Positions 1 through 64,000 of a stretch of 64,000 nucleotides of DNA are shown here, in pieces. Made by a program: the position numbers and the translations under genes. The notes below the pieces were generated by a model. The model did no database searches. It saw only the letters and a list, made by a program, of their open reading frames with translations, and was not told the origin of the DNA. How positions within the stretch are numbered: position 1 is the stretch's first letter; every line of letters starts with the position of its first letter. The stretch lies in NCBI GenBank assembly GCA_009838035.1, contig VXSK01000004.1, forward strand, positions 1 through 64,000. Reading direction: 5' to 3'. Origin of the DNA: Gammaproteobacteria bacterium (lineage in GTDB: Bacteria; Pseudomonadota; Gammaproteobacteria; Steroidobacterales; Foliamicaceae).

Positions 1-140
1 ACCCTCGGACGCCCAAGGGCGCCGAGGGTGGCCCTATTCAAACAGACAAGCAGGGTGAGCATCGGTCGCCGCGCAGCGGCGAGGCAAAGCATGCCTTTGC
101 CAGATGCGAACGGGCTGACATGGAGTCAGCCCCGGCCGCT
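1..140. other. Cluster of short perfect hairpins downstream of the sugar-transporter operon
   Basis: Bases 1-250 hold no convincing gene. Four inverted repeats lie close together: 1-8 with 22-29 (plus inner 11-14 with 17-20), 66-72 with 76-82, 83-89 with 95-101, and 112-119 with 125-132. A further 6-bp match, 75-80 with 135-140, could enclose the last two hairpins. They lie past the 3' end of the minus-strand glycan operon (stop at 251), so they could protect or end that transcript; no clear U-run follows them. Bases 141-250 show nothing recognisable. Confidence 0.45.
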
Positions 141-250
141 ATTCCGGCAAGACTGCGCGGCAAGGATGCCAATGCAAGCGCTGAGGAAGAAGCGATGGCG
201 CCTCCAGGAAGGGATGGGCAGGCAGAAGGCGAGGAAGCACGCCAAGAGGC

Positions 251-1675
251 TTAACGGCCAAGCCGAGCGCGAATCTCCCGGACCCTGGATTCGCTCAGAT
301 CGTACGCCGCCACGCAAGCGATGGCGAGCAGTGAAGTGATCACCGGCAGCACCACGTCGCACACGCGCATCCAGAACAAAGCGCTCTCGGTCTGATTGCC
401 CTCAAGACTTACGTCGAATCCCGTGAAGTTCAGAAGGAAGCCGCCCGCGGCCAGCGCCAGGGCCATGCCGAGCTTCACCACCCACCAGTAAATCGATCCG
501 TACATCCCCTCGCGGCGCTCTCCGGTTTTCAGCTCGTCGAGGTCGCAAACGTCCGCAACCATGGACGGCATGAGGGTAAACAGGCTGCCCAGCCCGAAAG
601 CGAGCAGCGGAGCGGGGATCAGCAGCAACAGAGGGTTGGCCGGGTCGTAGCAGAACCACTTGAGCGCATAACCCAGCGTCGATATGCCGATGCAGATGAA
701 AAATGCATGGCGCTTGCCGACCACCGTGCCCAGCCAGGCCGCGAACGCGACCACCGCGAAGGTCGAAATCGTCGCGATCGTGCCGATCATCGCGATGTAC
801 CAGCTCGCCGTGTCGCGATCGCCTGCAAAGACGTAATAGATCACCACATAGACCTGAAAGGCGGCAATGAGCTGGAAACCGTTGAATACCAGGAAGGTCG
901 CTCCGCAGAGTTTCAGGAAAGGCCGGTTGCTCAGGGTTTGCGCGAAACCCCGGAAAAAGCGCTTCACTTCGCCGAATATCCGCCTGAGCCTGGATTCCCG
1001 CCCGGCGGATGCCACGGCCGTGTCCGAGAATCGTTCGCGCAGCAGGATGGCGGGGAGCACGCCGATTGCGACGCAGGCAATGCCCACCAGCACGGCCAGG
1101 ACGGACGCTCCATTCCGAATGTCGGTGAACGCGTCCAGCTCCATGAACACAAGGAACCACGGGGCGATCAGGTAGGCGGACTGGCTGAAGAAGTTCTGCA
1201 CGCCCATCAGGCGGGTGCGTTCGTGGTAGTCCGGCGTCAGTTCGTAGCCGAGCGCGACCCAGGGTGTCGCGAATATCGTGTAGCCCAGGAAAAACAGCAG
1301 CGAGCCCGCGAGAAATACGGCGAACAGCAGCCCTTCGCCAGCGATGTGCGGGAGCTGCCACAGTACGGCGAAGGAAAGTCCCGCAAGTATCGCACCCACG
1401 AAGATATAGGGACGCCGGCGGCCCCAGCGCGACCGTGTGTTGTCGGAAATGTATCCCATGACGGGATCGGTGGCGGCATCGGTGAAGCGCGGAATCGCGG
1501 ACAGCAGGCCCACCAGCGCGGGGTTCATCCCGTAGCCGAGATTGAGCACGACCATCATGCCGCCGCTGGCGGCCGCCAGGAGGTTATTCGTGAATCCGCC
1601 CAGTCCGTAGGCGATCATTCGCGGGAAGGGAACACGGTCCGCCTCGGCGGTGGCGCGGTCCTTCCAGCGCTTCAT
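251..1675 (-). CDS. GPH-family (MFS_2) sugar:cation symporter
   Basis: A 474-residue inner-membrane carrier of the glycoside-pentoside-hexuronide symporter family, expected to import mono- or oligosaccharides with a cation. The family signature is visible near residues 45-70: DAATDPVMGYISD followed by SRWGRRRP, the cytoplasmic loop 2-3 motif. About twelve hydrophobic segments follow, and the length is normal for the family. The ATG (1673-1675) overlaps the TGA of the upstream glycosidase as ATGA, so translation is probably coupled. It is the last gene of the LacI-GH3-glycosidase-transporter operon and probably imports the sugars released by those enzymes. The exact substrate cannot be read from sequence; a beta-glucoside or short glucan fragment is the contextual guess. 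Confidence 0.85.
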   Translation of the reverse strand: MKRWKDRATAEADRVPFPRMIAYGLGGFTNNLLAAASGGMMVVLNLGYGMNPALVGLLSAIPRFTDAATDPVMGYISDNTRSRWGRRRPYIFVGAILAGLSFAVLWQLPHIAGEGLLFAVFLAGSLLFFLGYTIFATPWVALGYELTPDYHERTRLMGVQNFFSQSAYLIAPWFLVFMELDAFTDIRNGASVLAVLVGIACVAIGVLPAILLRERFSDTAVASAGRESRLRRIFGEVKRFFRGFAQTLSNRPFLKLCGATFLVFNGFQLIAAFQVYVVIYYVFAGDRDTASWYIAMIGTIATISTFAVVAFAAWLGTVVGKRHAFFICIGISTLGYALKWFCYDPANPLLLLIPAPLLAFGLGSLFTLMPSMVADVCDLDELKTGERREGMYGSIYWWVVKLGMALALAAGGFLLNFTGFDVSLEGNQTESALFWMRVCDVVLPVITSLLAIACVAAYDLSESRVREIRARLGR

Positions 1676-2994
1676 CGGCGAGCGGCCTCAACTTGCACAC
1701 GAAACGGCAGGTTTGCATAACCCGCATGGCCCTTGCCGTCATGGATCTCGACGAAGAGCCGGTAGGCGCCGGGTGCGTCCGGGGCCCGCAGCACGATGTG
1801 CCGCAGCGTCGTGTTCTCGATCAGGCCGTCGATATCCTCGATCGCTTCCTCGAAGTCGCCGCCTTCGGCCGTCGCCTGGCTTTCCTCACGGACTGCCCAC
1901 TGATAACGAAGTTCGTCGCCGTCGGGGTCGCTTGCCGAAAGCCGCGCGATGTAGCTTTTTCCGGGCGCCAGCGTGACGTTCTGCCAGGCGTTCTTGCCGT
2001 GCAGCAGGAGCGATTTCACGCGGGGAGCGCGATTAGCCGGCTCCGCGCCCGTCCAGGCGGTCTGCAGTGCGTCCATCGTTTCGGTCGTCTCGCCGCTGTA
2101 AGTGAACATGCTGTACCAGGTGGGCGTGCGTTCCTGTTTCTGGCCCCAGAGGAAGGCATAGCTGCCGAGGCCGTTACCCAGGTGCGGGGAAATGAACTTC
2201 CTGTATTGAGTCAGGTAGTGCCTGGCCTTGTCGGAACTGTTCTGTTCGATCGGCGCGCCCCATTCGGTGGCGCCTACCTCCCAATGCCCCAGAGGGCCCC
2301 ATTCCGTAATCATGAACGGCGTGTCCGCAAGTACTCCTTCGGCAAATTCGGGCAAAAGCGCGAGTGCCCCGTACACCTGGAAACTCAGGAAGTCGAGATC
2401 CGGCGCGCGCTCCTGAACCGCCCGAATGACATCCTCCTCCAGGCCGGCAATCGCAGTGGTGGTGGGGTGGTTGGGGTCGAGGTGATGCACGATGCGGGAG
2501 AGATTGTTGATTTCGTCCCAGAGCGCCGGGTCCGTATGGCCGTAGTTCAGTTCATTGCCGAGAATCCAGGCGAGCAGCGCGGGATGGTCCCGGTAGCGTT
2601 CCACCGCGGCCCAGATGCGGGTGCGCTGGGCCACGAGAAAGGTCTCGTCGCCGTAGTCGAAACCATACCGTGGGGCCACGACCGGCAGGCACAGCGAAAC
2701 GGTCACTCCGGCTTCCAGCGCCTGATCGAGGCGCGCCTGCGCCATGTCGATATTCCAGGTGCGGACCGAATTCCCGCCGCGCCGCGCCAGCTCCGCATAA
2801 TTGGCGATGATCGCACCCGCGCCCTTTACGACGTAGGGCTCCCCGCCACGCAACAACTGGTATTGGCCCTGGCTGCCGGCCACTTCCACCTTGATCGCCG
2901 TGGCAGTCTGCTGGCCCCAGCAGACGCTGACCCACAGCGCGCACACCAGGGCGGCGAGCCGGATCCGGCCTGGCTTGAAAGCGTCCGGAATCAC
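1672..2994 (-). CDS. Secreted TIM-barrel glycoside hydrolase with C-terminal Ig-like domain
   Basis: A 440-residue protein. I chose the GTG at 2992-2994 because it overlaps the GH3 stop as GTGA and gives a clean signal peptide (hydrophobic run LAALVCALWVSVCWG, then QQ). The mature protein opens with a (beta/alpha)8-type glycosidase domain: RGGNSVRTWNID near the start, an acid/base candidate in GNELNYG, and a nucleophile candidate in MITEWGPLG. After NRAPRV comes a beta-sandwich domain of about 115 residues with an ASDPDGDELRYQW motif typical of PKD/Ig-like modules. It resembles GH2-type barrels and possibly endo-beta-1,3-glucanases such as GH158; I cannot fix the family. With the GH3 enzyme it probably degrades a beta-glucan in the periplasm or at the cell surface. 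Confidence 0.72.
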   Translation of the reverse strand: MIPDAFKPGRIRLAALVCALWVSVCWGQQTATAIKVEVAGSQGQYQLLRGGEPYVVKGAGAIIANYAELARRGGNSVRTWNIDMAQARLDQALEAGVTVSLCLPVVAPRYGFDYGDETFLVAQRTRIWAAVERYRDHPALLAWILGNELNYGHTDPALWDEINNLSRIVHHLDPNHPTTTAIAGLEEDVIRAVQERAPDLDFLSFQVYGALALLPEFAEGVLADTPFMITEWGPLGHWEVGATEWGAPIEQNSSDKARHYLTQYRKFISPHLGNGLGSYAFLWGQKQERTPTWYSMFTYSGETTETMDALQTAWTGAEPANRAPRVKSLLLHGKNAWQNVTLAPGKSYIARLSASDPDGDELRYQWAVREESQATAEGGDFEEAIEDIDGLIENTTLRHIVLRAPDAPGAYRLFVEIHDGKGHAGYANLPFRVQVEAARR

Positions 2995-5408
2995 GACGAA
3001 ATCGCGATGTTCGCCAGCGAAATGCGCATCGCCCCTTCGGTCCAGAGCAAGAACGGAGTTTCCACCGAGCGCGGGTCGGTACCGGATTCGATAAACCGCT
3101 CCAGTCCGATGGAGACGCGCTGCCATGTGCCTTGCGGCAGTTCCCTCAGAGTTTCCGTTATGTCCAGGCTGCCCCAGTGCGGGTAGGCGCTGTCCATGCG
3201 CAGAATGACCTTGCTTTCCGGGCGCGCTTCCACCCGCACTTCAAAGGTGAGCTGCGCATTTGCGTTGACCAGCGGCGAAAGGTCAATGGGCCGGTCGCCG
3301 TGAAAACTGATTTGCGCGCCTCCGCCATGCCAGGTGACCTCGCGCGCGTCTTCCTGCGTGGACATGTCGATATTGCGCACCGACACCATGCCCGAGGGCG
3401 AGCTGGCCGAGCGCGCCGTGACCGGTACGCGCCAGCCTTCCTGATCTCCCACATAAAGTTCGAATCCGTTCAAGGGACGCTTGTCGAAAACAGACACGCG
3501 CTCCTGTGCCTGCAATCGCGCGGGATCCTCTTCGCACAGCCGGGGAAGGCTCCTCGCGGACTCGTACACGCTCATCCCGAAGCCGTACGGAAACAGGGGA
3601 TCGTAGTCGTCATCGCCTTCGTTCAACGGCGTCTGCAGAGGGTCGCGCGGCCAGGAAAAGGACAGGCGGCCGGTGAAATCATGTGCGATTTCCCGCTCCG
3701 CATTCCTGAAAAGCAAGTCGGCCACGCCCTTGCCCTCGCTACCGGGCAGCCAGGCGGCGATGAAGGCGGTCGATGCGTTGAGTTCCGGATTGACCCACAG
3801 CGGGCGCCCGCTCAGAAATACGGAAATGGCCGGTATTTCCGCAGCACGAAGCTTTTGCAGAATTCGCAACGGTTCGGGGTGGCGGGCGGAGAAGCTCAGG
3901 TGGGACACGTCGCCTTGCCCTTCGGCGTAGGGCTCTTCCCCGAAAACCACGATGGCGGCGTCGGGGCGCTCGCGGAACTCGCCCCGGGGGCTCACCACGA
4001 CGCTGCCGCCGCCGGCACTTACATGTTCCTCGATACCGCGAAGTATGGAGTCCGCGTTCGGAAAGTCCCCGTTTTCATTGAAAGTTCCTTGCCAGGTAAG
4101 GGTCCAGCCGCCGCACTGCTTACCGATATTGTCGGCGCCATCGCCGGCCACCAGCACGCGCGCGCCGGGTTTCAGCGGCAGTATTCCGCCGTCGTTCTTC
4201 AGCAGCACCAGGGACTCGCGCACCGCCTGACGGGCAAGCGCGCAATGCCGGGGCGCGGCCAGCGTCCGCGGATTACCGGCGCCGGCGCGCGCGGACGGCC
4301 GAGGCCTGGAAAAAAGACCCATGCGAACCTTGACGCGCAGGATCCGGGCCACGGCGTCGTTGATTCGATCGATGCTCACCTGGCCCAGCTCAAGCCGCTC
4401 AAGCAGACACTCGTAGGCCTGCCTCCAGTTCTCGGGCGCCATGAGCATGTCGATGCCCGCATTGACCGACTCGGCGCAAGCGTCGCCAAAGTCCTCGTCA
4501 ACCTGCTGAAACCCGTTCCAGTCGCTGATTAAGAATCCCGTGAACCCCATCTGCTCCTTGAGCACATCGGTGAGCAAATGTCGGTGGCTGTGCAGCTTGG
4601 CGCCGTTGAAATCATTGAACGACGCCATCACGACCTGCACGCCGGCGGCAATGGCGGCCATGTGACCCGGAGCGTGGAGGTCGCGCAGTTGCTCTTCGCT
4701 GCATCGGGTGCTGCCCTGATCGATGCCTTCCGCGGTGCCCCCCTCGCCGATAAAGTGCTTGGCCGTGGCCAGGACCTTCCCCGGGGCGCCCAAAGCACCC
4801 GGGGCGGGTTTGCCCTGAAGGCCGCGAATCAGCCGGGGCGCGTACTCCTGGACAATTTCCGGGTTTTCCGAATAGCTTTCGTAGGTGCGGCCCCAGCGGT
4901 CATCCCGCGCCACTGCAAGCGTGGGCGCGAAGGTCCAGTCCATTCCGCTGGCCACGATCTCGGCTGCGGTAGCCGCGCCTATGGCCTCGATCAGTTGCGG
5001 ATTGCGCATGGCGCCCAGCCCGATATTGTGCGGAAAAACGGTAGCGCCGCATACGTTCGAATGGCCGTGCACCGCATCCGTCCCCCACATGACGGGTACG
5101 CCGCCCCCGGCGGTGGACGCGTCGAAGAACGCATCGGCAACCTCCAGCCAGTCACCCAGGGCGGCGCGCTTGTTGTTGCCGGGGGCACATCCGCCGCCGT
5201 TGAGTATCGCCCCGACGGGAACCTGAGCCAGATCTTCCGGCCTGATCGAAGAGATTTCCGCCTGAATCATCTGTGCGACCTTCTGCCTGTCTGTCATCTT
5301 CGCCAGCCGGCGGGTCACTTCGGTTTCGATTTGCGTTGCTGCTTCGGCGTGCCGGTCCAGCGGGCTTCGGCAATCGGGCCAGCGCGGCCCTTGGGCGGAT
5401 CCGTTCAC
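2991..5408 (-). CDS. Glycoside hydrolase family 3 beta-glucosidase / exo-glucan hydrolase
   Basis: An 805-residue GH3 enzyme that removes terminal beta-linked glucose or a related sugar. The GTG at 5406-5408 shares one base with the lacI TAG (TAGTG), which fixes the start better than an upstream ATG lying inside lacI. Domain 1 (TIM barrel, about residues 35-385) has the KHFIGEGGT motif near 217 and the nucleophile Asp296 in LISDWNG. Domain 2 (alpha/beta sandwich) follows with LVAGDGADNIGKQCGGW and WLPGSEGKGVADLLF. The last 150 or so residues form a beta-rich module resembling a carbohydrate-binding or ExoP-like C-terminal domain. No clear signal peptide is seen with this start, so it may be periplasmic through an unrecognised signal, or cytoplasmic. 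Confidence 0.88.
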   Translation of the reverse strand: MNGSAQGPRWPDCRSPLDRHAEAATQIETEVTRRLAKMTDRQKVAQMIQAEISSIRPEDLAQVPVGAILNGGGCAPGNNKRAALGDWLEVADAFFDASTAGGGVPVMWGTDAVHGHSNVCGATVFPHNIGLGAMRNPQLIEAIGAATAAEIVASGMDWTFAPTLAVARDDRWGRTYESYSENPEIVQEYAPRLIRGLQGKPAPGALGAPGKVLATAKHFIGEGGTAEGIDQGSTRCSEEQLRDLHAPGHMAAIAAGVQVVMASFNDFNGAKLHSHRHLLTDVLKEQMGFTGFLISDWNGFQQVDEDFGDACAESVNAGIDMLMAPENWRQAYECLLERLELGQVSIDRINDAVARILRVKVRMGLFSRPRPSARAGAGNPRTLAAPRHCALARQAVRESLVLLKNDGGILPLKPGARVLVAGDGADNIGKQCGGWTLTWQGTFNENGDFPNADSILRGIEEHVSAGGGSVVVSPRGEFRERPDAAIVVFGEEPYAEGQGDVSHLSFSARHPEPLRILQKLRAAEIPAISVFLSGRPLWVNPELNASTAFIAAWLPGSEGKGVADLLFRNAEREIAHDFTGRLSFSWPRDPLQTPLNEGDDDYDPLFPYGFGMSVYESARSLPRLCEEDPARLQAQERVSVFDKRPLNGFELYVGDQEGWRVPVTARSASSPSGMVSVRNIDMSTQEDAREVTWHGGGAQISFHGDRPIDLSPLVNANAQLTFEVRVEARPESKVILRMDSAYPHWGSLDITETLRELPQGTWQRVSIGLERFIESGTDPRSVETPFLLWTEGAMRISLANIAISS

Positions 5409-6463
5409 TATTCGGCCGGTCCGGGCGCCGCGAGCGAGTCGCGCATCACGATTTCGCAATCAAATTCCTGGTGTCCCGCTACCTGGGCAACGCCGGCCAC
5501 CTGGTCGATGAGCCGCAATGCGGCGGTAGAGGCCATCTCGCTGATGGGTTGCCTCAGCGTGGTCAGGGCGGGCCAGGTATGCGAGGCGATCGGCGAGTCG
5601 TCAAACCCCACCACCGACACATCGCCCGGCACGTCAAGGCCCATTTCCCGGGCCGCCACGATTGCACCGGCGGCCATATCGTCATTGCTGGCGATGATGG
5701 CGGTCGGGGAGGGATGCCTGCGCAGCAGTTGATTCGCCGCCTGTTTGCCGGAGTCAAAGGTAAAAAAGCCCTGCGAAATCAGATGCCCGCCGGAATCCAG
5801 GCCGTGTTTGCGCATACTTGCGAGAAACCCGTTCAGCCGCTTGTGACTGGAGCCGTGGCGCGGGTCGCCCTCGATGAACCCGATCCGCCGGTGTCCGATT
5901 GAAATGACGTGTTCCGTGAGTTGTTCGCTGGCTTCCCGGTCCCTGGGGTTTACCGAAATCGTATCGGCCGCCGCGACACCTGGCGACACCTGCGCCATCG
6001 GTATCCCGAGCTCCTTCAACATCGCGACGACGTCGGGATGGTCGCTGAGAGGCGCAAGCAATACTACGCCGTCAACCCGCGTCTGGAGCACGAAGCGGCG
6101 CACGTCGCCAACCACGACCCGCTCCGGGCAGGGACGCAGCAAAAGGGACAGATTGCGCGATCGACAGGCGTCGAATACGCCTTCAAGGGCCTTCTGCACG
6201 TAGCTGAACTCCTGAGGATTCTCGTAGAGCAGACCGATCGAGTGAGTGAGCCTGCCCTTGAGGCCCCGCGCCTGGGGGTGGGGTTCGTAATCGAGCGCGT
6301 CGGCGGCCTTGAGGACACGATCGCGAGTGCTGTTCCTGACCGTGGGTTCCTTGTTGAGCACTCGCGAGACGGTCTTGATCGACACCTCCGCACGGGCGGC
6401 AACGTCGTGGATAGTCGCCCTGGTGACGCCACCCTTAGCCTTGGCTTGCCGTCTGTCGCTCAT
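5408..6463 (-). CDS. LacI-family transcriptional regulator of the glycan locus
   Basis: A 351-residue repressor. The N-terminal helix-turn-helix spans about residues 16-38 (ATIHDVAARAEVSIKTVSRV), followed by the hinge helix with PHPQARGLKG and a periplasmic-binding-protein-like sensor domain (GLLYENP, GVVLLAPLSD, VSVVGFDDSPIA). Length is normal. It heads a coupled operon with the GH3, the TIM-barrel glycosidase and the GPH transporter. The likely operator is the TGACAACGTTGTCA palindrome in the promoter of the TonB-dependent receptor at 9341-9354; no such site lies in its own 132-nt upstream gap, so it may be transcribed by readthrough from the receptor gene. The inducer is presumably a sugar released from the polysaccharide. 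Confidence 0.9.
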   Translation of the reverse strand: MSDRRQAKAKGGVTRATIHDVAARAEVSIKTVSRVLNKEPTVRNSTRDRVLKAADALDYEPHPQARGLKGRLTHSIGLLYENPQEFSYVQKALEGVFDACRSRNLSLLLRPCPERVVVGDVRRFVLQTRVDGVVLLAPLSDHPDVVAMLKELGIPMAQVSPGVAAADTISVNPRDREASEQLTEHVISIGHRRIGFIEGDPRHGSSHKRLNGFLASMRKHGLDSGGHLISQGFFTFDSGKQAANQLLRRHPSPTAIIASNDDMAAGAIVAAREMGLDVPGDVSVVGFDDSPIASHTWPALTTLRQPISEMASTAALRLIDQVAGVAQVAGHQEFDCEIVMRDSLAAPGPAE

Positions 6464-6524
6464 GGTGCGGATCGGATGACAGTATGCCTCGCGTGGTCAC
6501 GGTGCAGGGGCTTCGTGGGCGACC

Positions 6525-6560
6525 GCGAACCCGGCGCGCTTGCGAAAGCGCCGGGTTCGC
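6525..6560 (-). terminator. Strong intercistronic hairpin between the TonB receptor and lacI genes
   Basis: A 13-bp perfect inverted repeat (6525-6537 with 6548-6560) with a 10-nt loop lies 36 nt past the receptor stop codon. No U-run follows on the minus strand, so it is not a canonical intrinsic terminator. A partial stop or a 3'-end stabiliser that lowers expression of the downstream enzymes relative to the receptor is plausible. Confidence 0.4.
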
Positions 6561-6595
6561 GTGCCGCCGGCCCCAGTGGAGGAACAGGGGCGCTG

Positions 6596-9295
6596 CTAAA
6601 AGCCCTTGCTGAAACGTACTCCGTACGTTCTCGGCGGGAAAAAGTTGGCGCGCCAGTAGCCCGGTCCGGGGTCCGCCCAGGAGCGCATCAGTTCATCGCT
6701 GAGGTTGTGGCCGAACAGCACCAGCGCCCAGCCCTGGACTTCGTTGATGATCCGGAAGTTGGCGTTGAAGGAGCTGACCGCCTTCTGGCCGGCGTGGAAC
6801 GGGCCGTCGGTGTAGTTGTTGTCGTTGAAGAACATCTCGGCCTGCCAGTTCCAGGTGAGCGAAGGGCCGACAACCCAGCCGTTGCCCAGCCACCAGGTAT
6901 GATCCACCGTGGCGGAAAATGACCACTCCGGCGACCACGGGAGCTTGTTGCCCGACAGGTCCGTCGGCCGGCGCAACGTGTTGTCGCCGCGCAACTGGGT
7001 CGGGTCCTGCGGCGGGCAGGGCGTCAGTCCCATGTAGGCCCGCTCAAAGCAGAACAAGCCGTCCTCGCCGTCCTCGAGCTTGTCGATTTCGGCGTTCAGG
7101 TACGACACCCAGCCGTGGAACCGGCCGCCGGGCCAGGGCTCGGCCCAGTCCCACTCGAACTCGGCGCCGAAAATTCCGGCTTCCGCCAGGTTGGTGGTGA
7201 GCAGCGTTCCGATGTCGTTGCCGCTGTGGATGGACTCTCCGACGATAACCCAGGAGGTGCGTTGCATGTCGCTGTAGTCGTTGAAGAACACGTTGGCGAG
7301 CAGACGCAGGTTGCCGTCCAGGGCTTCGCCCTTCAGGCCGAACTCATACGTGATGACTTCCTCGGGATCGTACGGGAAGGCGGTCACCTCTCCGCACTCG
7401 CAGATATCCACCTTGTCGCCGAAGCCGCCGGCCTTGAAGCCGCTGGCGACGTATCCGTATGCGAACAGATCATTGTTGATGAGATAGTCGAACCCGACGC
7501 GCCAGGTGCCCTGTCCCCAGTCCGCGTTGTAGGTGTTGTCGGTGCCAGGAATCCGCGTCGTGAAATCCTCCGCATGCGACCCCATGGCGCTGGTCAGCTT
7601 GTCGGCCTGGTAAAAGGCCGGGTCTGCCGCCCAGCCGGGGACCACGCCGATCAGTCCCCAGGACTCGTACCAAAATGAGCCGGCCGGATCGTAGGCGCCG
7701 GGATTGACCCAGTAACCGATGGTCTGGTGGTTCGACCCGCCCCTGTCGAACTTCTCGTCCCAGGTCTGGCGATAGCCGACAGTCAGGTTCGCCCTTTCCG
7801 TCACGGCATAGTCGAACTGGGCGAACAAAGCCTCCGTGGACACGCCACGGTCCGGTTGCAGGAACGCTTGCGCCAGCGGAACTCCGCCCGCGCAGCAGAA
7901 TGGAAGTTCGACGTCGAAGCGAATGGAATTCTCTTCTTCCATGAAGAATGCGCCCGCAATCCAGGAGAGGTCGCCGTCGCCCGTTGACTTGAATTGCAAC
8001 TCGTGGACCATCGATGTGTAGGTCGAGAATCGGGTCGTCAATTGCAGGTCCTCGAAGGGAAACTTGACTTCCACGCCGAACCCATGCCGTTCAAAGGCGC
8101 CGGCGTCGCGAACCAGTGGCGGGGCGCCGCAGCAGAACCTGGCTATTCCGTAACCGGGGTGGTCGGGATCGACCCAGGCACCGCCATCGCCGTCGTACTG
8201 CTGGAAGCGCTCCTGTTCCGACCATGCGACGCGGTATTCCATCACAACCGAGTCGAGAATGTCCCAGGTAAACTCGGACCGCACCGTCTGGATGGTGAAA
8301 TCCAGCTCTCCGGGCACGTTGATCCGGGCGTACCACTGGTCGTGATCACACTCGAAGAAGGTACCTGCGGCTTTCTCGCAATCCTTGAGCGACAGGCCGC
8401 CGGGGCTGTTGTCCTGGAAGTGATCGTAGGTGAGTTGCCAGCTCGCCGCGTCTCCCAGGTAGGCGCGCGCGGCAAGGCGGAAAGCCCAGCGGTCAACGGC
8501 GAAATAGGCTTCGTCATCCCCCACGTCGCGGTTCCGCCTCTGGTCGGTGTTGGGAATGCCGTCGGCGGGAATCTCGAAATTGCCGTCGCCATCCGGGTCG
8601 AAAGCAAGGTCGAACCGGTCCGTTTCCTGGTCGATATAGGAATCCGCCTGTTCCACCATGCCGGAAGCGCGGAACGCCAGGCTCTCGTTGACCGGGAGAT
8701 TGAACCAGGCTCGCGCGGCGGTGCGCCCGAAGTTGCCCAGGTCAATCTCGGCGTTGCCTTCGAGCTGCTCGGTATCCGGCTGGGCCGTGATGATATTGAT
8801 GCTGCCGGAAGTCGAGTTGCGCCCGAACAGTGTGCCTTGCGGTCCTCGCAGGATCTCGACCCGGCCGACGTCGTGCAGTAGCGCCAGACCCGCCTGGGGG
8901 CGAGGCGTGTACATGCCGTCGACGTGAATCGCGACCGTGGGATCGCCGAGTTCCGTGAAGTTGTTAGAGGTAATGCCCCGCACGGTTACCTGTACTCCAG
9001 AGTCCGAAGGCGAGGAGCCGACCTGCATGTTCGGCACCAGGTCCCCGAGATCCGTTACGGTGCTCACACCCTGATCCGTCAATTGGTTCTGGGTGACTGC
9101 GGTAACCGCGATAGGCGTCGACATGAGGTCGGTGGCCCGCTTGGTTGCGGTAACGACGATTTCCTCGATGACGATTGCATTGCTGCCGTCGTCCTGCTGA
9201 GCCAGCGCCGGCCCGGCGCCGCCCAGAATCAGCAGCGGCAGGACAACGGCGGACGGCCGCAAGAGCCGCGTAGCTGTGGCGCAAAAATCAAACAT
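6596..9295 (-). CDS. TonB-dependent outer-membrane receptor (glycan uptake)
   Basis: An 899-residue outer-membrane transporter powered by TonB-ExbBD. It has a signal peptide (LRPSAVVLPLLILGGAGPALA then QQ), a TonB-box-like IEEIVVTATK, a plug domain with ILRGPQGTLFGRNSTSGSIN, and a long beta-barrel ending RTYGVRFSKGF with the terminal Phe expected for BAM recognition. A good ribosome-binding site (GGGGAGGA) precedes the ATG. There is no N-terminal secretin/STN domain, so it is not a sigma/anti-sigma transducer type. The genes after it encode a LacI repressor and glycosidases, which points to oligosaccharide uptake, not iron. Unusual for such a barrel are several clustered cysteines in loop-like regions (FCCGAP, FCCAGG, CECGE). 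Confidence 0.93.
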   Translation of the reverse strand: MFDFCATATRLLRPSAVVLPLLILGGAGPALAQQDDGSNAIVIEEIVVTATKRATDLMSTPIAVTAVTQNQLTDQGVSTVTDLGDLVPNMQVGSSPSDSGVQVTVRGITSNNFTELGDPTVAIHVDGMYTPRPQAGLALLHDVGRVEILRGPQGTLFGRNSTSGSINIITAQPDTEQLEGNAEIDLGNFGRTAARAWFNLPVNESLAFRASGMVEQADSYIDQETDRFDLAFDPDGDGNFEIPADGIPNTDQRRNRDVGDDEAYFAVDRWAFRLAARAYLGDAASWQLTYDHFQDNSPGGLSLKDCEKAAGTFFECDHDQWYARINVPGELDFTIQTVRSEFTWDILDSVVMEYRVAWSEQERFQQYDGDGGAWVDPDHPGYGIARFCCGAPPLVRDAGAFERHGFGVEVKFPFEDLQLTTRFSTYTSMVHELQFKSTGDGDLSWIAGAFFMEEENSIRFDVELPFCCAGGVPLAQAFLQPDRGVSTEALFAQFDYAVTERANLTVGYRQTWDEKFDRGGSNHQTIGYWVNPGAYDPAGSFWYESWGLIGVVPGWAADPAFYQADKLTSAMGSHAEDFTTRIPGTDNTYNADWGQGTWRVGFDYLINNDLFAYGYVASGFKAGGFGDKVDICECGEVTAFPYDPEEVITYEFGLKGEALDGNLRLLANVFFNDYSDMQRTSWVIVGESIHSGNDIGTLLTTNLAEAGIFGAEFEWDWAEPWPGGRFHGWVSYLNAEIDKLEDGEDGLFCFERAYMGLTPCPPQDPTQLRGDNTLRRPTDLSGNKLPWSPEWSFSATVDHTWWLGNGWVVGPSLTWNWQAEMFFNDNNYTDGPFHAGQKAVSSFNANFRIINEVQGWALVLFGHNLSDELMRSWADPGPGYWRANFFPPRTYGVRFSKGF

Positions 9296-9325
9296 GATTC
9301 CTCCCCTTGTTTGAACAGGACACCG

Positions 9326-9368
9326 AATTTAGCCCTAGAATGACAACGTTGTCAATACATCCTGTCAA
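9326..9368 (-). promoter_or_regulatory. Promoter with LacI-type operator in front of the TonB receptor gene
   Basis: Bases 9341-9354 read TGACAACGTTGTCA, a perfect 14-bp palindrome with the central CG typical of LacI-family operators. On the minus strand a consensus -35 TTGACA (9350-9355) overlaps it, with a -10 candidate CTAAAT at 9327-9332 after 17 bp. A second TTGACA lies at 9363-9368. Binding of the repressor here would block RNA polymerase. The regulator is inferred to be the LacI protein encoded at 5408-6463. Confidence 0.72.
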
Positions 9369-9411
9369 CGCACGGCAACGGCTTGAACTGGCGCTCGGAT
9401 AGTCGAGGGGC

Positions 9412-9417
9412 TACAAT
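9412..9417 (+). promoter_or_regulatory. Candidate -10 element for the tRNA-Ala/tRNA-Glu unit
   Basis: TACAAT lies 21 bp upstream of the tRNA-Ala 5' end, a reasonable -10 position. The matching -35 is weak. The unit is divergent from the TonB receptor promoter. Confidence 0.4.
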
Positions 9418-9432
9418 TCCGCCTCTTGTGTA

Positions 9433-9508
<76 letters not shown>

Positions 9509-9528
9509 GAATTCTTCACGGAACTAGA

Positions 9529-9603
9529 GTCCCCATCGTCTAGTGGTTAGGACACCGGCCTTTCACGCCGGCAACAGGGGTTCGAATCCCCTTGGGGACG
9601 CCA
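9529..9603 (+). tRNA. tRNA-Glu (anticodon TTC)
   Basis: A complete cloverleaf: acceptor GTCCCCA/TGGGGAC, anticodon stem CCGGC/GCCGG with loop CTTTCAC (anticodon TTC), T-arm AGGGG-TTCGAAT-CCCCT, and encoded CCA. Its 3' end is only 27 nt from the start codon of the next protein gene, so the mRNA of that gene is probably released by tRNA processing. Confidence 0.97.
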
Positions 9604-9630
9604 CATTACATACGGACAATTGACTTGGTG

Positions 9631-10416
9631 ATGGTTTGCGAGCTGCTGGATGCGTCCGAGCCGGCCCCGTACGAGGTGCACAGGCCCGGTTCGACGGTGC
9701 CCCAGCTGGTGGTTTGCGATCACGCCGCCCGGCGAATTCCGCGGGCCCTCGACCATCTCGGACTCTCGCAGGAGCATCGCGCAAGCCACATCGCCCAGGA
9801 TATCGGGGCGGGCGAACTGGCGCTGGCATTGAGCGAACGCCTGAACGCCACCGCCGTGCTCTGCAACTACTCGCGCCTGGTCGTTGACTGCAATCGGGCG
9901 CTTACAGACGCATCGGCCTTTCTCGACCGGAGCGACGGGATCGAAGTGCCCGGTAACCAGGGGTTGAGCGAAGAAGACAGGGAACTCCGGGCTGCAGCCA
10001 TTTACCGGCCCTATCGCGGCGCAATCGACCGGGAACTGGATCGCCTTTGCTCGATCGTGGAAGCGCCCGTGCTGATTGCGATACACAGCTTTACGCGGTT
10101 CCTTGAAGGCGAGGACCGGCGCTGGGATTGCGGCGTGCTGTGGGACCTGGACGCGCGGATCGCCCGCCCGTTGCTCGACGGCCTGCGCGAGGACGGAACG
10201 CTTCTGGTGGGCGACAATCAGCCGTATTCCGGGCGACATCCCGAGGACTTCACCGTTGACCATCACGCCGAGGACCGCAACTTTCCGTACGCGGCGATGG
10301 AGATCCGCCAGGATCTGCTGGACACGCCCGCAAAGCTGGAGCGCATGGCGGACCGGATTCACGCGGCGCTCGAACCCATCCTTTCCGATCCCGGCCTGTA
10401 TACGCTGCGCGGCTAG
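9631..10416 (+). CDS. N-formylglutamate amidohydrolase family protein
   Basis: A 261-residue zinc-hydrolase-like protein of the N-formylglutamate amidohydrolase (HutG/FGase) family. Visible family features are LVVCDHAARRIP near the N-terminus (the SDHAG-type metal-binding stretch), NYSRLVVDCNRAL, PYRGAIDRELD, VLIAIHSFTRFLEG with the conserved His-Ser, and NQPYSGRHPEDFTVDHHAE. The ATG at 9631 (or a GTG one codon earlier) is the first start outside tRNA-Glu. No other histidine-degradation gene is nearby, so a role in histidine breakdown is not supported by context; such stand-alone copies often have unknown N-formyl or N-acyl amide substrates. It lies between tRNA-Glu and csrA on the same strand. 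Confidence 0.82.
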   Translation: MVCELLDASEPAPYEVHRPGSTVPQLVVCDHAARRIPRALDHLGLSQEHRASHIAQDIGAGELALALSERLNATAVLCNYSRLVVDCNRALTDASAFLDRSDGIEVPGNQGLSEEDRELRAAAIYRPYRGAIDRELDRLCSIVEAPVLIAIHSFTRFLEGEDRRWDCGVLWDLDARIARPLLDGLREDGTLLVGDNQPYSGRHPEDFTVDHHAEDRNFPYAAMEIRQDLLDTPAKLERMADRIHAALEPILSDPGLYTLRG

Positions 10417-10446
10417 TTGGCGTCCCGCCCGAAACCGCGTTATGAT
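10417..10446 (+). promoter_or_regulatory. Candidate csrA promoter
   Basis: TTGGCG (10417-10422), an 18-bp spacer and TATGAT (10441-10446) lie directly after the preceding stop codon. This predicts a leader of about 65 nt carrying the AGGGAGG ribosome-binding site (about 10502-10508). GGA motifs in that leader (for example in GAGGACGG and GGGAGG) would allow autorepression by CsrA, as known in relatives. Confidence 0.5.
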
Positions 10447-10516
10447 TTCCGTCCACAATAATGAGGACGGGCAACAGCCGCGCGGTTCAAGCGTCCGTCC
10501 AAGGGAGGCTTAGGGA

Positions 10517-10714
10517 ATGCTGATTCTTACCCGCCGGTCCGGAGAGGCCGTAATCGTTGGCGATAACGTGCGCATTGCGGTGCTGGACATACGGGGCAAC
10601 CAGGTCCGGCTGGGAGTTGAGGCGCCACGCGAGGTGACCGTGCATCGCGAAGAGGTCTACCAGCGGATTGTTGAAGAGCAAGGCAGCGCGGCCGGAGAAG
10701 ACGAGGAGTCCTAG
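10517..10714 (+). CDS. csrA: Carbon storage regulator CsrA
   Basis: A 65-residue RNA-binding global regulator that dimerises and binds GGA motifs in mRNA leaders to control translation and stability. The typical sequence is seen: [16 protein letters not shown], then [22 protein letters not shown], including the RNA-contacting Leu4/Arg6 region and Arg44-type VHREE. Length is normal (61-70). The strong AGGGAGG site 8 nt upstream fixes the start. It is followed 18 nt later by tRNA-Ser(GCU), the same neighbour as in many gammaproteobacteria. The C-terminal tail [13 protein letters not shown] is acidic and likely disordered. Confidence 0.98.
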
Positions 10715-10732
10715 CGCGGACTCCGCGCCAGC

Positions 10733-10823
10733 GGAGAGGTGGCTGAGCGGACGAAAGCGCTCCCCTGCTAAGGGAGTAAGGGTTGATAGCCCTTCGTGGG
10801 TTCGAATCCCACCCTCTCCGCCA
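10733..10823 (+). tRNA. tRNA-Ser (anticodon GCT)
   Basis: A class II tRNA with a long variable arm: acceptor GGAGAGG/CCTCTCC, anticodon stem CTCCC/GGGAG with loop CTGCTAA (anticodon GCT), variable arm about TAAGGGTTGATAGCCCTT, T-loop TTCGAAT, and encoded CCA. It lies between csrA and the molybdenum hydroxylase gene. Confidence 0.97.
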
Positions 10824-10846
10824 AAATCCGGAACGAGCGAGAGCGC

Positions 10847-13020
10847 ATGAAGTCCACCCCTGAAATCAGACTGACCCGCCGGTCTTTTGTCGCGGCCGGG
10901 AGTTCGCTCGCGCTCGCCGTGTATCTGCCGCAAGGGCGGTCCAGCGAAGCGGAAGGATTTCGTCCCAGTGCCTGGATCGGGATTGGTCCCGGCGGCGATG
11001 TCTCGTTTGTATGTGACCGCACGGACATGGGGCAGGGCAGCCCCTGGGCGCTGGCCCGCATCGTCGCCGAAGAGCTGGAGGCGCCCTGGGAGCGCGTATC
11101 CGTTGCGCCCATGCCCGACAACCCCGCCGGCTGGCCGCGATCCATGGGCACCGGCGGCAGCACGGCGGTCAGCGGTTCCTTCGACCTGCTCCGCAGGACG
11201 GCGGCCTCGGCCCGCGAGATGCTGCGGCTGGCCGCGGCGGTGGAGTGGGGCATCAGTCCGTCCGAATGCGTCTGCCGCGACGGCGTCGTGACCAATCGCG
11301 CCACGGGCGCGCGGCTGGACTACGGTGCGCTGACCGCACTTGCGGCGCAACTGGATCCGCCCCAGGACCCTCCTCTCAAGGACGTGTCCGACTACCGCCT
11401 TGTCGGCCGGTCGTTCCCGCGCGCGGATGTCCCTCCAAAGACCCTCGGCGCCCAGACCTATGCCATCGACGTGCGTCTGCCCCGGCAGCTGACCGGCCTG
11501 ATCGCCCGTTCACCCTGGCCCGGTTCCGTCGAACGGCGGGCGGTCTATGATGCGGAGGCCGTCTTGAGCCTCCCCGGCGTGACGGACGTCTTCGAGATTC
11601 CGGGCGACGACCACAGGCCGCCCGGCGTAGTGGTTCTGGCCGGCGACTTCTGGCGGGCGCAGCAGGCCCGCGCCGCGCTGGACGTGCGCTGGGTTCCGCC
11701 CGAGGGAGGCGAGCCAGCGGATGCGCCTGACCCTGCCGCGGATTTTCGCCGCCGCCTGGTTACGGCCCTGTACGAACCCGGTTCCGCGGCGCGCAGCGAA
11801 GGCAATGTTCGCGAAGCCATGCAGGAGCCCGGGCTGCGCCGGGTCTTGGCGCAGTACGAGGTTCCGTTTCTTCATCACGCCACCATGGAACCGATGAACT
11901 GCACGGCGGATGTCCGCGTGAATCGCTGCGAGGTGTGGGCGCCGACCCAGACCCAGACCCGGGCCCAGCAGATTGCGGCGAAGCTCACCGGCCTGCCCAT
12001 CGAAGCCGTGCACATCTACACGCCGGCGCTCGGTGGAGGCTTCGGGCGCCGGCTGGAGAACGATTACGTCGCCGAAGCCGTGCTTGCCTCCCGGTACGCC
12101 GGCCGGCCCGTCAAGATCATGTGGACACGCGAGGACGACATGCAGCATGGCTACTTCCGTCCCCCCGCGATCAGCCTCATGCACGGGGCGCTGGACGAAA
12201 GCGGCCAACTGCGGGCCTGGCGGCAGCACATCGCCTCGCCTTCGTTGCTCCGGCAGATGCGCGGAATGGAGCCGGAAGTTGATACCGCCGCCGTCCAGGG
12301 CGCCGCCAACCTTCCCTATCGGGTGCCGAACCTCGAGGTCAGCCATGTCGAAGTGCGCTCGCCGGTCAATCTGGGTTTCTGGCGGTCCGTGGGCCACTCC
12401 TACAACTGTTTCTTCGTGGAGACCTTCATCGACGAGCTGGCCCACGCGGCCGGCCGCGATCCGTTCGCGTTCCGGATGTCGCTGCTGCCCGATGAGTCGC
12501 GGATGGCGGCCGTGCTCTCGCGGGCTGCGCAGGAAGCGGGCTGGGGCAAGCCTCCCGGCCCGAACAGCGGTCTCGGCATTGCCTGCACCCACAGTTTCGG
12601 CAGCCTTGCGGCCCAGGTGGCCCGGGTTTCGGTTGACCGTGGCCGGCTGCGCGTCGAGCGCATCGACTGCGCCGTGGACTGCGGGCTGGCTGTCGACCCC
12701 GCCACGCTGGAGTCGCAGATCAGCGGGGGGATCCTATTCGCCCTGACCGCGGCCCTGCACGGCAGGATCCGCCTCGGCCGGGACGGCGCGGTGGAACGGA
12801 ATTTCGACAGCTACAGGATGCTGCTCATGATCGACACGCCCGATATACGGGTGCATATCGTCAACAGCGGCGCCCCGATCGGGGGCATAGGCGAAGTGGG
12901 CGTGCCGCCTGCCGCACCAGCCGTGGGCAACGCAATTTTCGCGGCGCTGGGCAAACGCCTGCGCACGCTGCCTTTTCAGGTCCCGGTGGCGCGGAACCCC
13001 CGGGTGGAGGAACAGATTTG

Positions 13021-13021
<1 letters not shown>
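10847..13021 (+). CDS. Tat-exported molybdopterin hydroxylase large subunit (IorB/XDH family)
   Basis: A 724-residue molybdenum-cofactor subunit of the xanthine dehydrogenase / isoquinoline 1-oxidoreductase beta-subunit family. The ATG at 10847 gives a twin-arginine signal (LTRRSFVAAGSSLALAV). Cofactor motifs are intact: DRTDMGQGSPWALARIVAEEL, TGGSTAVSGS, ALGGGFGRRLENDY, and the C-terminal GIGEVGVPPAAPAVGNAI carrying the catalytic Glu. These enzymes hydroxylate N-heterocycles or aldehydes and pass electrons to a small [2Fe-2S] subunit. That subunit and the usual cytochrome partner are not adjacent, so they must be encoded elsewhere or be absent. The stop overlaps the next start (TGATG), tying it to the FG-GAP lipoprotein that follows. 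The substrate cannot be inferred. Confidence 0.87.
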
Positions 13022-14934
<1,913 letters not shown>

Positions 14935-16057
14935 CCGACCAGCGCCATGCTGCTCATGATGGCGCCGGCCATCGCCGCGCCCAATAAGGCGAACAGGGGC
15001 AGCATGCGCAGGTCGAGCGGCGATTCCACGAAGTAAAGCGCACCGTAGGCGACGACCGAAAGCGCGAGCGAAAAGACCGCCCCTGCAACCCGGTTGATCC
15101 GGTCGAGTATGGATCCGAAGATGAACGACCAGGCCACCGCGAAGACCTGCATGACCGCAAAGGGAACAAACAACCGGTATTGCGCGACCGCGGCTTCTCC
15201 ACCGGCTGCCTTGAAGGCCATCGTGCCCCACAGCGTTATGAATAATCCGGCCACGACCATGTCGCCCCGTGACGTCATCGCGGTCATATAGGCCAGGAGG
15301 ATGCGCGGGTTCCTGGCCTGGCGGAACCCCGCCGCCACGAGTTCGGCCCACCTCGGACGCTTGCCTGTGTACTCCGGCACTCCGCCCTTGAGGCCGAAGC
15401 GGAAAACAAGAACGGAAATGAAGCACACCAGGGCTGCCGCGCCATAAGCGTAGCGGCCGGCGGCAACGGGGTCCAGGCCGGCGTCCTGAAGCCATTTGGG
15501 CAGGCCCGAAACCAGGCGCGTTGCGAAGACGATACCCAGTGCGTTGAACGCCGAACTGAATCCGACCACGCGCCCGCGCGAGGATTCCACCGGATAGTCG
15601 TTCTGGATCGTGGCGGTCATGGATGCGACCGCCGCTACGCCCACGCCGAAGATGATCCGGAAGCACATCAGATGAATGACTTCCGTGGCCCAGGGATACA
15701 GGGCGTAGCTGAGTCCAATCAGCCCGATGCCCAGCATGATGACCGGGCGGCGGCCGATTCGGTCGGCCAGCATGCCGAAGGGCCAGATCAGCAGCAGGAC
15801 GATGAATTCGGTCATCCCCGTAAGTTGCCCGGTAACGGTCCCGGCAAAGTCCGAGTCCGTAATCCCGATATGCTCGGTGAGGATGTAGGGCTGGGAAAAG
15901 TTCATGTTCGTCATCATCCCGATGCAGATCAGGGATGCGTACATGTAAGTCCAGAAATGCCGGACCGTCACGCCCGTTTCGAGCTGGATCTGCCCTATGC
16001 GCGCGCCGGCGCTGCGGTCAATGTCGATCATCGAATGGTCCCGTTGGTGCGGCCGCC

Positions 16058-16063
16058 ATCATA
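16058..16063 (-). promoter_or_regulatory. Candidate -10 element for MFS paralogue 1
   Basis: TATGAT on the minus strand lies 27 nt upstream of the start codon, inside a longer match (ATATGATGGC) shared with the region in front of paralogue 2. The -35 is weak. Confidence 0.4.
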
Positions 16064-16124
16064 TACGCGGTATTGCGAAAACTGGTGCAGAATTGCCCGC
16101 GGCGGCGGCGATGGAAATTCCTGA

Positions 16125-17873
16125 ATGCTGGGTGTAGATAACAGGCTGGTGACGCCGGCCACGATGAAATGGGTCAGGGTGGGCCTGATTGCCGGCATCG
16201 CCACGATGCCGACGACCATTCTGCTCTACTACGTGCTGGGCCTGGCGGTCGATGCGGCCTGGCACGGCAGCAACCTGTTGCGCCAGTGGTTCTGGGTGTT
16301 GGCCGGCCTGGTACTTGCGAAAGCGGTCCTGGCCTGGGTGTTCCGGACCGGACAGTTCAGGGCCTCCAGCGAGGCCAAACTGAACGTGCGCGACCGCATA
16401 CACAAGAAGGTCGTCGAACTCGGTCCCGGTATTCTCGGCAAACGACGGACTGGTGAGATCGCCAACATCGCGACCGAAGGCGTCGAGTACCTCGACTATT
16501 ACTTCAGCGTCTATTTCGTCCAGATCTGGGTCGCGATTGCGATTCCCATCATGCTCTGTGCCGCGATTTTCTGGATCGACTGGGTCGTGGGCCTGTGGAT
16601 GCTGGCGGGCGTGCCGCTGACGCCCCTGTTCGTGGGGTCTTCGGCCCGCGGGTTCCGGCGCATCAGTGCGCACAACGAGGACGTGAAGAACCGCAACAGC
16701 TCCCAGTACCTGGATTCGATCCAGGGCATGACCACGCTCAAGATGTTCAACCAGGAAAAAACGCGCGGCAAGGAACTGGAGGCGGGGAACGAAGTACAGC
16801 GCCGCACCACGATGAAACTCCTGGCCGTGGCCCAGTCGCAGTTCATCTTCCTGGAGCTCGGATTTGCCCTGTTCTCGACCGCGGTGGCCATGGCCGTGGC
16901 CCTGTACCGATACTCGGGTGGTCATGTCAGCCCCGGCGAAGTGCTCGCGGTGGTGCTCATCAGCCTGGAGTTCAGCCGCACCCTGCTGCTCATCGGCGAG
17001 TTCTTTTTCGCCGGCGCGCTGGGTCGCGAAGTGGCGCGCACGGTACGGAAGTTTCTGGACGAGAAGGTCCCGGTGCGTTTCTCGGCGGAAGAGGCATCGA
17101 AGGAATTGCGCGGCACCCAATTGAGCATTCGGATCAGGGATGTTTCGTATACCTATCCCGGAGCGGATGCGCCCGCGGTGCGGAATTTCTCAATGGACCT
17201 CAACCCGGGGGAGACCGTGGCGCTGGTCGGTCGTAGCGGTTCCGGGAAGACCACGGTGACCAACCTGCTGCTGCGAACGCTGGACCCGGATTCAGGCGAA
17301 ATCCTCTATGCCGGAGTCCCGGAACGCGAACTGTCGCTCGAGCGGATACGCAGGCAGATCGCCCTGGTTCCCCAGGATCCGTTCCTGTTCTACGGGACCA
17401 TTGCGGAGAACCTGCGGGTCGCCCGGGAAGAAGCTTCGGACGTGGAACTCTTCGAGGCGCTCAGGGGCGCCGAACTGTTCGATTTCGTGGAGGCCTGCCC
17501 CGACGGGCTGGACACGATGGTCGGCGACCAGGGCATGGCCCTGAGCGCGGGACAGGCGCAGCGCCTGGCGATCGCCCGCGCCATTCTCAAGGACGCTCCC
17601 ATCGTCGTTCTCGACGAGCCGACATCGCAGATCGACGTGGAAACGGAAACCGTCCTGCACCAGGCGTTGCAGCGCCTTACCGCAGGCAAGACGGTCTTGT
17701 TGATCGCCCACCGTCTGAGCACGATCGAACGGGCCGACCGTATCGTCGTCATGGCGGATGGTGCGGTGTCCGAGAAAGGCACGCGCGACGAGTTGCTGGC
17801 TCACGGCGGCATTTACGCGGGCATGATCCGGACAAAGAAAGAGCTGGAGAGTCTGGCGGAGGCGCCGGCATGA
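16125..17873 (+). CDS. ABC exporter half-transporter, CydD-like (membrane + ATPase domains)
   Basis: A 582-residue half-transporter with a type IV (exporter-fold) membrane domain of about 330 residues and a C-terminal ATPase. The membrane part resembles CydD-type thiol/heme exporters: TGEIANIATEGVEYLDYYF and SQYLDSIQGMTTLKMFNQ. The ATPase has Walker A VALVGRSGSGKTT, Q-loop VPQDPFLFYG, signature LSAGQAQRLAIARAIL (Ala for the usual second Gly), Walker B VVLDEPTSQID and switch His in LIAHRLSTIE. The next gene starts inside its stop (ATGA), so the two halves surely form a heterodimer. No cydAB genes are in the window, so a role in cytochrome bd assembly is possible but not shown. Confidence 0.85.
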   Translation: MLGVDNRLVTPATMKWVRVGLIAGIATMPTTILLYYVLGLAVDAAWHGSNLLRQWFWVLAGLVLAKAVLAWVFRTGQFRASSEAKLNVRDRIHKKVVELGPGILGKRRTGEIANIATEGVEYLDYYFSVYFVQIWVAIAIPIMLCAAIFWIDWVVGLWMLAGVPLTPLFVGSSARGFRRISAHNEDVKNRNSSQYLDSIQGMTTLKMFNQEKTRGKELEAGNEVQRRTTMKLLAVAQSQFIFLELGFALFSTAVAMAVALYRYSGGHVSPGEVLAVVLISLEFSRTLLLIGEFFFAGALGREVARTVRKFLDEKVPVRFSAEEASKELRGTQLSIRIRDVSYTYPGADAPAVRNFSMDLNPGETVALVGRSGSGKTTVTNLLLRTLDPDSGEILYAGVPERELSLERIRRQIALVPQDPFLFYGTIAENLRVAREEASDVELFEALRGAELFDFVEACPDGLDTMVGDQGMALSAGQAQRLAIARAILKDAPIVVLDEPTSQIDVETETVLHQALQRLTAGKTVLLIAHRLSTIERADRIVVMADGAVSEKGTRDELLAHGGIYAGMIRTKKELESLAEAPA

Positions 17874-19672
17874 TGCCCCGAGCGAGCAACGCTCGAATCA
17901 TCCGGCGGTTGCTTGGCCACATGAGGCCCTTCAGCTGGATCATGGGCATTTCGCTGGTCGCCCGCGTCGTCAAGATCGCTGCGCAAGCCGCCGTGCTCGG
18001 CATAGCGGCCGCCGGCGTGGGCATCTACGTCGCAGCCCACGAACCCGGCGCCGTCAACTGGGACGTGATCTTCACGCAGGTGAAGTGGATTGCGATAGCG
18101 GGAACGACCGTCGGCGTTGCGTCGTACATCGAGCAGTACACCGGCCACTACGTGGCGTTCCGGATCCTGGCGGCGTTCCGCAATATCTTCTACTACGCGA
18201 TGCTCCCGCTGGCGCCTGCTCGCACGGCAAAACTTCAGTCCGGCGACGCGGTCAGCCGGGTCATGTCGGACTGCGAGCGGGTCGAGCCGTTCTACGCCCA
18301 CACCATCGCCCCGGCGGTCGCCGCAATCTGCGTTCCCGGCGTAATTCTGGCGTGGTGCTACAGCGTGCATCCCTCCTTTCTCGCGGTGCTGGTCCCGTTC
18401 TACCTGGCCACGACCTTCGTGCTGCCCTGGCTGGTGGCGAAGCTGGGCGGCGATGGCGTGGCCTACCGCGAGCAGCTTGGACAGGTCAACGCCTACGTCG
18501 CCGACAGCATTCAGGGCGTTCGCGACACGGTGGCGTTCGGTTACGAGAAGCGCCGCGGCGAGGAGCTATGGCGCATCGGCGCCACCATGCAGGCAGGACA
18601 GGACAAACTCTACGGGGCCGACGCCACCCAGCGCGCGCTGGGAGAAATCTTCGTTACCGTGGGCATTCTTGCCGCGGCCTGGTGGGGCATAGAGCTGACC
18701 CTGGACGGGCGGATATCGGCCCTGGTCGATCTGCCCGCAATCATCGCCGTGTCGGTGATCGGCTTCTATACGTCGATCGGGCTTGCGAACAATTACACGG
18801 ACTTCCGCGTTTCGATCATAGCGGCACGCCGCCTGTTCTCGATGATGGACGAACCGCCGGCGGTGCGGGAAACGGCCGGCGCGGCAGCCGGCGGCGCGGA
18901 AACCGCATCGCTGCATTTCCGCAACGTTTCCTTCGAATACGATTCGGACGACTCGCAGTGGAGCCGTGGCGGCAGGGTGCTGGAGAATTTCTCGCTCGAT
19001 ATCGAGGCTGGCCGGCATGTGGCCCTGGTCGGTCCCAGCGGCACGGGGAAGACGACGCTCATCAATCTGCTCTTGCGTCATTGGGACGCCGGGAGCGGCG
19101 AGATTGCCGTCGGCAGTCGGCCGGTCACCGATTTCTCGCTGGAAGCCCTGCAGAAGCAGTTCGCCGTGGTGTCCCAACGCAGCTACATCTTCAACGAGTC
19201 CATCGGCGAGAACATACTGTTCGGCCGTCCCGAGGCCTCGCGGGCGGAGATGGAGGCGGCGGCTAGGGACGCCGGACTGAGCGAGTGGATCGCTTCATTG
19301 CCGGACGGATACGAATCGCCGTGCGGCGAGCGCGGCGGCAAGCTGTCCGGCGGTCAGCGGCAGCGCATCGCCATTGCCCGGGCCATCCTCAAGGATGCGC
19401 CGATCGTGCTGCTGGACGAGCCCACCTCCAGCCTGGACGTGGAGACGGAAAAGGGCGTGATGGAAGCCCAGCGGCGCCTGTGCCGGAACAAGACCACGCT
19501 CACGATTGCGCATCGGCTTTCAACCGTGGTCGACAGCGACGAAATCCTGGTCATGATCGAGGGAAAAATCGCCGAACGCGGGACCCACCGGGAACTGATG
19601 GCCGCCGGCGGCTGGTACGCTCAGATGTTCACCCTGCAACTGGATGAAGTGGACGCCGCCCTGGTCGCCTGA
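17870..19672 (+). CDS. ABC exporter half-transporter, partner of the CydD-like protein
   Basis: A 600-residue half-transporter: membrane domain of about 320 residues, then an ATPase with Walker A VALVGPSGTGKTT, Q-loop VVSQRSYIFNESIGENILFG, canonical signature LSGGQRQRIAIARAIL, Walker B IVLLDEPTSSLD and switch His in TIAHRLSTVV. The first ATG overlaps the upstream stop as ATGA; a second ATG follows one codon later. Both ATPase sites of the pair look competent, unlike strongly asymmetric exporters. It lies between the two MFS paralogues on the opposite strand. By position it is the CydC-like partner, but its own sequence fits a general lipid/peptide exporter equally well. Confidence 0.84.
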   Translation: MMPRASNARIIRRLLGHMRPFSWIMGISLVARVVKIAAQAAVLGIAAAGVGIYVAAHEPGAVNWDVIFTQVKWIAIAGTTVGVASYIEQYTGHYVAFRILAAFRNIFYYAMLPLAPARTAKLQSGDAVSRVMSDCERVEPFYAHTIAPAVAAICVPGVILAWCYSVHPSFLAVLVPFYLATTFVLPWLVAKLGGDGVAYREQLGQVNAYVADSIQGVRDTVAFGYEKRRGEELWRIGATMQAGQDKLYGADATQRALGEIFVTVGILAAAWWGIELTLDGRISALVDLPAIIAVSVIGFYTSIGLANNYTDFRVSIIAARRLFSMMDEPPAVRETAGAAAGGAETASLHFRNVSFEYDSDDSQWSRGGRVLENFSLDIEAGRHVALVGPSGTGKTTLINLLLRHWDAGSGEIAVGSRPVTDFSLEALQKQFAVVSQRSYIFNESIGENILFGRPEASRAEMEAAARDAGLSEWIASLPDGYESPCGERGGKLSGGQRQRIAIARAILKDAPIVLLDEPTSSLDVETEKGVMEAQRRLCRNKTTLTIAHRLSTVVDSDEILVMIEGKIAERGTHRELMAAGGWYAQMFTLQLDEVDAALVA

Positions 19673-19702
19673 GAACGACGCGCTGCCAGGCCTGCCCCTC
19701 GC

Positions 19703-21019
19703 TCAGTGCCTGCCCATGGCGGCTGCGGCCCCCGGCTTCCAGTCGCCCGGCGCCACAACCCAGACAATTACCGCAAATACGAACAGCACCGCCTGCGCGC
19801 CGGCTATCAGCAGATACGGCGCCCACGGCGTTGCGGCGCTGAAAAGCGCGCCGCCGTAGGTGGCGGCAAGCATGATGCCGGCAGAACCGAACAGGCTCAG
19901 CAGGCCAATGACCGCGCCGCGCTTGGCGGGCGGCGCTTCCTGGCCCACCAGCGCCATGCTGCTCATCATGCCGCCGGCCATGGACGCTCCCACCAGGGCA
20001 AAGAGCGGCAGCATGCGCAGGTCCAGGGGCGTTTCCACGAAATACATCAATCCATAGGCGACCATCGACATCGCCGTCGACAGCACCACTCCCGCGACCC
20101 GGCTGATGCGGTCGAGTATCCAGCCGAACACGAACGACCAGCACACGGCTGACACCGTGCCGACGGTAGACGGCAGCCATACCTGGTATTGGGCCACGGC
20201 GACCTCGCCCCCGGCGGCCCTGAACGCCGTGCTGGCCCACAGGGACGTGAACAGGCCGAACACCACCAAGGCGCCGCGCGCCGGCATCGCGTAAAGGTAG
20301 GCGAGCACGATGCGCGGGTTCCTCATCTGCTCGATGCCCGTTCGAATCAGGTCCCACCAGCGAGGGCGCTGCCTCGTCTGTTCGGGCACGCCGGCCTTCA
20401 GGCCGAAGCGGAATATCAGTATCGATACCAGGCACACGAGCGCTGCCGCGCTGTACGCGTAGCGGCCCGCGGCCACCGGCCCCATGCCGGCGTCCTGCAA
20501 CCATACCGGCAGGCGCGACACCATCCATGTTGCAAACACGATGCCCAGCGCGTTGAAGGCGGAACTGAACCCGATCACGCGGCCGCGCGACGACTCGACG
20601 GGATAGTCGTTCTGGATCGTGGCCGTCATGGCCGCCGCGGCGGCCACGCCGATGCCGAAGATCACCCGGATCGCCATGAGTTCGTTGACTTCCGTCGCCC
20701 AGGGGTACAAGGCGTAGCTGAGTCCGATCATGCCGATGCCCAGCATGATGACCGGGCGGCGTCCTATGCGGTCGGCCAGTATGCCGAACGGCCAGATCAG
20801 CAGCAGGTTCATGACTTCCGTGACCAGCGTGAGCTGGCCGGTGATTCTGCCGGCCAGACTCGCGTCGGCGATTCCCAGGTGCTGAAGGAGGATGTAGGGC
20901 TGGGAGAAGTTCATGTTCGAGATCATCCCGATGCAGATCAGGGACGCGTACATGTAGGTCCAGAAGTGCATTACGCGCACTCCGGACGCCAGCTCAATGT
21001 TTCCTATCCGCCCGGTCAT
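19703..21019 (-). CDS. MFS transporter, paralogue 2
   Basis: A 438-residue major facilitator with about twelve membrane segments, closely related to the protein at 14700-16031. Shared blocks include HFWTYMYASLICIGM, NMNFSQPYIL, GRRPVIMLGIG and QNDYPVESSRGRV, and the C-terminus (SMALVGQEAPP, KRGAVIGLLS) aligns to the end. The ATG at 21017-21019 starts MTGRIGN and matches the paralogue's start; an open frame upstream of it has no family similarity. Differences cluster around residues 225-270, which may alter specificity. The copy probably arose by duplication, with the ABC pair between the copies. Confidence 0.84.
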   Translation of the reverse strand: MTGRIGNIELASGVRVMHFWTYMYASLICIGMISNMNFSQPYILLQHLGIADASLAGRITGQLTLVTEVMNLLLIWPFGILADRIGRRPVIMLGIGMIGLSYALYPWATEVNELMAIRVIFGIGVAAAAAMTATIQNDYPVESSRGRVIGFSSAFNALGIVFATWMVSRLPVWLQDAGMGPVAAGRYAYSAAALVCLVSILIFRFGLKAGVPEQTRQRPRWWDLIRTGIEQMRNPRIVLAYLYAMPARGALVVFGLFTSLWASTAFRAAGGEVAVAQYQVWLPSTVGTVSAVCWSFVFGWILDRISRVAGVVLSTAMSMVAYGLMYFVETPLDLRMLPLFALVGASMAGGMMSSMALVGQEAPPAKRGAVIGLLSLFGSAGIMLAATYGGALFSAATPWAPYLLIAGAQAVLFVFAVIVWVVAPGDWKPGAAAAMGRH

Positions 21020-21046
21020 GCCTTCCCCTCCGAACGACCGCCAGCC

Positions 21047-21052
21047 ATCATA
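21047..21052 (-). promoter_or_regulatory. Candidate -10 element for MFS paralogue 2
   Basis: TATGAT lies 28 nt upstream of the start codon, in the same ATATGATGGC context and at nearly the same distance as in front of paralogue 1. That conservation is the main support. Confidence 0.4.
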
Positions 21053-21143
21053 TCCCACACCCCCGAGCCGGTTTTTCCCGTCCGGTTCGATGGCGTCAGC
21101 GAACCATCGATGTAGGAATGAATTCTCACTAATCGGACAATAT

Positions 21144-21176
21144 AAAAAGGGCCGCCGGGTCGCGCCGGTGGCCCTT
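21144..21176 (-). terminator. Rho-independent terminator after the ribbon-helix-helix gene
   Basis: A GC-rich stem (21147-21158 with 21165-21176, 11 of 12 pairs, 6-nt loop) is followed on the minus strand by five U residues. It sits 131 nt past the stop of the RHH gene at 21308. The remaining gap 21020-21307 shows no gene I can support. Confidence 0.7.
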
Positions 21177-21307
21177 GGGTCCTGCAGACGAAGCAGCAGG
21201 CGAGGTTGGGTGCAATGGTAGGAACGCAACCGGAAAAGTCAATGCACCTGCAAAGAGATATACGTGTAAAAAACTCTCTAATGCGGCCCTTACAGTCGGC
21301 TTGATGT

Positions 21308-21634
21308 CTAAATCCTCGACCGGTTGCGTCTGGGCGCCGCCTCGGAAAGAATCGCAGGGCGGTCGTAGAGCGCTTCCCTGTGGAGGTTTTCGGACATACG
21401 CAATCCCACACCCTGCGCGTCGAAGTCCGCAAACACTTCCCTCAATTGCCTGCAGCGTCGCTGATAGGGCGTTTCGCCGGGCTCCGCGTCGGACTCGTGC
21501 TTTCCGTCGCAGTTCGCCACCAGATTTCTCAGATACGCACGCACCAGAGCGGGAACGGAAGTACCCAGCTCGGCAGCGCGAATCCGGGCGAGCCGATGGC
21601 AGTCGTCATCGATCGATACCGTGATGTATTTCAT
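21308..21634 (-). CDS. Ribbon-helix-helix (antitoxin-like) DNA-binding protein, no toxin partner
   Basis: A 108-residue protein. The ATG at 21634 begins MKYITVSIDDDCHRLARI; an alternative TTG lies two codons upstream. The first 40 or so residues match the VapB/CopG-type ribbon-helix-helix antitoxins that pair with PIN-domain toxins: a beta-strand (YITVSID), then two helices (ARIRAAELGTSVPALVRAYL). The C-terminal half is charged and probably disordered. No PIN or other toxin gene follows: the downstream 131 nt before the terminator is non-coding. It could be an orphan antitoxin, a remnant, or an independent regulator. Confidence 0.65.
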   Translation of the reverse strand: MKYITVSIDDDCHRLARIRAAELGTSVPALVRAYLRNLVANCDGKHESDAEPGETPYQRRCRQLREVFADFDAQGVGLRMSENLHREALYDRPAILSEAAPRRNRSRI

Positions 21635-21739
21635 GGCCAAAGCCTAACAGTGCCTGCGCAGCACAGCATGGGCTGACGCTGACTGTCCGTCAACCCGTTG
21701 TCCGCGTATTGCGCGGGCGCGCGGAGTGGTCTAGTGTTG

Positions 21740-22112
21740 GCTTGGGCAAGCCGGCCAGGCAATCGCCGGTCGCGCCGGGTTTTCCGGTGCGGCGGGAGGA
21801 AAGTCCGGGCTCCGGCGGACGGGACGCCAGGTAACGCCTGGGGGGCGCAAGCCTACGGAAAGTGCCACAGAAAAAATACCGCCCGGCGCCCTCGGGAATG
21901 CCGGGTAAGGGTGAAATGGTGCGGTAAGAGCGCACCGCGCGGCCGGCAACGGCCGTGGCAGGGTAAACCCCGTCCGGAGCAAGGCTGAATAGGGAAGCAA
22001 TGCGTATGTCCGCACGCGCTTCCGGGTAAGCTGCTCGAGGCCGCCGGCGACGGCGGCCCTAGATGAATGATTGCCCCCGACAGAACCCGGCTTATCGGCC
22101 GGCTTGCCCCTC
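21740..22112 (+). ncRNA. rnpB: RNase P RNA, bacterial type A
   Basis: The catalytic RNA that matures tRNA 5' ends. The universal block GAGGAAAGTCCGGGC is at 21796-21810 and the conserved 3' block ACAGAACCCGGCTTAT is at about 22080-22095. The closing helix P1 is formed by 21744-21756 with 22097-22109 (13 bp, perfect). Ends are given to within a few bases. Its 3' end overlaps the stop codon of the convergent dehydrogenase gene (22092). Confidence 0.95.
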
Positions 22113-22976
22113 CTTGCGCAGGCGGCGGATCAGGCTGGACGTGTCCCAGCGCCCGCCGCTCATGGCCTGAATCTCGGCGTAGAAACGGTCCACCAGTTCG
22201 GCCACGGGGAGTTCGGCGCCGTTGCGCCTGGCTTCGTCCATGGCGTAGCCGAGATCCTTGCGCATCCAGTCCACCGCGAAGCCGAATTCGAACTCGTCGG
22301 CCAGCATCGTGGCGTGGCGGTTGTCGAGCTGCCAGGACTGGGCCGCTCCGGCGCCGATCAGGCGCGCGACCTGCTCGCCGTCGAGGCCGGAGCGCTGCGC
22401 GAAGTTCAGGCCTTCCGAGAGCGCCTGTACGAGTCCGGCGATGCAGACCTGGTTGACCATCTTGGTGAGCTGGCCCGCGCCGGCCGGCCCCATGAGGTCG
22501 ATCCGCGCGCCGTAGCATTCGAGAAGCGGAAGCACGCGGTCGTAGTCCTTCTCGCGTCCACCCGCCATGATCGCCAGCTTGCCGTTCTCGGCCCCCGCCT
22601 GACCCCCGGATACGGGCGCGTCCACGAAAGCAAGATCGCGCTCGCGCGCGCTGCCGTCCAGTTCGCGCGCGAGTTCGGCCGAAGTGGTGGTGTGATCGAC
22701 CAGAACCGCCCCGCCGCTCATGCCGGCAAACGCGCCGTCCCGCTGCAGCGTCACGGCACGGACGTCCTCGTCGCGCCCCACGCAGGTAAACGCGAACTCA
22801 GCGTCCTCGCAGGCCGCGGCAGGACTGGCCGCCGACGTACAGCCGTATTCCTTCACCCAGCGCTCGGCCGTGGAGCGCGTGCGGTTGAATACCGTGACCG
22901 CGTGCCCCGCGCGCGCCAGGTGCCCGGCCATCGGGTAGCCCATCACCCCCAGCCCCATGAACGCCACCCTGGCCAT
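22092..22976 (-). CDS. NAD(P)-dependent beta-hydroxyacid dehydrogenase (HIBADH family)
   Basis: A 294-residue cytosolic oxidoreductase of the 3-hydroxyisobutyrate / tartronate-semialdehyde reductase family. It shows the Rossmann motif AFMGLGVMGYPMAGHLAR at the N-terminus, the substrate motif FVDAPVSGGQAGAENGKL near residue 120, and the catalytic Lys in AGQLTKMVNQ near 170. Length is standard (about 290-300). The substrate among short beta-hydroxyacids cannot be told. The stop codon lies inside the P1 helix of rnpB on the other strand, so the 3' end of this mRNA is antisense to the 3' end of RNase P RNA. Confidence 0.9.
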   Translation of the reverse strand: MARVAFMGLGVMGYPMAGHLARAGHAVTVFNRTRSTAERWVKEYGCTSAASPAAACEDAEFAFTCVGRDEDVRAVTLQRDGAFAGMSGGAVLVDHTTTSAELARELDGSARERDLAFVDAPVSGGQAGAENGKLAIMAGGREKDYDRVLPLLECYGARIDLMGPAGAGQLTKMVNQVCIAGLVQALSEGLNFAQRSGLDGEQVARLIGAGAAQSWQLDNRHATMLADEFEFGFAVDWMRKDLGYAMDEARRNGAELPVAELVDRFYAEIQAMSGGRWDTSSLIRRLRKEGQAGR

Positions 22977-22992
22977 TCCGCGAAGACGCAGT

Positions 22993-23559
22993 TCAGGCCT
23001 TGGGCAGGGTCACGCCGGTCTGTCCCTGGTACTTGCCGCCGCGGTCCCGGTACGAGGTTTCGCACTCCTCGCCCGCCTGGAAGAAAATCATCTGCGCCAC
23101 GCCCTCGTTGGCGTAAATCTTGGCCGGCAGCGGAGTGGTGTTCGAGAATTCCAGCGTCACGTAACCTTCCCATTCCGGCTCCAGCGGCGTGACGTTCACG
23201 ATGATGCCGCAGCGCGCGTAGGTGGATTTGCCCAGGCAGATCGTCAGCACGTTTCTGGGAATGCGGAAGTATTCCACCGTGCGCGCCAGCGCAAACGAAT
23301 TGGGCGGGATTACGCAGTGATCGCCGCTCAGCGAAACGAAGCTCTTGCTCTCGAACTGCTTGGGGTCGACGACTGCAGAGTGGATATTGGTGAACACCTT
23401 GAACTCGTTGGCGCAGCGCACGTCGTAGCCGTAGCTGGAGACTCCGTACGAGATCACCCGCCTCTCTCCTACCCGGCGGACCTGCTGCTCGGCGAACGGT
23501 TCTATCATGCGGTGTTCGACGGCCATCCGCCGAATCCAGCTGTCCGGGCCGATGCTCAC
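22993..23559 (-). CDS. dcd: dCTP deaminase
   Basis: A 188-residue enzyme converting dCTP to dUTP, which feeds dTMP synthesis. I chose the GTG at 23559 because the family begins with (M)SIxxDxWIRRMAxEHxMIEPF, here [20 protein letters not shown]. The core [20 protein letters not shown] and [19 protein letters not shown] includes the catalytic Glu of the WEG block. Length equals the usual 188-193. It lies 17 nt downstream of the DUF3108 gene on the same strand and is probably cotranscribed with purM-purN. Confidence 0.95.
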
Positions 23560-23576
23560 AGGTTCCGCGGGACTCC

Positions 23577-24347
23577 CTATTTCAGCCAGTCGGCCCGCAT
23601 GGCCAGCGCCGCATCCTCGCCCCAGGCGAATTCGTACGCCTCGATGATCACCGTGCGCCTGTCCTTGCGCCAGATCTCCCAGCGGGCGGGCAGCCATCCC
23701 AGTTCGCGCGCGTACCAGAGATACTGGAAATTGTCGGACCCTTCGCGCTGGCGGCGGTACTTACGGGTTTGAAGTTCGCCGGCACGAGTGCTCAGAGTCT
23801 CATTGCCGAGCCTCTCGCTGCTGTACAACTTGAGCTTTCCGCCTTCGAGCGTGGGCTCCACGTCCAAAGGACGGCCCGCTGCGATGTCCAGCATGGTCTG
23901 GATTTCCCATGACTTGCGGTCCATCGCGCGCATGTCCAGTCCGAACTCCAGCAATTCTTCCTTTTCGCTATAGACGGCCAGGCTGGCATCCGGGTCATAG
24001 GCGATTTCTACCAGCCCGTCCTTGCGGCCGTCGCAGGAACGGCACAGGTAGCCCAGGGGCTGCACCATGCCATCTTCATCGAGAACGAACCGGGTGCTCT
24101 CCAGGGCGTCGGACGAGATGACCAGGCGGGCCAGGCCCAGGCCGCGGGAGTAGGTTTCGTAGACGAAGCCGTCGCCGTCGCGGCGGACCAGGCTCAGGCT
24201 CAGCGCGCGCTGGCCGAACGGCGCATCGACGTCGTACAGCACGCCGATGCTGTCGATGGCCCGCTGCGCCTCGGCGACTTCGGAAGTGATCGCCGGCCCG
24301 GCCAGCGCCAGCAGACAGGCTGCAATCGCCATCCGCGCGAGGGTCAC
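23577..24347 (-). CDS. DUF3108 family exported protein
   Basis: A 256-residue protein with a signal peptide ([17 protein letters not shown]). The rest is beta-rich: [28 protein letters not shown], then [22 protein letters not shown] near the C-terminus, the typical end of DUF3108 proteins, which have an outer-membrane-lipoprotein-carrier-like fold. The function of the family is unknown. Its ATG overlaps the purN stop (ATGA), and purM-purN-DUF3108 is a recurrent gene order in gammaproteobacteria, so cotranscription is near certain although a link to purine synthesis is not obvious. Confidence 0.75.
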
Positions 24348-24997
24348 AGGAGTTGTCCTTCTTCAAACACCACGGGTTCGCTCAAATCGCTTCCGTCCAG
24401 TATCGCGTGCCGGGCGCCCATCGTCAGGCGGCCCTGCGACATCCATTCCAGGACGCGAGGATACAGGACATGTTCGCAGGCTTGAACCCTGGCGCGCAGC
24501 GTGTCTGGGTCGTCGCCGCTGCCGACCCGGATGCGCGCCTGTGCGACGCGGGGGCCGGCGTCGAGATCCTCCGTCACGAAATGCACGGTGGTTCCGTGCC
24601 AGCGGTCTCCCGCGGCCAGCACCCTTCGGTAGGTATTGAGGCCGGGGAACCTGGGCAGCAGCGACGGATGAATGTTGAGCACCCGCCCCTTGTATTCCCT
24701 GCACAGCTCCGGCGGGAGGATGCGCATGAAACCGGCCAGCACCAGCACGTCGGGCGAGAGCGCCCGCAAGCGCGCCGCGATTTCGTCCCACCAGGAGTGC
24801 GCGTCGGGGAAATCGCCGCGGGGCATGGCGATGGCCGGTATTCCCGCGCGGCGGGCGCGCTCGAGCCCCTGCGCATCGGGCCGGTCGCTGAGCGCGCCGA
24901 CCGGCTCTATGGCCAGCGATCCCGAAGCCCTGCGGTCAAGGATGGCCTGAAAGTTCGTGCCCGTGCCGGAGAGCAGAACGACGGTTCTCAAGCTCAC
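24344..24997 (-). CDS. purN: Phosphoribosylglycinamide formyltransferase 1
   Basis: A 217-residue enzyme that transfers a formyl group from 10-formyl-THF to GAR, step 3 of purine synthesis. It shows the N-terminal VVLLSGTGTNFQAIL (phosphate loop), the catalytic block GRVLNIHPSLLPRFPG with Asn and His, and GTTVHFVTEDLDAGP with the catalytic Asp. Length is normal. It begins 4 nt after the purM stop and its own stop overlaps the DUF3108 start, giving a tight purM-purN-DUF3108-dcd unit. Confidence 0.97.
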   Translation of the reverse strand: MSLRTVVLLSGTGTNFQAILDRRASGSLAIEPVGALSDRPDAQGLERARRAGIPAIAMPRGDFPDAHSWWDEIAARLRALSPDVLVLAGFMRILPPELCREYKGRVLNIHPSLLPRFPGLNTYRRVLAAGDRWHGTTVHFVTEDLDAGPRVAQARIRVGSGDDPDTLRARVQACEHVLYPRVLEWMSQGRLTMGARHAILDGSDLSEPVVFEEGQLL

Positions 24998-25001
24998 GGC
25001 C

Positions 25002-26015
25002 CTAGTCGAGCGTCACGCCGGCGCCGGTTTCCACCCGGCCGATTTCGTGGACCTCCTCGCCCGCCGCAACCAGGTCTTCGCGCACCGCCGCCGCTTCGTC
25101 GGGGCCCACGGCCAGGACCAGCCCGATACCGCAGTTGAAGGTACGCAGCATCTCCTCGCGTTCAACCGGCCCTTCGCGGCTCAGCCAGTCGAAGACCGCC
25201 GGCCGGCCCCAGGCGCCGGTGTCGATCCTGGCGGCAAGGCCGTCCGGAACGATGCGCTCGACGTTCTCCGGCAGGCCTCCGCCGGTGATATGGGCAATCG
25301 CTTTCAGCCGCCCCGATTGCGCCAGCGGCAATACGGAGGGTATGTAGATTCTGGTGGGCTCGCACAGCGCGTCGATCAGGCTGCCGTCCAGGGCCTGCAC
25401 GCCACCGGCTTTTTCCACGATTCGGCGTACCAGCGAGTAACCGTTGGAATGCGGCCCGGATGAGGACAGGCCCAGCAGGAGGTCGCCTTGCCTGACGCCG
25501 CTGCCGTCCAGCAGCCGGTCCTTCTCGGCCACACCGACGCAGAATCCAACGAGTTCCAGTCCGTCATCGACGTAGGTGTTGGGCAGCTCCGCGGTCTCGC
25601 CGCCCAGCAGAGCGGCGCCCGCTTCCCTGCAGCCGCGCACGATGCCCCTCAGCAATGGTTCAAGGCGCTCGGGATCCAGGCGATTGGCCGCGCAGTAGTC
25701 CAGGAAAAACAGGGGCTCGGCCCCCATGGCCAGCAGGTCGTTCACGCACATGGCCACCAGGTCCACGCCCGGCGCCTCCATGCGGCCCGCTTCGCCGCAT
25801 AACCTGAGCTTGGTGCCGACACCGTCGGTGCCCGCTACCAGTACGGGTTCCCGGTATTTTCCGCGAGGCACCTCGAACAGACCGCCGAAACCGCCGATTC
25901 CGCCCAGCACGCCGGGGCGGTGCGTTTTCCGTGCCAGCGGTGCGATACGGCGGACGATTTCCGCGCCGCGCTCAAGGTCCACGCCGGCGCCGCTGTAGGT
26001 GATCGGTTTGCTCAC
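25002..26015 (-). CDS. purM: Phosphoribosylformylglycinamidine cyclo-ligase (AIR synthetase)
   Basis: A 337-residue ATP-dependent enzyme of purine synthesis step 5. The GTG at 26015, preceded by GAGAGGG, begins SKPITYSGAGVD, which matches the family start; an ATG ten codons upstream adds residues without similarity. Key blocks: VLGGIGGFGGLFEVP, VAGTDGVGTKLRL, DLVAMCVNDLLAMGAEPLFFLDY, and ITGGGLPENVERIVPDG. Length is normal (about 345). It is divergent from the DUF2066 gene across a gap of under 50 nt. Confidence 0.97.
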   Translation of the reverse strand: MSKPITYSGAGVDLERGAEIVRRIAPLARKTHRPGVLGGIGGFGGLFEVPRGKYREPVLVAGTDGVGTKLRLCGEAGRMEAPGVDLVAMCVNDLLAMGAEPLFFLDYCAANRLDPERLEPLLRGIVRGCREAGAALLGGETAELPNTYVDDGLELVGFCVGVAEKDRLLDGSGVRQGDLLLGLSSSGPHSNGYSLVRRIVEKAGGVQALDGSLIDALCEPTRIYIPSVLPLAQSGRLKAIAHITGGGLPENVERIVPDGLAARIDTGAWGRPAVFDWLSREGPVEREEMLRTFNCGIGLVLAVGPDEAAAVREDLVAAGEEVHEIGRVETGAGVTLD

Positions 26016-26047
26016 TCGAACCCTCTCTTTCGGGAAGCCGCACATCC

Positions 26048-26053
26048 TATAAT
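26048..26053 (+). promoter_or_regulatory. Consensus -10 (TATAAT) at the start of the DUF2066 gene
   Basis: A perfect TATAAT overlaps the first possible ATG (26052). If used, transcription would begin near 26060 and the real start would be the ATG at 26064, almost leaderless. The -35 region is poor. Confidence 0.4.
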
Positions 26054-26063
26054 GCCCGTTTCC

Positions 26064-27050
26064 ATGCTCTCGCGTATCGTGCCGTTGGCCTTGGCCCTGA
26101 CGCTGTTGCTGGCGTCCGCCGCAACTTTAGCCCAAACGTCCTTCAGTTCAACCGCGCCATTGCCCGACTCAAGTCAGGAGGGCAGGGACACGGCCCTGCA
26201 GGACGCGCTCGCGCGATTGCTGATCAGGATTACCGGGCGCAGGGGCGCAGCCGAACTCGCCGACCGCTTCCCGCCCGCCACGAGCATCGTGCGACAGTTC
26301 CGCGTCATCAACGGGGGACGTCTGGAAGCGGAGTTCGACGAGCCGCTGGTTCGCCGGATCCTGGAGGAGGCCGGCGAGGGCATCTGGGAAGGCGGCAGGA
26401 CCGGCCTTTACCTGTGGCTGGTCGTCAACGACGGAGAAAGATGGCTGTTCCGGCCGGTGGGTTTCGCCGACACGCCCCCACAGGCCATGAACGTCCGCAA
26501 CGTCTTCAGCGGCGCGCTGAGTCGGACTTTCGAGGAAGTTACGGCGCTACGCGGCATCGAAATCGACTTCGCGCCCGTGCCGGTTCCGCAGGCCGCCGGG
26601 CAATGCGCCGAAAAGCTTTGGATCGGCGATTTTGCCTGCCTGCCGCCCGACGACGATCGATTGATGGTCCTGGGAAGGGTGGCTGTTCCCGGAGCGCTCG
26701 AAGATATCGAGTGGAGATTGCGCGAGGACGGATTCTGGCAAGCAGTATGGACAAGCGACGCTACCGAAGCGGTCCACCGTGTGACGGACATGCTGGCCGA
26801 GCGTTTCATGGCCAGCCAGGGACCCGTGCGCTCGTACGTCCTGCAGGTGGCCCCTGTTCCGGACCTTCAGGCGTACGCAAGCCTCAAGGAGGGCCTGAAC
26901 TCCCTGCAGGCGGTACGGGAGTGGCAGGTGCAGGGGGCCGCGGGAGACGAGTTGACGCTGCGGATCACCTCCCGGACAGCCGAATCCCCGCTGCGCGAGG
27001 CGCTGGGTTCCCTGGGGATTTCGTTTGAACTGACCAGGACGGGTTCATGA
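26064..27050 (+). CDS. DUF2066 domain exported protein
   Basis: A 328-residue protein of unknown function. The ATG at 26064 gives a standard signal peptide (LSRIVPLALALTLLLASAA, then TLAQ); an ATG four codons earlier would overlap a TATAAT box. The DUF2066 core follows: GRDTALQDALARLLIRITG, then VRQFRVINGGRLEAEFD, LYLWLVVNDG and the C-terminal VREWQVQGAAGDELTLRI. It is conserved in gammaproteobacteria divergent from purM and upstream of a CDP-alcohol phosphatidyltransferase and hda, exactly as here. The next gene starts inside its stop codon (ATGA). Confidence 0.82.
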   Translation: MLSRIVPLALALTLLLASAATLAQTSFSSTAPLPDSSQEGRDTALQDALARLLIRITGRRGAAELADRFPPATSIVRQFRVINGGRLEAEFDEPLVRRILEEAGEGIWEGGRTGLYLWLVVNDGERWLFRPVGFADTPPQAMNVRNVFSGALSRTFEEVTALRGIEIDFAPVPVPQAAGQCAEKLWIGDFACLPPDDDRLMVLGRVAVPGALEDIEWRLREDGFWQAVWTSDATEAVHRVTDMLAERFMASQGPVRSYVLQVAPVPDLQAYASLKEGLNSLQAVREWQVQGAAGDELTLRITSRTAESPLREALGSLGISFELTRTGS

Positions 27051-28336
27051 GCCTCAAGCGCCACGTTCCGAACCTGATCTGCGTGTTCCGGCTGTTGCTC
27101 GCGCCGGTCATCGTGACGGCCCTTGCCCGCGGCGCCTATGGTCAGGCGCTGCTGCTGCTGGCCGTCGCCGCCGTATCCGACTGGCTGGATGGTTTCCTGG
27201 CCAAGCGCTGGGGGCTGGACAGTTATATCGGGTCGATCCTGGATCCGATGGCGGACAAGATTCTGATTGCCAGCGTTTACGTCACCCTGGCCGTGCTTTC
27301 GCATATTCCGGTCTGGCTGGCGGTCGTGGTCATCGTGCGCGACCTCGTGATCACCATCGGCTGGCAAACCTTCCGCGTGATGAGGGGTGAGCTGCGCCCG
27401 CGGCCCTCCCGGGTCAGCCGGCTGAACACCTTCGTGCAGATCGTTCTGGGGGTGGCCGTGATAGCCACCCAGGCGTTCGGCGGGTTTATTCCGGCTGACT
27501 GGATTCAGATCGGCGGGGCGCTGGCGCTGTTGCTGGCCGTGTTGAGCGGCGTGGATTACGTGCTGAGCGGTTCGCGGCTCGCCGCGCAGCGCAAGCGGCA
27601 GGGCGTCGGGTCCGTCGAGGGCGACAGGCATCAATTGCAGCTCGACGTGAGCCGCGAGGATCCCTGCGTCTTCGAGAATTTCTACAACGGCGCCAACGCG
27701 GACGTCGTGTCGGCGTTACGAAACCTGATCGACAGGGAAATCGCCGCTCCGTTCTGGTTATGGGGCGCTCCCGCCACCGGCAAGACCCATCTGTTGCTGG
27801 CTACCGTCAGGGCGGCAACGGACGCAGGATTGACCTCGGCCTATCTGCCCGCGCATGCCGGTTTCAAGCCGGATGCGCTGGATGCCCTGCGCAGGATCGA
27901 CCTGCTGTGCATCGATGACGCCGAGAAGATCGCGGGCGCTCCCGAGGTCGAGGAGGCGATGGGCGGTCTTTGCCGGGAACTCGAAAGGCGCGGCTCCCGG
28001 CTGGTGCTGGCGGCGGCCAGCACACCGGCCGGGGCGGACTTTGAGCGTGACGACATGCGCACTCGACTCGCTTCGGGACAGATCTGGAAGCTGCAACCGC
28101 TGACGGACGAGGAGCGGCTGGAGGCCGTGCAGCTCAGGGTGCGCAGCCGCGGCATCAAGCTGCCGGAGGCGACCGCGCGGTTCCTGATGCGGCGCGTGCG
28201 CCGCAATCCCAGTGACGTTTTCATTCTGGTGGACCAGCTCGCGGCCCTGGCGGCCAGCCGCAGCAAGCAACTGACCGTGCCCTTCGTGCGCCTGGCGCTG
28301 CGCGAGGGCATGCTGGAGGCCGGTGGCGGCCGTTAG
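27047..28336 (+). CDS. Fusion: CDP-alcohol phosphatidyltransferase + Hda (DnaA inactivator)
   Basis: A 429-residue two-domain protein. Residues 1-175 are a membrane CDP-alcohol phosphatidyltransferase with the signature SDWLDGFLAKRWGLDSYIG and ILDPMADK (Asp45, Asp48, Gly49, Gly62, Asp66, Asp70; Lys53 where PgsA has Arg), plus hydrophobic segments. After a basic linker (RLAAQRKRQG), residues 196-429 are Hda, the AAA+ protein that with the sliding clamp makes DnaA hydrolyse ATP: clamp-binding-like QLQLDV (196-201), ENFYNGAN, P-loop GAPATGKTH, Walker B LLCIDD, and the arginine-finger region DMRTRLASGQIWKLQPL. In relatives these are two adjacent genes. No stop or ATG lies at the junction; a GTG near residue 172 could still give separate Hda. 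A sequencing error that removed a stop is the main alternative. Confidence 0.85.
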   Translation: MSLKRHVPNLICVFRLLLAPVIVTALARGAYGQALLLLAVAAVSDWLDGFLAKRWGLDSYIGSILDPMADKILIASVYVTLAVLSHIPVWLAVVVIVRDLVITIGWQTFRVMRGELRPRPSRVSRLNTFVQIVLGVAVIATQAFGGFIPADWIQIGGALALLLAVLSGVDYVLSGSRLAAQRKRQGVGSVEGDRHQLQLDVSREDPCVFENFYNGANADVVSALRNLIDREIAAPFWLWGAPATGKTHLLLATVRAATDAGLTSAYLPAHAGFKPDALDALRRIDLLCIDDAEKIAGAPEVEEAMGGLCRELERRGSRLVLAAASTPAGADFERDDMRTRLASGQIWKLQPLTDEERLEAVQLRVRSRGIKLPEATARFLMRRVRRNPSDVFILVDQLAALAASRSKQLTVPFVRLALREGMLEAGGGR

Positions 28337-30972
28337 CCGTCCTCAAGTTCTTTTTTCAGGGCGGCCAGCAGTTTCTCCCGGCGGCTGGCCGACAATGGCT
28401 TGCGCCCCACATCGGCGAGATGGAAAACGTCCTCGGCGCGCTCGCCGATGGTCGCGATCTTGGCCGTGCGAACGGCGATTTCCTGCCGGGTCAGGATGCC
28501 CCCCACCAGCCCCAGGAGGCCCGGCCGGTCCGTGGTAATCAACTCCATTACCGTGTGGCGCCCGCGGGGATCGGCGCGGAAACTCACCTCAACACCGACG
28601 TCGAAGGCCCGCAGCCGCCTCGGCAGCTTGCGGCTTGCAGGCCGTGACGGCAGGTCGCCCCTGGCCAGCGCTTCACGCAGGGAATCGCAGATGACTTCGA
28701 GCTGGTCGGCGTCGTGCAGCGGAGCGCCATCGCGCTGCACGACCAGGTATTGCGCAAGGCTGCGCCGGCCCCCGGAGGGCAGGATGCGCGCATCCAGGAT
28801 GTTCAGTCCCTTCGCGTCCAGCACCGAGCAGGTAATGAAGAAACGGCGCACCGCGGACGGACCGTGGACCAGTATCGCGGTGTTTCCGTCGGCCGTATGG
28901 GCGCGCGAGGCGACCAGGAAGCCCCCGGAAGGGCCTTCGTGCAGCGCCGTCGTGTGCCACACGATCTCGTCGTCGCGGAAAAGCCAGAAATAGTCCTCGG
29001 CGAAACCGCTCCAGATGTCGCGAATCCCTTCTTCCTCAAGTCCGCGGCCGCGCAGCTCGGCCAATGCGGCATGTTCGCGCTCCCTCAGCAGTTCCCCGGT
29101 CCCGCGGGGGTGCTCTATGTTCATTCGCAGCGCCCGCTCGGTCTGGCGGTAGAGGTCTTCGAAGGCGCGGGCTTTCCAGGCCGTCCACAGGCCTGGATTG
29201 GTTCCCCGCACGTCGGCCACGGTCAGCAGATAGAGATGATCCAGGTGGACCTGGTCGCCCACCAGGCGGGCAAAATCGCGAATGACCGCCGGGTCGTAGA
29301 CGTCCTTTTTCTGGGCCGTCATCGACAGATCCAGGTGGTGCCGCACCAGCCACGCCGCCAGGGCCGACTCGCGGGCACTCAGTCCGTGGTCCGAGCAGAA
29401 TTGTTCCGCGTCGCCGGCGCCCAGTTCCGAGTGGTCGCCGCCGCGGCCCTTGGCGATATCGTGAAACAGCCCCGCGATATAGAGCACGGCGGGGTTTTCG
29501 ATTCGTTCCATGATCTCCCGGAGCCCCGAATCCCTCTTTTGCCCTTCGGGCAGTCCGAAACGGCGGATATTGCGGACCACGCGCAGGATGTGCACGTCGA
29601 CCGTGTAGCTGTGAAAGAGGTCGTACTGCATCCGCCCGGTGATCAGCCCGAATTGGGGAATGTAGGCGCCCAGGATCCCGTAGCGGTTCATCGCTTCAAG
29701 CTGGCTGGGCGCGTCGGCGGGGGCGGACAGGATTTGCATGAACGTGCGGCGATTCTTCAGGTCCTTGCGGAACTCGCTGTCGATCCTCGGCGCGGCTTCC
29801 ATCAGCCGCTCGACCAGGGGGGCGCTGAATCCGCGAATTTCGGCATGCTTCTGGCGCAGCAGGAACGGTTCCAGCACTGCCCGCGGCGAGACCTCCAGCA
29901 GCCTGGGCCGCTTCGACTCCAGGTAGCCGTTGCGCGTCAGGAACCGCGCGTTGACGCGCCGCTCCGCGGTCCGGGTCCGGCCGATGACGTCGCCAAGCCG
30001 CTGGAGAACGACTTCATTGAACAGCGATACTCTGCGCGTGGTCCGGTAGTAACGCTGCATGAACTGCTCTACCGCGCGATTGCCGGTCTGGTCGTGATAG
30101 CCGAAGTTGCCGGCAAGCTGTTTCTGGTGCTCGAACAGCAGCCGGTCCTCCATGCGCCCGCTGTTCAGGTGCAAGGCGAAGCGCACCTGCGAGAGGAAAT
30201 CGCGCGCCCGGTGCAGTCCGACCAGCTGCTCGGCGGAGATCAGCCCCCGTTCGACCAGGGTTTCCAGCGCCGTCGATCCGAACCGGCGCTTGAGAATCCA
30301 TTGCACCGTGTGCAGGTCGCGCAATCCGCCCGGTCCGTTCTTGACGTCCGGTTCGAGATTGGAGGCCGTGTCGCCGTACTCGGCGTTGCGCTGCTCCTGC
30401 TCCCTGACCTTGGCCCGGTAGAACTGCGTCGAAGACCAGACGCCGCGCGCGTTGATCGCCTTGCCGAGTTGCCCGAAGAGCTTGTCCGAGCCCGTCAGCA
30501 GGCGCGCTTCCAGCAGCGAGGTCATGATCGTGACGTCGGCGCGTGCCTGGTCGCGCGATTCGGCCACGGTGCGGGTGCCGTGACCGGGCTTGAGTCCCAC
30601 GTCCCAGAGAAACGCCAGAAACGCGCCGACTTCATTCCTGGCGCTGCGCGAGTAACCCTGCGGCATCAGGACCAGCACGTCGACGTCCGATGCGGGATAC
30701 ATTTCCTCGCGGCCGTAGCCCCCCACCGCCAGCAGGCCAGCCCCGCTCAGCGCCGGGCCCGCGTGCGCGTGCCACACCTCGCAGAGCAGTTCGTCGAGTT
30801 GCCGGGCGCGCCGCTTCAGCAGTTCGGGCGTGCTCTCCCGGCTGCGCAGGAACTCGCCGCGAACCCGTTCCTCGTGCGCGCGGATTCGGGCGCGGCAGGC
30901 GTCAATCCGCCGTTCCCGCGAATCCGCCGCCGGCGGCGCCGAAGCGGGCGCAACGGTCTGCTCAGGGTTCAA
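28333..30972 (-). CDS. glnD: Bifunctional [PII] uridylyltransferase / uridylyl-removing enzyme
   Basis: An 879-residue nitrogen sensor that uridylylates PII proteins when glutamine is low and removes UMP when it is high. Domains in order: nucleotidyltransferase with [19 protein letters not shown] (residues 84-102, metal Asp96 and Asp98), a linker with [18 protein letters not shown], the HD hydrolase domain with [19 protein letters not shown] (about 500-520), and two C-terminal ACT domains ([39 protein letters not shown]). The length is usual for the family. The ATG overlaps the map coding end by 11 nt. Its stop overlaps the stop of the convergent phosphatidyltransferase-Hda gene. Confidence 0.97.
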
Positions 30973-31732
30973 TCGGGCCTTCTCCCAGCGTGAGGACTTC
31001 GTAGCCCTCCGCCGAAACCAGAACCGTATGCTCCCACTGCGCCGAGAGTTTGCGGTCGCGGGTCACGACCGTCCAGCCATCCGGCAGCAACCGTGTTTCG
31101 GGACGACCCTCGTTGAGCATCGGTTCCACCGTGATCGTCATGCCTTCGCGCAGGACCATTCCCGTGCCGGGCTCGCCGTAGTGCAGGACGTTGGGTGGCT
31201 CGTGAAACACGCGGCCGATGCCGTGGCCGCAGTATTCCCGCACCACGCTGAGGCCCTGGCCTTCGGCCACCGTCTGGATCGCGTGGCCGATGTCGCCCAG
31301 CTGCTTGCCGGGAGCGATCTCGCGTATGCCGGCCCACATGGCGTCGAAAGTGATCTGCGCCAGGCGCCGCGCCTTGATGCCCGGCCGTCCCACATGAAAT
31401 ATGCGGCTGGTGTCGCCGTGAAAGCCGTCCTTGATCACCGTGATGTCGATGTTGAGCATGTCGCCGTCGCGCAGCTTGCGTTTGCCGGGTATTCCATGGC
31501 AGACCACCTGGTTCAGGGAGGTGCAGATAGAGCGCGGAAAACCGCGGTAATTAAGCGGCGCCGGAATGGCCTGCTGCTCCCCGGTGATGTACTCGTGGCA
31601 GAGTTGGTCCAGTTCGCCGGTGGTCACCCCCGGGCGCACATGGGCACCGATCATGTCCAGAACTTCGGCAGCCAGCCGGCCCGCCACGCGCATACGTTGC
31701 TGCTCCTCGCTGGACTTGATGCTGACTTGCAT
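30962..31732 (-). CDS. map: Methionine aminopeptidase, type I
   Basis: A 256-residue metalloprotease that removes N-terminal Met from nascent proteins. I chose the ATG at 31732 ([18 protein letters not shown]), which matches the family start. All five metal ligands are seen: Asp in [11 protein letters not shown] and in [12 protein letters not shown], His in [14 protein letters not shown], Glu in TVEPMLNEG, and Glu in QWEHTVLV. Length is standard (about 255-265). It is divergent from rpsB and upstream of glnD, the order map-glnD next to rpsB-tsf known in gammaproteobacteria. Confidence 0.97.
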
Positions 31733-31806
31733 GTTTTCGAACTGGCAAAGGCTGGCGCCGGCGCCAATGGTAGCGCGCATTTCCGCCGCACGGGAACGCC
31801 TGTTGT

Positions 31807-31912
31807 TATAAAATTGCGCGCTCGCTCCGGCAGGCGGACACCGGGTGGCGGCAGGTCCTTGCCGCCGGGATTCGGCCTTCCGGGGCTTTTAGGTACTCAC
31901 AGGAGCAAGCTA
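31807..31912 (+). promoter_or_regulatory. rpsB promoter and leader with hairpin
   Basis: TATAAA at 31807-31812 is the best -10; the -35 is unclear. The leader of roughly 95 nt contains a perfect 7-bp hairpin (31847-31853 with 31860-31866, loop GGTCCT) and ends with AGGAG at 31901-31905, 7 nt before the TTG start. Ribosomal protein S2 represses its own operon through the leader in relatives, so this hairpin may be part of that site. Confidence 0.5.
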
Positions 31913-32956
31913 TTGGCTGAAATCAGCGTGCGTGAAATGCTGGATGCGGGCGTGCACTTCGGGCACCGGGCAAGGCACTGGAACCCGAAAATGGCGCCAT
32001 TCATATATGGCGAACGCAACCAGCTTCACATCATCGATCTGGAGCAGACGGTACCGCTCTACAAGAAGACCTGTGAGTTCGTGCGGTCGGTGGCGGCGCA
32101 GCGCGGCACCGTGCTTTTCGTTGGCACCAAGCGCGCCGCGCAACATGCGATCCGCAACGAGGCCACGCGCTGCGGCATGCCGTACGTCAGTCATCGCTGG
32201 CTGGGCGGCACCCTCACCAATCTCAAGACCATCAAGAAATCCATCGCCCGCCTGGAAGAACTCGAAGCGCTGGACGAGGAGACCCTGCGCGAGCGGTTCA
32301 CCAAGAAGGAAGGCCTGGGAGTCAAGCGCGAACTGGCAAAGCTGAAGCGTTCGCTGGGCGGGATCCGCTCGATGGACTCGCTTCCGGATGCGGTCTTCAT
32401 CATCGATCTGGAGCACGAGCGAATTGCCCTGAACGAAGCCAGGAAGCTCGGTATCCCGGTGGCGGCGGTGGTCGACACCAACTGCTCGCCGCAGGACGTG
32501 GATTACATGATCCCCGGCAACGACGACGCCATCCGCGCCGCCGAACTCTATGCGCGGGGAATCGCGGACGCGATTCTCAAGGGGCGCGAGGAAATGCCGG
32601 AAATCTCCTTGGGCGACGACGAGTTCGTGGAGCTCGACGAGTCCGGCAAGCCCATTGCGCGCAGCGGGCGCCCGCGGTCGAGGGCCAAGACCCCTGCGCG
32701 GCTGCGCGGCGTATCGCGGCGCATGCCGAGGCGCACCGCGGCGGTTGCCCGGGAGCGGGAGGACCGGGACGCGAAGCCCGCTGAAGCCCCGGCCCCGGCG
32801 GCGCCAAGAAAGCCTGCTCCGGAAGCGCCGAAGCCGGAGGCGGTCGAGGCTTCCGCCCCGAAGGCCGCCGAAGCTCCTGCTGCCGATGCCGCGGAAGCTC
32901 CAGCGCCGGCTTCCGAGGAGAAGGAGAGCGCACCGCCGGCAGATGCGGAGGGCTAG
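31913..32956 (+). CDS. rpsB: 30S ribosomal protein S2 with long Ala/Pro/Glu C-terminal extension
   Basis: A 347-residue ribosomal protein. The start is TTG (31913-31915) with a strong AGGAG; the next residues [17 protein letters not shown] are the S2 N-terminus. Core blocks [36 protein letters not shown] and [17 protein letters not shown]-type sequence are intact up to about residue 230. Then come a basic stretch ([20 protein letters not shown]) and about 70 residues of Ala/Pro/Glu/Lys repeats ([19 protein letters not shown]). Typical S2 has about 240-260 residues, so nearly 90 are extra and probably disordered. tsf follows after 3 nt. Confidence 0.96.
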
Positions 32957-32959
32957 ACA

Positions 32960-33832
32960 ATGGCGATAACGGCGGCCCAGGTCAAGGCCCTGCGCGAAGC
33001 GACCGGCGCGGGCATGATGGATTGCAAACGGGCGCTCACCGAGACCGACGGCGACGCGGAAGCCGCGCGCAACCTGTTGCGCAAGAAGGGTGCCGCGGCA
33101 GCTGAAAAGAAAGCGGGCAGGGCGGCCGCCGAAGGAGTCATCGCGGTTGCCCACGGCAGCGGCGCCGTCGCGATCGCCGAAGTGAATTGCGAAACCGATT
33201 TCGTGTCGCGCCGCGAGGATTTCCGCGAATATGCCGCGTCAATTGCACAAACCGTGGCAGATGGGGCTCCGGGTACCCTCGACGAACTGATGGCGCTGGA
33301 AGTGGACGGCCAGTCGCTGGAGCAGACGCGCCAGGATGCGGTTGCGCGAATCGGCGAGAACATTTCCGTGCGCCGCTTCGAGCGCATTCAGGCGCAGGGC
33401 GAAACGTCCGTGTATGTGCATAACAACCGTATCGGCGTGATCGTGGACATGGAGGGCGGCGACGCGGAACTGGGCAAGAACGTTGCGATGCATGTGGCAG
33501 CGATGCGGCCGCAGCACGTTTCCCCCGATGACGTGCCCGCCGATATCGTCGAGCGGGAACGCACTTTCCTGAGCGACCAGGCCGCCGAATCCGGCAAGCC
33601 CGCGGAAATCGTGGCGCGCATGGTGGAAGGACGTTTGCGGAAGTTTCTCGACGGCATCTGCCTCACCGGTCAGATCTACGTGCGCGACAGCAAGCTGACC
33701 GTCGGCAAGCTGCTGGCCTCCCAAAAGGCCCGCGTGCGCGGGTTCGTGCGCCTGGAAGTGGGCGAGGGCATAGAACGTCCGACCAGCGATCTGGCCGAAG
33801 AGGTCGAGGCTCAGCTTCGCGAGCACAGGTAA
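32960..33832 (+). CDS. tsf: Elongation factor Ts
   Basis: A 290-residue guanine-nucleotide exchange factor for EF-Tu. It has the N-terminal UBA-like module AAQVKALREATGAGMMDCKR and the exchange motif NCETDFVSRREDF (TDFV inserts next to the EF-Tu nucleotide site), then two core subdomains (MHVAAMRPQHVSPDDVP; GQIYVRDSKLTVGKLL). Length is normal. It is 3 nt after rpsB, forming the classical rpsB-tsf operon. Confidence 0.98.
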   Translation: MAITAAQVKALREATGAGMMDCKRALTETDGDAEAARNLLRKKGAAAAEKKAGRAAAEGVIAVAHGSGAVAIAEVNCETDFVSRREDFREYAASIAQTVADGAPGTLDELMALEVDGQSLEQTRQDAVARIGENISVRRFERIQAQGETSVYVHNNRIGVIVDMEGGDAELGKNVAMHVAAMRPQHVSPDDVPADIVERERTFLSDQAAESGKPAEIVARMVEGRLRKFLDGICLTGQIYVRDSKLTVGKLLASQKARVRGFVRLEVGEGIERPTSDLAEEVEAQLREHR

Positions 33833-33838
33833 TCCGGC

Positions 33839-34567
33839 GTGGGGTCCCCGCTGCGCCGTATTTTGCTGAAGCTGAGCGGGGAGGCCCTGATGGGCCGGGA
33901 GCCGCACGGAATCGACATGTCGATGCTCCGGCGGATTGCCGCCGAGGTCAAGGAACTGTCCGATCTGGACGTTCAGACCGCCGTCGTGGTGGGCGGGGGC
34001 AACATCTTTCGCGGCGAGGGCTTGGCGCGCGCAGGCATGGACCGGGTCACCGCCGATCAGATGGGAATGCTGGCCACGGTCATCAACGCCCTGGCGCTTC
34101 AGGATGCGCTGGAACGCCTGGGGGCGGGCGTGCGGGTCATGTCTTCGATGGCCGTGCGTGCGGTCTGCGAGGACTACATACGGCGGCGCGCGCTCCGTCA
34201 CCTGGAAAAGGGCAGGGTATGCATTTTCGCGGCGGGCACCGGCAATCCCTATCTCTCGACCGACACGGCCGCCAGCCTGCGGGCTGTGGAAATCTCCGCC
34301 GACCTGCTCATCAAGGGAACCAAGGTGGACGGCGTGTACTCGGCCGATCCGAACCTTGAGCCGGACGCCAAGCGTTACGAACGAATTTCGCACGATCAGT
34401 TGATCGGGGCCCGCCTGGGCGTCATGGACTCCACGGCGGCCGTAATGTGCCGGGACAACAACCTGCCGATTCGCGTATATGATGTCGCCTCGCCCGGCGA
34501 CCTCTTGCGTATTGTGCAGGGCGAAGACGTCGGGACGCTGGTGACCAGCGCCGCCGACCAGGGCTGA
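33839..34567 (+). CDS. pyrH: Uridylate (UMP) kinase
   Basis: A 242-residue amino-acid-kinase-fold enzyme that converts UMP to UDP and is allosterically controlled in bacteria. It begins at GTG 33839 (the [12 protein letters not shown] block is the ATP site). Further motifs are [35 protein letters not shown] and [20 protein letters not shown]. Length is normal (about 240). It lies 6 nt after tsf in the standard rpsB-tsf-pyrH-frr order. Confidence 0.97.
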
Positions 34568-34636
34568 CGGGCCCCGGCGATGGTTGACCCTGACGGGCGC
34601 CGGGAGCGGCGCGTCCGCGGAGGCTAAGGGGGGCAA

Positions 34637-35194
34637 ATGATCGACGAGCTTCAGGAAGACGCAATCGAACGCATGGACAAGAGCGTGGCGGCCCTGCGGT
34701 CGAATCTGTCCCGCCTGCGGACCGGCCGGGCGCACGCCGGCCTGATCGATCACCTGACGGCGCCCTACTACGGCGCGGACACGCCCCTGCGACAGGTGGC
34801 CAGCATCACCGTGGAGGACGCGCGTACGCTTGCCGTTTCGCCGTGGGAGGCCAACATGGTGCAACCGATCGAAAAGGCTATACGCGAGTCGGGGCTGGGC
34901 TTCAATCCGGTCACCGCAGGCACGGTAATCCGCGTGCCGATACCGGAGCTGACCGAGGAACGCCGCCGCGAGCTGGTGAGGGTTGCGCGCCACGAGGCGG
35001 AGATGGGCCGGGTGGCGGTGCGCAATATCCGGCGCGACGTGCTGGCCGACATCAGGCAGCTGGTCAAGGAAAAGATGGCCTCCGAGGACGAGGAGCGGCG
35101 GTCGGCGGACGAGGTGCAGAAGATCACCGACGCACATGTTGCGCAGATGGATGCCATGCTGGAGGAGAAGGAAAAGGAAATCATGTCGATTTAG
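34637..35194 (+). CDS. frr: Ribosome recycling factor
   Basis: A 185-residue L-shaped protein that, with EF-G, splits the post-termination ribosome. Conserved blocks are LSRLRTGRAHAGLIDHL, YYGADTPLRQVASI, NPVTAGTVIRVPIPELTEERR, VAVRNIRRD and the C-terminal helix KITDAHVAQMDAMLEEKEKE. Length is exactly as expected (185). It is separated from pyrH by 69 nt and preceded by a GGGGGGC-type purine stretch. Confidence 0.98.
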   Translation: MIDELQEDAIERMDKSVAALRSNLSRLRTGRAHAGLIDHLTAPYYGADTPLRQVASITVEDARTLAVSPWEANMVQPIEKAIRESGLGFNPVTAGTVIRVPIPELTEERRRELVRVARHEAEMGRVAVRNIRRDVLADIRQLVKEKMASEDEERRSADEVQKITDAHVAQMDAMLEEKEKEIMSI

Positions 35195-35217
35195 CGTCAT
35201 CGCTTCCCGGTATTGTT

Positions 35218-35919
35218 TTGAGTGACGCATTGCAGCATCTGGCGATCATCATGGACGGCAACGGACGGTGGGCCGCGCGGCGCGGGCGGCCGCGCTCGGA
35301 GGGGCACCGGGCGGGAGTGGATGCAGCCCGCAACATTGTCGAGGAGTGCGCGCGGCGCGGAATTTCCGTGCTTACGCTGTTCGGGCTGAGCAGCGAGAAC
35401 TGGCGGCGGCCGCAGGATGAGGTAAGCGAACTTATGAAGCTCCTGACCGACAGCCTGCGGCGGCACATGGGGCTGTTGAACGAAAACGGCATTCGCCTGC
35501 GCTGCATCGGCAACCGCAGCCGGTTTTCGGGGGGCGTGCGGGCCGCGCTGGAAAAGGCCGAGGAAGGCACACGCCGCAATGACCGGATGCAACTGATCGT
35601 CGCGCTTTCCTACGGCGGACAGCAGGAAATCGTTGGCGTGGCGCAGGAGTTGGCCCGGGACGCGGCCCGCGGAGCGCTGGGTCCGGACGATATCGACCTG
35701 GAAGCCTTTGCGCTCCGCACCGGTCTGGCGGACCTGCCGCCGCCGGATTTCATGATTCGTAGCGGGGGCGAGCGCAGGATCAGCAACTTCCTGCTCTGGC
35801 ACCTGGCCTATACGGAGCTGTATTTCACCGACGTGCTGTGGCCGGATTTCGGGTCCGCGGAATTGCAGGCCGCGCTGGACGACTATGCGGCGCGGCAGCG
35901 CCGATTCGGTACGGCATGA
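35218..35919 (+). CDS. uppS: Undecaprenyl diphosphate synthase (cis-prenyltransferase)
   Basis: A 233-residue enzyme making C55 undecaprenyl-PP, the lipid carrier for peptidoglycan and O-antigen. I place the start at TTG 35218 because only about a dozen residues precede the catalytic IIMDGNGRWA motif in the family and no ATG or GTG fits. Other motifs are GHRAGVDAARNIVE, LTLFGLSSENWRRP, and the C-terminal DFMIRSGGERRISNFLLW with AYTELYFTDVLWPDF. Its stop overlaps the cdsA start (ATGA). Confidence 0.95.
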   Translation: MSDALQHLAIIMDGNGRWAARRGRPRSEGHRAGVDAARNIVEECARRGISVLTLFGLSSENWRRPQDEVSELMKLLTDSLRRHMGLLNENGIRLRCIGNRSRFSGGVRAALEKAEEGTRRNDRMQLIVALSYGGQQEIVGVAQELARDAARGALGPDDIDLEAFALRTGLADLPPPDFMIRSGGERRISNFLLWHLAYTELYFTDVLWPDFGSAELQAALDDYAARQRRFGTA

Positions 35920-36725
35920 GCCGCTTCCTCCCTCCAAGGATATTGACGGCGGCGGTACTGGTGGCCGCGATCGTGGTCGCCAGCGTTTCACCGCTCAGCC
36001 TCAAACTGACGATGATCGGGCTGGTCCTGTTGCTGTGCTGGCGCGAGTGGCTGCGTATGGCGGGCCTTGCCGGGACCGTGGCGCGATCGTCGTGGATCCT
36101 CCTTTTCGCCCTGGCGCTCGCGGTCCCGGTTGCGATGCCGCCGCCCAGTCCGGTGTCGCACGCCGTCATGGTCCTGGGCGTGGCCTGGTGGGCATTGGCA
36201 ATCGTGTTGTTGCGGGGTTCGTACGGTTCGATCGGCAATTCGGCGGTCCTGGGCTGCGGGCTGCTGGGAATGGCGCCCGCGTGGCTGGCGGTGCTCGCCA
36301 TTCTTGGTACCGGCCGGGGTGACTTGCTCATTCTGTTGCTGGTCCTGGTCGGGGCGGCCGACACGGGGGCGTTCGTGTTCGGAAAGCTGTTGGGGCGGCG
36401 TCAGCTTGCGCCGGTCCTTAGCGGCGGCAAGACCGTTGAGGGCGCCGCGGGGGGGCTGATCATGGCAACCCTCGCCGGCTTTGCCGCATCCTTTTACCTG
36501 CAGCAATCGGTACTGTTCTGGACGCTTGGAGGGCTGGCTGTGGGAGCTTTGGCGATGGTGGGCGACTTGACGGTAAGCATGTTCAAACGGCGTGCCGGCC
36601 TCAAGGACAGCGGACGCATGCTGCCCGGTCACGGTGGGATGCTGGACCGCATGGACAGCAGCATCGCCACCGCACCGTTGCTGGGATTGCTGGTGTTTCA
36701 GCCTGTTGGCTGGCTGCCGCTTTAG
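35916..36725 (+). CDS. cdsA: Phosphatidate cytidylyltransferase (CDP-diglyceride synthase)
   Basis: A 269-residue integral membrane enzyme producing CDP-diacylglycerol, the substrate for phosphatidyltransferases such as the one fused to Hda in this window. The ATG at 35916 overlaps the uppS stop. About eight hydrophobic segments are seen, and the family signature SMFKRRAGLKDSGRMLPGHG followed by GMLDRMDS is at the C-terminus. Length is typical (270-285). In most gammaproteobacteria dxr follows here; in this window the next gene is rseP. Confidence 0.96.
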   Translation: MSRFLPPRILTAAVLVAAIVVASVSPLSLKLTMIGLVLLLCWREWLRMAGLAGTVARSSWILLFALALAVPVAMPPPSPVSHAVMVLGVAWWALAIVLLRGSYGSIGNSAVLGCGLLGMAPAWLAVLAILGTGRGDLLILLLVLVGAADTGAFVFGKLLGRRQLAPVLSGGKTVEGAAGGLIMATLAGFAASFYLQQSVLFWTLGGLAVGALAMVGDLTVSMFKRRAGLKDSGRMLPGHGGMLDRMDSSIATAPLLGLLVFQPVGWLPL

Positions 36726-36814
36726 GATCCCGAGGGTGGGGACCGGAGCGGTTGTTTTGGTAGCATAGAAAAGAAGCCCGCGAAAGACCGACCCGAGAGA
36801 GAAACCGTTCTGCC

Positions 36815-38206
36815 ATGCTGGTGGATACCCTGATTGCAATTGGCGCGTTCGTACTGGCGATAAGCCTGCTTGTTGCCGTGCACGAGTGGGGGCATTACAT
36901 TGCCGCGCGGATGTCGAAAGTCAGGGTCCTGGAGTTTTCGATCGGTTTCGGGCCTGCGATCTGGCGACGAAAGGCGGGCCTGGACCAGACCGAGTACCAG
37001 TTGCGGGCGCTTCCCGTGGGCGGATACGTGCGCCTGCTGGACGAGCGCGAGGGACCGGTTGCCGAGGAAGAACTGCATCGCAGCTTCAATCGGCGGCCCT
37101 ACTGGCAACGGATCTTCGTGCTCGCAGCCGGCCCCGGCATGAATTTCCTGTTCGCCATCGTGGCCTATTGGATGATCTTCATGGTCGGCATACAGGCGGC
37201 CGCCCCACTGGTCGGCGGGGTGACGCCCGGCAGCGCCGCGGAGCGCGCCGGAGTGCGCGCCGGCGACCGGATCGTGGCCGTGGAGGATCGCGATTCACCC
37301 ACCTGGCAGGCCGCGGCGATGGCCATCGTCGACCAGATCCTGGGCGATCCGACGGTGCAGGTCACCGTTGAGGACGAGCAGGGCGCCCGGCGCGATCTCC
37401 TTCTCGATCTCTCCGAGCAGAAGAAGGGCATCCTCGAAAACGGCAATCTGTTCGGCGCGGCCGGTTTGGAACCGATGAGGGATTCGCGTCCCATACTGGG
37501 CGACATCCTTCCGGACGGTCCGGCCGCCGCGTCCGGATTCGCGCCCGGTGACCACATTCTGTCGGCTGGCGGGGAGGACATCGGCACCTGGCGCGAGTGG
37601 GTCGATTACGTGCGGGCCCGCCCGGGACAAAGCGTGCCCGTGACCGTGGCCCGTGACGGGACGGAGCTACGGCTCTACCTGCGGATCGGCAGCCGCAGCG
37701 AAGCCCCGGCACAGGACGCGGCCGGCCCGGCCGCCATCGGCTTCGTCGGCGTGACGCAGTCTCCCGAGGCGCGTTCGCACCTGTTCGTGACCCAGCGCCT
37801 GGGGCCGTTGCGGGCACTGGCGCGAGGCGTACAGGAAACCGGGCGAATTACCGCGCTTACCTTCCGCGTGCTCGGCAACATGTTCACCGGCGACGTTTCG
37901 CTGCGCACCCTGAACGGGCCCGTGGGCATCGCCCGCTACGCGGGAGAAGCGGTCCAGATCAGCGGGGTCGCGTTCCTCATGTTCCTGGCGCTGGTCAGCG
38001 TGAGCCTGGGCATCCTCAACCTGCTCCCCATTCCGATTCTGGACGGCGGCCAGATCGTGAACCAGACGATCGAGAAGCTTCGCGGCCGCCCGATTCGCGA
38101 ACGGACCCAGCTCGCCGTGCAGCGGCTGGGGCTGGCGCTGGTGCTGGCCATCATGTTCGTGGCCCTGTTCAACGACATCAGCGGATTCTTCCGCCCGGGA
38201 GGCTGA
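36815..38206 (+). CDS. rseP: Site-2 intramembrane protease RseP
   Basis: A 463-residue zinc metalloprotease of the inner membrane that cuts the anti-sigma factor RseA and remnant signal peptides. It shows the active site HEWGH (His23, Glu24, His27) in segment 1, two periplasmic PDZ domains (GGVTPGSAAERAGVRAGD; LPDGPAAASGFAPGDHI), and the third zinc ligand in NLLPIPILDGG near the C-terminus. Length is about as in E. coli (450). It lies 89 nt after cdsA and 4 nt before bamA. Confidence 0.97.
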   Translation: MLVDTLIAIGAFVLAISLLVAVHEWGHYIAARMSKVRVLEFSIGFGPAIWRRKAGLDQTEYQLRALPVGGYVRLLDEREGPVAEEELHRSFNRRPYWQRIFVLAAGPGMNFLFAIVAYWMIFMVGIQAAAPLVGGVTPGSAAERAGVRAGDRIVAVEDRDSPTWQAAAMAIVDQILGDPTVQVTVEDEQGARRDLLLDLSEQKKGILENGNLFGAAGLEPMRDSRPILGDILPDGPAAASGFAPGDHILSAGGEDIGTWREWVDYVRARPGQSVPVTVARDGTELRLYLRIGSRSEAPAQDAAGPAAIGFVGVTQSPEARSHLFVTQRLGPLRALARGVQETGRITALTFRVLGNMFTGDVSLRTLNGPVGIARYAGEAVQISGVAFLMFLALVSVSLGILNLLPIPILDGGQIVNQTIEKLRGRPIRERTQLAVQRLGLALVLAIMFVALFNDISGFFRPGG

Positions 38207-38210
38207 GCGG

Positions 38211-40637
38211 ATGCGAAGGTATTTGATTGACACGGCACTGGTGGCGGCGGCAGCGGTCGTGTTCGGTTTTGCACCGGTGTTTGCGAAGGCGCAGGAAGAG
38301 GCGTTTGTCGTTCGGGACATCCGCATCGAGGGCCTGCAGCGCATCTCCGAGGGCGCCGTACTGAATTACCTGCCCGTGAACATCGGCGACACGCTGGACG
38401 CGGCTTCCGTGCGCCAGCTGATAAGGGGACTGTACGCGTCGGGCTTCTTCGCGGATGTCGAGTTTCGGCGCGACGGGGACGCGCTGCTTGTGGCGGTGCG
38501 CGAACAGCCCACGATCGAATCGCTGCTGATCGAGGGCAACAAGGACGTCAAGTCCGAGGACCTGAACCGGACACTGTTCGACAACGGCATCTCCGAAGGC
38601 AGCCTGGTCAAGCCGTCGGTTCTTGAGGAAGTGGAGCTCTCGCTGACCGACCTCTATTTCGGGCGCGGCAAGTACGGCGCCGAAGTCAACGTGGACGTGA
38701 CGGAACTTCCCGACAACAAGGTGGACGTGGTCATCGACATCACGGAGGGCGACCGCTCGCGTATCCGCCAGATCAACATCGTGGGCAACGAGCTTTTCAC
38801 GGACAAGGAACTGAAGAAGGATTTCGAGCTGAAGACGCCGAACTGGCTGTCCTTCATCCGCCAGGACGACCGCTACTCGCGCGAGGCGTTGCAGGGCGAC
38901 CTGGAAAAGCTGCGCTCGCATTACCTGGATCGCGGTTATGCCGACTTTCAGCTGCAATCGACCCAGGTGACGCTCGCGCCCGATCTGAAGGACGTTTTCA
39001 TCACCATCAACGTTCGTGAAGGCAGCAATTACACGGTATCGGAGGTCAAGCTGGCCGGCGATTTCGTCGTGGACGAGGCCGAGTTGAACCAGTATGTGCT
39101 GCTCAAGCCGGGAATGCGCTTCTCGCAGCGGCTCATCACCCAGAGCAGCGAACTGATACGCCTGCGCCTGGGCCAGGAGGGATACGGTTTTGCCGAGATC
39201 GTGCCGGATCCGGAGATTGACGAGGATGCCGGCGAGGTAGCGGTGACTCTGTGGATCCAGGCAGAGCGGCGCGTGTACGTGCGGCGCATCACCTTTGACG
39301 GGGCGTCTTCGATCGAGGACGAAGTGCTGCGGCGCGAGCTGCGCCAGTTCGAGGGCGCCTACCTGTCCAACGATCTGCTGGAGCGATCCAAGATCCGGCT
39401 GCAGCGGCTTCCGTACCTGGAGGAGGTCGATTTCGAGACCCTGCGGGTTCCGGGCTCTCAGGACCAGGTGGACGTCGTGTTCAGCCTGACCGAACGGCAA
39501 CCGGGCGAGTTTCAGGGCTCGGTGGGTTACACCGGATACTACGGGATGCAACTGAGCGGCAGCGCCGTGCATTCCAACCTGTTCGGCCGCGGCAACCGGC
39601 TTGCGATCGGACTGACGGGCACCAGCTATTCGCGGGTCTACAACCTTTCCTACACCGATCCCTACGCGACCATGAACGGGGTCAGCATTACCGGTGGGCT
39701 GACCTACCAGAACTACACGCAGTTCTTCAACGCCGCTTCGGACCTGGACACCACCACGGCATCGGCCTCGACCGAACTGAGCTACCCCATTACCGAATAC
39801 CAGAGCGTGATCCTCGGGGCGACGCTGCAGCAGGCCGACCTGATCACGACAAGCTTCAGCAACGAGCAGTCCCGGCAATGGGTGCAGGCCAACGGCAAGC
39901 CGTACGAGCGCGAAGTCGTCAACCCGGTTACCGGGCAGCCCGACGTTTACTACGGTTCCAAGTTCGCCAGCCTGGAGTTGCTGATGGGCTGGCTCTATGA
40001 CAGCCGCAACCGGGTGCTGTTCCCCGACCGGGGCATGCGCCACCGCCTTTCGCTGTCGGCCACGATTCCCGGCAGCGACGTCGAGTATGCGACCGCGCGC
40101 TACCAGTACACGCAATACCTCGGCATTCCGGGACTGCGCCGCTGGTTCAGCCTCAGGCTCAATGCCGACGTCGGCATTTCCGAGGCCTTCGGCGACACGA
40201 GCGCGGTGCCGCCCTACAAGCATTTTTACGGCGGCGGACCGGATTCGGTGCGCGGTTTCAAGGAATACCGCCTCGGACCCAAGGACCGTTTCGGCAACGC
40301 CTATGGCGGCAACATGCTGGTTACCGGCCAGGTCGAGTTGATCCTGCCGCTGCCCGAGCGCTTCCGCCAGAGCGCGCGCCTGGCGGCCTTTTTCGACGTG
40401 GGCAACGTGTTCTCCACTTCGGACCTGGAGTTCTTCGACCGCCAGGGAAATCCGTTGAGTTACGACTTTGACACAAGTAAACTTAAGCGTTCCGTCGGGA
40501 TTGGTGCGGAGTGGCTGGCGCCTTTGGGGCTGTTGAGATTCAGCTTTGCCGCGCCGCTGAACGCCGATCTCGAGACCGACCGATTTTGGGGGGACGAGGT
40601 GGAACGCTTCCAGTTTTCCCTGGGCGGCGCGTTCTAG
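38211..40637 (+). CDS. bamA: Outer-membrane assembly factor BamA
   Basis: An 808-residue Omp85 protein, the core of the BAM complex that folds beta-barrels into the outer membrane. It has a signal peptide (ending about VFAKAQ), five POTRA domains (starting VVRDIRIEGLQRISEGAV, each about 75-80 residues, to about residue 420) and a 16-stranded barrel with the conserved GPDSVRGFKEYRLGP (VRGF loop-6 motif) and a C-terminal Phe in FSLGGAF. Length matches the family. It lies immediately after rseP and before skp, the classical order. Confidence 0.98.
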   Translation: MRRYLIDTALVAAAAVVFGFAPVFAKAQEEAFVVRDIRIEGLQRISEGAVLNYLPVNIGDTLDAASVRQLIRGLYASGFFADVEFRRDGDALLVAVREQPTIESLLIEGNKDVKSEDLNRTLFDNGISEGSLVKPSVLEEVELSLTDLYFGRGKYGAEVNVDVTELPDNKVDVVIDITEGDRSRIRQINIVGNELFTDKELKKDFELKTPNWLSFIRQDDRYSREALQGDLEKLRSHYLDRGYADFQLQSTQVTLAPDLKDVFITINVREGSNYTVSEVKLAGDFVVDEAELNQYVLLKPGMRFSQRLITQSSELIRLRLGQEGYGFAEIVPDPEIDEDAGEVAVTLWIQAERRVYVRRITFDGASSIEDEVLRRELRQFEGAYLSNDLLERSKIRLQRLPYLEEVDFETLRVPGSQDQVDVVFSLTERQPGEFQGSVGYTGYYGMQLSGSAVHSNLFGRGNRLAIGLTGTSYSRVYNLSYTDPYATMNGVSITGGLTYQNYTQFFNAASDLDTTTASASTELSYPITEYQSVILGATLQQADLITTSFSNEQSRQWVQANGKPYEREVVNPVTGQPDVYYGSKFASLELLMGWLYDSRNRVLFPDRGMRHRLSLSATIPGSDVEYATARYQYTQYLGIPGLRRWFSLRLNADVGISEAFGDTSAVPPYKHFYGGGPDSVRGFKEYRLGPKDRFGNAYGGNMLVTGQVELILPLPERFRQSARLAAFFDVGNVFSTSDLEFFDRQGNPLSYDFDTSKLKRSVGIGAEWLAPLGLLRFSFAAPLNADLETDRFWGDEVERFQFSLGGAF

Positions 40638-40690
40638 ATCCTGTTGCGTCCTCCCCTATCCCTTTGGAAACAAGAGGCTTTTTTCAGACA

Positions 40691-41224
40691 ATGAACATCA
40701 CAAAGAACCTGCTCCTGGGCGCCGCTTTGAGTGCGCTTGCGGCCGGAAGCGCACTGGCCCAGGACACCGCCCTGAAGATCGGATTCGTCAACCTGCCTTT
40801 GCTGACTGTGGAGTCGCCGCAGGGTCGCGAGGCCCAGGAAAACATCAGTGAAATGTTTGCGGGTCGGCAGCGGGACCTGAATGCCAAGCAGACTCGGCTT
40901 GAGGAGTTGGAAGAGACCTACGAGCGCGACAGGGAAACCATGGGCACCGAGCAGCTGCGCACCGCCGAACGGGACATCATTGCTCAGAGGCGGGAGATTC
41001 AGCAGATGGGCCAAGCTCTGCAGGAGGATTTTCAGTTGGAAAACCAGAATCTCGAGCGTGACTTGAGTGCGATATTCCTGAGCCACGTGCGCCAGGTGGC
41101 CGAGGAGAACGACTACGACCTCGTCTTGAGTGGTGGTGTGGTGCACTTCAGCGATGCGGTCAACATCACTCCGCAGGTTCTCGGCGCCCTGCAGGAAACC
41201 TACAGCAGCGAACAGCAGGACTAG
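40691..41224 (+). CDS. skp: Periplasmic chaperone Skp/OmpH
   Basis: A 177-residue periplasmic chaperone delivering unfolded outer-membrane proteins to BAM. The ATG at 40691 yields a signal peptide (LLLGAALSALAAGSALAQ). The mature part begins KIGFVNLPLLTVESPQGREA, the small body domain, followed by two long coiled-coil helices rich in Glu/Gln/Arg (RQRDLNAKQTRLEELEETYE) and the closing strand YDLVLSGGVVHFSD. The length fits the family. It lies between bamA and lpxD as usual. Confidence 0.95.
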   Translation: MNITKNLLLGAALSALAAGSALAQDTALKIGFVNLPLLTVESPQGREAQENISEMFAGRQRDLNAKQTRLEELEETYERDRETMGTEQLRTAERDIIAQRREIQQMGQALQEDFQLENQNLERDLSAIFLSHVRQVAEENDYDLVLSGGVVHFSDAVNITPQVLGALQETYSSEQQD

Positions 41225-41245
41225 TGTCTGCCGGCCGCGAAGCTG

Positions 41246-42283
41246 ATGCAGCGGCGTTCGCATCACGAGCGGGGACTGACGCTTAGCGAACTCGCCCGGC
41301 GTCACGAATGCCAACTTCGCGGAGAGCCCGGCGTGCGGGTTCATCGCGCTTCCACGCTTGCGGGCGCCGATGCCGGCAGCGTGGCCTTCTTTCTCAACCA
41401 GGCGTACCTCAACGATCTTCGCTCGACCGGGGCGGGCGCCGTGATCCTCAGCGAACCCCACGCCGCCGAATGCCCGGTAGCGGCGCTGATCACGCCCGAC
41501 CCGTATCGCGTTTTCGCCGGCGTGGCCGACGAGCTGCACGAACTGCTGCCGCCCGCGGCCGGAATTCATGCCGACGCCACGGTGTCTGCCGATGCGAGCG
41601 TGGACGAAACCTGCGAAGTGGCGGCCGGGGCGCGCGTGGCCGCCGGCGCCGCGTTGGCCCGCGGCGTTTACATAGGACCCAACGCGACCGTGGGACCTCG
41701 GGCGCATATCGGCGCGGACAGCCGGATCTTGGCGAACAGTGCGGTTTGCGAGGGCGTGACCATAGGAAAGCGGTGCCTGGTCCACCCCGGCGCCGTGCTG
41801 GGATCGGACGGTTTCGGCAACGCCCCGGATGCAGGCGGGCGCTGGCGCAAGATACCGCAACTGGGGGCCGTGCGTATCGGCGACGACGTCGAGATCGGCG
41901 CCAACACCACGATCGACCGCGGCGCCCTCGAGGACACGGTGATCGGGGACGGGGTGCGTCTGGACAACCTGATTCAGATCGGACACAACGTGCATATCGG
42001 GGAGCACACGGCCATGGCCGCCGGGTGCATGATTGCCGGGAGCGTGAAGATAGGGCGCCGATGCCGGATCGCGGGCAATGTGGGCATGGCGGGCCACATT
42101 GGGATTTGCGACGACGTGGTGCTGCTGGCGCGCACCGTGGTCACGCGCCCGATCCGCAAACCCGGAGCCTATGCGGGTTCGATGACGCCCATGGAAGAGG
42201 TTTCGAGCTGGCGCCGCAATGCGGCGCGCTTCAAGCATCTGGACGCCCTGCACCAGCGGGTGCGGCGCCTGGAGCGTTCGTAG
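41246..42283 (+). CDS. lpxD: UDP-3-O-(3-hydroxyacyl)glucosamine N-acyltransferase
   Basis: A 345-residue acyltransferase of lipid A synthesis step 3. It has an N-terminal uridine-binding domain ([20 protein letters not shown]), a left-handed beta-helix of hexapeptide repeats ([20 protein letters not shown]), the catalytic His region [16 protein letters not shown], and a C-terminal helix ([15 protein letters not shown]). Length is normal. The following lpxA starts in its stop codon (TAGTG). fabZ, which sits between lpxD and lpxA in most relatives, is absent here. Confidence 0.97.
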
Positions 42284-43062
42284 TGACGGAAGTTCACACA
42301 ACCGCGATCGTTTCCTCGCGCGCGGACCTGGCCGCCGACGTGGAAGTCGGTCCCTATGCCGTAATCGGACCGGAGGTGGAGATCGGCCCCGGCTGCAAGG
42401 TCGGCTCCCACGCGGTCATCGAAGGGCCCACGCGCCTGGGTGCGCGCAATGTAATCCACCCCCACGCGGCCATCGGGCGCGATCCGCAGGACCGCAAATT
42501 CCGCCCGGGAGAAACAAGCCGTTTGGAAATCGGCGACGACAACACGATTCGCGAGTTCGTGACCATCAATCGCGGCACCGAGGACGGGGGCGGAGTCACC
42601 CGGGTGGGGAACAATTGCTGGCTGATGGCCAGCGTTCATATCGCGCATGACTGCGTGCTCGGCGACGACGTGGTGATGGCCAATTTCGCCAGCCTTGCGG
42701 GCCATGTCCGCGTCGGCAGTCACGTAACCATGGCGGGGTTTTCGGGAGCGCATCAGTTCTGCCGGATCGGCGACTACGGTTTCGTCGGGATCTATGCCGG
42801 GATTACCCGCGACGTTCCACCGTACGTGCTGGTGGCGGGACAGCCGCCCAGGCCGCGCGGGGTCAACGTGATAGGACTTCGGCGCCATGGGTTCACCCCT
42901 CCCCAACGGGCCAATATCGAAAGGGCCTACCGCACGCTTTACCGCAAGGAGCTGAGCCGCGCCGAGGCGACCGAAATCATTGCCGAAGCCGCCCGGGAAC
43001 AGCCGGAGTTGACGCCGATGACGGAGTTTCTGGCCGAGTCCGGGCGCGGTCTCTTGCGTTGA
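42283..43062 (+). CDS. lpxA: UDP-N-acetylglucosamine acyltransferase
   Basis: A 259-residue enzyme, the first step of lipid A synthesis, acylating UDP-GlcNAc from 3-hydroxyacyl-ACP. The GTG at 42283 shares one base with the lpxD stop. Hexapeptide repeats form the beta-helix (VEVGPYAVIGPEVEIG), with IGRDPQDRKFRPGETS and the catalytic His in SVHIAHDCVLGDDVVMAN, then a C-terminal helical domain (GLRRHGFTPPQRANIERAYR). Length is as expected (262 in E. coli). lpxB begins within its stop (TTGA). Confidence 0.97.
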   Translation: MTEVHTTAIVSSRADLAADVEVGPYAVIGPEVEIGPGCKVGSHAVIEGPTRLGARNVIHPHAAIGRDPQDRKFRPGETSRLEIGDDNTIREFVTINRGTEDGGGVTRVGNNCWLMASVHIAHDCVLGDDVVMANFASLAGHVRVGSHVTMAGFSGAHQFCRIGDYGFVGIYAGITRDVPPYVLVAGQPPRPRGVNVIGLRRHGFTPPQRANIERAYRTLYRKELSRAEATEIIAEAAREQPELTPMTEFLAESGRGLLR

Positions 43063-44207
43063 CGCCTACTGACCGGGCCCTGCGGATAGCGGTGGTCGCC
43101 GGCGAGGCCTCCGGCGATCGCCTGGGCGCGGGACTGATTCGCTCCCTGCGCGCCGGGCCGGTGGAGGTGGAGGTGGCCGGCGTTGCGGGTCCTGCAATGC
43201 GCGAGGCGGGCTGCAGGGCCATGCTCGATTCGTCGGAATTCGCGGTCATGGGCCTGGCCGAAATCGTCCGCCACCTGCCGCGCCTGTGGATGCTACGCCG
43301 CCGGTTGCTCAGGCGGCTCGGCGAGTTTCGCCCGGACGTTTTTGTCGGCGTGGATTCTCCGGAACTCAACCTGAGGCTGGCCGGGCGCCTGAAGCGGCGT
43401 GGCGTGCGCACCGTGCAATACGTATGCCCCTCGATTTGGGCCTGGCGCTCCGGCCGGGCACGGCGCATCCGCCGCAATTGCGACCGGGTGCTGTGCCTGC
43501 TTCCGTTTGAACCGGCCCTGCTGCGCGAAAAAGGCGTGGAAGCGGTATTCGTCGGTCATCCGATTGCCGATGAGCAAGCGCCTGAACGGAGGGGATCGCC
43601 TCCCGCCCGCAAGGACGACCTGCTCGTGGCCCTGTTGCCCGGTTCGCGTAGTTCGGAAATTAGCCGCATCGGCCCCCCGATCGCGCGCGCGGCCGCGTGG
43701 CTCAAGGAGCGCCGGCCGGGCGTGCGCTTTTCCACTGCCGCCACAAGCGGACAGGGCCGGGAGCAATTCGACGCGATCCTCAGGCGCTTCGCGCCCGGCG
43801 TCGAGGTGAGCCGGGAGTCCGTAAACGCGCGAAATTTGCTGGCACGGGCCGATCTGGCCGCGGCCGCTTCCGGCACGGTTACGATGGAGGCCATGGTGTG
43901 TGGTTGTCCGCTGGTGGCGGTTTACCGGGTTGTGCCGCTGACGGCCTGGATTGCGCGAGTCTTCCGTCTTCTGAAAACGCCTCACATCGCCCTGCCCAAT
44001 ATCCTTGCGGGACGCAAACTGGTTCCCGAACTGCTGCAGGAGCGGGCCCGTGGCGAGACGGTGGGGGCCGAGCTGCTGCGTCTGTACGACGATCCTGGTG
44101 CCCGTCAGACGATGCGCGCCGAATTCGCCGGTCTTTCCGAATCGCTGGGGCGGGGCGTCAATGACCGCGCGGCGCAGGCCGTCCTGGCCCTGGCGAAGGC
44201 CGGCTGA
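43059..44207 (+). CDS. lpxB: Lipid-A-disaccharide synthase
   Basis: A 382-residue GT-B glycosyltransferase that joins UDP-diacyl-GlcN and lipid X at the membrane surface. The start is TTG 43059, overlapping the lpxA stop. Conserved blocks are VVAGEASGDRLGAGLI at the N-terminus, FVGVDSPELNL, QYVCPSIWAWRSGRA, VALLPGSRSSEI and AAASGTVTMEAMVCGCPLV. Length is normal (about 380). It is part of the lpxD-lpxA-lpxB-rnhB-dnaE run. Confidence 0.97.
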   Translation: MTPTDRALRIAVVAGEASGDRLGAGLIRSLRAGPVEVEVAGVAGPAMREAGCRAMLDSSEFAVMGLAEIVRHLPRLWMLRRRLLRRLGEFRPDVFVGVDSPELNLRLAGRLKRRGVRTVQYVCPSIWAWRSGRARRIRRNCDRVLCLLPFEPALLREKGVEAVFVGHPIADEQAPERRGSPPARKDDLLVALLPGSRSSEISRIGPPIARAAAWLKERRPGVRFSTAATSGQGREQFDAILRRFAPGVEVSRESVNARNLLARADLAAAASGTVTMEAMVCGCPLVAVYRVVPLTAWIARVFRLLKTPHIALPNILAGRKLVPELLQERARGETVGAELLRLYDDPGARQTMRAEFAGLSESLGRGVNDRAAQAVLALAKAG

Positions 44208-44225
44208 CTCGTGCGGGGGCCTGCC

Positions 44226-44852
44226 ATGGAACTCCCGGCGGCGAGGATGTCCGGGATTCTGGCCGGAGTGGATGAGGCGGGCCGCGGCGCCCTGGCGGGG
44301 CCCGTTGTCGCCGCCGCCGTCGCCCTTCCCGCCGGACGGGACATTCCCGGCGTCCGCGACTCCAAACTGCTCTCGCCCGCGCGGCGCGCGGTGCTCGAGG
44401 AAGCCATTCGAAGCGGTTGCCTGGCCTGGTCGGTGGGAATTGCGGTAGTGGAGGAGATCGATCGACTCAACGTCTTGCGCGCCAGCCTGCTGGCCATGCG
44501 CCGGGCGCTGCTTGGCCTGTCCGGCAGGCCGTCGCTGGTGCGGGTGGACGGACCCTACCTGCCGGAAATGCCGGCGAGCTGGCGCCGGGGTATCGAACTT
44601 GAGGCCATGATCGGTGGAGACCGGCGCTGCCCGCTCATCGCCGCCGCTTCCATCGTGGCCAAGGAACGTCGGGATCGTTTGATGCGGCGCCTGGATCTCA
44701 GGTGGCCCGGATATCGCCTGGCCGAACACAAGGGTTACGCAGTGCCCGCCCATCGCGCGGCCCTCGAACGGCTGGGTGCAAGCCCCGCGCACCGCCGCAG
44801 TTTCCGGCCGGTCCGCGCCGTCGCCCCGGCTCATGGCGGGAACAGGCCCTGA
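44226..44852 (+). CDS. rnhB: Ribonuclease HII
   Basis: A 208-residue endonuclease cutting RNA at RNA-DNA junctions, including single ribonucleotides. The ATG at 44226 was chosen; a GTG at 44211 adds five residues. Catalytic acidic residues lie in GVDEAGRGALAGPVVAAAV (Asp, Glu) and later in LVRVDGPYLP, with DSKLLSPARR and the C-terminal EHKGYAVPAH typical of the family. dnaE follows directly, as usual. Confidence 0.95.
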   Translation: MELPAARMSGILAGVDEAGRGALAGPVVAAAVALPAGRDIPGVRDSKLLSPARRAVLEEAIRSGCLAWSVGIAVVEEIDRLNVLRASLLAMRRALLGLSGRPSLVRVDGPYLPEMPASWRRGIELEAMIGGDRRCPLIAAASIVAKERRDRLMRRLDLRWPGYRLAEHKGYAVPAHRAALERLGASPAHRRSFRPVRAVAPAHGGNRP

Positions 44853-44859
44853 ACCGCCC

Positions 44860-47800
44860 ATGGAACCGACCGCTCCATTCGTCCATCTTCGCCTGCACTC
44901 GGAATTCTCGCTGGTGGACTCGGTGCTGCGCATAAGCGGCGGCGAGGGCGGCTTTTGCCGCGCGGTGCGGGAACGGGGAATGCCCGCCGTTGCCCTGACC
45001 GACCTCAACAACATGTTCGGGGCGGTACGCTTTTACCGGGCGGCGCTTGACGCGGGAGTCAAGCCCATTCTTGGCGCGGACCTGGATTTCGGCCGGCCGG
45101 AGGATGGGACCCGGCCCGGGCGGATAACGTTCCTGTGCCGGAACGCCACGGGTTACAGAAACCTGCTGGTCCTGCTTACGCGCATGTACCTCGAACTGGA
45201 ACCGCGCGGCGCCCCCGCGCTCATGGGGGAATGGCTGAACGCCGAGGGCCTGGATGGCCTGATCGGGCTGATCGGCCTCGACAGCGCCGCCGGGCGCGGG
45301 CCCGAGGCGCGCCGGGAGCGCGAGTGGATACTGGCCTTGCGCAGGCTGTTGGGGGGCGGCCTCTTTCTGGAGGTGAGCCGGCTGGGCCGCCCGGGCGAGA
45401 CGGAGCTGACGCAGCGAACGGTGGAACTCGCCAACGCGGAAGGCATCCCGCTGGTGGCGGTCAACGACGTTCGCTTCCTGGACAGCGGCGAGTTCACGGC
45501 GCACGAAGCGCGGGTGTGCATACACCGGGGCGAAACGCTGAACGATCCGCGGCGCGAGCGGCGCTACACGCCTCAGCAATTCCTGAGGAGTCCGGCCGAG
45601 ATGGCCGAGTTGTTCGCCGACCTGCCGGAGGCCTTGAGCAATACCGTGGCCATCGCCCGCGCCTGCACGGTGGAACTGGACCTGGGGGAATCGAGGCTGC
45701 CGAAGGCGCGGGCGCCCGCGGGCCTGAGCGAATGGGAATTTCTCGAGCGGGAGGCGCTGACCGGCCTGAAACGCCAGCTCGGCGTCGGCGCAGGCGAAGG
45801 CGCGGATGCGGAGCTGCCCACGCATTACACCGACCGCTTGAACGCCGAACTGGAGGTCGTGCGGCGCATGGACTATCCCGGCTACTTCCTGATCGTCGCC
45901 GATATCGTGCGCTGGGCGCGCGATAACCAGGTGCCGGTAGGTCCGGGCAGGGGATCGGCGGCCGGTTCGCTGATCAGCTACGCGCTGGGCATCACCGCCA
46001 TCGATCCTCTGCGCTACGGATTGATCTTCGAGCGCTTCCTGAACCCGGAGCGAATTTCAATGCCGGACATCGATATCGATTTCTGCGCCGAACAGCGCGA
46101 ACGGGTCCTTGAGCATGTGGCCGAGGAATACGGGCGGGACCGGGTGGCGCAAATCATCACGTTCAATCGCCTGGCGGCGCGCGCCGCCATCAAGGACGCG
46201 ACCCGGGTCCTGGGTCATCCGCTCGGCCTGGGAGAACAGATCGCCGGTCTGATCCCCGCGCTGCCCGTGGGCGTAACCATCGAGCAGGCGATGAAGGACG
46301 ACCGGGAACTGAGTCACTTGTACAACACCGACACCGAGGCGCGCGCGGTCATCGACCTGGCGCTGCAACTGGAGGGCCTGCCGCGCAATTCCAGCACCCA
46401 CGCGGGAGGCGTCGTGATCGCTCCGTCGGAGTTGATCCAATTCACGCCGCTCTACCGCCAGGAAAGCGACGCGCCGACGGTCACCCAGTTCGACAAGGAC
46501 GACATCGAATCGGTGGGGCTGGTGAAGTTCGATTTCCTGGCCCTGAACGACCTCACCACGATCACCCGCACCGTGGAGGAGGTCAATTGCGCCCGCCGCT
46601 CGGCGGACGAGCCGCCCATCGACATCGCCCGGCTGCCGCTGGACGATTCGAGGGTGTACGAACTCCTGCGCAACCTGCGTACTCGCGCGGTTTTCCAGCT
46701 CGAGTCGCGCGGCATGCGCGACCTGATCCGCGACCTGCGGCCGGACCGCTTCAGCGACATGATCGCGCTTGTGGCGCTGTTTCGTCCCGGTCCGCTGCAG
46801 ACCGGCATGGCGGACACCTACATCAAGCGCAAGCACGGCCAGGAGTCGGTCGATTATCTTCACGATGACCTGCGTGAACTCCTGGGCGAAACCTACGGCG
46901 TGATCCTCTACCAGGAGCAGGTCATGGAGATCGCGCGCCTGATCGCCGGCTACAGCTTTGCCCAGGCGGACGTGCTGCGCCGCGCGATGGGCAAGAAACT
47001 GAAGGACGAGATGGCGGATCAGCGCTCGGTGTTCGTAAAGGGCGCCCTGAAGCACGGACTGACCCGGGGCAAGGCCGAGCACATCTTCAACCTGATGGAG
47101 ACCTTCGCCGGCTACGGTTTCAACAAGTCGCACTCCACGGCGTATGCCATCGTCGCCTACCAGACGGCCTGGCTGAAGGCGCACTATCCGGCCCAGTACA
47201 TGGCGTCCACGATGACCACCGACATGAGCGCGCATGACCGCCTCTACTGGATGACGCAGGAGTGCCTCGCCCTGGGGCTCGCGGTCAAGCGGCCGGACGT
47301 GAACCGCTCGCATGTGGGGTTCAGCGCCGTGGACGACAAGGCCGTTCGCTGCGGGCTGGGCGCCATCCGCGGACTGGGCCAGGCCGCGGCCCAGGCCATC
47401 AGGGCCGAACGCGAAGAAAACGGGCCCTATACGGGCATAGCGGATCTGTTTTCGCGAATCAGCGGCGCGGGGCTGCACCAGCGGCAGGCTGAAACGCTGG
47501 TTCGATCGGGCGCCCTGGACAGCTTGTGCGCCAACCGGGCCGCGCTGATACGGGTGTTGCCCGCGGCGCTCGCGGCAGCGGCGCAGGCGGCCCGCGACGC
47601 CGAGAGCGGGCAGGAAGGCCTGTTCGACGACGGCGGCGATCAGCCGATGCAAATCGAGATTCCCGACGTGCCGGAATGGGGTCTCCGGGAACTGCTGGAC
47701 GGGGAGCGCCGGAGCCTGGGGTTCTGCCTGAGCGGCCACCCGTTCGATGAATGCCGGGACGAGGCGCGCGTCCTCACGGGCGGCGCGCTGCGCGAAATAC

Positions 47801-48336
47801 TGGATCGATCGCAGCCGGGCCCGCGGGATGAGCGCGACGCGCCGGACGTTACGGTGGCCGGCAGCGTGTTGCGCAAATGGCGCAGATCCGGCGCCAATTA
47901 CTTCGACCTGGACGACGGCGCCACCCGGCTGCCCGTACGTTTGCCGCGGTGGGACGCGGGCGCGCCGCCCGGTCGACTGATCACGCCCCATTCCCTCGTG
48001 CTGGTGAAGGGCCGCCTGTCGCGCCTGCAGCGGGGTTCGCTCATGCTGTTTGCGGACTCGGTGGAGCCGCTGGACGACGTGATGGAAGAGCGCGCCCGGC
48101 TGCTGTTGCTCGACTGTCGCGCGGCCGAAACGCCGGCCGAGACCTTCACGCAGCTCAAGGATCTGCTGCGCCCGCACGTGCCCGGCGGAACGCAGGTTGT
48201 CGTGCGGTATTCCGGCCCGGCCGCCGCCGGCAGCCTGCGCCTGGGCTGTCACTGGAACGTGCGCGCAACCGGTGGTTTGCGGCATGCCCTGGGTCAGTCG
48301 CCGGTAATCAGCGAGTTCAATATTCGCTACGCCTGA
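44860..48336 (+). CDS. dnaE: DNA polymerase III alpha subunit
   Basis: A 1158-residue replicative polymerase (DnaE1 type). The ATG at 44860 begins MEPTAPFVHLRLHSEFSLVD, the PHP-domain start; an ATG at 44833 inside rnhB is an alternative. Landmarks: ALTDLNNMFGAVRFY (PHP), VGPGRGSAAGSLISYALGIT (palm), the catalytic aspartates in RISMPDIDIDFC, RNSSTHAGGVVIAP, the fingers with MGKKLKDEM, and AGYGFNKSHSTAYAIVAYQT. The C-terminus holds an OB-fold (VTVAGSVLRKWRRSGANYF), with a possible clamp-binding QEGLFDDGGD upstream. Length is as in E. coli (1160). Confidence 0.98.
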   Translation: MEPTAPFVHLRLHSEFSLVDSVLRISGGEGGFCRAVRERGMPAVALTDLNNMFGAVRFYRAALDAGVKPILGADLDFGRPEDGTRPGRITFLCRNATGYRNLLVLLTRMYLELEPRGAPALMGEWLNAEGLDGLIGLIGLDSAAGRGPEARREREWILALRRLLGGGLFLEVSRLGRPGETELTQRTVELANAEGIPLVAVNDVRFLDSGEFTAHEARVCIHRGETLNDPRRERRYTPQQFLRSPAEMAELFADLPEALSNTVAIARACTVELDLGESRLPKARAPAGLSEWEFLEREALTGLKRQLGVGAGEGADAELPTHYTDRLNAELEVVRRMDYPGYFLIVADIVRWARDNQVPVGPGRGSAAGSLISYALGITAIDPLRYGLIFERFLNPERISMPDIDIDFCAEQRERVLEHVAEEYGRDRVAQIITFNRLAARAAIKDATRVLGHPLGLGEQIAGLIPALPVGVTIEQAMKDDRELSHLYNTDTEARAVIDLALQLEGLPRNSSTHAGGVVIAPSELIQFTPLYRQESDAPTVTQFDKDDIESVGLVKFDFLALNDLTTITRTVEEVNCARRSADEPPIDIARLPLDDSRVYELLRNLRTRAVFQLESRGMRDLIRDLRPDRFSDMIALVALFRPGPLQTGMADTYIKRKHGQESVDYLHDDLRELLGETYGVILYQEQVMEIARLIAGYSFAQADVLRRAMGKKLKDEMADQRSVFVKGALKHGLTRGKAEHIFNLMETFAGYGFNKSHSTAYAIVAYQTAWLKAHYPAQYMASTMTTDMSAHDRLYWMTQECLALGLAVKRPDVNRSHVGFSAVDDKAVRCGLGAIRGLGQAAAQAIRAEREENGPYTGIADLFSRISGAGLHQRQAETLVRSGALDSLCANRAALIRVLPAALAAAAQAARDAESGQEGLFDDGGDQPMQIEIPDVPEWGLRELLDGERRSLGFCLSGHPFDECRDEARVLTGGALREILDRSQPGPRDERDAPDVTVAGSVLRKWRRSGANYFDLDDGATRLPVRLPRWDAGAPPGRLITPHSLVLVKGRLSRLQRGSLMLFADSVEPLDDVMEERARLLLLDCRAAETPAETFTQLKDLLRPHVPGGTQVVVRYSGPAAAGSLRLGCHWNVRATGGLRHALGQSPVISEFNIRYA

Positions 48337-48398
48337 CGCGGCGTTCGCACTGATAAGGGCTTACAATCGCAGGCCCGGCCTGGTCGGACGCACTGCGT

Positions 48399-49355
48399 AT
48401 GGATTCATTTCTTGACTTCGAACAGCCCATCGCGGAGCTGGAAAGCAAGATCGAGCAACTGAGGTTTCTCGACAACGATTCCGGCGTGGACGTGGCCGCC
48501 GAGATTCAGCGGCTTCAGCGCAGCAGCCGGTCCGTGACCCGCAACATCTACCGCAAGCTGACGCCGTGGCAGACGGCGCAGGTGGCGCGGCATCCCAAGA
48601 GGCCCTACTCGCTGGACTACATCGCCGGGATGACCGGCGAATTCCAGGAATTGCATGGCGATCGCATGTACGCGGACGACTACGCGCTGGTGGGTGGGCT
48701 GGCCCGGATCGAGGGCGCGCCGGTGATGCTGATCGGCCATCAGAAAGGGAGGGATACGGCCTCGAGGGTGCGGCGCAACTACGGCATGACGCGCCCGGAG
48801 GGCTACCGCAAGGCGCAACGGCTCATGCAGCTTGCCGAGAAGTTTTCGCTGCCGGTGGTCACTTTGATCGATACGCCCGGCGCCTACCCGGGAATCGGCG
48901 CGGAGGAACGCGGCCAGAGCGAGGCCATCGCCTCCAGCCTGAGCTGCATGGTGGGACTGAAGACCCCCATCATCAGCGCGATCATCGGCGAGGGAGGCTC
49001 CGGAGGGGCGCTGGCGATCGGCGTGGCGGACGTGGTGATCATGATGCAATACAGCATCTACTCGGTGATTTCACCGGAAGGCTGCGCCAGCATTCTCTGG
49101 AAGAGCGCGGAGCACGCCACCGAAGCCGCCCAGGCCATGGGCATCACGGCCAGACGGCTGCAGAAGCTCAAGCTCGTCGACGAAGTGCTGGACGAGCCCG
49201 TGGGCGGCGCCCACCGCGACCCTACCGCCGCGATAGCGAGCCTCAAGAAGGCGATCGGCAAGCACCTGCTCAAGCTGACCCGCCTGGAACCCGCCGAACT
49301 GCTGGAACGCCGCCATCAGCGATTGCTCCAGTACGGCGTCTACCGCGAAGCCTAG
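48399..49355 (+). CDS. accA: Acetyl-CoA carboxylase carboxyltransferase alpha subunit
   Basis: A 318-residue subunit of the carboxyltransferase that makes malonyl-CoA with AccD. Typical blocks are [80 protein letters not shown] and [19 protein letters not shown]. Length equals the E. coli protein (319). A TACAAT box near 48362 in the 62-nt gap after dnaE may be its own -10. Its position after dnaE is classical. Confidence 0.98.
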
Positions 49356-49375
49356 TCCGTGTATCGGGAGGAAAT

Positions 49376-50275
49376 ATGAACACAAACTTCAATCGCCGTT
49401 CGGTATTGGCAGGTGCGCTTGGCGCGCCGTTTCTGGCCGGGCTGGCCACCGGGGCGCACGCGGACGAGTATTCGGGACTTACCGATCTCGATCTCAGCGA
49501 CGATGAAATGCTGCACTACTTCGTCAAGCTGCGCAGCAGCCTCGACGACCGGGTGACGATGGGCTGGGTGGACGCGGTCAACTATGCGTTCATCGACGGC
49601 GTGACTCACCCGATGTACCGGCTGCTTTCGACCACCATCCGCCAGATGCGGAAGGTCAACGACAGCCTCTACAAGAGCGTCTCGCTGGAAGTCGCGATGT
49701 ACATGGACATCGAGACGGGCGAACTGCTGGACAAGCTGACAATGCCGGTTACCGGCAACGTGGTGGACGTGCCCCTGTACCGCGCCGGTCCGTCGCACAT
49801 GGACATGACGGTTCGCGCCGAGGACACCAACGACTTCACCATGCAGCAGGAAACGGTCGACGGCGAGTCCTTTTTTGCCACGGGGCAGGTCGAGAGCCAG
49901 CGCTTCATCAGTCTGCCGCAGCTGCGCGGCGACGACTTCTACATTCGTCAGGACATCAGTGCGCGGGTGTTCCCGGCAGGTGAGTCGAGACCGAGCTTCT
50001 TCTACCGCGAATGGACGATCAACCAGGGCAGCTGGGCGGCGCTTTCCGATCCGTCGCTCGCCTCGGTGCCTGTGGACGTGGCCTACATCGCCAACACGGC
50101 ATTCCGGCCGTGGATGCAGATGGGCGATACCCCCGGGCATACGGTGCAGAACGGCAGGGGCGGCAAGGCCTTCGGTCCCGACGAATTGCCGGTCGAATTG
50201 CACCGCCTGGTGAAGCTCCATCACCCCGACCTGATCGAGGACCCGCGCGGGGTCCTGGCGGGAGAAGCCGCATAG
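49376..50275 (+). CDS. DUF1838 family Tat-exported protein
   Basis: A 299-residue protein of unknown function. The ATG at 49376, behind GGGAGG, gives a twin-arginine-like signal (NRRSVLAGALGAPFLAG, then GAHADE). The rest matches the DUF1838 pattern: MLHYFVKLRSSLDDRVTMGW, PVTGNVVDVPLYRAGPSHMD, FYREWTINQGSWAALSDP and a C-terminal FRPWMQMGDTPGH with LHRLVKLHHPDL. It is inserted between accA and tilS, where other gammaproteobacteria have different lineage-specific genes or none. It lies 20 nt after accA and 7 nt before tilS, so it is probably cotranscribed with them. Confidence 0.78.
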   Translation: MNTNFNRRSVLAGALGAPFLAGLATGAHADEYSGLTDLDLSDDEMLHYFVKLRSSLDDRVTMGWVDAVNYAFIDGVTHPMYRLLSTTIRQMRKVNDSLYKSVSLEVAMYMDIETGELLDKLTMPVTGNVVDVPLYRAGPSHMDMTVRAEDTNDFTMQQETVDGESFFATGQVESQRFISLPQLRGDDFYIRQDISARVFPAGESRPSFFYREWTINQGSWAALSDPSLASVPVDVAYIANTAFRPWMQMGDTPGHTVQNGRGGKAFGPDELPVELHRLVKLHHPDLIEDPRGVLAGEAA

Positions 50276-50282
50276 GATCCTG

Positions 50283-51311
50283 GTGCCCGAGGCGAAGCTG
50301 AAGATCCCACCAACTGGCACGAGCAGCAAGCCTGCGATCGATGCTGTTCTGACAACCCTGGCAGCGGCGCTTGGCCGTTTGTGCCCGGACTGGCGGGAGC
50401 GCCCGCTGCTCGTGGCGTTCAGCGGCGGCGCCGATTCGACCGCCCTGCTGCTGATCATGCATGAGCTGCTGGAGGAATCCGGTCGCGAACGCCTGCGCGC
50501 CGCGCATGTCAACCATGGCCTGCACCGGGATTCCGGCGACTGGGGCAGGCACTGCAGGGATCGGGCCCGCGCCCTGGGGGTGCCTCTGGCCTGCCGCGAG
50601 GTTGAAGTGCGGGCCGACGGCCGGGGCGTGGAAGCCGCGGCGCGCCGCGCGCGCTACGAGGCGCTGGAGGCGCTCATGGAGCCAGAGGAATGCTTGCTGA
50701 CCGCGCATCACCAGGACGATCAGTGGGAAACGCTGATGTTGCGCATGCTACGCGGGACCGGAATTGAGGGTCTGGCGGGAATCCGTGAGAAGCGCCGTCT
50801 GGGCCGGGGATGGCTGTTGCGTCCGCTGCTCGATATCCCCCGCCAGGATTTGCGCGCCTGGCTCGATCAAAGGGGCGAGAACTGGATTGAGGATCCTTCC
50901 AATCGCGAGACCGGGTACGACCGTTCCTTCCTGCGCAACGAAGTACAGCCGTTGCTGCGTGGGCGCTGGCCAGGTGCCGCGGCCACCGCCGGACGGACTG
51001 CGCGGCTGGCCGCGGACACGCGCGAATTGCTGCGCGACCTGGCCAAGCATGACGGCCGCGGGATCGCGGGTGACGACTATATCGAATGCGAGGGCCTTCT
51101 CGTGCTTTCTCCGGCGCGCCGGGCGAACCTGCTACGGGAACGGCTCGCCGCGCTCGGCGTCGCCGCGCCGTCCGTGGCCCGCCTGAATGCGGCGCTGGCC
51201 ATGCTGCTGAACGCGGCGCCCGACCGCCATCCGGAGGCCCGCTGGGGCGGCGTTCGCCTTACCCGCCGCCGGGGCCGCATCTACATTTCGCCGGCAAGCG
51301 ACCCAGGTTAA
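50283..51311 (+). CDS. tilS: tRNA(Ile)-lysidine synthase, short form
   Basis: A 342-residue PP-loop ATPase that converts C34 of the CAU-anticodon tRNA-Ile to lysidine, letting it read AUA. The start is GTG 50283. The PP-loop LVAFSGGADSTALLLI is near residue 45, followed by AAHVNHGLHRDSGDWG, AARRARYEALE, LTAHHQDDQWETLMLRMLRG and LLRPLLDIPRQDLRAWL. E. coli TilS has about 430 residues; the C-terminal domain here is shortened, with only RLTRRRGRIYI-like residues left. Short forms exist in other bacteria, so it is probably functional. Confidence 0.93.
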   Translation: MPEAKLKIPPTGTSSKPAIDAVLTTLAAALGRLCPDWRERPLLVAFSGGADSTALLLIMHELLEESGRERLRAAHVNHGLHRDSGDWGRHCRDRARALGVPLACREVEVRADGRGVEAAARRARYEALEALMEPEECLLTAHHQDDQWETLMLRMLRGTGIEGLAGIREKRRLGRGWLLRPLLDIPRQDLRAWLDQRGENWIEDPSNRETGYDRSFLRNEVQPLLRGRWPGAAATAGRTARLAADTRELLRDLAKHDGRGIAGDDYIECEGLLVLSPARRANLLRERLAALGVAAPSVARLNAALAMLLNAAPDRHPEARWGGVRLTRRRGRIYISPASDPG

Positions 51312-51333
51312 TCGGCCCAGGCGCTTCGATCCC

Positions 51334-51432
51334 GCCCGCTTGTATGCCTTCCTCTCGTTGGAGTCGCCATCCCTGGCTCGGAATCGCTATCCTGCTTTTA
51401 CGCTCCCACGATAGGAAGGCACACAAGCGGGC
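51334..51432. repeat. Variable-arm / constant-core hairpin element A (tilS-pyrG gap)
   Basis: Arms 51334-51357 and 51409-51432 are inverted copies (22 of 24 match). The core holds two small hairpins with loops ATCCCT (51369-51374) and ATCCT (51389-51393), 20 nt apart. The block TCGCCATCCCTGGCTC is shared with element B in the opposite orientation (15 of 16). Confidence 0.8.
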
Positions 51433-51473
51433 TACGGTGAGCGCATTCCCGGAACGAGGCACTGCGCAAGCCG

Positions 51474-53350
<1,877 letters not shown>

Positions 53351-53356
53351 CGCGCC

Positions 53357-54223
53357 GTGACGGCGCAATCGGGCCCCGGCAGGGCGCAGGTGGCGGGCTT
53401 CACCGCCGGCCTGGACCAGCCGCTGTTTCTGATCGCCGGCACCTGCGTGGTCGAATCGCGGGAATCGGCCCTGGAAACCGCGGGGCTGCTGGCCGAAACC
53501 GGCCGGGAACTTGGATTTCCCCTCGTCTACAAGTCTTCCTTCGACAAGGCCAATCGCTCGTCTCTGGCCAGTTTTCGCGGTCACGGCATGGAGCAGGGCC
53601 TCAAGATTCTCGAGGAGGTCAAGCGCCAGATCGGCGTACCCGTGCTCACCGACGTGCATGAGAACACGCCGATGGACGAAGTGGCCGCCGTGGCCGACGT
53701 GCTGCAGACGCCGGCGCTGCTCTGCCGGCAAACGGACTTCATATTGCGGGCCGCCGCCGCGGGCCGGCCGCTGAACATCAAGAAGGGCCAGTTTCTTTCC
53801 CCGGCTGAGATGTCCAACGTCGTGGACAAGGCGCGCTCGACCGGCAACTCCGACATCCTGGTTTGCGAGCGGGGGTTTTCATTCGGCTACAACAACCTGG
53901 TGGTGGACATGCGCTCCCTGGCCGTGCTGAGGGACACCGCTTGTCCCGTCGTGTTCGACTGCACCCACTCGGTGCAACTGCCGGGCGGCAAGGGCACTTC
54001 CTCCGGCGGGCAGCGGGAGTTCGTGCCGGTGCTCGCCCGGGCGGCGGTGGGCGCCGGAGTGGCCGGACTGTTTATGGAAACCCACCCGCGCCCGGATGAA
54101 GCGCTGAGCGACGGTCCGAACGCCTGGCCCCTGCATCGCGTGCGCGAACTGATGGAGTCCCTGCTCGAACTGGACCGCCTCGTGAAATCCCGTCCGCTGG
54201 CCGAAGGATCGTGTCTGCAATAG
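53357..54223 (+). CDS. kdsA: 3-deoxy-D-manno-octulosonate 8-phosphate synthase
   Basis: A 288-residue aldolase-like enzyme making KDO-8-phosphate, the inner-core sugar precursor of LPS. The start is GTG 53357, 6 nt after pyrG. Motifs: [55 protein letters not shown]-type [24 protein letters not shown] and [20 protein letters not shown]. It carries Asn in the NIKKGQF block, as in metal-independent forms. Length is normal. eno starts 13 nt inside its 3' end. Confidence 0.97.
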
Positions 54224-55509
54224 CCCACATACACGCGCGCGAGATTCTCGATTCGCGCGGCAACCCCACGCTGGAGGCCGAGGTGGCGCTGAGTTGCGGG
54301 GCCCGGGGCAGGGCGGCCGTCCCGTCCGGAGCTTCCACCGGCGCGCGCGAAGCGGTCGAGTTGCGCGACGGGGATTCCGGCCGCTTTGGCGGACGCGGCG
54401 TCCTGTCGGCCGTGCGCCACGTCAACGGCGAGATCTGCAAAGCTTTGCTTGGCGCCGACGGCGAGCGCCAGGACGAGCTGGACGCCCGAATGGTTGCGCT
54501 GGACGGCACCGCCAACAGGTCGCGGCTCGGGGCGAACGCGATCCTGGCCGTGTCCCTGGCCGCCGCCCGGGCCTCCGCGGCCGCGCAGGGCGAACCGCTC
54601 TACCGCGTCCTGGGCGCCGGGACGCCCGTCATGCCCACGCCGATGCTGAACATCCTCAACGGTGGCGCGCATGCCGACAATCGTCTGGACGTTCAGGAAT
54701 TCATGGTCCTGCCGGTGGGCGCCGGAGACTTTACAGAGGCGCTCCGCTGGGGAGTCGAGGTATATCACGTCCTCAAGGGCGTCCTGCGGGAGTCCGGGCG
54801 ATCGACGGCGGTGGGCGACGAAGGCGGATTCGCGCCCGATCTGCCTTCCAACGAAGCGGCGCTGGAGGCGCTGATCGAAGCGATTCAGAAAGCCGGCTTC
54901 AGCGTGCCGGGGGACTTCCTCCTGGGTCTGGACGTGGCTGCCAGCGAACTGTACTCCGACGGCCTGTACCATCTGGAATCCGAAGGCCGCACCTTCGACC
55001 CGGCCGACTTCGCCGGCTGGTTCGCGGTACTTGCGGACCGCTACCCGGTCGTGAGCATCGAGGACGGCATGGCCGAGGACGACTGGGACGGCTGGGTAGC
55101 CCTGTCACGCGCGCTGGGCGAGAGGGTGCAACTCGTCGGCGACGACCTTTTTGTGACGCAGACGGCGATTCTGGCCGAGGGCATCGAGCGCAACATCGGC
55201 AACGCCATCCTGATCAAGCCGAATCAGGTGGGCACCCTTACCGAAACGCGCGCAGCCATCGATGCGGCGGTTGCGGCGGGCTACGCGGCCGTCATCTCGC
55301 ACCGCTCGGGCGAAACGGCCGACACCTTCATCGCCGACCTGGCGGTGGGGTCGGCGGCCACCCAGATCAAGACCGGCGCTCCGTGCCGCTCCGATCGCAC
55401 CGAGAAATACAACCGGCTGCTCCGCATCGCCGAAGAGCTCGGCGCCGACGCGCCCTACGCAGGCCTGAACGCCTTCCCACCCTCCGTGGTGCAACACCTT
55501 GCGAGCTAG
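54211..55509 (+). CDS. eno: Enolase
   Basis: A 432-residue glycolytic enzyme (2-phosphoglycerate to phosphoenolpyruvate) that is often also part of the RNA degradosome. The GTG at 54211 overlaps kdsA by 13 nt. Landmarks: [63 protein letters not shown], the metal ligands in [20 protein letters not shown] and LVGDDLFVT, the catalytic Lys in [10 protein letters not shown], and [17 protein letters not shown]. Length equals the family. Hairpin element C begins 7 nt after the stop. Confidence 0.98.
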
Positions 55510-55515
55510 TCCGCC

Positions 55516-55620
55516 GCAACTCTTACCCCCGTCTCGCGGGATACGCGGCAAGCACATCCCTGTGGCTCGGTGTCGGCATCCCTGCCTCCGACGCTCCCGC
55601 GAGACGGGGGTAAGAGTTGC
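55516..55620. repeat. Variable-arm / constant-core hairpin element C (eno-ftsB gap)
   Basis: A perfect 26-bp inverted repeat (55516-55541 with 55595-55620) encloses a 53-nt core. The core has two hairpins with ATCCCT in the loop (55556-55561 and 55578-55583, 22 nt apart) and is nearly identical to the core of element D 5.4 kb away, while the arms are unrelated to D. It starts 7 nt after the eno stop and ends 44 nt before the ftsB ATG. Confidence 0.88.
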
Positions 55621-55664
55621 CGCTCCACATGCCGCGAAGCCATTGGCTTCCGCCCCAATCAGCC

Positions 55665-56000
55665 ATGAAGCCTAAGACTGCGGGAATCGTGCTGGCCGGC
55701 CTGGCGCTGGCGGGGCTGCAATACCCGCTGTGGTTCGCCGACGACGGCCTCCTGGGCCTGTTTCGCGCCCGCCAGGAAGTGGCGGAACAGGAAAACGAGA
55801 ACGCCGCGCTCAGGGAGCGCAACCGCCGCCTGGGCGCCGAGGTGCAGAGCCTCAAGGAGGGCGACGAGGAGATCGAGCGGCTGGCGCGCTCCGAACTGGG
55901 CATGATCGGTCCCGACGAGAAGATCTACCTGCTGGTCGAGGAAGAGGCGCCAACCGAAGATCCCGATCACTCCGATCAGCCCGGAGACCCGAGCGAGTAG
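55665..56000 (+). CDS. ftsB: Cell division protein FtsB
   Basis: A 111-residue bitopic septum protein of the FtsQLB complex. The ATG at 55665 was chosen; further upstream frame lies in hairpin element C. One membrane segment (AGIVLAGLALAGLQYPLWF) is followed by a Leu/Glu/Arg coiled coil (RARQEVAEQENENAALRERN) and the conserved IERLARSELGMIGPDEKIYL block. The C-terminal tail is acidic (EEEAPTEDPDHSDQPGD). The length fits the family (about 90-120). Its position after eno is classical. Confidence 0.93.
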   Translation: MKPKTAGIVLAGLALAGLQYPLWFADDGLLGLFRARQEVAEQENENAALRERNRRLGAEVQSLKEGDEEIERLARSELGMIGPDEKIYLLVEEEAPTEDPDHSDQPGDPSE

Positions 56001-56007
56001 GTCACCC

Positions 56008-56751
56008 GTGCGGGTTCTGCTTTCCAACGACGACGGCTACCGCGCCGAGGGCCTGCAGGCCCTGGAGCGCGCACTGCTCGGGCTGGCCGAAATCATGCTC
56101 GTTGCGCCCGAGAGGAACCACAGCGGCGCCAGCAATTCGCTCACGCTGTTCGAGCCACTCCGGGTCACGAAACTGGGCACGAACCGCTGGTACTGTTCAG
56201 GCACGCCCACCGACTGCGTCCACATCGCCATTACGGGGCTGTTGCCGGAGGACCCCGACATGGTGTTTTCCGGCATCAACCACGGCCCCAACCTGGGCGA
56301 CGACGTGCTTTACTCCGGCACCGTGGCGGCGGCGATGGAGGCCCGGGTTCTGGATGTGCCTGCGGTCGCGATATCGGTCGCCGGCTATCCGCCGAAAAAT
56401 TTCGACGCCGCGCAACGCGCGGTAAGCGAATTGTTCGAGCGACTGAACAGGAACAAGCCGCCGGGCAACATGCTTCTGAACGTGAATGTGCCCGATCTGC
56501 CCTGGGACGACATCCGCGGCTTCAAGCTGACCCGGCTGGGACACCGCCACAAGGCCGCCCGCGTCAAGGTATCGGGCGATCCTTACGGCGGCAAGCTGTA
56601 CTGGATGGGTCTTCCCGGCCACGGGCTGGACGCCGGACCGGGCACCGATTTCTTTGCCGTGCGCGACGGGTGGATTTCGGTGACGCCTGTTCAGTGCGAC
56701 CTGACCGATCACAATCGTCTCGAAGCGACCCGCGACTGGCTGCAGCTATGA
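56008..56751 (+). CDS. surE: 5'/3'-nucleotidase SurE
   Basis: A 247-residue metal-dependent phosphatase acting on nucleoside monophosphates, linked to stationary-phase survival. The GTG at 56008 begins RVLLSNDDGYRAEGLQALE (metal Asp-Asp), followed by VVAPERNHSGASNSLT-like VAPERNHSGASNSLT, CSGTPTDCVHIAI and FSGINHGPNLGDDVLYSGTV. Length is standard. Its stop overlaps the pcm start (ATGA), giving the known surE-pcm pair. Confidence 0.97.
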   Translation: MRVLLSNDDGYRAEGLQALERALLGLAEIMLVAPERNHSGASNSLTLFEPLRVTKLGTNRWYCSGTPTDCVHIAITGLLPEDPDMVFSGINHGPNLGDDVLYSGTVAAAMEARVLDVPAVAISVAGYPPKNFDAAQRAVSELFERLNRNKPPGNMLLNVNVPDLPWDDIRGFKLTRLGHRHKAARVKVSGDPYGGKLYWMGLPGHGLDAGPGTDFFAVRDGWISVTPVQCDLTDHNRLEATRDWLQL

Positions 56752-57440
56752 ACCCGTTGCGCCCGGGACAACGCCGGCGTAGCGGGATTGGCCTGACGTC
56801 CGCACGGGTCCGCGACCGCCTGGCGGATTCGCTGCGCGATCGAGGAATCCGCAGCCCGGAGGTCTTGGAGCAGATACGCCGCACGCCGCGCCATCTGTTC
56901 ATCGAAGAAGCGCTGGAACGCTACGCCTACAACGACAATGCGCTGCCGATCGGGTCCGGGCAGACCATTTCGCAGCCGTACGTCGTGGCCCTGATGACGC
57001 AGGCCTTGCTGATGGAGGAGGACGGCCGGATGCGGCGGTCGGCCAAGGTGCTCGAGGTCGGATGCGGGTCCGGATACCAGACCGCGATTCTGGCTCCGCT
57101 GGTGCGGTCCGTGTTCAGCATCGAGCGGATCGGCTCGCTGCTCGTCGAAGCAAGGCCCCTGCTGGCGGAACTGGGCTGCAACAACGTGCGCTTCCGGCAC
57201 GGTGACGGAATGCTCGGCTGGCCGGGACAGGCCCCTTTCGACGGAATCCTCGTCGCCGCGGCGGCAGCGGCGGTGCCGCAGGCGCTGCTGGACCAACTGG
57301 CGCCGGGAGGACGCATCGTCATTCCCCTGGGCGACCATTCCCGCCAGGAACTCGTGCGCATCGAGCGCGGCGAGAGCGGTGATGTGCGCGAGAGCCTGGC
57401 GCCGGTCGCATTCGTCCCGCTGTTGCCTGGGCAGGGCTGA
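56748..57440 (+). CDS. pcm: Protein-L-isoaspartate O-methyltransferase
   Basis: A 230-residue repair enzyme that methylates isoaspartyl residues with SAM. The ATG at 56748 overlaps the surE TGA. Motifs: RHLFIEEALERYAYNDNALP, IGSGQTISQPYVVALM, the SAM-binding VLEVGCGSGYQTAILAPL, and LAPGGRIVIPLG. Length is slightly above the usual 208-220 because of a basic N-terminus (RPGQRRRSGIG). It lies between surE and yqaA as in many gammaproteobacteria. Confidence 0.96.
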   Translation: MNPLRPGQRRRSGIGLTSARVRDRLADSLRDRGIRSPEVLEQIRRTPRHLFIEEALERYAYNDNALPIGSGQTISQPYVVALMTQALLMEEDGRMRRSAKVLEVGCGSGYQTAILAPLVRSVFSIERIGSLLVEARPLLAELGCNNVRFRHGDGMLGWPGQAPFDGILVAAAAAAVPQALLDQLAPGGRIVIPLGDHSRQELVRIERGESGDVRESLAPVAFVPLLPGQG

Positions 57441-57454
57441 CGCAGGACCACGCG

Positions 57455-58036
57455 ATGGAAACGGCGCCGGCACGGCTTGTCGATCGCGTAGTGGCATGGG
57501 CCCGCCTGCCCGGGGCGCCGGCCGTGCTGTGCGCGGTCAGCTTCGCAGAGTCCATTTTCTTTCCGATCGCCGTGGACGTGATGCTGGTGCCGATGTGCGC
57601 CGCGCAGCCGAAGAAGACGGTCCGGCTGGTTTTACTGACCCTCGTGTTCTCGGTGGCCGGTGGCCTGTGCGGTCTGCTGCTCGGTTATCTTGCGATCGAC
57701 GCCGTGTTGCCCCTGATTCAGGAATGGGGCTGGGGCGAGCAGTATTCGCAGGTCCAGTCCTGGTATGAGCGCTGGGGCTACTGGGCGCTGGTCATGGCGG
57801 CCTTTACGCCGCTCCCGTACAAGGTCTTCGCGATTGCCGCGGGCGGCATGAGCATGGACGTGGGCGCCTTCGTTACGGCTTCGTTCCTCGGCCGCGGATT
57901 GCGTTTCTTTCTGGTCGGTTCGCTGGCTGCCTGGCTGGGTCCCAGGGCGCTCCGCGCCATTCGCTATTCGGACCGGGCCGGTTGGGCGCTGATCGGTCTG
58001 ATAGTCGTCGCAATTGGGTTATGGTGGTATCTATGA
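57455..58036 (+). CDS. DedA/SNARE-associated family membrane protein (YqaA-like)
   Basis: A 193-residue inner-membrane protein with about four to five hydrophobic segments. It fits the YqaA branch of the DedA/VTT family: AVSFAESIFFPIAVDVMLVP near the N-terminus, and the conserved core FTPLPYKVFAIAAGGMSMD with FLGRGLRFFLVGSLAAWLG. DedA proteins are implicated in lipid-carrier recycling and proton-motive-force homeostasis; the YqaA branch itself is poorly known. Its stop overlaps the nlpD start (ATGA). Confidence 0.86.
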   Translation: METAPARLVDRVVAWARLPGAPAVLCAVSFAESIFFPIAVDVMLVPMCAAQPKKTVRLVLLTLVFSVAGGLCGLLLGYLAIDAVLPLIQEWGWGEQYSQVQSWYERWGYWALVMAAFTPLPYKVFAIAAGGMSMDVGAFVTASFLGRGLRFFLVGSLAAWLGPRALRAIRYSDRAGWALIGLIVVAIGLWWYL

Positions 58037-58896
58037 GCATGGTTTCTCGAATTCGCAGCGCGGGCCGTTTGTGCCTGATGACGGCCGGCGTGTTGCTGTT
58101 GTCCGCTTGCTGGAACTGGATTCCGGAAGACCCGGCGCCGGCCGGCCAGGCCCCGCCTGAAGCAATTCCTTCCGCCGCCACTCCATCGGAGTCGTCCCGG
58201 CGGAGCACGGCCGGCGCCAACGACTGGTACACGGTGGAGGCGGGCGACACGCTTTTCTCCATCGCCTGGCGATTCCGCCATCCGGTGAGCGACCTCGCAG
58301 CCTGGAATGAGTTGGGCGACGGCAGCCTGATCCTGGTGGGGCAGCGACTAAGGCTCACGCCTCCACCGGGCTATTCCGCTTCGGGTTCCGTTGCCGCCGC
58401 TCCGGCCTCTTCTCCGGCGACCCGGGGCTCCGCAGGCGGAGGGGTCGCCACCGATCGGGGTTCGTCGCCGCAGGACTTGCCGGCCCCGTCATCTCCGTCT
58501 TCCCAACCGGCATCGGGCGCGACCCGATGGGGGTGGCCCACGACGGGGAGCGTGGACGTCGAGGGCGCGCGGGCGCGGGACGGCGACTACGGCATCCGTA
58601 TCCTGGGGACGCGTGGTCAGGACATCATGGCCTCCGACGGAGGCAAGATCATGTATGCGGGAGACGGACTGAAGGCGTATGGACTCCTGGTGATCGTGCA
58701 GCATTCCCCGGAGTGGCTCAGCGCCTACGGCCACAACGAGAGGATTCTGGTCAAGGAAGGTGACGAGGTGCGCGCCGGCCAGCCGATCGCGACCATGGGG
58801 GTGGGCCCCGGCAATGCGGCCATGCTGCACTTCGAGATTCGTCGCAACGGCAAGCCGGTCGAGCCTGTTCGATTGCTGCCGCGGCGCGACGGATGA
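58033..58896 (+). CDS. nlpD: NlpD-like LysM/LytM lipoprotein (amidase activator)
   Basis: A 287-residue envelope protein. A lipoprotein signal (GVLLLSACWN) is followed by a LysM domain (YTVEAGDTLFSIAWRFRH to LIVGQRL-type LILVGQRLRL), a Pro/Ser/Ala-rich linker, and a LytM/M23 domain (GIRILGTRGQDIMASDGGKI; HFEIRRNGKPVEPVRLLP). The zinc ligands of active M23 peptidases are mostly missing, for example no His at the first HxxxD site, as in E. coli NlpD, which activates the amidase AmiC at the septum. rpoS, the normal downstream neighbour, is not here. Confidence 0.92.
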   Translation: MSMVSRIRSAGRLCLMTAGVLLLSACWNWIPEDPAPAGQAPPEAIPSAATPSESSRRSTAGANDWYTVEAGDTLFSIAWRFRHPVSDLAAWNELGDGSLILVGQRLRLTPPPGYSASGSVAAAPASSPATRGSAGGGVATDRGSSPQDLPAPSSPSSQPASGATRWGWPTTGSVDVEGARARDGDYGIRILGTRGQDIMASDGGKIMYAGDGLKAYGLLVIVQHSPEWLSAYGHNERILVKEGDEVRAGQPIATMGVGPGNAAMLHFEIRRNGKPVEPVRLLPRRDG

Positions 58897-58946
58897 AATC
58901 TCGACGTTTTCCTCTTCGAAAGCACATTTGCGGAGGTGCTTGATTC

Positions 58947-60560
58947 ATGAAAGGCTTGATGATGGATTACCCCCTGACGGTGACCAGCCTGATGCGCCAC
59001 GTGGAAGCCCAGCACGGTGGCTCGGAGGTCTATTCGCTCACGGTCGAGAATCCCGCGCACCGAACGACCTACGCCGGGATCTTCCGCCGCGCCGCGAAAC
59101 TGGCCAACGCGCTCAGGCGCGTGGGCCTGAAGCAGGGCGACCGGGTTGCGACGATGGCCTGGAACGATTACCGGCACATGGAGCTGTACTACGGTATTTC
59201 CTGCATGGGGGGCGTTCTGCACACCATCAATCCGAGACTGTTCCCCGAGCAGCTTCAATACATCGTCAACCACGCCGAGGATCGTTTTCTTTTTGCCGAC
59301 CCCCTGCTGCTGCCTTTGCTGGAGAAGCTGCACCCCGCCTTTCCGAGCGTGGAAGCCCATGTCCTGCTTTGCTCGAAGGAGGCCATCCCCGAATCTTCGG
59401 TGCCGAATCTGATCAGCTACGAGGAACTGATCGAGGGCGAGAGCGATTCCTGTGACTGGCCCGATCTTGACGAAAACCTGGCCAGTTCCCTGTGTTACAC
59501 CTCGGGCACGACCGGCAATCCCAAGGGCGTGCTGTTCTCGCACCGCTCCACCGTCCTGCACACGTACGCAAGCGCGCTGGCCGACGCGATCAGCATCAAC
59601 AGCACCGACAGCGTACTGCCGGTCGTGCCGATGTTTCACGCCAATGCCTGGGGGGTGGTCTACAGCGCTCCGATGGTGGGCGCCAAGCTCGTGCTTCCGG
59701 GCCCCAAGGCGGGCGATCCCGAGGCCCTGGCGGCGATGATGAACGGCGAGCGCGTCACCAAGGCGCTGGGCGTGCCGACTGTCTGGCTGGGTTTGCTGAA
59801 CTACCTGGACGCCACCGGCCAGCGCCTGGAAACGGTGCAGGACCTGGTGGTGGGGGGCGCGGCCTGCCCGCGGTCGATGATGGTGGATTTTGCCGAACAG
59901 CACGGGATTCACGTGGTTCACGCCTGGGGTATGACCGAAATGAGCCCCCTGGGCAGCGTCAACGCGCCTACGGCCAGTACCGCCGGCATGGACGCGGAGG
60001 CCAAACTGCAACAGCGTCTGAGCCAGGGGCGCGCGCCGTACGGAGTGGAGATGCGGCTGGTCGACGACGACGGCGGAGAATTGCCCAGGGACGGTCGGGC
60101 CGTGGGGCGCCTGCAGGTTCGTGGGCCATGGGTCGCGAACCGTTACTACCGGGCGGAGGAATCGGCGCTGGAGGACGGCTGGTTCGACACCGGAGACGTC
60201 GCCAGCATCGATCCGGAAGGCTTCATGCGCATCACTGACCGCACCAAGGACCTGATCAAGTCCGGCGGCGAGTGGATCAGTTCGATCGAACTTGAAGACG
60301 TGGCCATGGCGCATCCCGCAGTGGCCGAGGCGGCGGTGATCGCGATGCCGCACGCGAAATGGTCGGAACGGCCGCTGCTGATCGTCTGCCTGAAGGAGGA
60401 CGCGGCGGTCGATTCCGACGCCCTGCTGGCCTGGTTTGAAGGCAAGGTCGCCAAGTGGTGGATTCCCGATGCGGTGGAGTTCACCGACGAACTGCCGCAC
60501 ACCGCCACCGGAAAGGTCAGCAAGCTCAAGCTGCGCGAACAGTTCGCTGCGGCGGCGTGA
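58947..60560 (+). CDS. Acyl-CoA ligase (AlkK-like medium/long-chain fatty acid--CoA ligase)
   Basis: A 537-residue ANL-superfamily enzyme that activates a fatty acid to acyl-AMP and then acyl-CoA. It shows the P-loop-like YTSGTTGNPKGVLFSHRS (A3), HAWGMTEMSPLGS (A5), GWFDTGDVASIDPEGFMRI (A7), DRTKDLIKSGGEWISSIELE (A8) and the catalytic Lys in TATGKVSKLKLREQ (A10). Overall layout and length resemble AlkK-type ligases. It stands where rpoS is usually found, 50 nt after nlpD. The next gene begins in its stop codon (GTGA). Chain-length preference cannot be told. Confidence 0.9.
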   Translation: MKGLMMDYPLTVTSLMRHVEAQHGGSEVYSLTVENPAHRTTYAGIFRRAAKLANALRRVGLKQGDRVATMAWNDYRHMELYYGISCMGGVLHTINPRLFPEQLQYIVNHAEDRFLFADPLLLPLLEKLHPAFPSVEAHVLLCSKEAIPESSVPNLISYEELIEGESDSCDWPDLDENLASSLCYTSGTTGNPKGVLFSHRSTVLHTYASALADAISINSTDSVLPVVPMFHANAWGVVYSAPMVGAKLVLPGPKAGDPEALAAMMNGERVTKALGVPTVWLGLLNYLDATGQRLETVQDLVVGGAACPRSMMVDFAEQHGIHVVHAWGMTEMSPLGSVNAPTASTAGMDAEAKLQQRLSQGRAPYGVEMRLVDDDGGELPRDGRAVGRLQVRGPWVANRYYRAEESALEDGWFDTGDVASIDPEGFMRITDRTKDLIKSGGEWISSIELEDVAMAHPAVAEAAVIAMPHAKWSERPLLIVCLKEDAAVDSDALLAWFEGKVAKWWIPDAVEFTDELPHTATGKVSKLKLREQFAAAA

Positions 60561-60922
60561 AGCTTCAGCTGGAAGCCGGGGGCGCGCTGACCGTGCGGTG
60601 GTGGCGGCCGGGCGAATTGCGTATCGGCAAGGACGTCTGGCGCGAGCCGGTCCTGCTGAGTCCGGAGGAGGTGCGGCCCTGGCCCCTGAAGGAAGATGAA
60701 CCCGTTACCCTCGAGCACTTGGCGCCGCTGATCGACCAACAGCCCGACGTCATCATCCTGGGCACCGGCGAGGTGCAGCGGTTTCCCGATCACGACATCG
60801 GCGGAACGCTGCTGGTAAAGGGCATAGGACTCGAAGTCATGGACACGGGCGCCGCTTGCCGCACCTACAACGTGCTGGCGTCCGAAGGCCGCGCCGTCGC
60901 CGCCGCCCTCCGCGTCCGCTAA
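60557..60922 (+). CDS. Mth938-like (DUF498/NDUFAF3 family) protein
   Basis: A 121-residue protein. The GTG at 60557 overlaps the acyl-CoA ligase stop and opens a frame beginning [19 protein letters not shown]. The family core is visible: [29 protein letters not shown], then [24 protein letters not shown] with the typical VMDTxAACRTYN motif. The bacterial members have no settled function; the mitochondrial relative NDUFAF3 is a complex I assembly factor. Length is standard. Element D begins 6 nt after the stop. Confidence 0.87.
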
Positions 60923-60927
60923 CCCTT

Positions 60928-61048
60928 TCTTCCTTTTTTCGCCACCCCTTGCTGCCGGAGTACGCCTGCGAGCACATCCCTGTGGGCTCGGCGTCGGCAT
61001 CCCTGCCTCCGACGCCCCCGGCAGCAAGGGGTGGCGAAAAAAGGAAGA
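60928..61048. repeat. Variable-arm / constant-core hairpin element D (upstream of prfB)
   Basis: A perfect 31-bp inverted repeat (60928-60958 with 61018-61048) encloses a 59-nt core with two ATCCCT-loop hairpins (60976-60981 and 60999-61004, 23 nt apart). The core is nearly the same as that of element C; the arms are not. A T-run lies in the 5' arm and an A-run in the 3' arm, the reverse of an intrinsic terminator. It starts 6 nt after a stop codon and ends 45 nt before the prfB ATG. Confidence 0.88.
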
Positions 61049-61093
61049 GCAGCTGGTTGCGGTTCGAAGCTCAGTGCCGTACGCTTCGCCGGC

Positions 61094-62189
61094 ATGGAAA
61101 CGACTCAGCTCAAGCCGCTGCTTGCCGATCTGGGCGCCCGACTCGAGGCGCTTAGGGGGTACCTTTGATTACGCCGGCAAGGCCCGGCGCCTGAGCGAAG
61201 TCGAAACCGAACTCGCCGACCCCTCCGTCTGGTCCGATTCGCAACGCGCCGGCGCGCTGGGACGCGAACGGGCGTCCTTGCAGTCCGTTACTCAAACGCT
61301 GGATCGCCTCGCAGCGGACGCCGGCGAGCTGGAAGAGTTGCTCGAGCTGGCCCTTGAAGAGCAGGACCAGGCCACGCTGGAGGACGTGAGCGACGGAATC
61401 CGGAAGCTTGCGGAGGAAGTGGAGAAGCTGGAGTTCCGCCGCATGTTTGGCGGCGCCAGGGACGGCTCCAATGCGTTTCTTGAAGTCACGGCCGGATCCG
61501 GTGGACACGACGCACAGGACTTCGCCGAAATGTTGCTGCGCATGTACCTCAAGTTCTGCGAGGCCAACAAGTTCGACGCGCAACTGATCGAGGCCTCCGA
61601 CGGCGAGGTCGCCGGGGTGAAGAGCGCCACCGTGCATGTGCGCGGCGATCATGCGTACGGATGGCTGCGGACCGAGACCGGCGTGCATCGGCTGGTGCGA
61701 AAGTCGCCCTTCGATTCCGGGGCCCGCCGGCATACTTCGTTCGCCAGCGTTTTCGTTTCTCCCGAGATCGAGGAAGAAGCGGAGGTGGAAGTGGACCCGG
61801 GCGATCTGCGGATCGACGTTTACCGTGCCAGCGGCGCCGGCGGACAGCACGTCAACCGCACCGAATCCGCGGTTCGCATCACCCACCAGCCTTCGGGCAT
61901 CGTCGTGCAGTGCCAGAACGAGCGCTCGCAGCACAAGAACCGGGCCACGGCCATGAAGCAGTTGCGCGCCAAGCTTTTCGAGCTGGCCGAGCGCGAGCGG
62001 CGGGCGGAGCAGCAGGCCCTGGAAGACAGCAAGGCCGACATCGGCTGGGGGAACCAGATCCGCTCGTACGTTCTCGATCAGTCGCGGGTCAAGGACCTGC
62101 GCACCGGCGTGGAGTCCGGCAACCCCACGGCCGTGCTGAACGGCGCCCTGGGCCCATTTATCGAGGCGGGCCTCAAGCAGGGGGTCTAG
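61094..62189 (+). CDS. prfB: Peptide chain release factor 2, with programmed +1 frameshift
   Basis: A 364-residue factor that releases peptides at UGA and UAA. Translation starts at ATG 61094 ([20 protein letters not shown]), reaches CTT-TGA at 61163-61168, and must skip one base (61166) to continue as [20 protein letters not shown]. The frameshift signal AGGGGGTACCTTTGA is classical: internal Shine-Dalgarno-like AGGGGG, then CTT-T. The factor thus regulates itself, because scarce RF2 favours the shift. The body has the SPF codon-recognition motif ([16 protein letters not shown]) and GGQ ([18 protein letters not shown]). Its 3' end overlaps the convergent permease gene by 17 nt. Confidence 0.97.
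61154..61168 (+). promoter_or_regulatory. prfB programmed +1 frameshift signal
   Basis: AGGGGG (61154-61159) lies 3 nt upstream of the slippery CTT-T and the in-frame TGA (61166-61168), matching the E. coli prfB arrangement. Reading in frame stops after 24 codons; the +1 frame continues to 62189. Confidence 0.95.
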
Positions 62190-63549
62190 TCCGGCGGGTG
62201 AACCAGACCAGGAGGCCGGCAGCGCCCCAGCCCAGCACGATGCCCCATTCCTGCGGCCATACCAGGCTGGACGGGCTGAAGGGCATGAACAGGCACAAAA
62301 GGCCCAGGGCCAGCACGATGGCCGACATGCCGACGATCCGCGGATAGCGCAACTTGTAGGGCCGGGGCAGGTCGGGTTGGCTTCGGCGAAGGGCCAGGAA
62401 CGCGATCGGCACGAACAGGTAGGCGGCCACCACGGCAAAACTGCCGCAGTTGATCAGCCACACCAGGATCGTCCGCCCGAACAGCGGGGAAATGCAGCTC
62501 AACAGTCCGATCGCGAGCACGGCGACATAGGGCGTCTTGTAGCGTGGATGAAGCCGCCCGAACACCGCGGGCAGGCTGCCCGATTCGGCCAGGGCGAAGA
62601 CCACGCGGCTGCCGCCGATAATGAAGGCGTTCCAGCTCGTGAGCACGCCGCCGATACCGCCGATCGTGAGCGCCACGCCGGCCCAGGATCCGCCCGCGGC
62701 CACGGACCAGAGCTTCTTCGCCGCATCCGCCGTAATCAGTCCGTCGCCGGCCAGTTCCTCCGGGGTGAGCGCCACCGCCACCGACCAGGCGATCGCGCCG
62801 TACCAGGCCACGGCCATGACCAGGGAGACGATCAGCAATCGCCCGATGCGCTTCGGCGGAAGGTCGATCTCCTCGGCCGATTGCGGCAATACGTCGAATC
62901 CGACCAGCAGGGCGGGGACCATGATCAGGACGGTGAGAATGCCGGTGGCCGGAACGGCGATTTTCGGTTCCGCCAATTCGGGCAGGCCGAAACCGGCCGC
63001 CCCGGCGAACAGCACCACGCCGGACACGAAGATGGCGACGGTCACAATGCCCTGGACGATCGCCGCAGTTCGGATGCCGACGACGTTGATCCAGGTCATC
63101 ACGACGGCGCCCGCCAGGCCCACGAGGATGAACCCCGCATCGACGGGGGCGCCGGCGACGTGCCAGAGGGCGCCCATGCGGATCGCGGGTATGAGGTATT
63201 CCACCGCGGTGGGCAGCGCCACGGACTCAAACACGCATACCGTCACGTAGGCCATCAGCAGCGCCCAGGTGCAGACGAACGACCAGCCGGCCCCCAGCCC
63301 GGCGTGGGTGTAGACGTGCTCGCCGCCGGCCCGCGGCATGGCGGAGGCCAGCTCGGCATAGGTCAGCGCGATGAACCCGATCACCAGCCCGCCGGCGGCG
63401 AACGCGATCAATGTTCCGAGACTTCCGGCGTTGCCGACCCAGTAGCCGGTCATCAATATCCAGCTCCAGCCGATCATCGCTCCGAATGAGAGCATCAGCA
63501 CGTCGCGCGTTTTCAGCACGCGCGCAAAGCGAGTCGGGGCAGCCTGCAT
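62173..63549 (-). CDS. APC-family amino-acid permease
   Basis: A 458-residue secondary transporter of the amino acid-polyamine-organocation superfamily, with about twelve hydrophobic segments. The N-terminus [19 protein letters not shown] replaces the common GxG[IV]F loop of segment 1. Other family marks are [20 protein letters not shown]-type [35 protein letters not shown] after segment 6, and [12 protein letters not shown] near the end. Length is normal. It is the last gene of a minus-strand set with an M24 peptidase and a small protein, suggesting peptide or amino-acid use. The substrate is unknown. Confidence 0.88.
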
Positions 63550-63560
63550 GTGGGCGGGTT

Positions 63561-63839
63561 TCAGGCGTCGGCGCCGGGGGCCCCGGGAGGCTTGTCGAGC
63601 GCGCGGGAAAGAATGGCCTGTATGAAGGCGTCACGGTCGCGCAGGATTTCCTCCTGCTGGTCTTCGTCGGGTTTCCAGCGATCCAGTTCGTCGCGATCCA
63701 GCGCGCCGCGGCTTTCGAGCACGCGCTCCATCACCTGCAGGCGGTCGCGCGTGACGTAGAGCTCTTCGGCCAGACCCATGATGACGTTCATCATGCGGTC
63801 CAGCGTCTCGTGGCCCAGCCAGTCGTTTCGTTTCGCCAT
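63561..63839 (-). CDS. Small unknown protein, helical
   Basis: A 92-residue protein I cannot assign to a family. The sequence (GHETLDRMMNVIMGLAEELY, then RDRLQVMERVLESRGALDRD) predicts mostly amphipathic helix with a possible coiled coil, and a Pro/Gly tail. There is no signal peptide or membrane segment. It lies 14 nt after the M24 peptidase stop and 11 nt before the permease ATG, so it is almost surely cotranscribed with them; it might be a peptidase or transporter accessory. Confidence 0.7.
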   Translation of the reverse strand: MAKRNDWLGHETLDRMMNVIMGLAEELYVTRDRLQVMERVLESRGALDRDELDRWKPDEDQQEEILRDRDAFIQAILSRALDKPPGAPGADA

Positions 63840-63853
63840 TAAGTTCTATTGGT

Positions 63854-64000
63854 TCAGCAGGGCAGATGTATCAGTTCACGCGGCATGTCGCAGAGGTATT
63901 CGGGACCGTGACGGCCGATCAGCAGGGTGTTCTCATAGTAAATGCCACCGAATCCGATCTCGCACACCTCCATGTCCATGTTCACGACCATGCCTTCCTC
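63854..64000 (-). CDS. M24-family metallopeptidase, C-terminal end (runs off the window)
   Basis: The last 48 codons of a gene whose start lies beyond the window end. The visible part, EEGMVVNMDMEVCEIGFGGI then YYENTLLIGRHGPEYLCDMP, fits the C-terminal metal-ligand region of M24 (pita-bread) peptidases such as Xaa-Pro aminopeptidases or creatinase-like proteins: Glu in a GMVxNMDMEV strand and a following EN(T)LLI strand. The exact subfamily needs the missing part. It heads the gene set with the small protein and the permease. Confidence 0.7.
   Translation of the reverse strand, partial: EEGMVVNMDMEVCEIGFGGIYYENTLLIGRHGPEYLCDMPRELIHLPC

Follow-up and report, generated by a model that had tools for sequence, protein, structure and literature searches.

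One reading frame for a CDP-alcohol phosphatidyltransferase and the replication regulator Hda: a probable membrane-tethered Hda in one gammaproteobacterial genus

The window analyzed, a stretch of 64,000 nucleotides from a gammaproteobacterial contig, contains an open reading frame that starts with ATG and encodes, in this order, a CDP-alcohol phosphatidyltransferase of six predicted helices, a linker that is predicted to be disordered and contains the motif QLQLDV, and a complete Hda AAA+ domain. Three Pfam families match its product: CDP-OH_P_transf (residues 6-150), Bac_DnaA (residues 208-345), and Hda_lid (residues 354-417). The gene is surrounded by a purN-type formyltransferase gene and the divergent purM, a DUF2066 gene, glnD, and a gene for an M24 peptidase of the methionine aminopeptidase type. 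The DUF2066 frame, whose true start is probably downstream of position 25920, shares an ATGA overlap with the start of the fusion, from which the two genes are likely to form one operon. At the other end, glnD and the fused gene are convergent, and their ends overlap by four bases (28333-28336). The features of the locus up to the end of the enzyme half are as follows.

25920..27050, + strand: upstream DUF2066 gene, in ATGA overlap with the fusion start
27036..27039, + strand: AGGA Shine-Dalgarno core of the fused gene (duplex energy to the anti-Shine-Dalgarno sequence -7.0 kcal/mol in 7 of 8 genomes and -6.2 in the eighth)
27047..28336, + strand: fused CDP-alcohol phosphatidyltransferase-Hda gene (one frame, 429 amino acids plus stop, no internal stop)
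27047..27574, + strand: CDP-alcohol phosphatidyltransferase domain, residues 1-176 (PF01066; six predicted helices of transmembrane length)
27179..27256, + strand: CDP-alcohol phosphatidyltransferase signature, D45 to D70 (invariant columns of enzyme alignment A2)

The enzyme half matched PF01066 with 100.5 bits (cut-off, 22; E value, 1.6e-28; residues 6-150). Enzyme and Hda were aligned separately (alignments A2 and A3), and a joint alignment (A1), in which the Hda rows were misaligned, was dropped. The complete signature reads D45-x2-D48-G49-x2-A52-K53-x8-G62-x3-D66-x3-D70, and every acidic residue is kept; K53 replaces the usual arginine, and lysine is also common at this position among unfused relatives. 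AlphaFold2 placed helices of 23 to 35 residues at positions 4-27, 31-55, 60-83, 89-113, 122-144, and 150-184. Positively charged residues are found on the N terminus, loops 2 and 4, and the C-terminal tail, with few on the other loops. Because of this charge distribution, and with the six-helix model, both ends of the enzyme are predicted to be in the cytosol.

The genome encodes four CDP-alcohol phosphatidyltransferases, namely, a canonical PgsA (contig C2), a PssA-like protein (C29), a copy on contig C16 (L155:2516-3520, - strand) that scores below all equivalog cut-offs, and the fused copy. We rejected an assignment of the fused enzyme as PgsA, given a TIGR00560 score of 92.5 bits (equivalog cut-off, 109.1). 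It is homologous to the solved PgsA 7drj (residues 6-178, E value 2.1e-13), but the genome encodes a separate protein above the TIGR00560 cut-off, the PgsA of contig C2 with 127.1 bits. Equally rejected was its assignment as ClsA of the CDP-alcohol type (NF053678), the cardiolipin synthase of eukaryotes and Streptomyces (PMC5695855): the fused enzyme is closer to this family than the PgsA of the genome (81 versus 57 bits), but its 81.4 bits are far below the equivalog cut-off of 240. A PLD-type cardiolipin synthase (PLDc_2, PF13091) was found neither in the own genome nor in the single-contig congener G004; weak PLD matches to the PF13091 profile occurred in some congeners, and PLD proteins coexist with the CDP-alcohol enzyme in many other genomes of the order. 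Because the own genome is devoid of a PLD-type synthase, cardiolipin is possibly the product of the fused enzyme, an assignment made by elimination only.

Junction and Hda half contain the following features.

27575..27631, + strand: linker, residues 177-195 (predicted disordered; same length and no stop in 8 of 8 genomes)
27626..27628, + strand: AGG codon at the usual Hda start position, two codons before the glutamine of the clamp motif (start survey of unfused and fused genes)
27632..27649, + strand: clamp-binding-type motif QLQLDV, residues 196-201 (QLxL in 8 of 8 fused genomes and at the start of nearly every unfused Hda)
27665..28105, + strand: Hda AAA+ core, residues 207-353 (PF00308; Foldseek; domain model)
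27764..27787, + strand: Walker A, GAPATGKT, residues 240-247 (Hda alignment A3)
27902..27919, + strand: Walker B, LLCIDD region, residues 286-291, with D290/D291 (Hda alignment A3)
28064..28066, + strand: R340, the arginine finger of box VII (invariant in alignment A3; corresponds to R153 of E. coli Hda)
28106..28297, + strand: Hda lid domain, residues 354-417 (PF22688, E value 1.4e-13)

Over residues 196-418, the window copy scored 192.5 to 194.1 bits against TIGR03420 (Hda), for which the equivalog cut-off is 194.8, and five congeners scored 195.0 to 197.9 bits. The best solved structures retrieved with Foldseek for this half were those of Hda (3bos, 3sc3, and 5x06). With Hda (5x06, and 3bos from Shewanella) it shares the AAA+ fold with lid, Walker A and B, the box VII arginine, and an N-terminal QLxL at about 34% identity; however, solved Hda is a stand-alone protein, whereas the fused Hda follows a membrane enzyme and is without its own start codon. 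The full-length AlphaFold2 model (mean pLDDT 72.5, pTM 0.45) is uninformative as to the placement of the two halves relative to each other; the pLDDT fell below 50 over residues 178-208, and the AAA+ core was modelled. When modelled alone, the Hda half reached a pLDDT of 85 and a pTM of 0.83.

All 8 fused copies carry QLQLDV or QLPLEL at the junction, a conserved stretch that stands out against the diverged linker. Comparable clamp motifs are QLSLPL in E. coli and QFKLPL in Caulobacter (PMC3836487), and QLQLDV is a putative clamp-binding motif of the fused Hda. An unfused Hda in VYFG01000047.1 (L068:8543-9247) has no recognizable clamp motif (LLSRQTVIPSAPPD) ahead of its AAA+ domain.

Eight genomes of the genus, that of the window included, have an intact locus, and each of them carries the fusion in a single frame free of stop codons; in a ninth the locus is broken by a contig end. 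Identity of the other seven copies to the window copy was 98, 97, 96, 96, 95, 88, and 78%. Fused copies are present in, among other public records, WTGP01000018.1, JAPPHC010000061.1, VYBN01000043.1, JAPOWV010000074.1, and OX639965.1, and several of the congener isolate codes are ones that we take to be those of sponge microbiome projects. The window stems from a draft assembly of 31 contigs, for which an assembly or sequencing artefact might be suspected. Given the seven further genomes, one of them a single contig of 3,114,442 bp (OX639965.1), we rejected chance and also an assembly, indel, or frameshift artefact, and the probability of such an artefact is practically negligible.

Beyond the own genome, the genus, and the family, we searched samples of the order (296 genomes of 68 genera), the class (369 genomes), and the phylum (399 genomes). 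Among the best matches listed for the order and class, none was an in-frame fusion outside the genus, and those spanning both genes carry a stop codon (TGA, TAG, or TAA); the best matches listed for the phylum sample included no other one that spans both genes. As the searches covered samples and their best matches, fusions may still occur rarely outside the genus. The genes for enzyme and Hda are commonly adjacent and in the same order in the order sample, often closely spaced or overlapping. Such hda-adjacent enzymes of gammaproteobacteria share signature and gene order with the fused enzyme, which is up to 47-50% identical to its unfused neighbors of the same order, but in each of the relatives examined they end in a stop codon, whereas the fused enzyme does not. 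In small genomes (1.1 to 1.6 Mb) of members of family f13 in the order (e.g., G020 and G033; loci L011 and L013), the two genes are adjacent and no PLD-type match was obtained; at several of these loci they share one frame, interrupted by only one stop, and are possible near-fusions. A locus of the alphaproteobacterium Roseomonas (L077:5989-12799), with gene names of our own reading, contains, in this order, the divergent purM, an unassigned gene, a CDP-alcohol phosphatidyltransferase gene, and PerM-like, HdaA-like, and polyphosphate-kinase-like genes. The HdaA-like frame has QLPLPL near its start. From this gene order, the enzyme-hda neighborhood looks old. The fusion itself apparently goes back to a single event in one genus. 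No relevant description of a fusion between Hda and a lipid enzyme was found in the open-licence literature, and within these searches the putatively obligate fusion is a new architecture composed of two families that were both already known.

A search of the genus genomes with TIGR03420 revealed no second Hda, the other strong match being DnaA, whose gene has dnaN-like and recF-like frames as neighbors on contig C12. The preliminary description of this DNA can be upheld in what it observed and partly in what it concluded. Its fusion in a single frame is real and conserved, at 8 of 8 intact loci of the genus; the two genes are indeed separate neighbors in relatives, with a stop between them in the sampled other genera; the enzyme C terminus that it had placed in the cytoplasm is predicted there by the positive-inside count and the six-helix model; and the clamp-binding-like motif is kept at the junction. 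It had named three observations that would speak against the fusion, and none was made: there is no indel or stop between residues 175 and 195, the linker being of the same length in eight separate assemblies; the fusion is present in seven further genomes of the genus; and no separate intact hda accompanied by a degenerate fused domain was found. One point needs correction. The GTG near residue 172, which it proposed to examine as a separate Hda start, occurs in just 2 of 8 congeners, whereas the GTG that is invariant lies at codon 169 and has no Shine-Dalgarno match. Its further conclusion, that the fusion links envelope growth directly to replication start, is a possible one; as a source of the acidic lipid acting on DnaA, the genome encodes a better PgsA elsewhere.

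Start codons were surveyed in fused and unfused genes. All 51 unfused relatives surveyed have such a codon (ATG, GTG, or TTG) at most five codons upstream of the glutamine of the clamp motif, mostly two codons before it. No such codon stands within five codons of the motif in any of the 8 fused genes, which belong to one genus, so that the loss of the start counts as one evolutionary event. The former start position is occupied by AGG in six fused genes and by ATA and GGC, respectively, in the two most divergent congeners (L009 and L010); ATA is a very rare start codon, and its presence in one congener counts against an obligate fusion. The same holds for a purine-rich, Shine-Dalgarno-like stretch that persists before the lost start (-5.4 to -7.0 kcal/mol). 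This stretch could be a relic or a random occurrence, given that -6.2 is attained by the lowest 10% of random positions.

Free Hda might nevertheless be made beside the fused form from an internal start such as GTG169 or TTG197. The former is invariant in 8 genomes, but its duplex energy is only -1.9 to -3.0 kcal/mol, as compared to about -7.0 at the real start, and it encodes the valine of the family-wide stretch SG-x-x-Y. The latter is preceded by a Shine-Dalgarno-like stretch of -6.4 kcal/mol in 5 of 8 genomes, but an Hda begun there would lack the first two residues of the clamp motif, Q and L, and in Caulobacter HdaA no longer functions once this N-terminal region is lost (PMC3836487). 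The other in-frame candidates vary among the eight genes (ATG187 in two, GTG190 in one, and GTG172 in two), no start near the clamp motif is conserved, and the 8 fused genes have no internal start with a ribosome site in common. We consider free Hda from such a start improbable. A soluble Hda could also be released by a protease if the fusion were made and then cut in the linker, and the fusion would then be devoid of regulatory meaning. The linker, predicted to be disordered, is positively charged and evolves almost freely, with a pN/pS of 0.63, yet it shows zero indels and an identical length across the eight fused genomes, and no protease site was identified. Cleavage is thus unlikely, if slightly less so than internal initiation. 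Taken together, the loss of the upstream stop, the loss of Hda's own start, and the lack of a second Hda in the genomes searched make it most likely that Hda is produced only as a fusion.

We also considered that the fused Hda has lost its activity in the regulatory inactivation of DnaA (RIDA) and is kept for another role, such as tethering of the clamp or of DNA to the membrane. The sensor-2 region of E. coli Hda reads REMRT; the fused Hda has RNPSD and is thus missing the second arginine. However, unfused Hda proteins are variable at this second position too (with H, R, N, or other residues), and Walker A, Walker B, R340, and R386, all in columns that are invariant or nearly so in alignment A3, are intact. 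Furthermore, pN/pS was 0.15 in the Hda half and 0.24 in the enzyme half, and both halves are, as judged by sequence, under purifying selection. A loss of RIDA activity is therefore very improbable. RIDA requires Hda to be bound to the DNA-loaded clamp via its N-terminal motif and, in addition, R153 of box VII, according to a study that reports on the roles of R153 and R145 (PMC3836487). The fused Hda has the motif as well as the counterpart of R153.

The explanation that we favor, and regard as probable, is a genus-specific obligate fusion in which Hda is made only as a membrane-tethered C-terminal domain. Ancestral adjacent genes for enzyme and Hda would have lost the intervening stop together with the start codon of Hda, so that translation would yield Hda solely as a C-terminal domain in the cytosol, attached to an inner-membrane enzyme of six helices. 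The enzyme half presumably still works. The flexible linker would offer QLQLDV to sliding clamps on DNA near the membrane, and the Hda half would then stimulate the hydrolysis of DnaA-bound ATP from there. Solved members of the CDP-alcohol phosphatidyltransferase family are homodimers, and for this reason two Hda domains would also come to lie close to each other in the fusion. The tether would confine Hda to the membrane, from which some hindrance of its action at the replisome might be expected. Caulobacter HdaA with an N-terminal YFP retains clamp binding and function (PMC3836487), so that a membrane enzyme at the N terminus need not block Hda. The YFP partner is artificial and soluble, whereas the partner in this genus is natural, fixed, and embedded in the membrane. 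The fusion suggests that RIDA may be run from the membrane.

The membrane-tethered Hda is compatible with two views of what the fusion means. It may be neutral, with two unrelated jobs joined by a tether that is merely tolerated, and with lipid synthesis and replication uncoupled. The two genes were already adjacent and are often close or overlapping in the order, a small number of point changes could have joined them, and the fusion has an apparently single origin in one genus. Conversely, both losses are fixed in species whose fused proteins are up to 22% different, which shows that the fusion is at least well tolerated; sequence does not separate tolerance from benefit. We assign this view an about even probability. 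Alternatively, the fusion may be a working regulator, in which the sole Hda is held beside an enzyme making an acidic phospholipid, possibly cardiolipin. The inactivation of DnaA would be paired with a local lipid that reactivates DnaA, and envelope growth would set the DnaA-ATP level and initiation. What makes such a coupling attractive is that DnaA gives up its nucleotide in vitro under the action of cardiolipin and phosphatidylglycerol, and that depletion of these lipids represses initiation (PMC5742627, PMC3645759). A 2017 review stated that the possibility of a regulation of DnaA by membrane acidic phospholipids in the cell cycle "deserves to be further investigated" (PMC5742627). We advance this view tentatively and consider it doubtful.

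None of the nine genomes of the genus contains SeqA (PF03925), and Hda may for this reason carry more of the restraint on initiation than it does in E. coli. A lineage that has joined the brake on DnaA to an enzyme of the phospholipid pathway, in which no independent route to Hda was detected and SeqA is absent, would offer a natural test case for a link between lipid synthesis and the control of replication.
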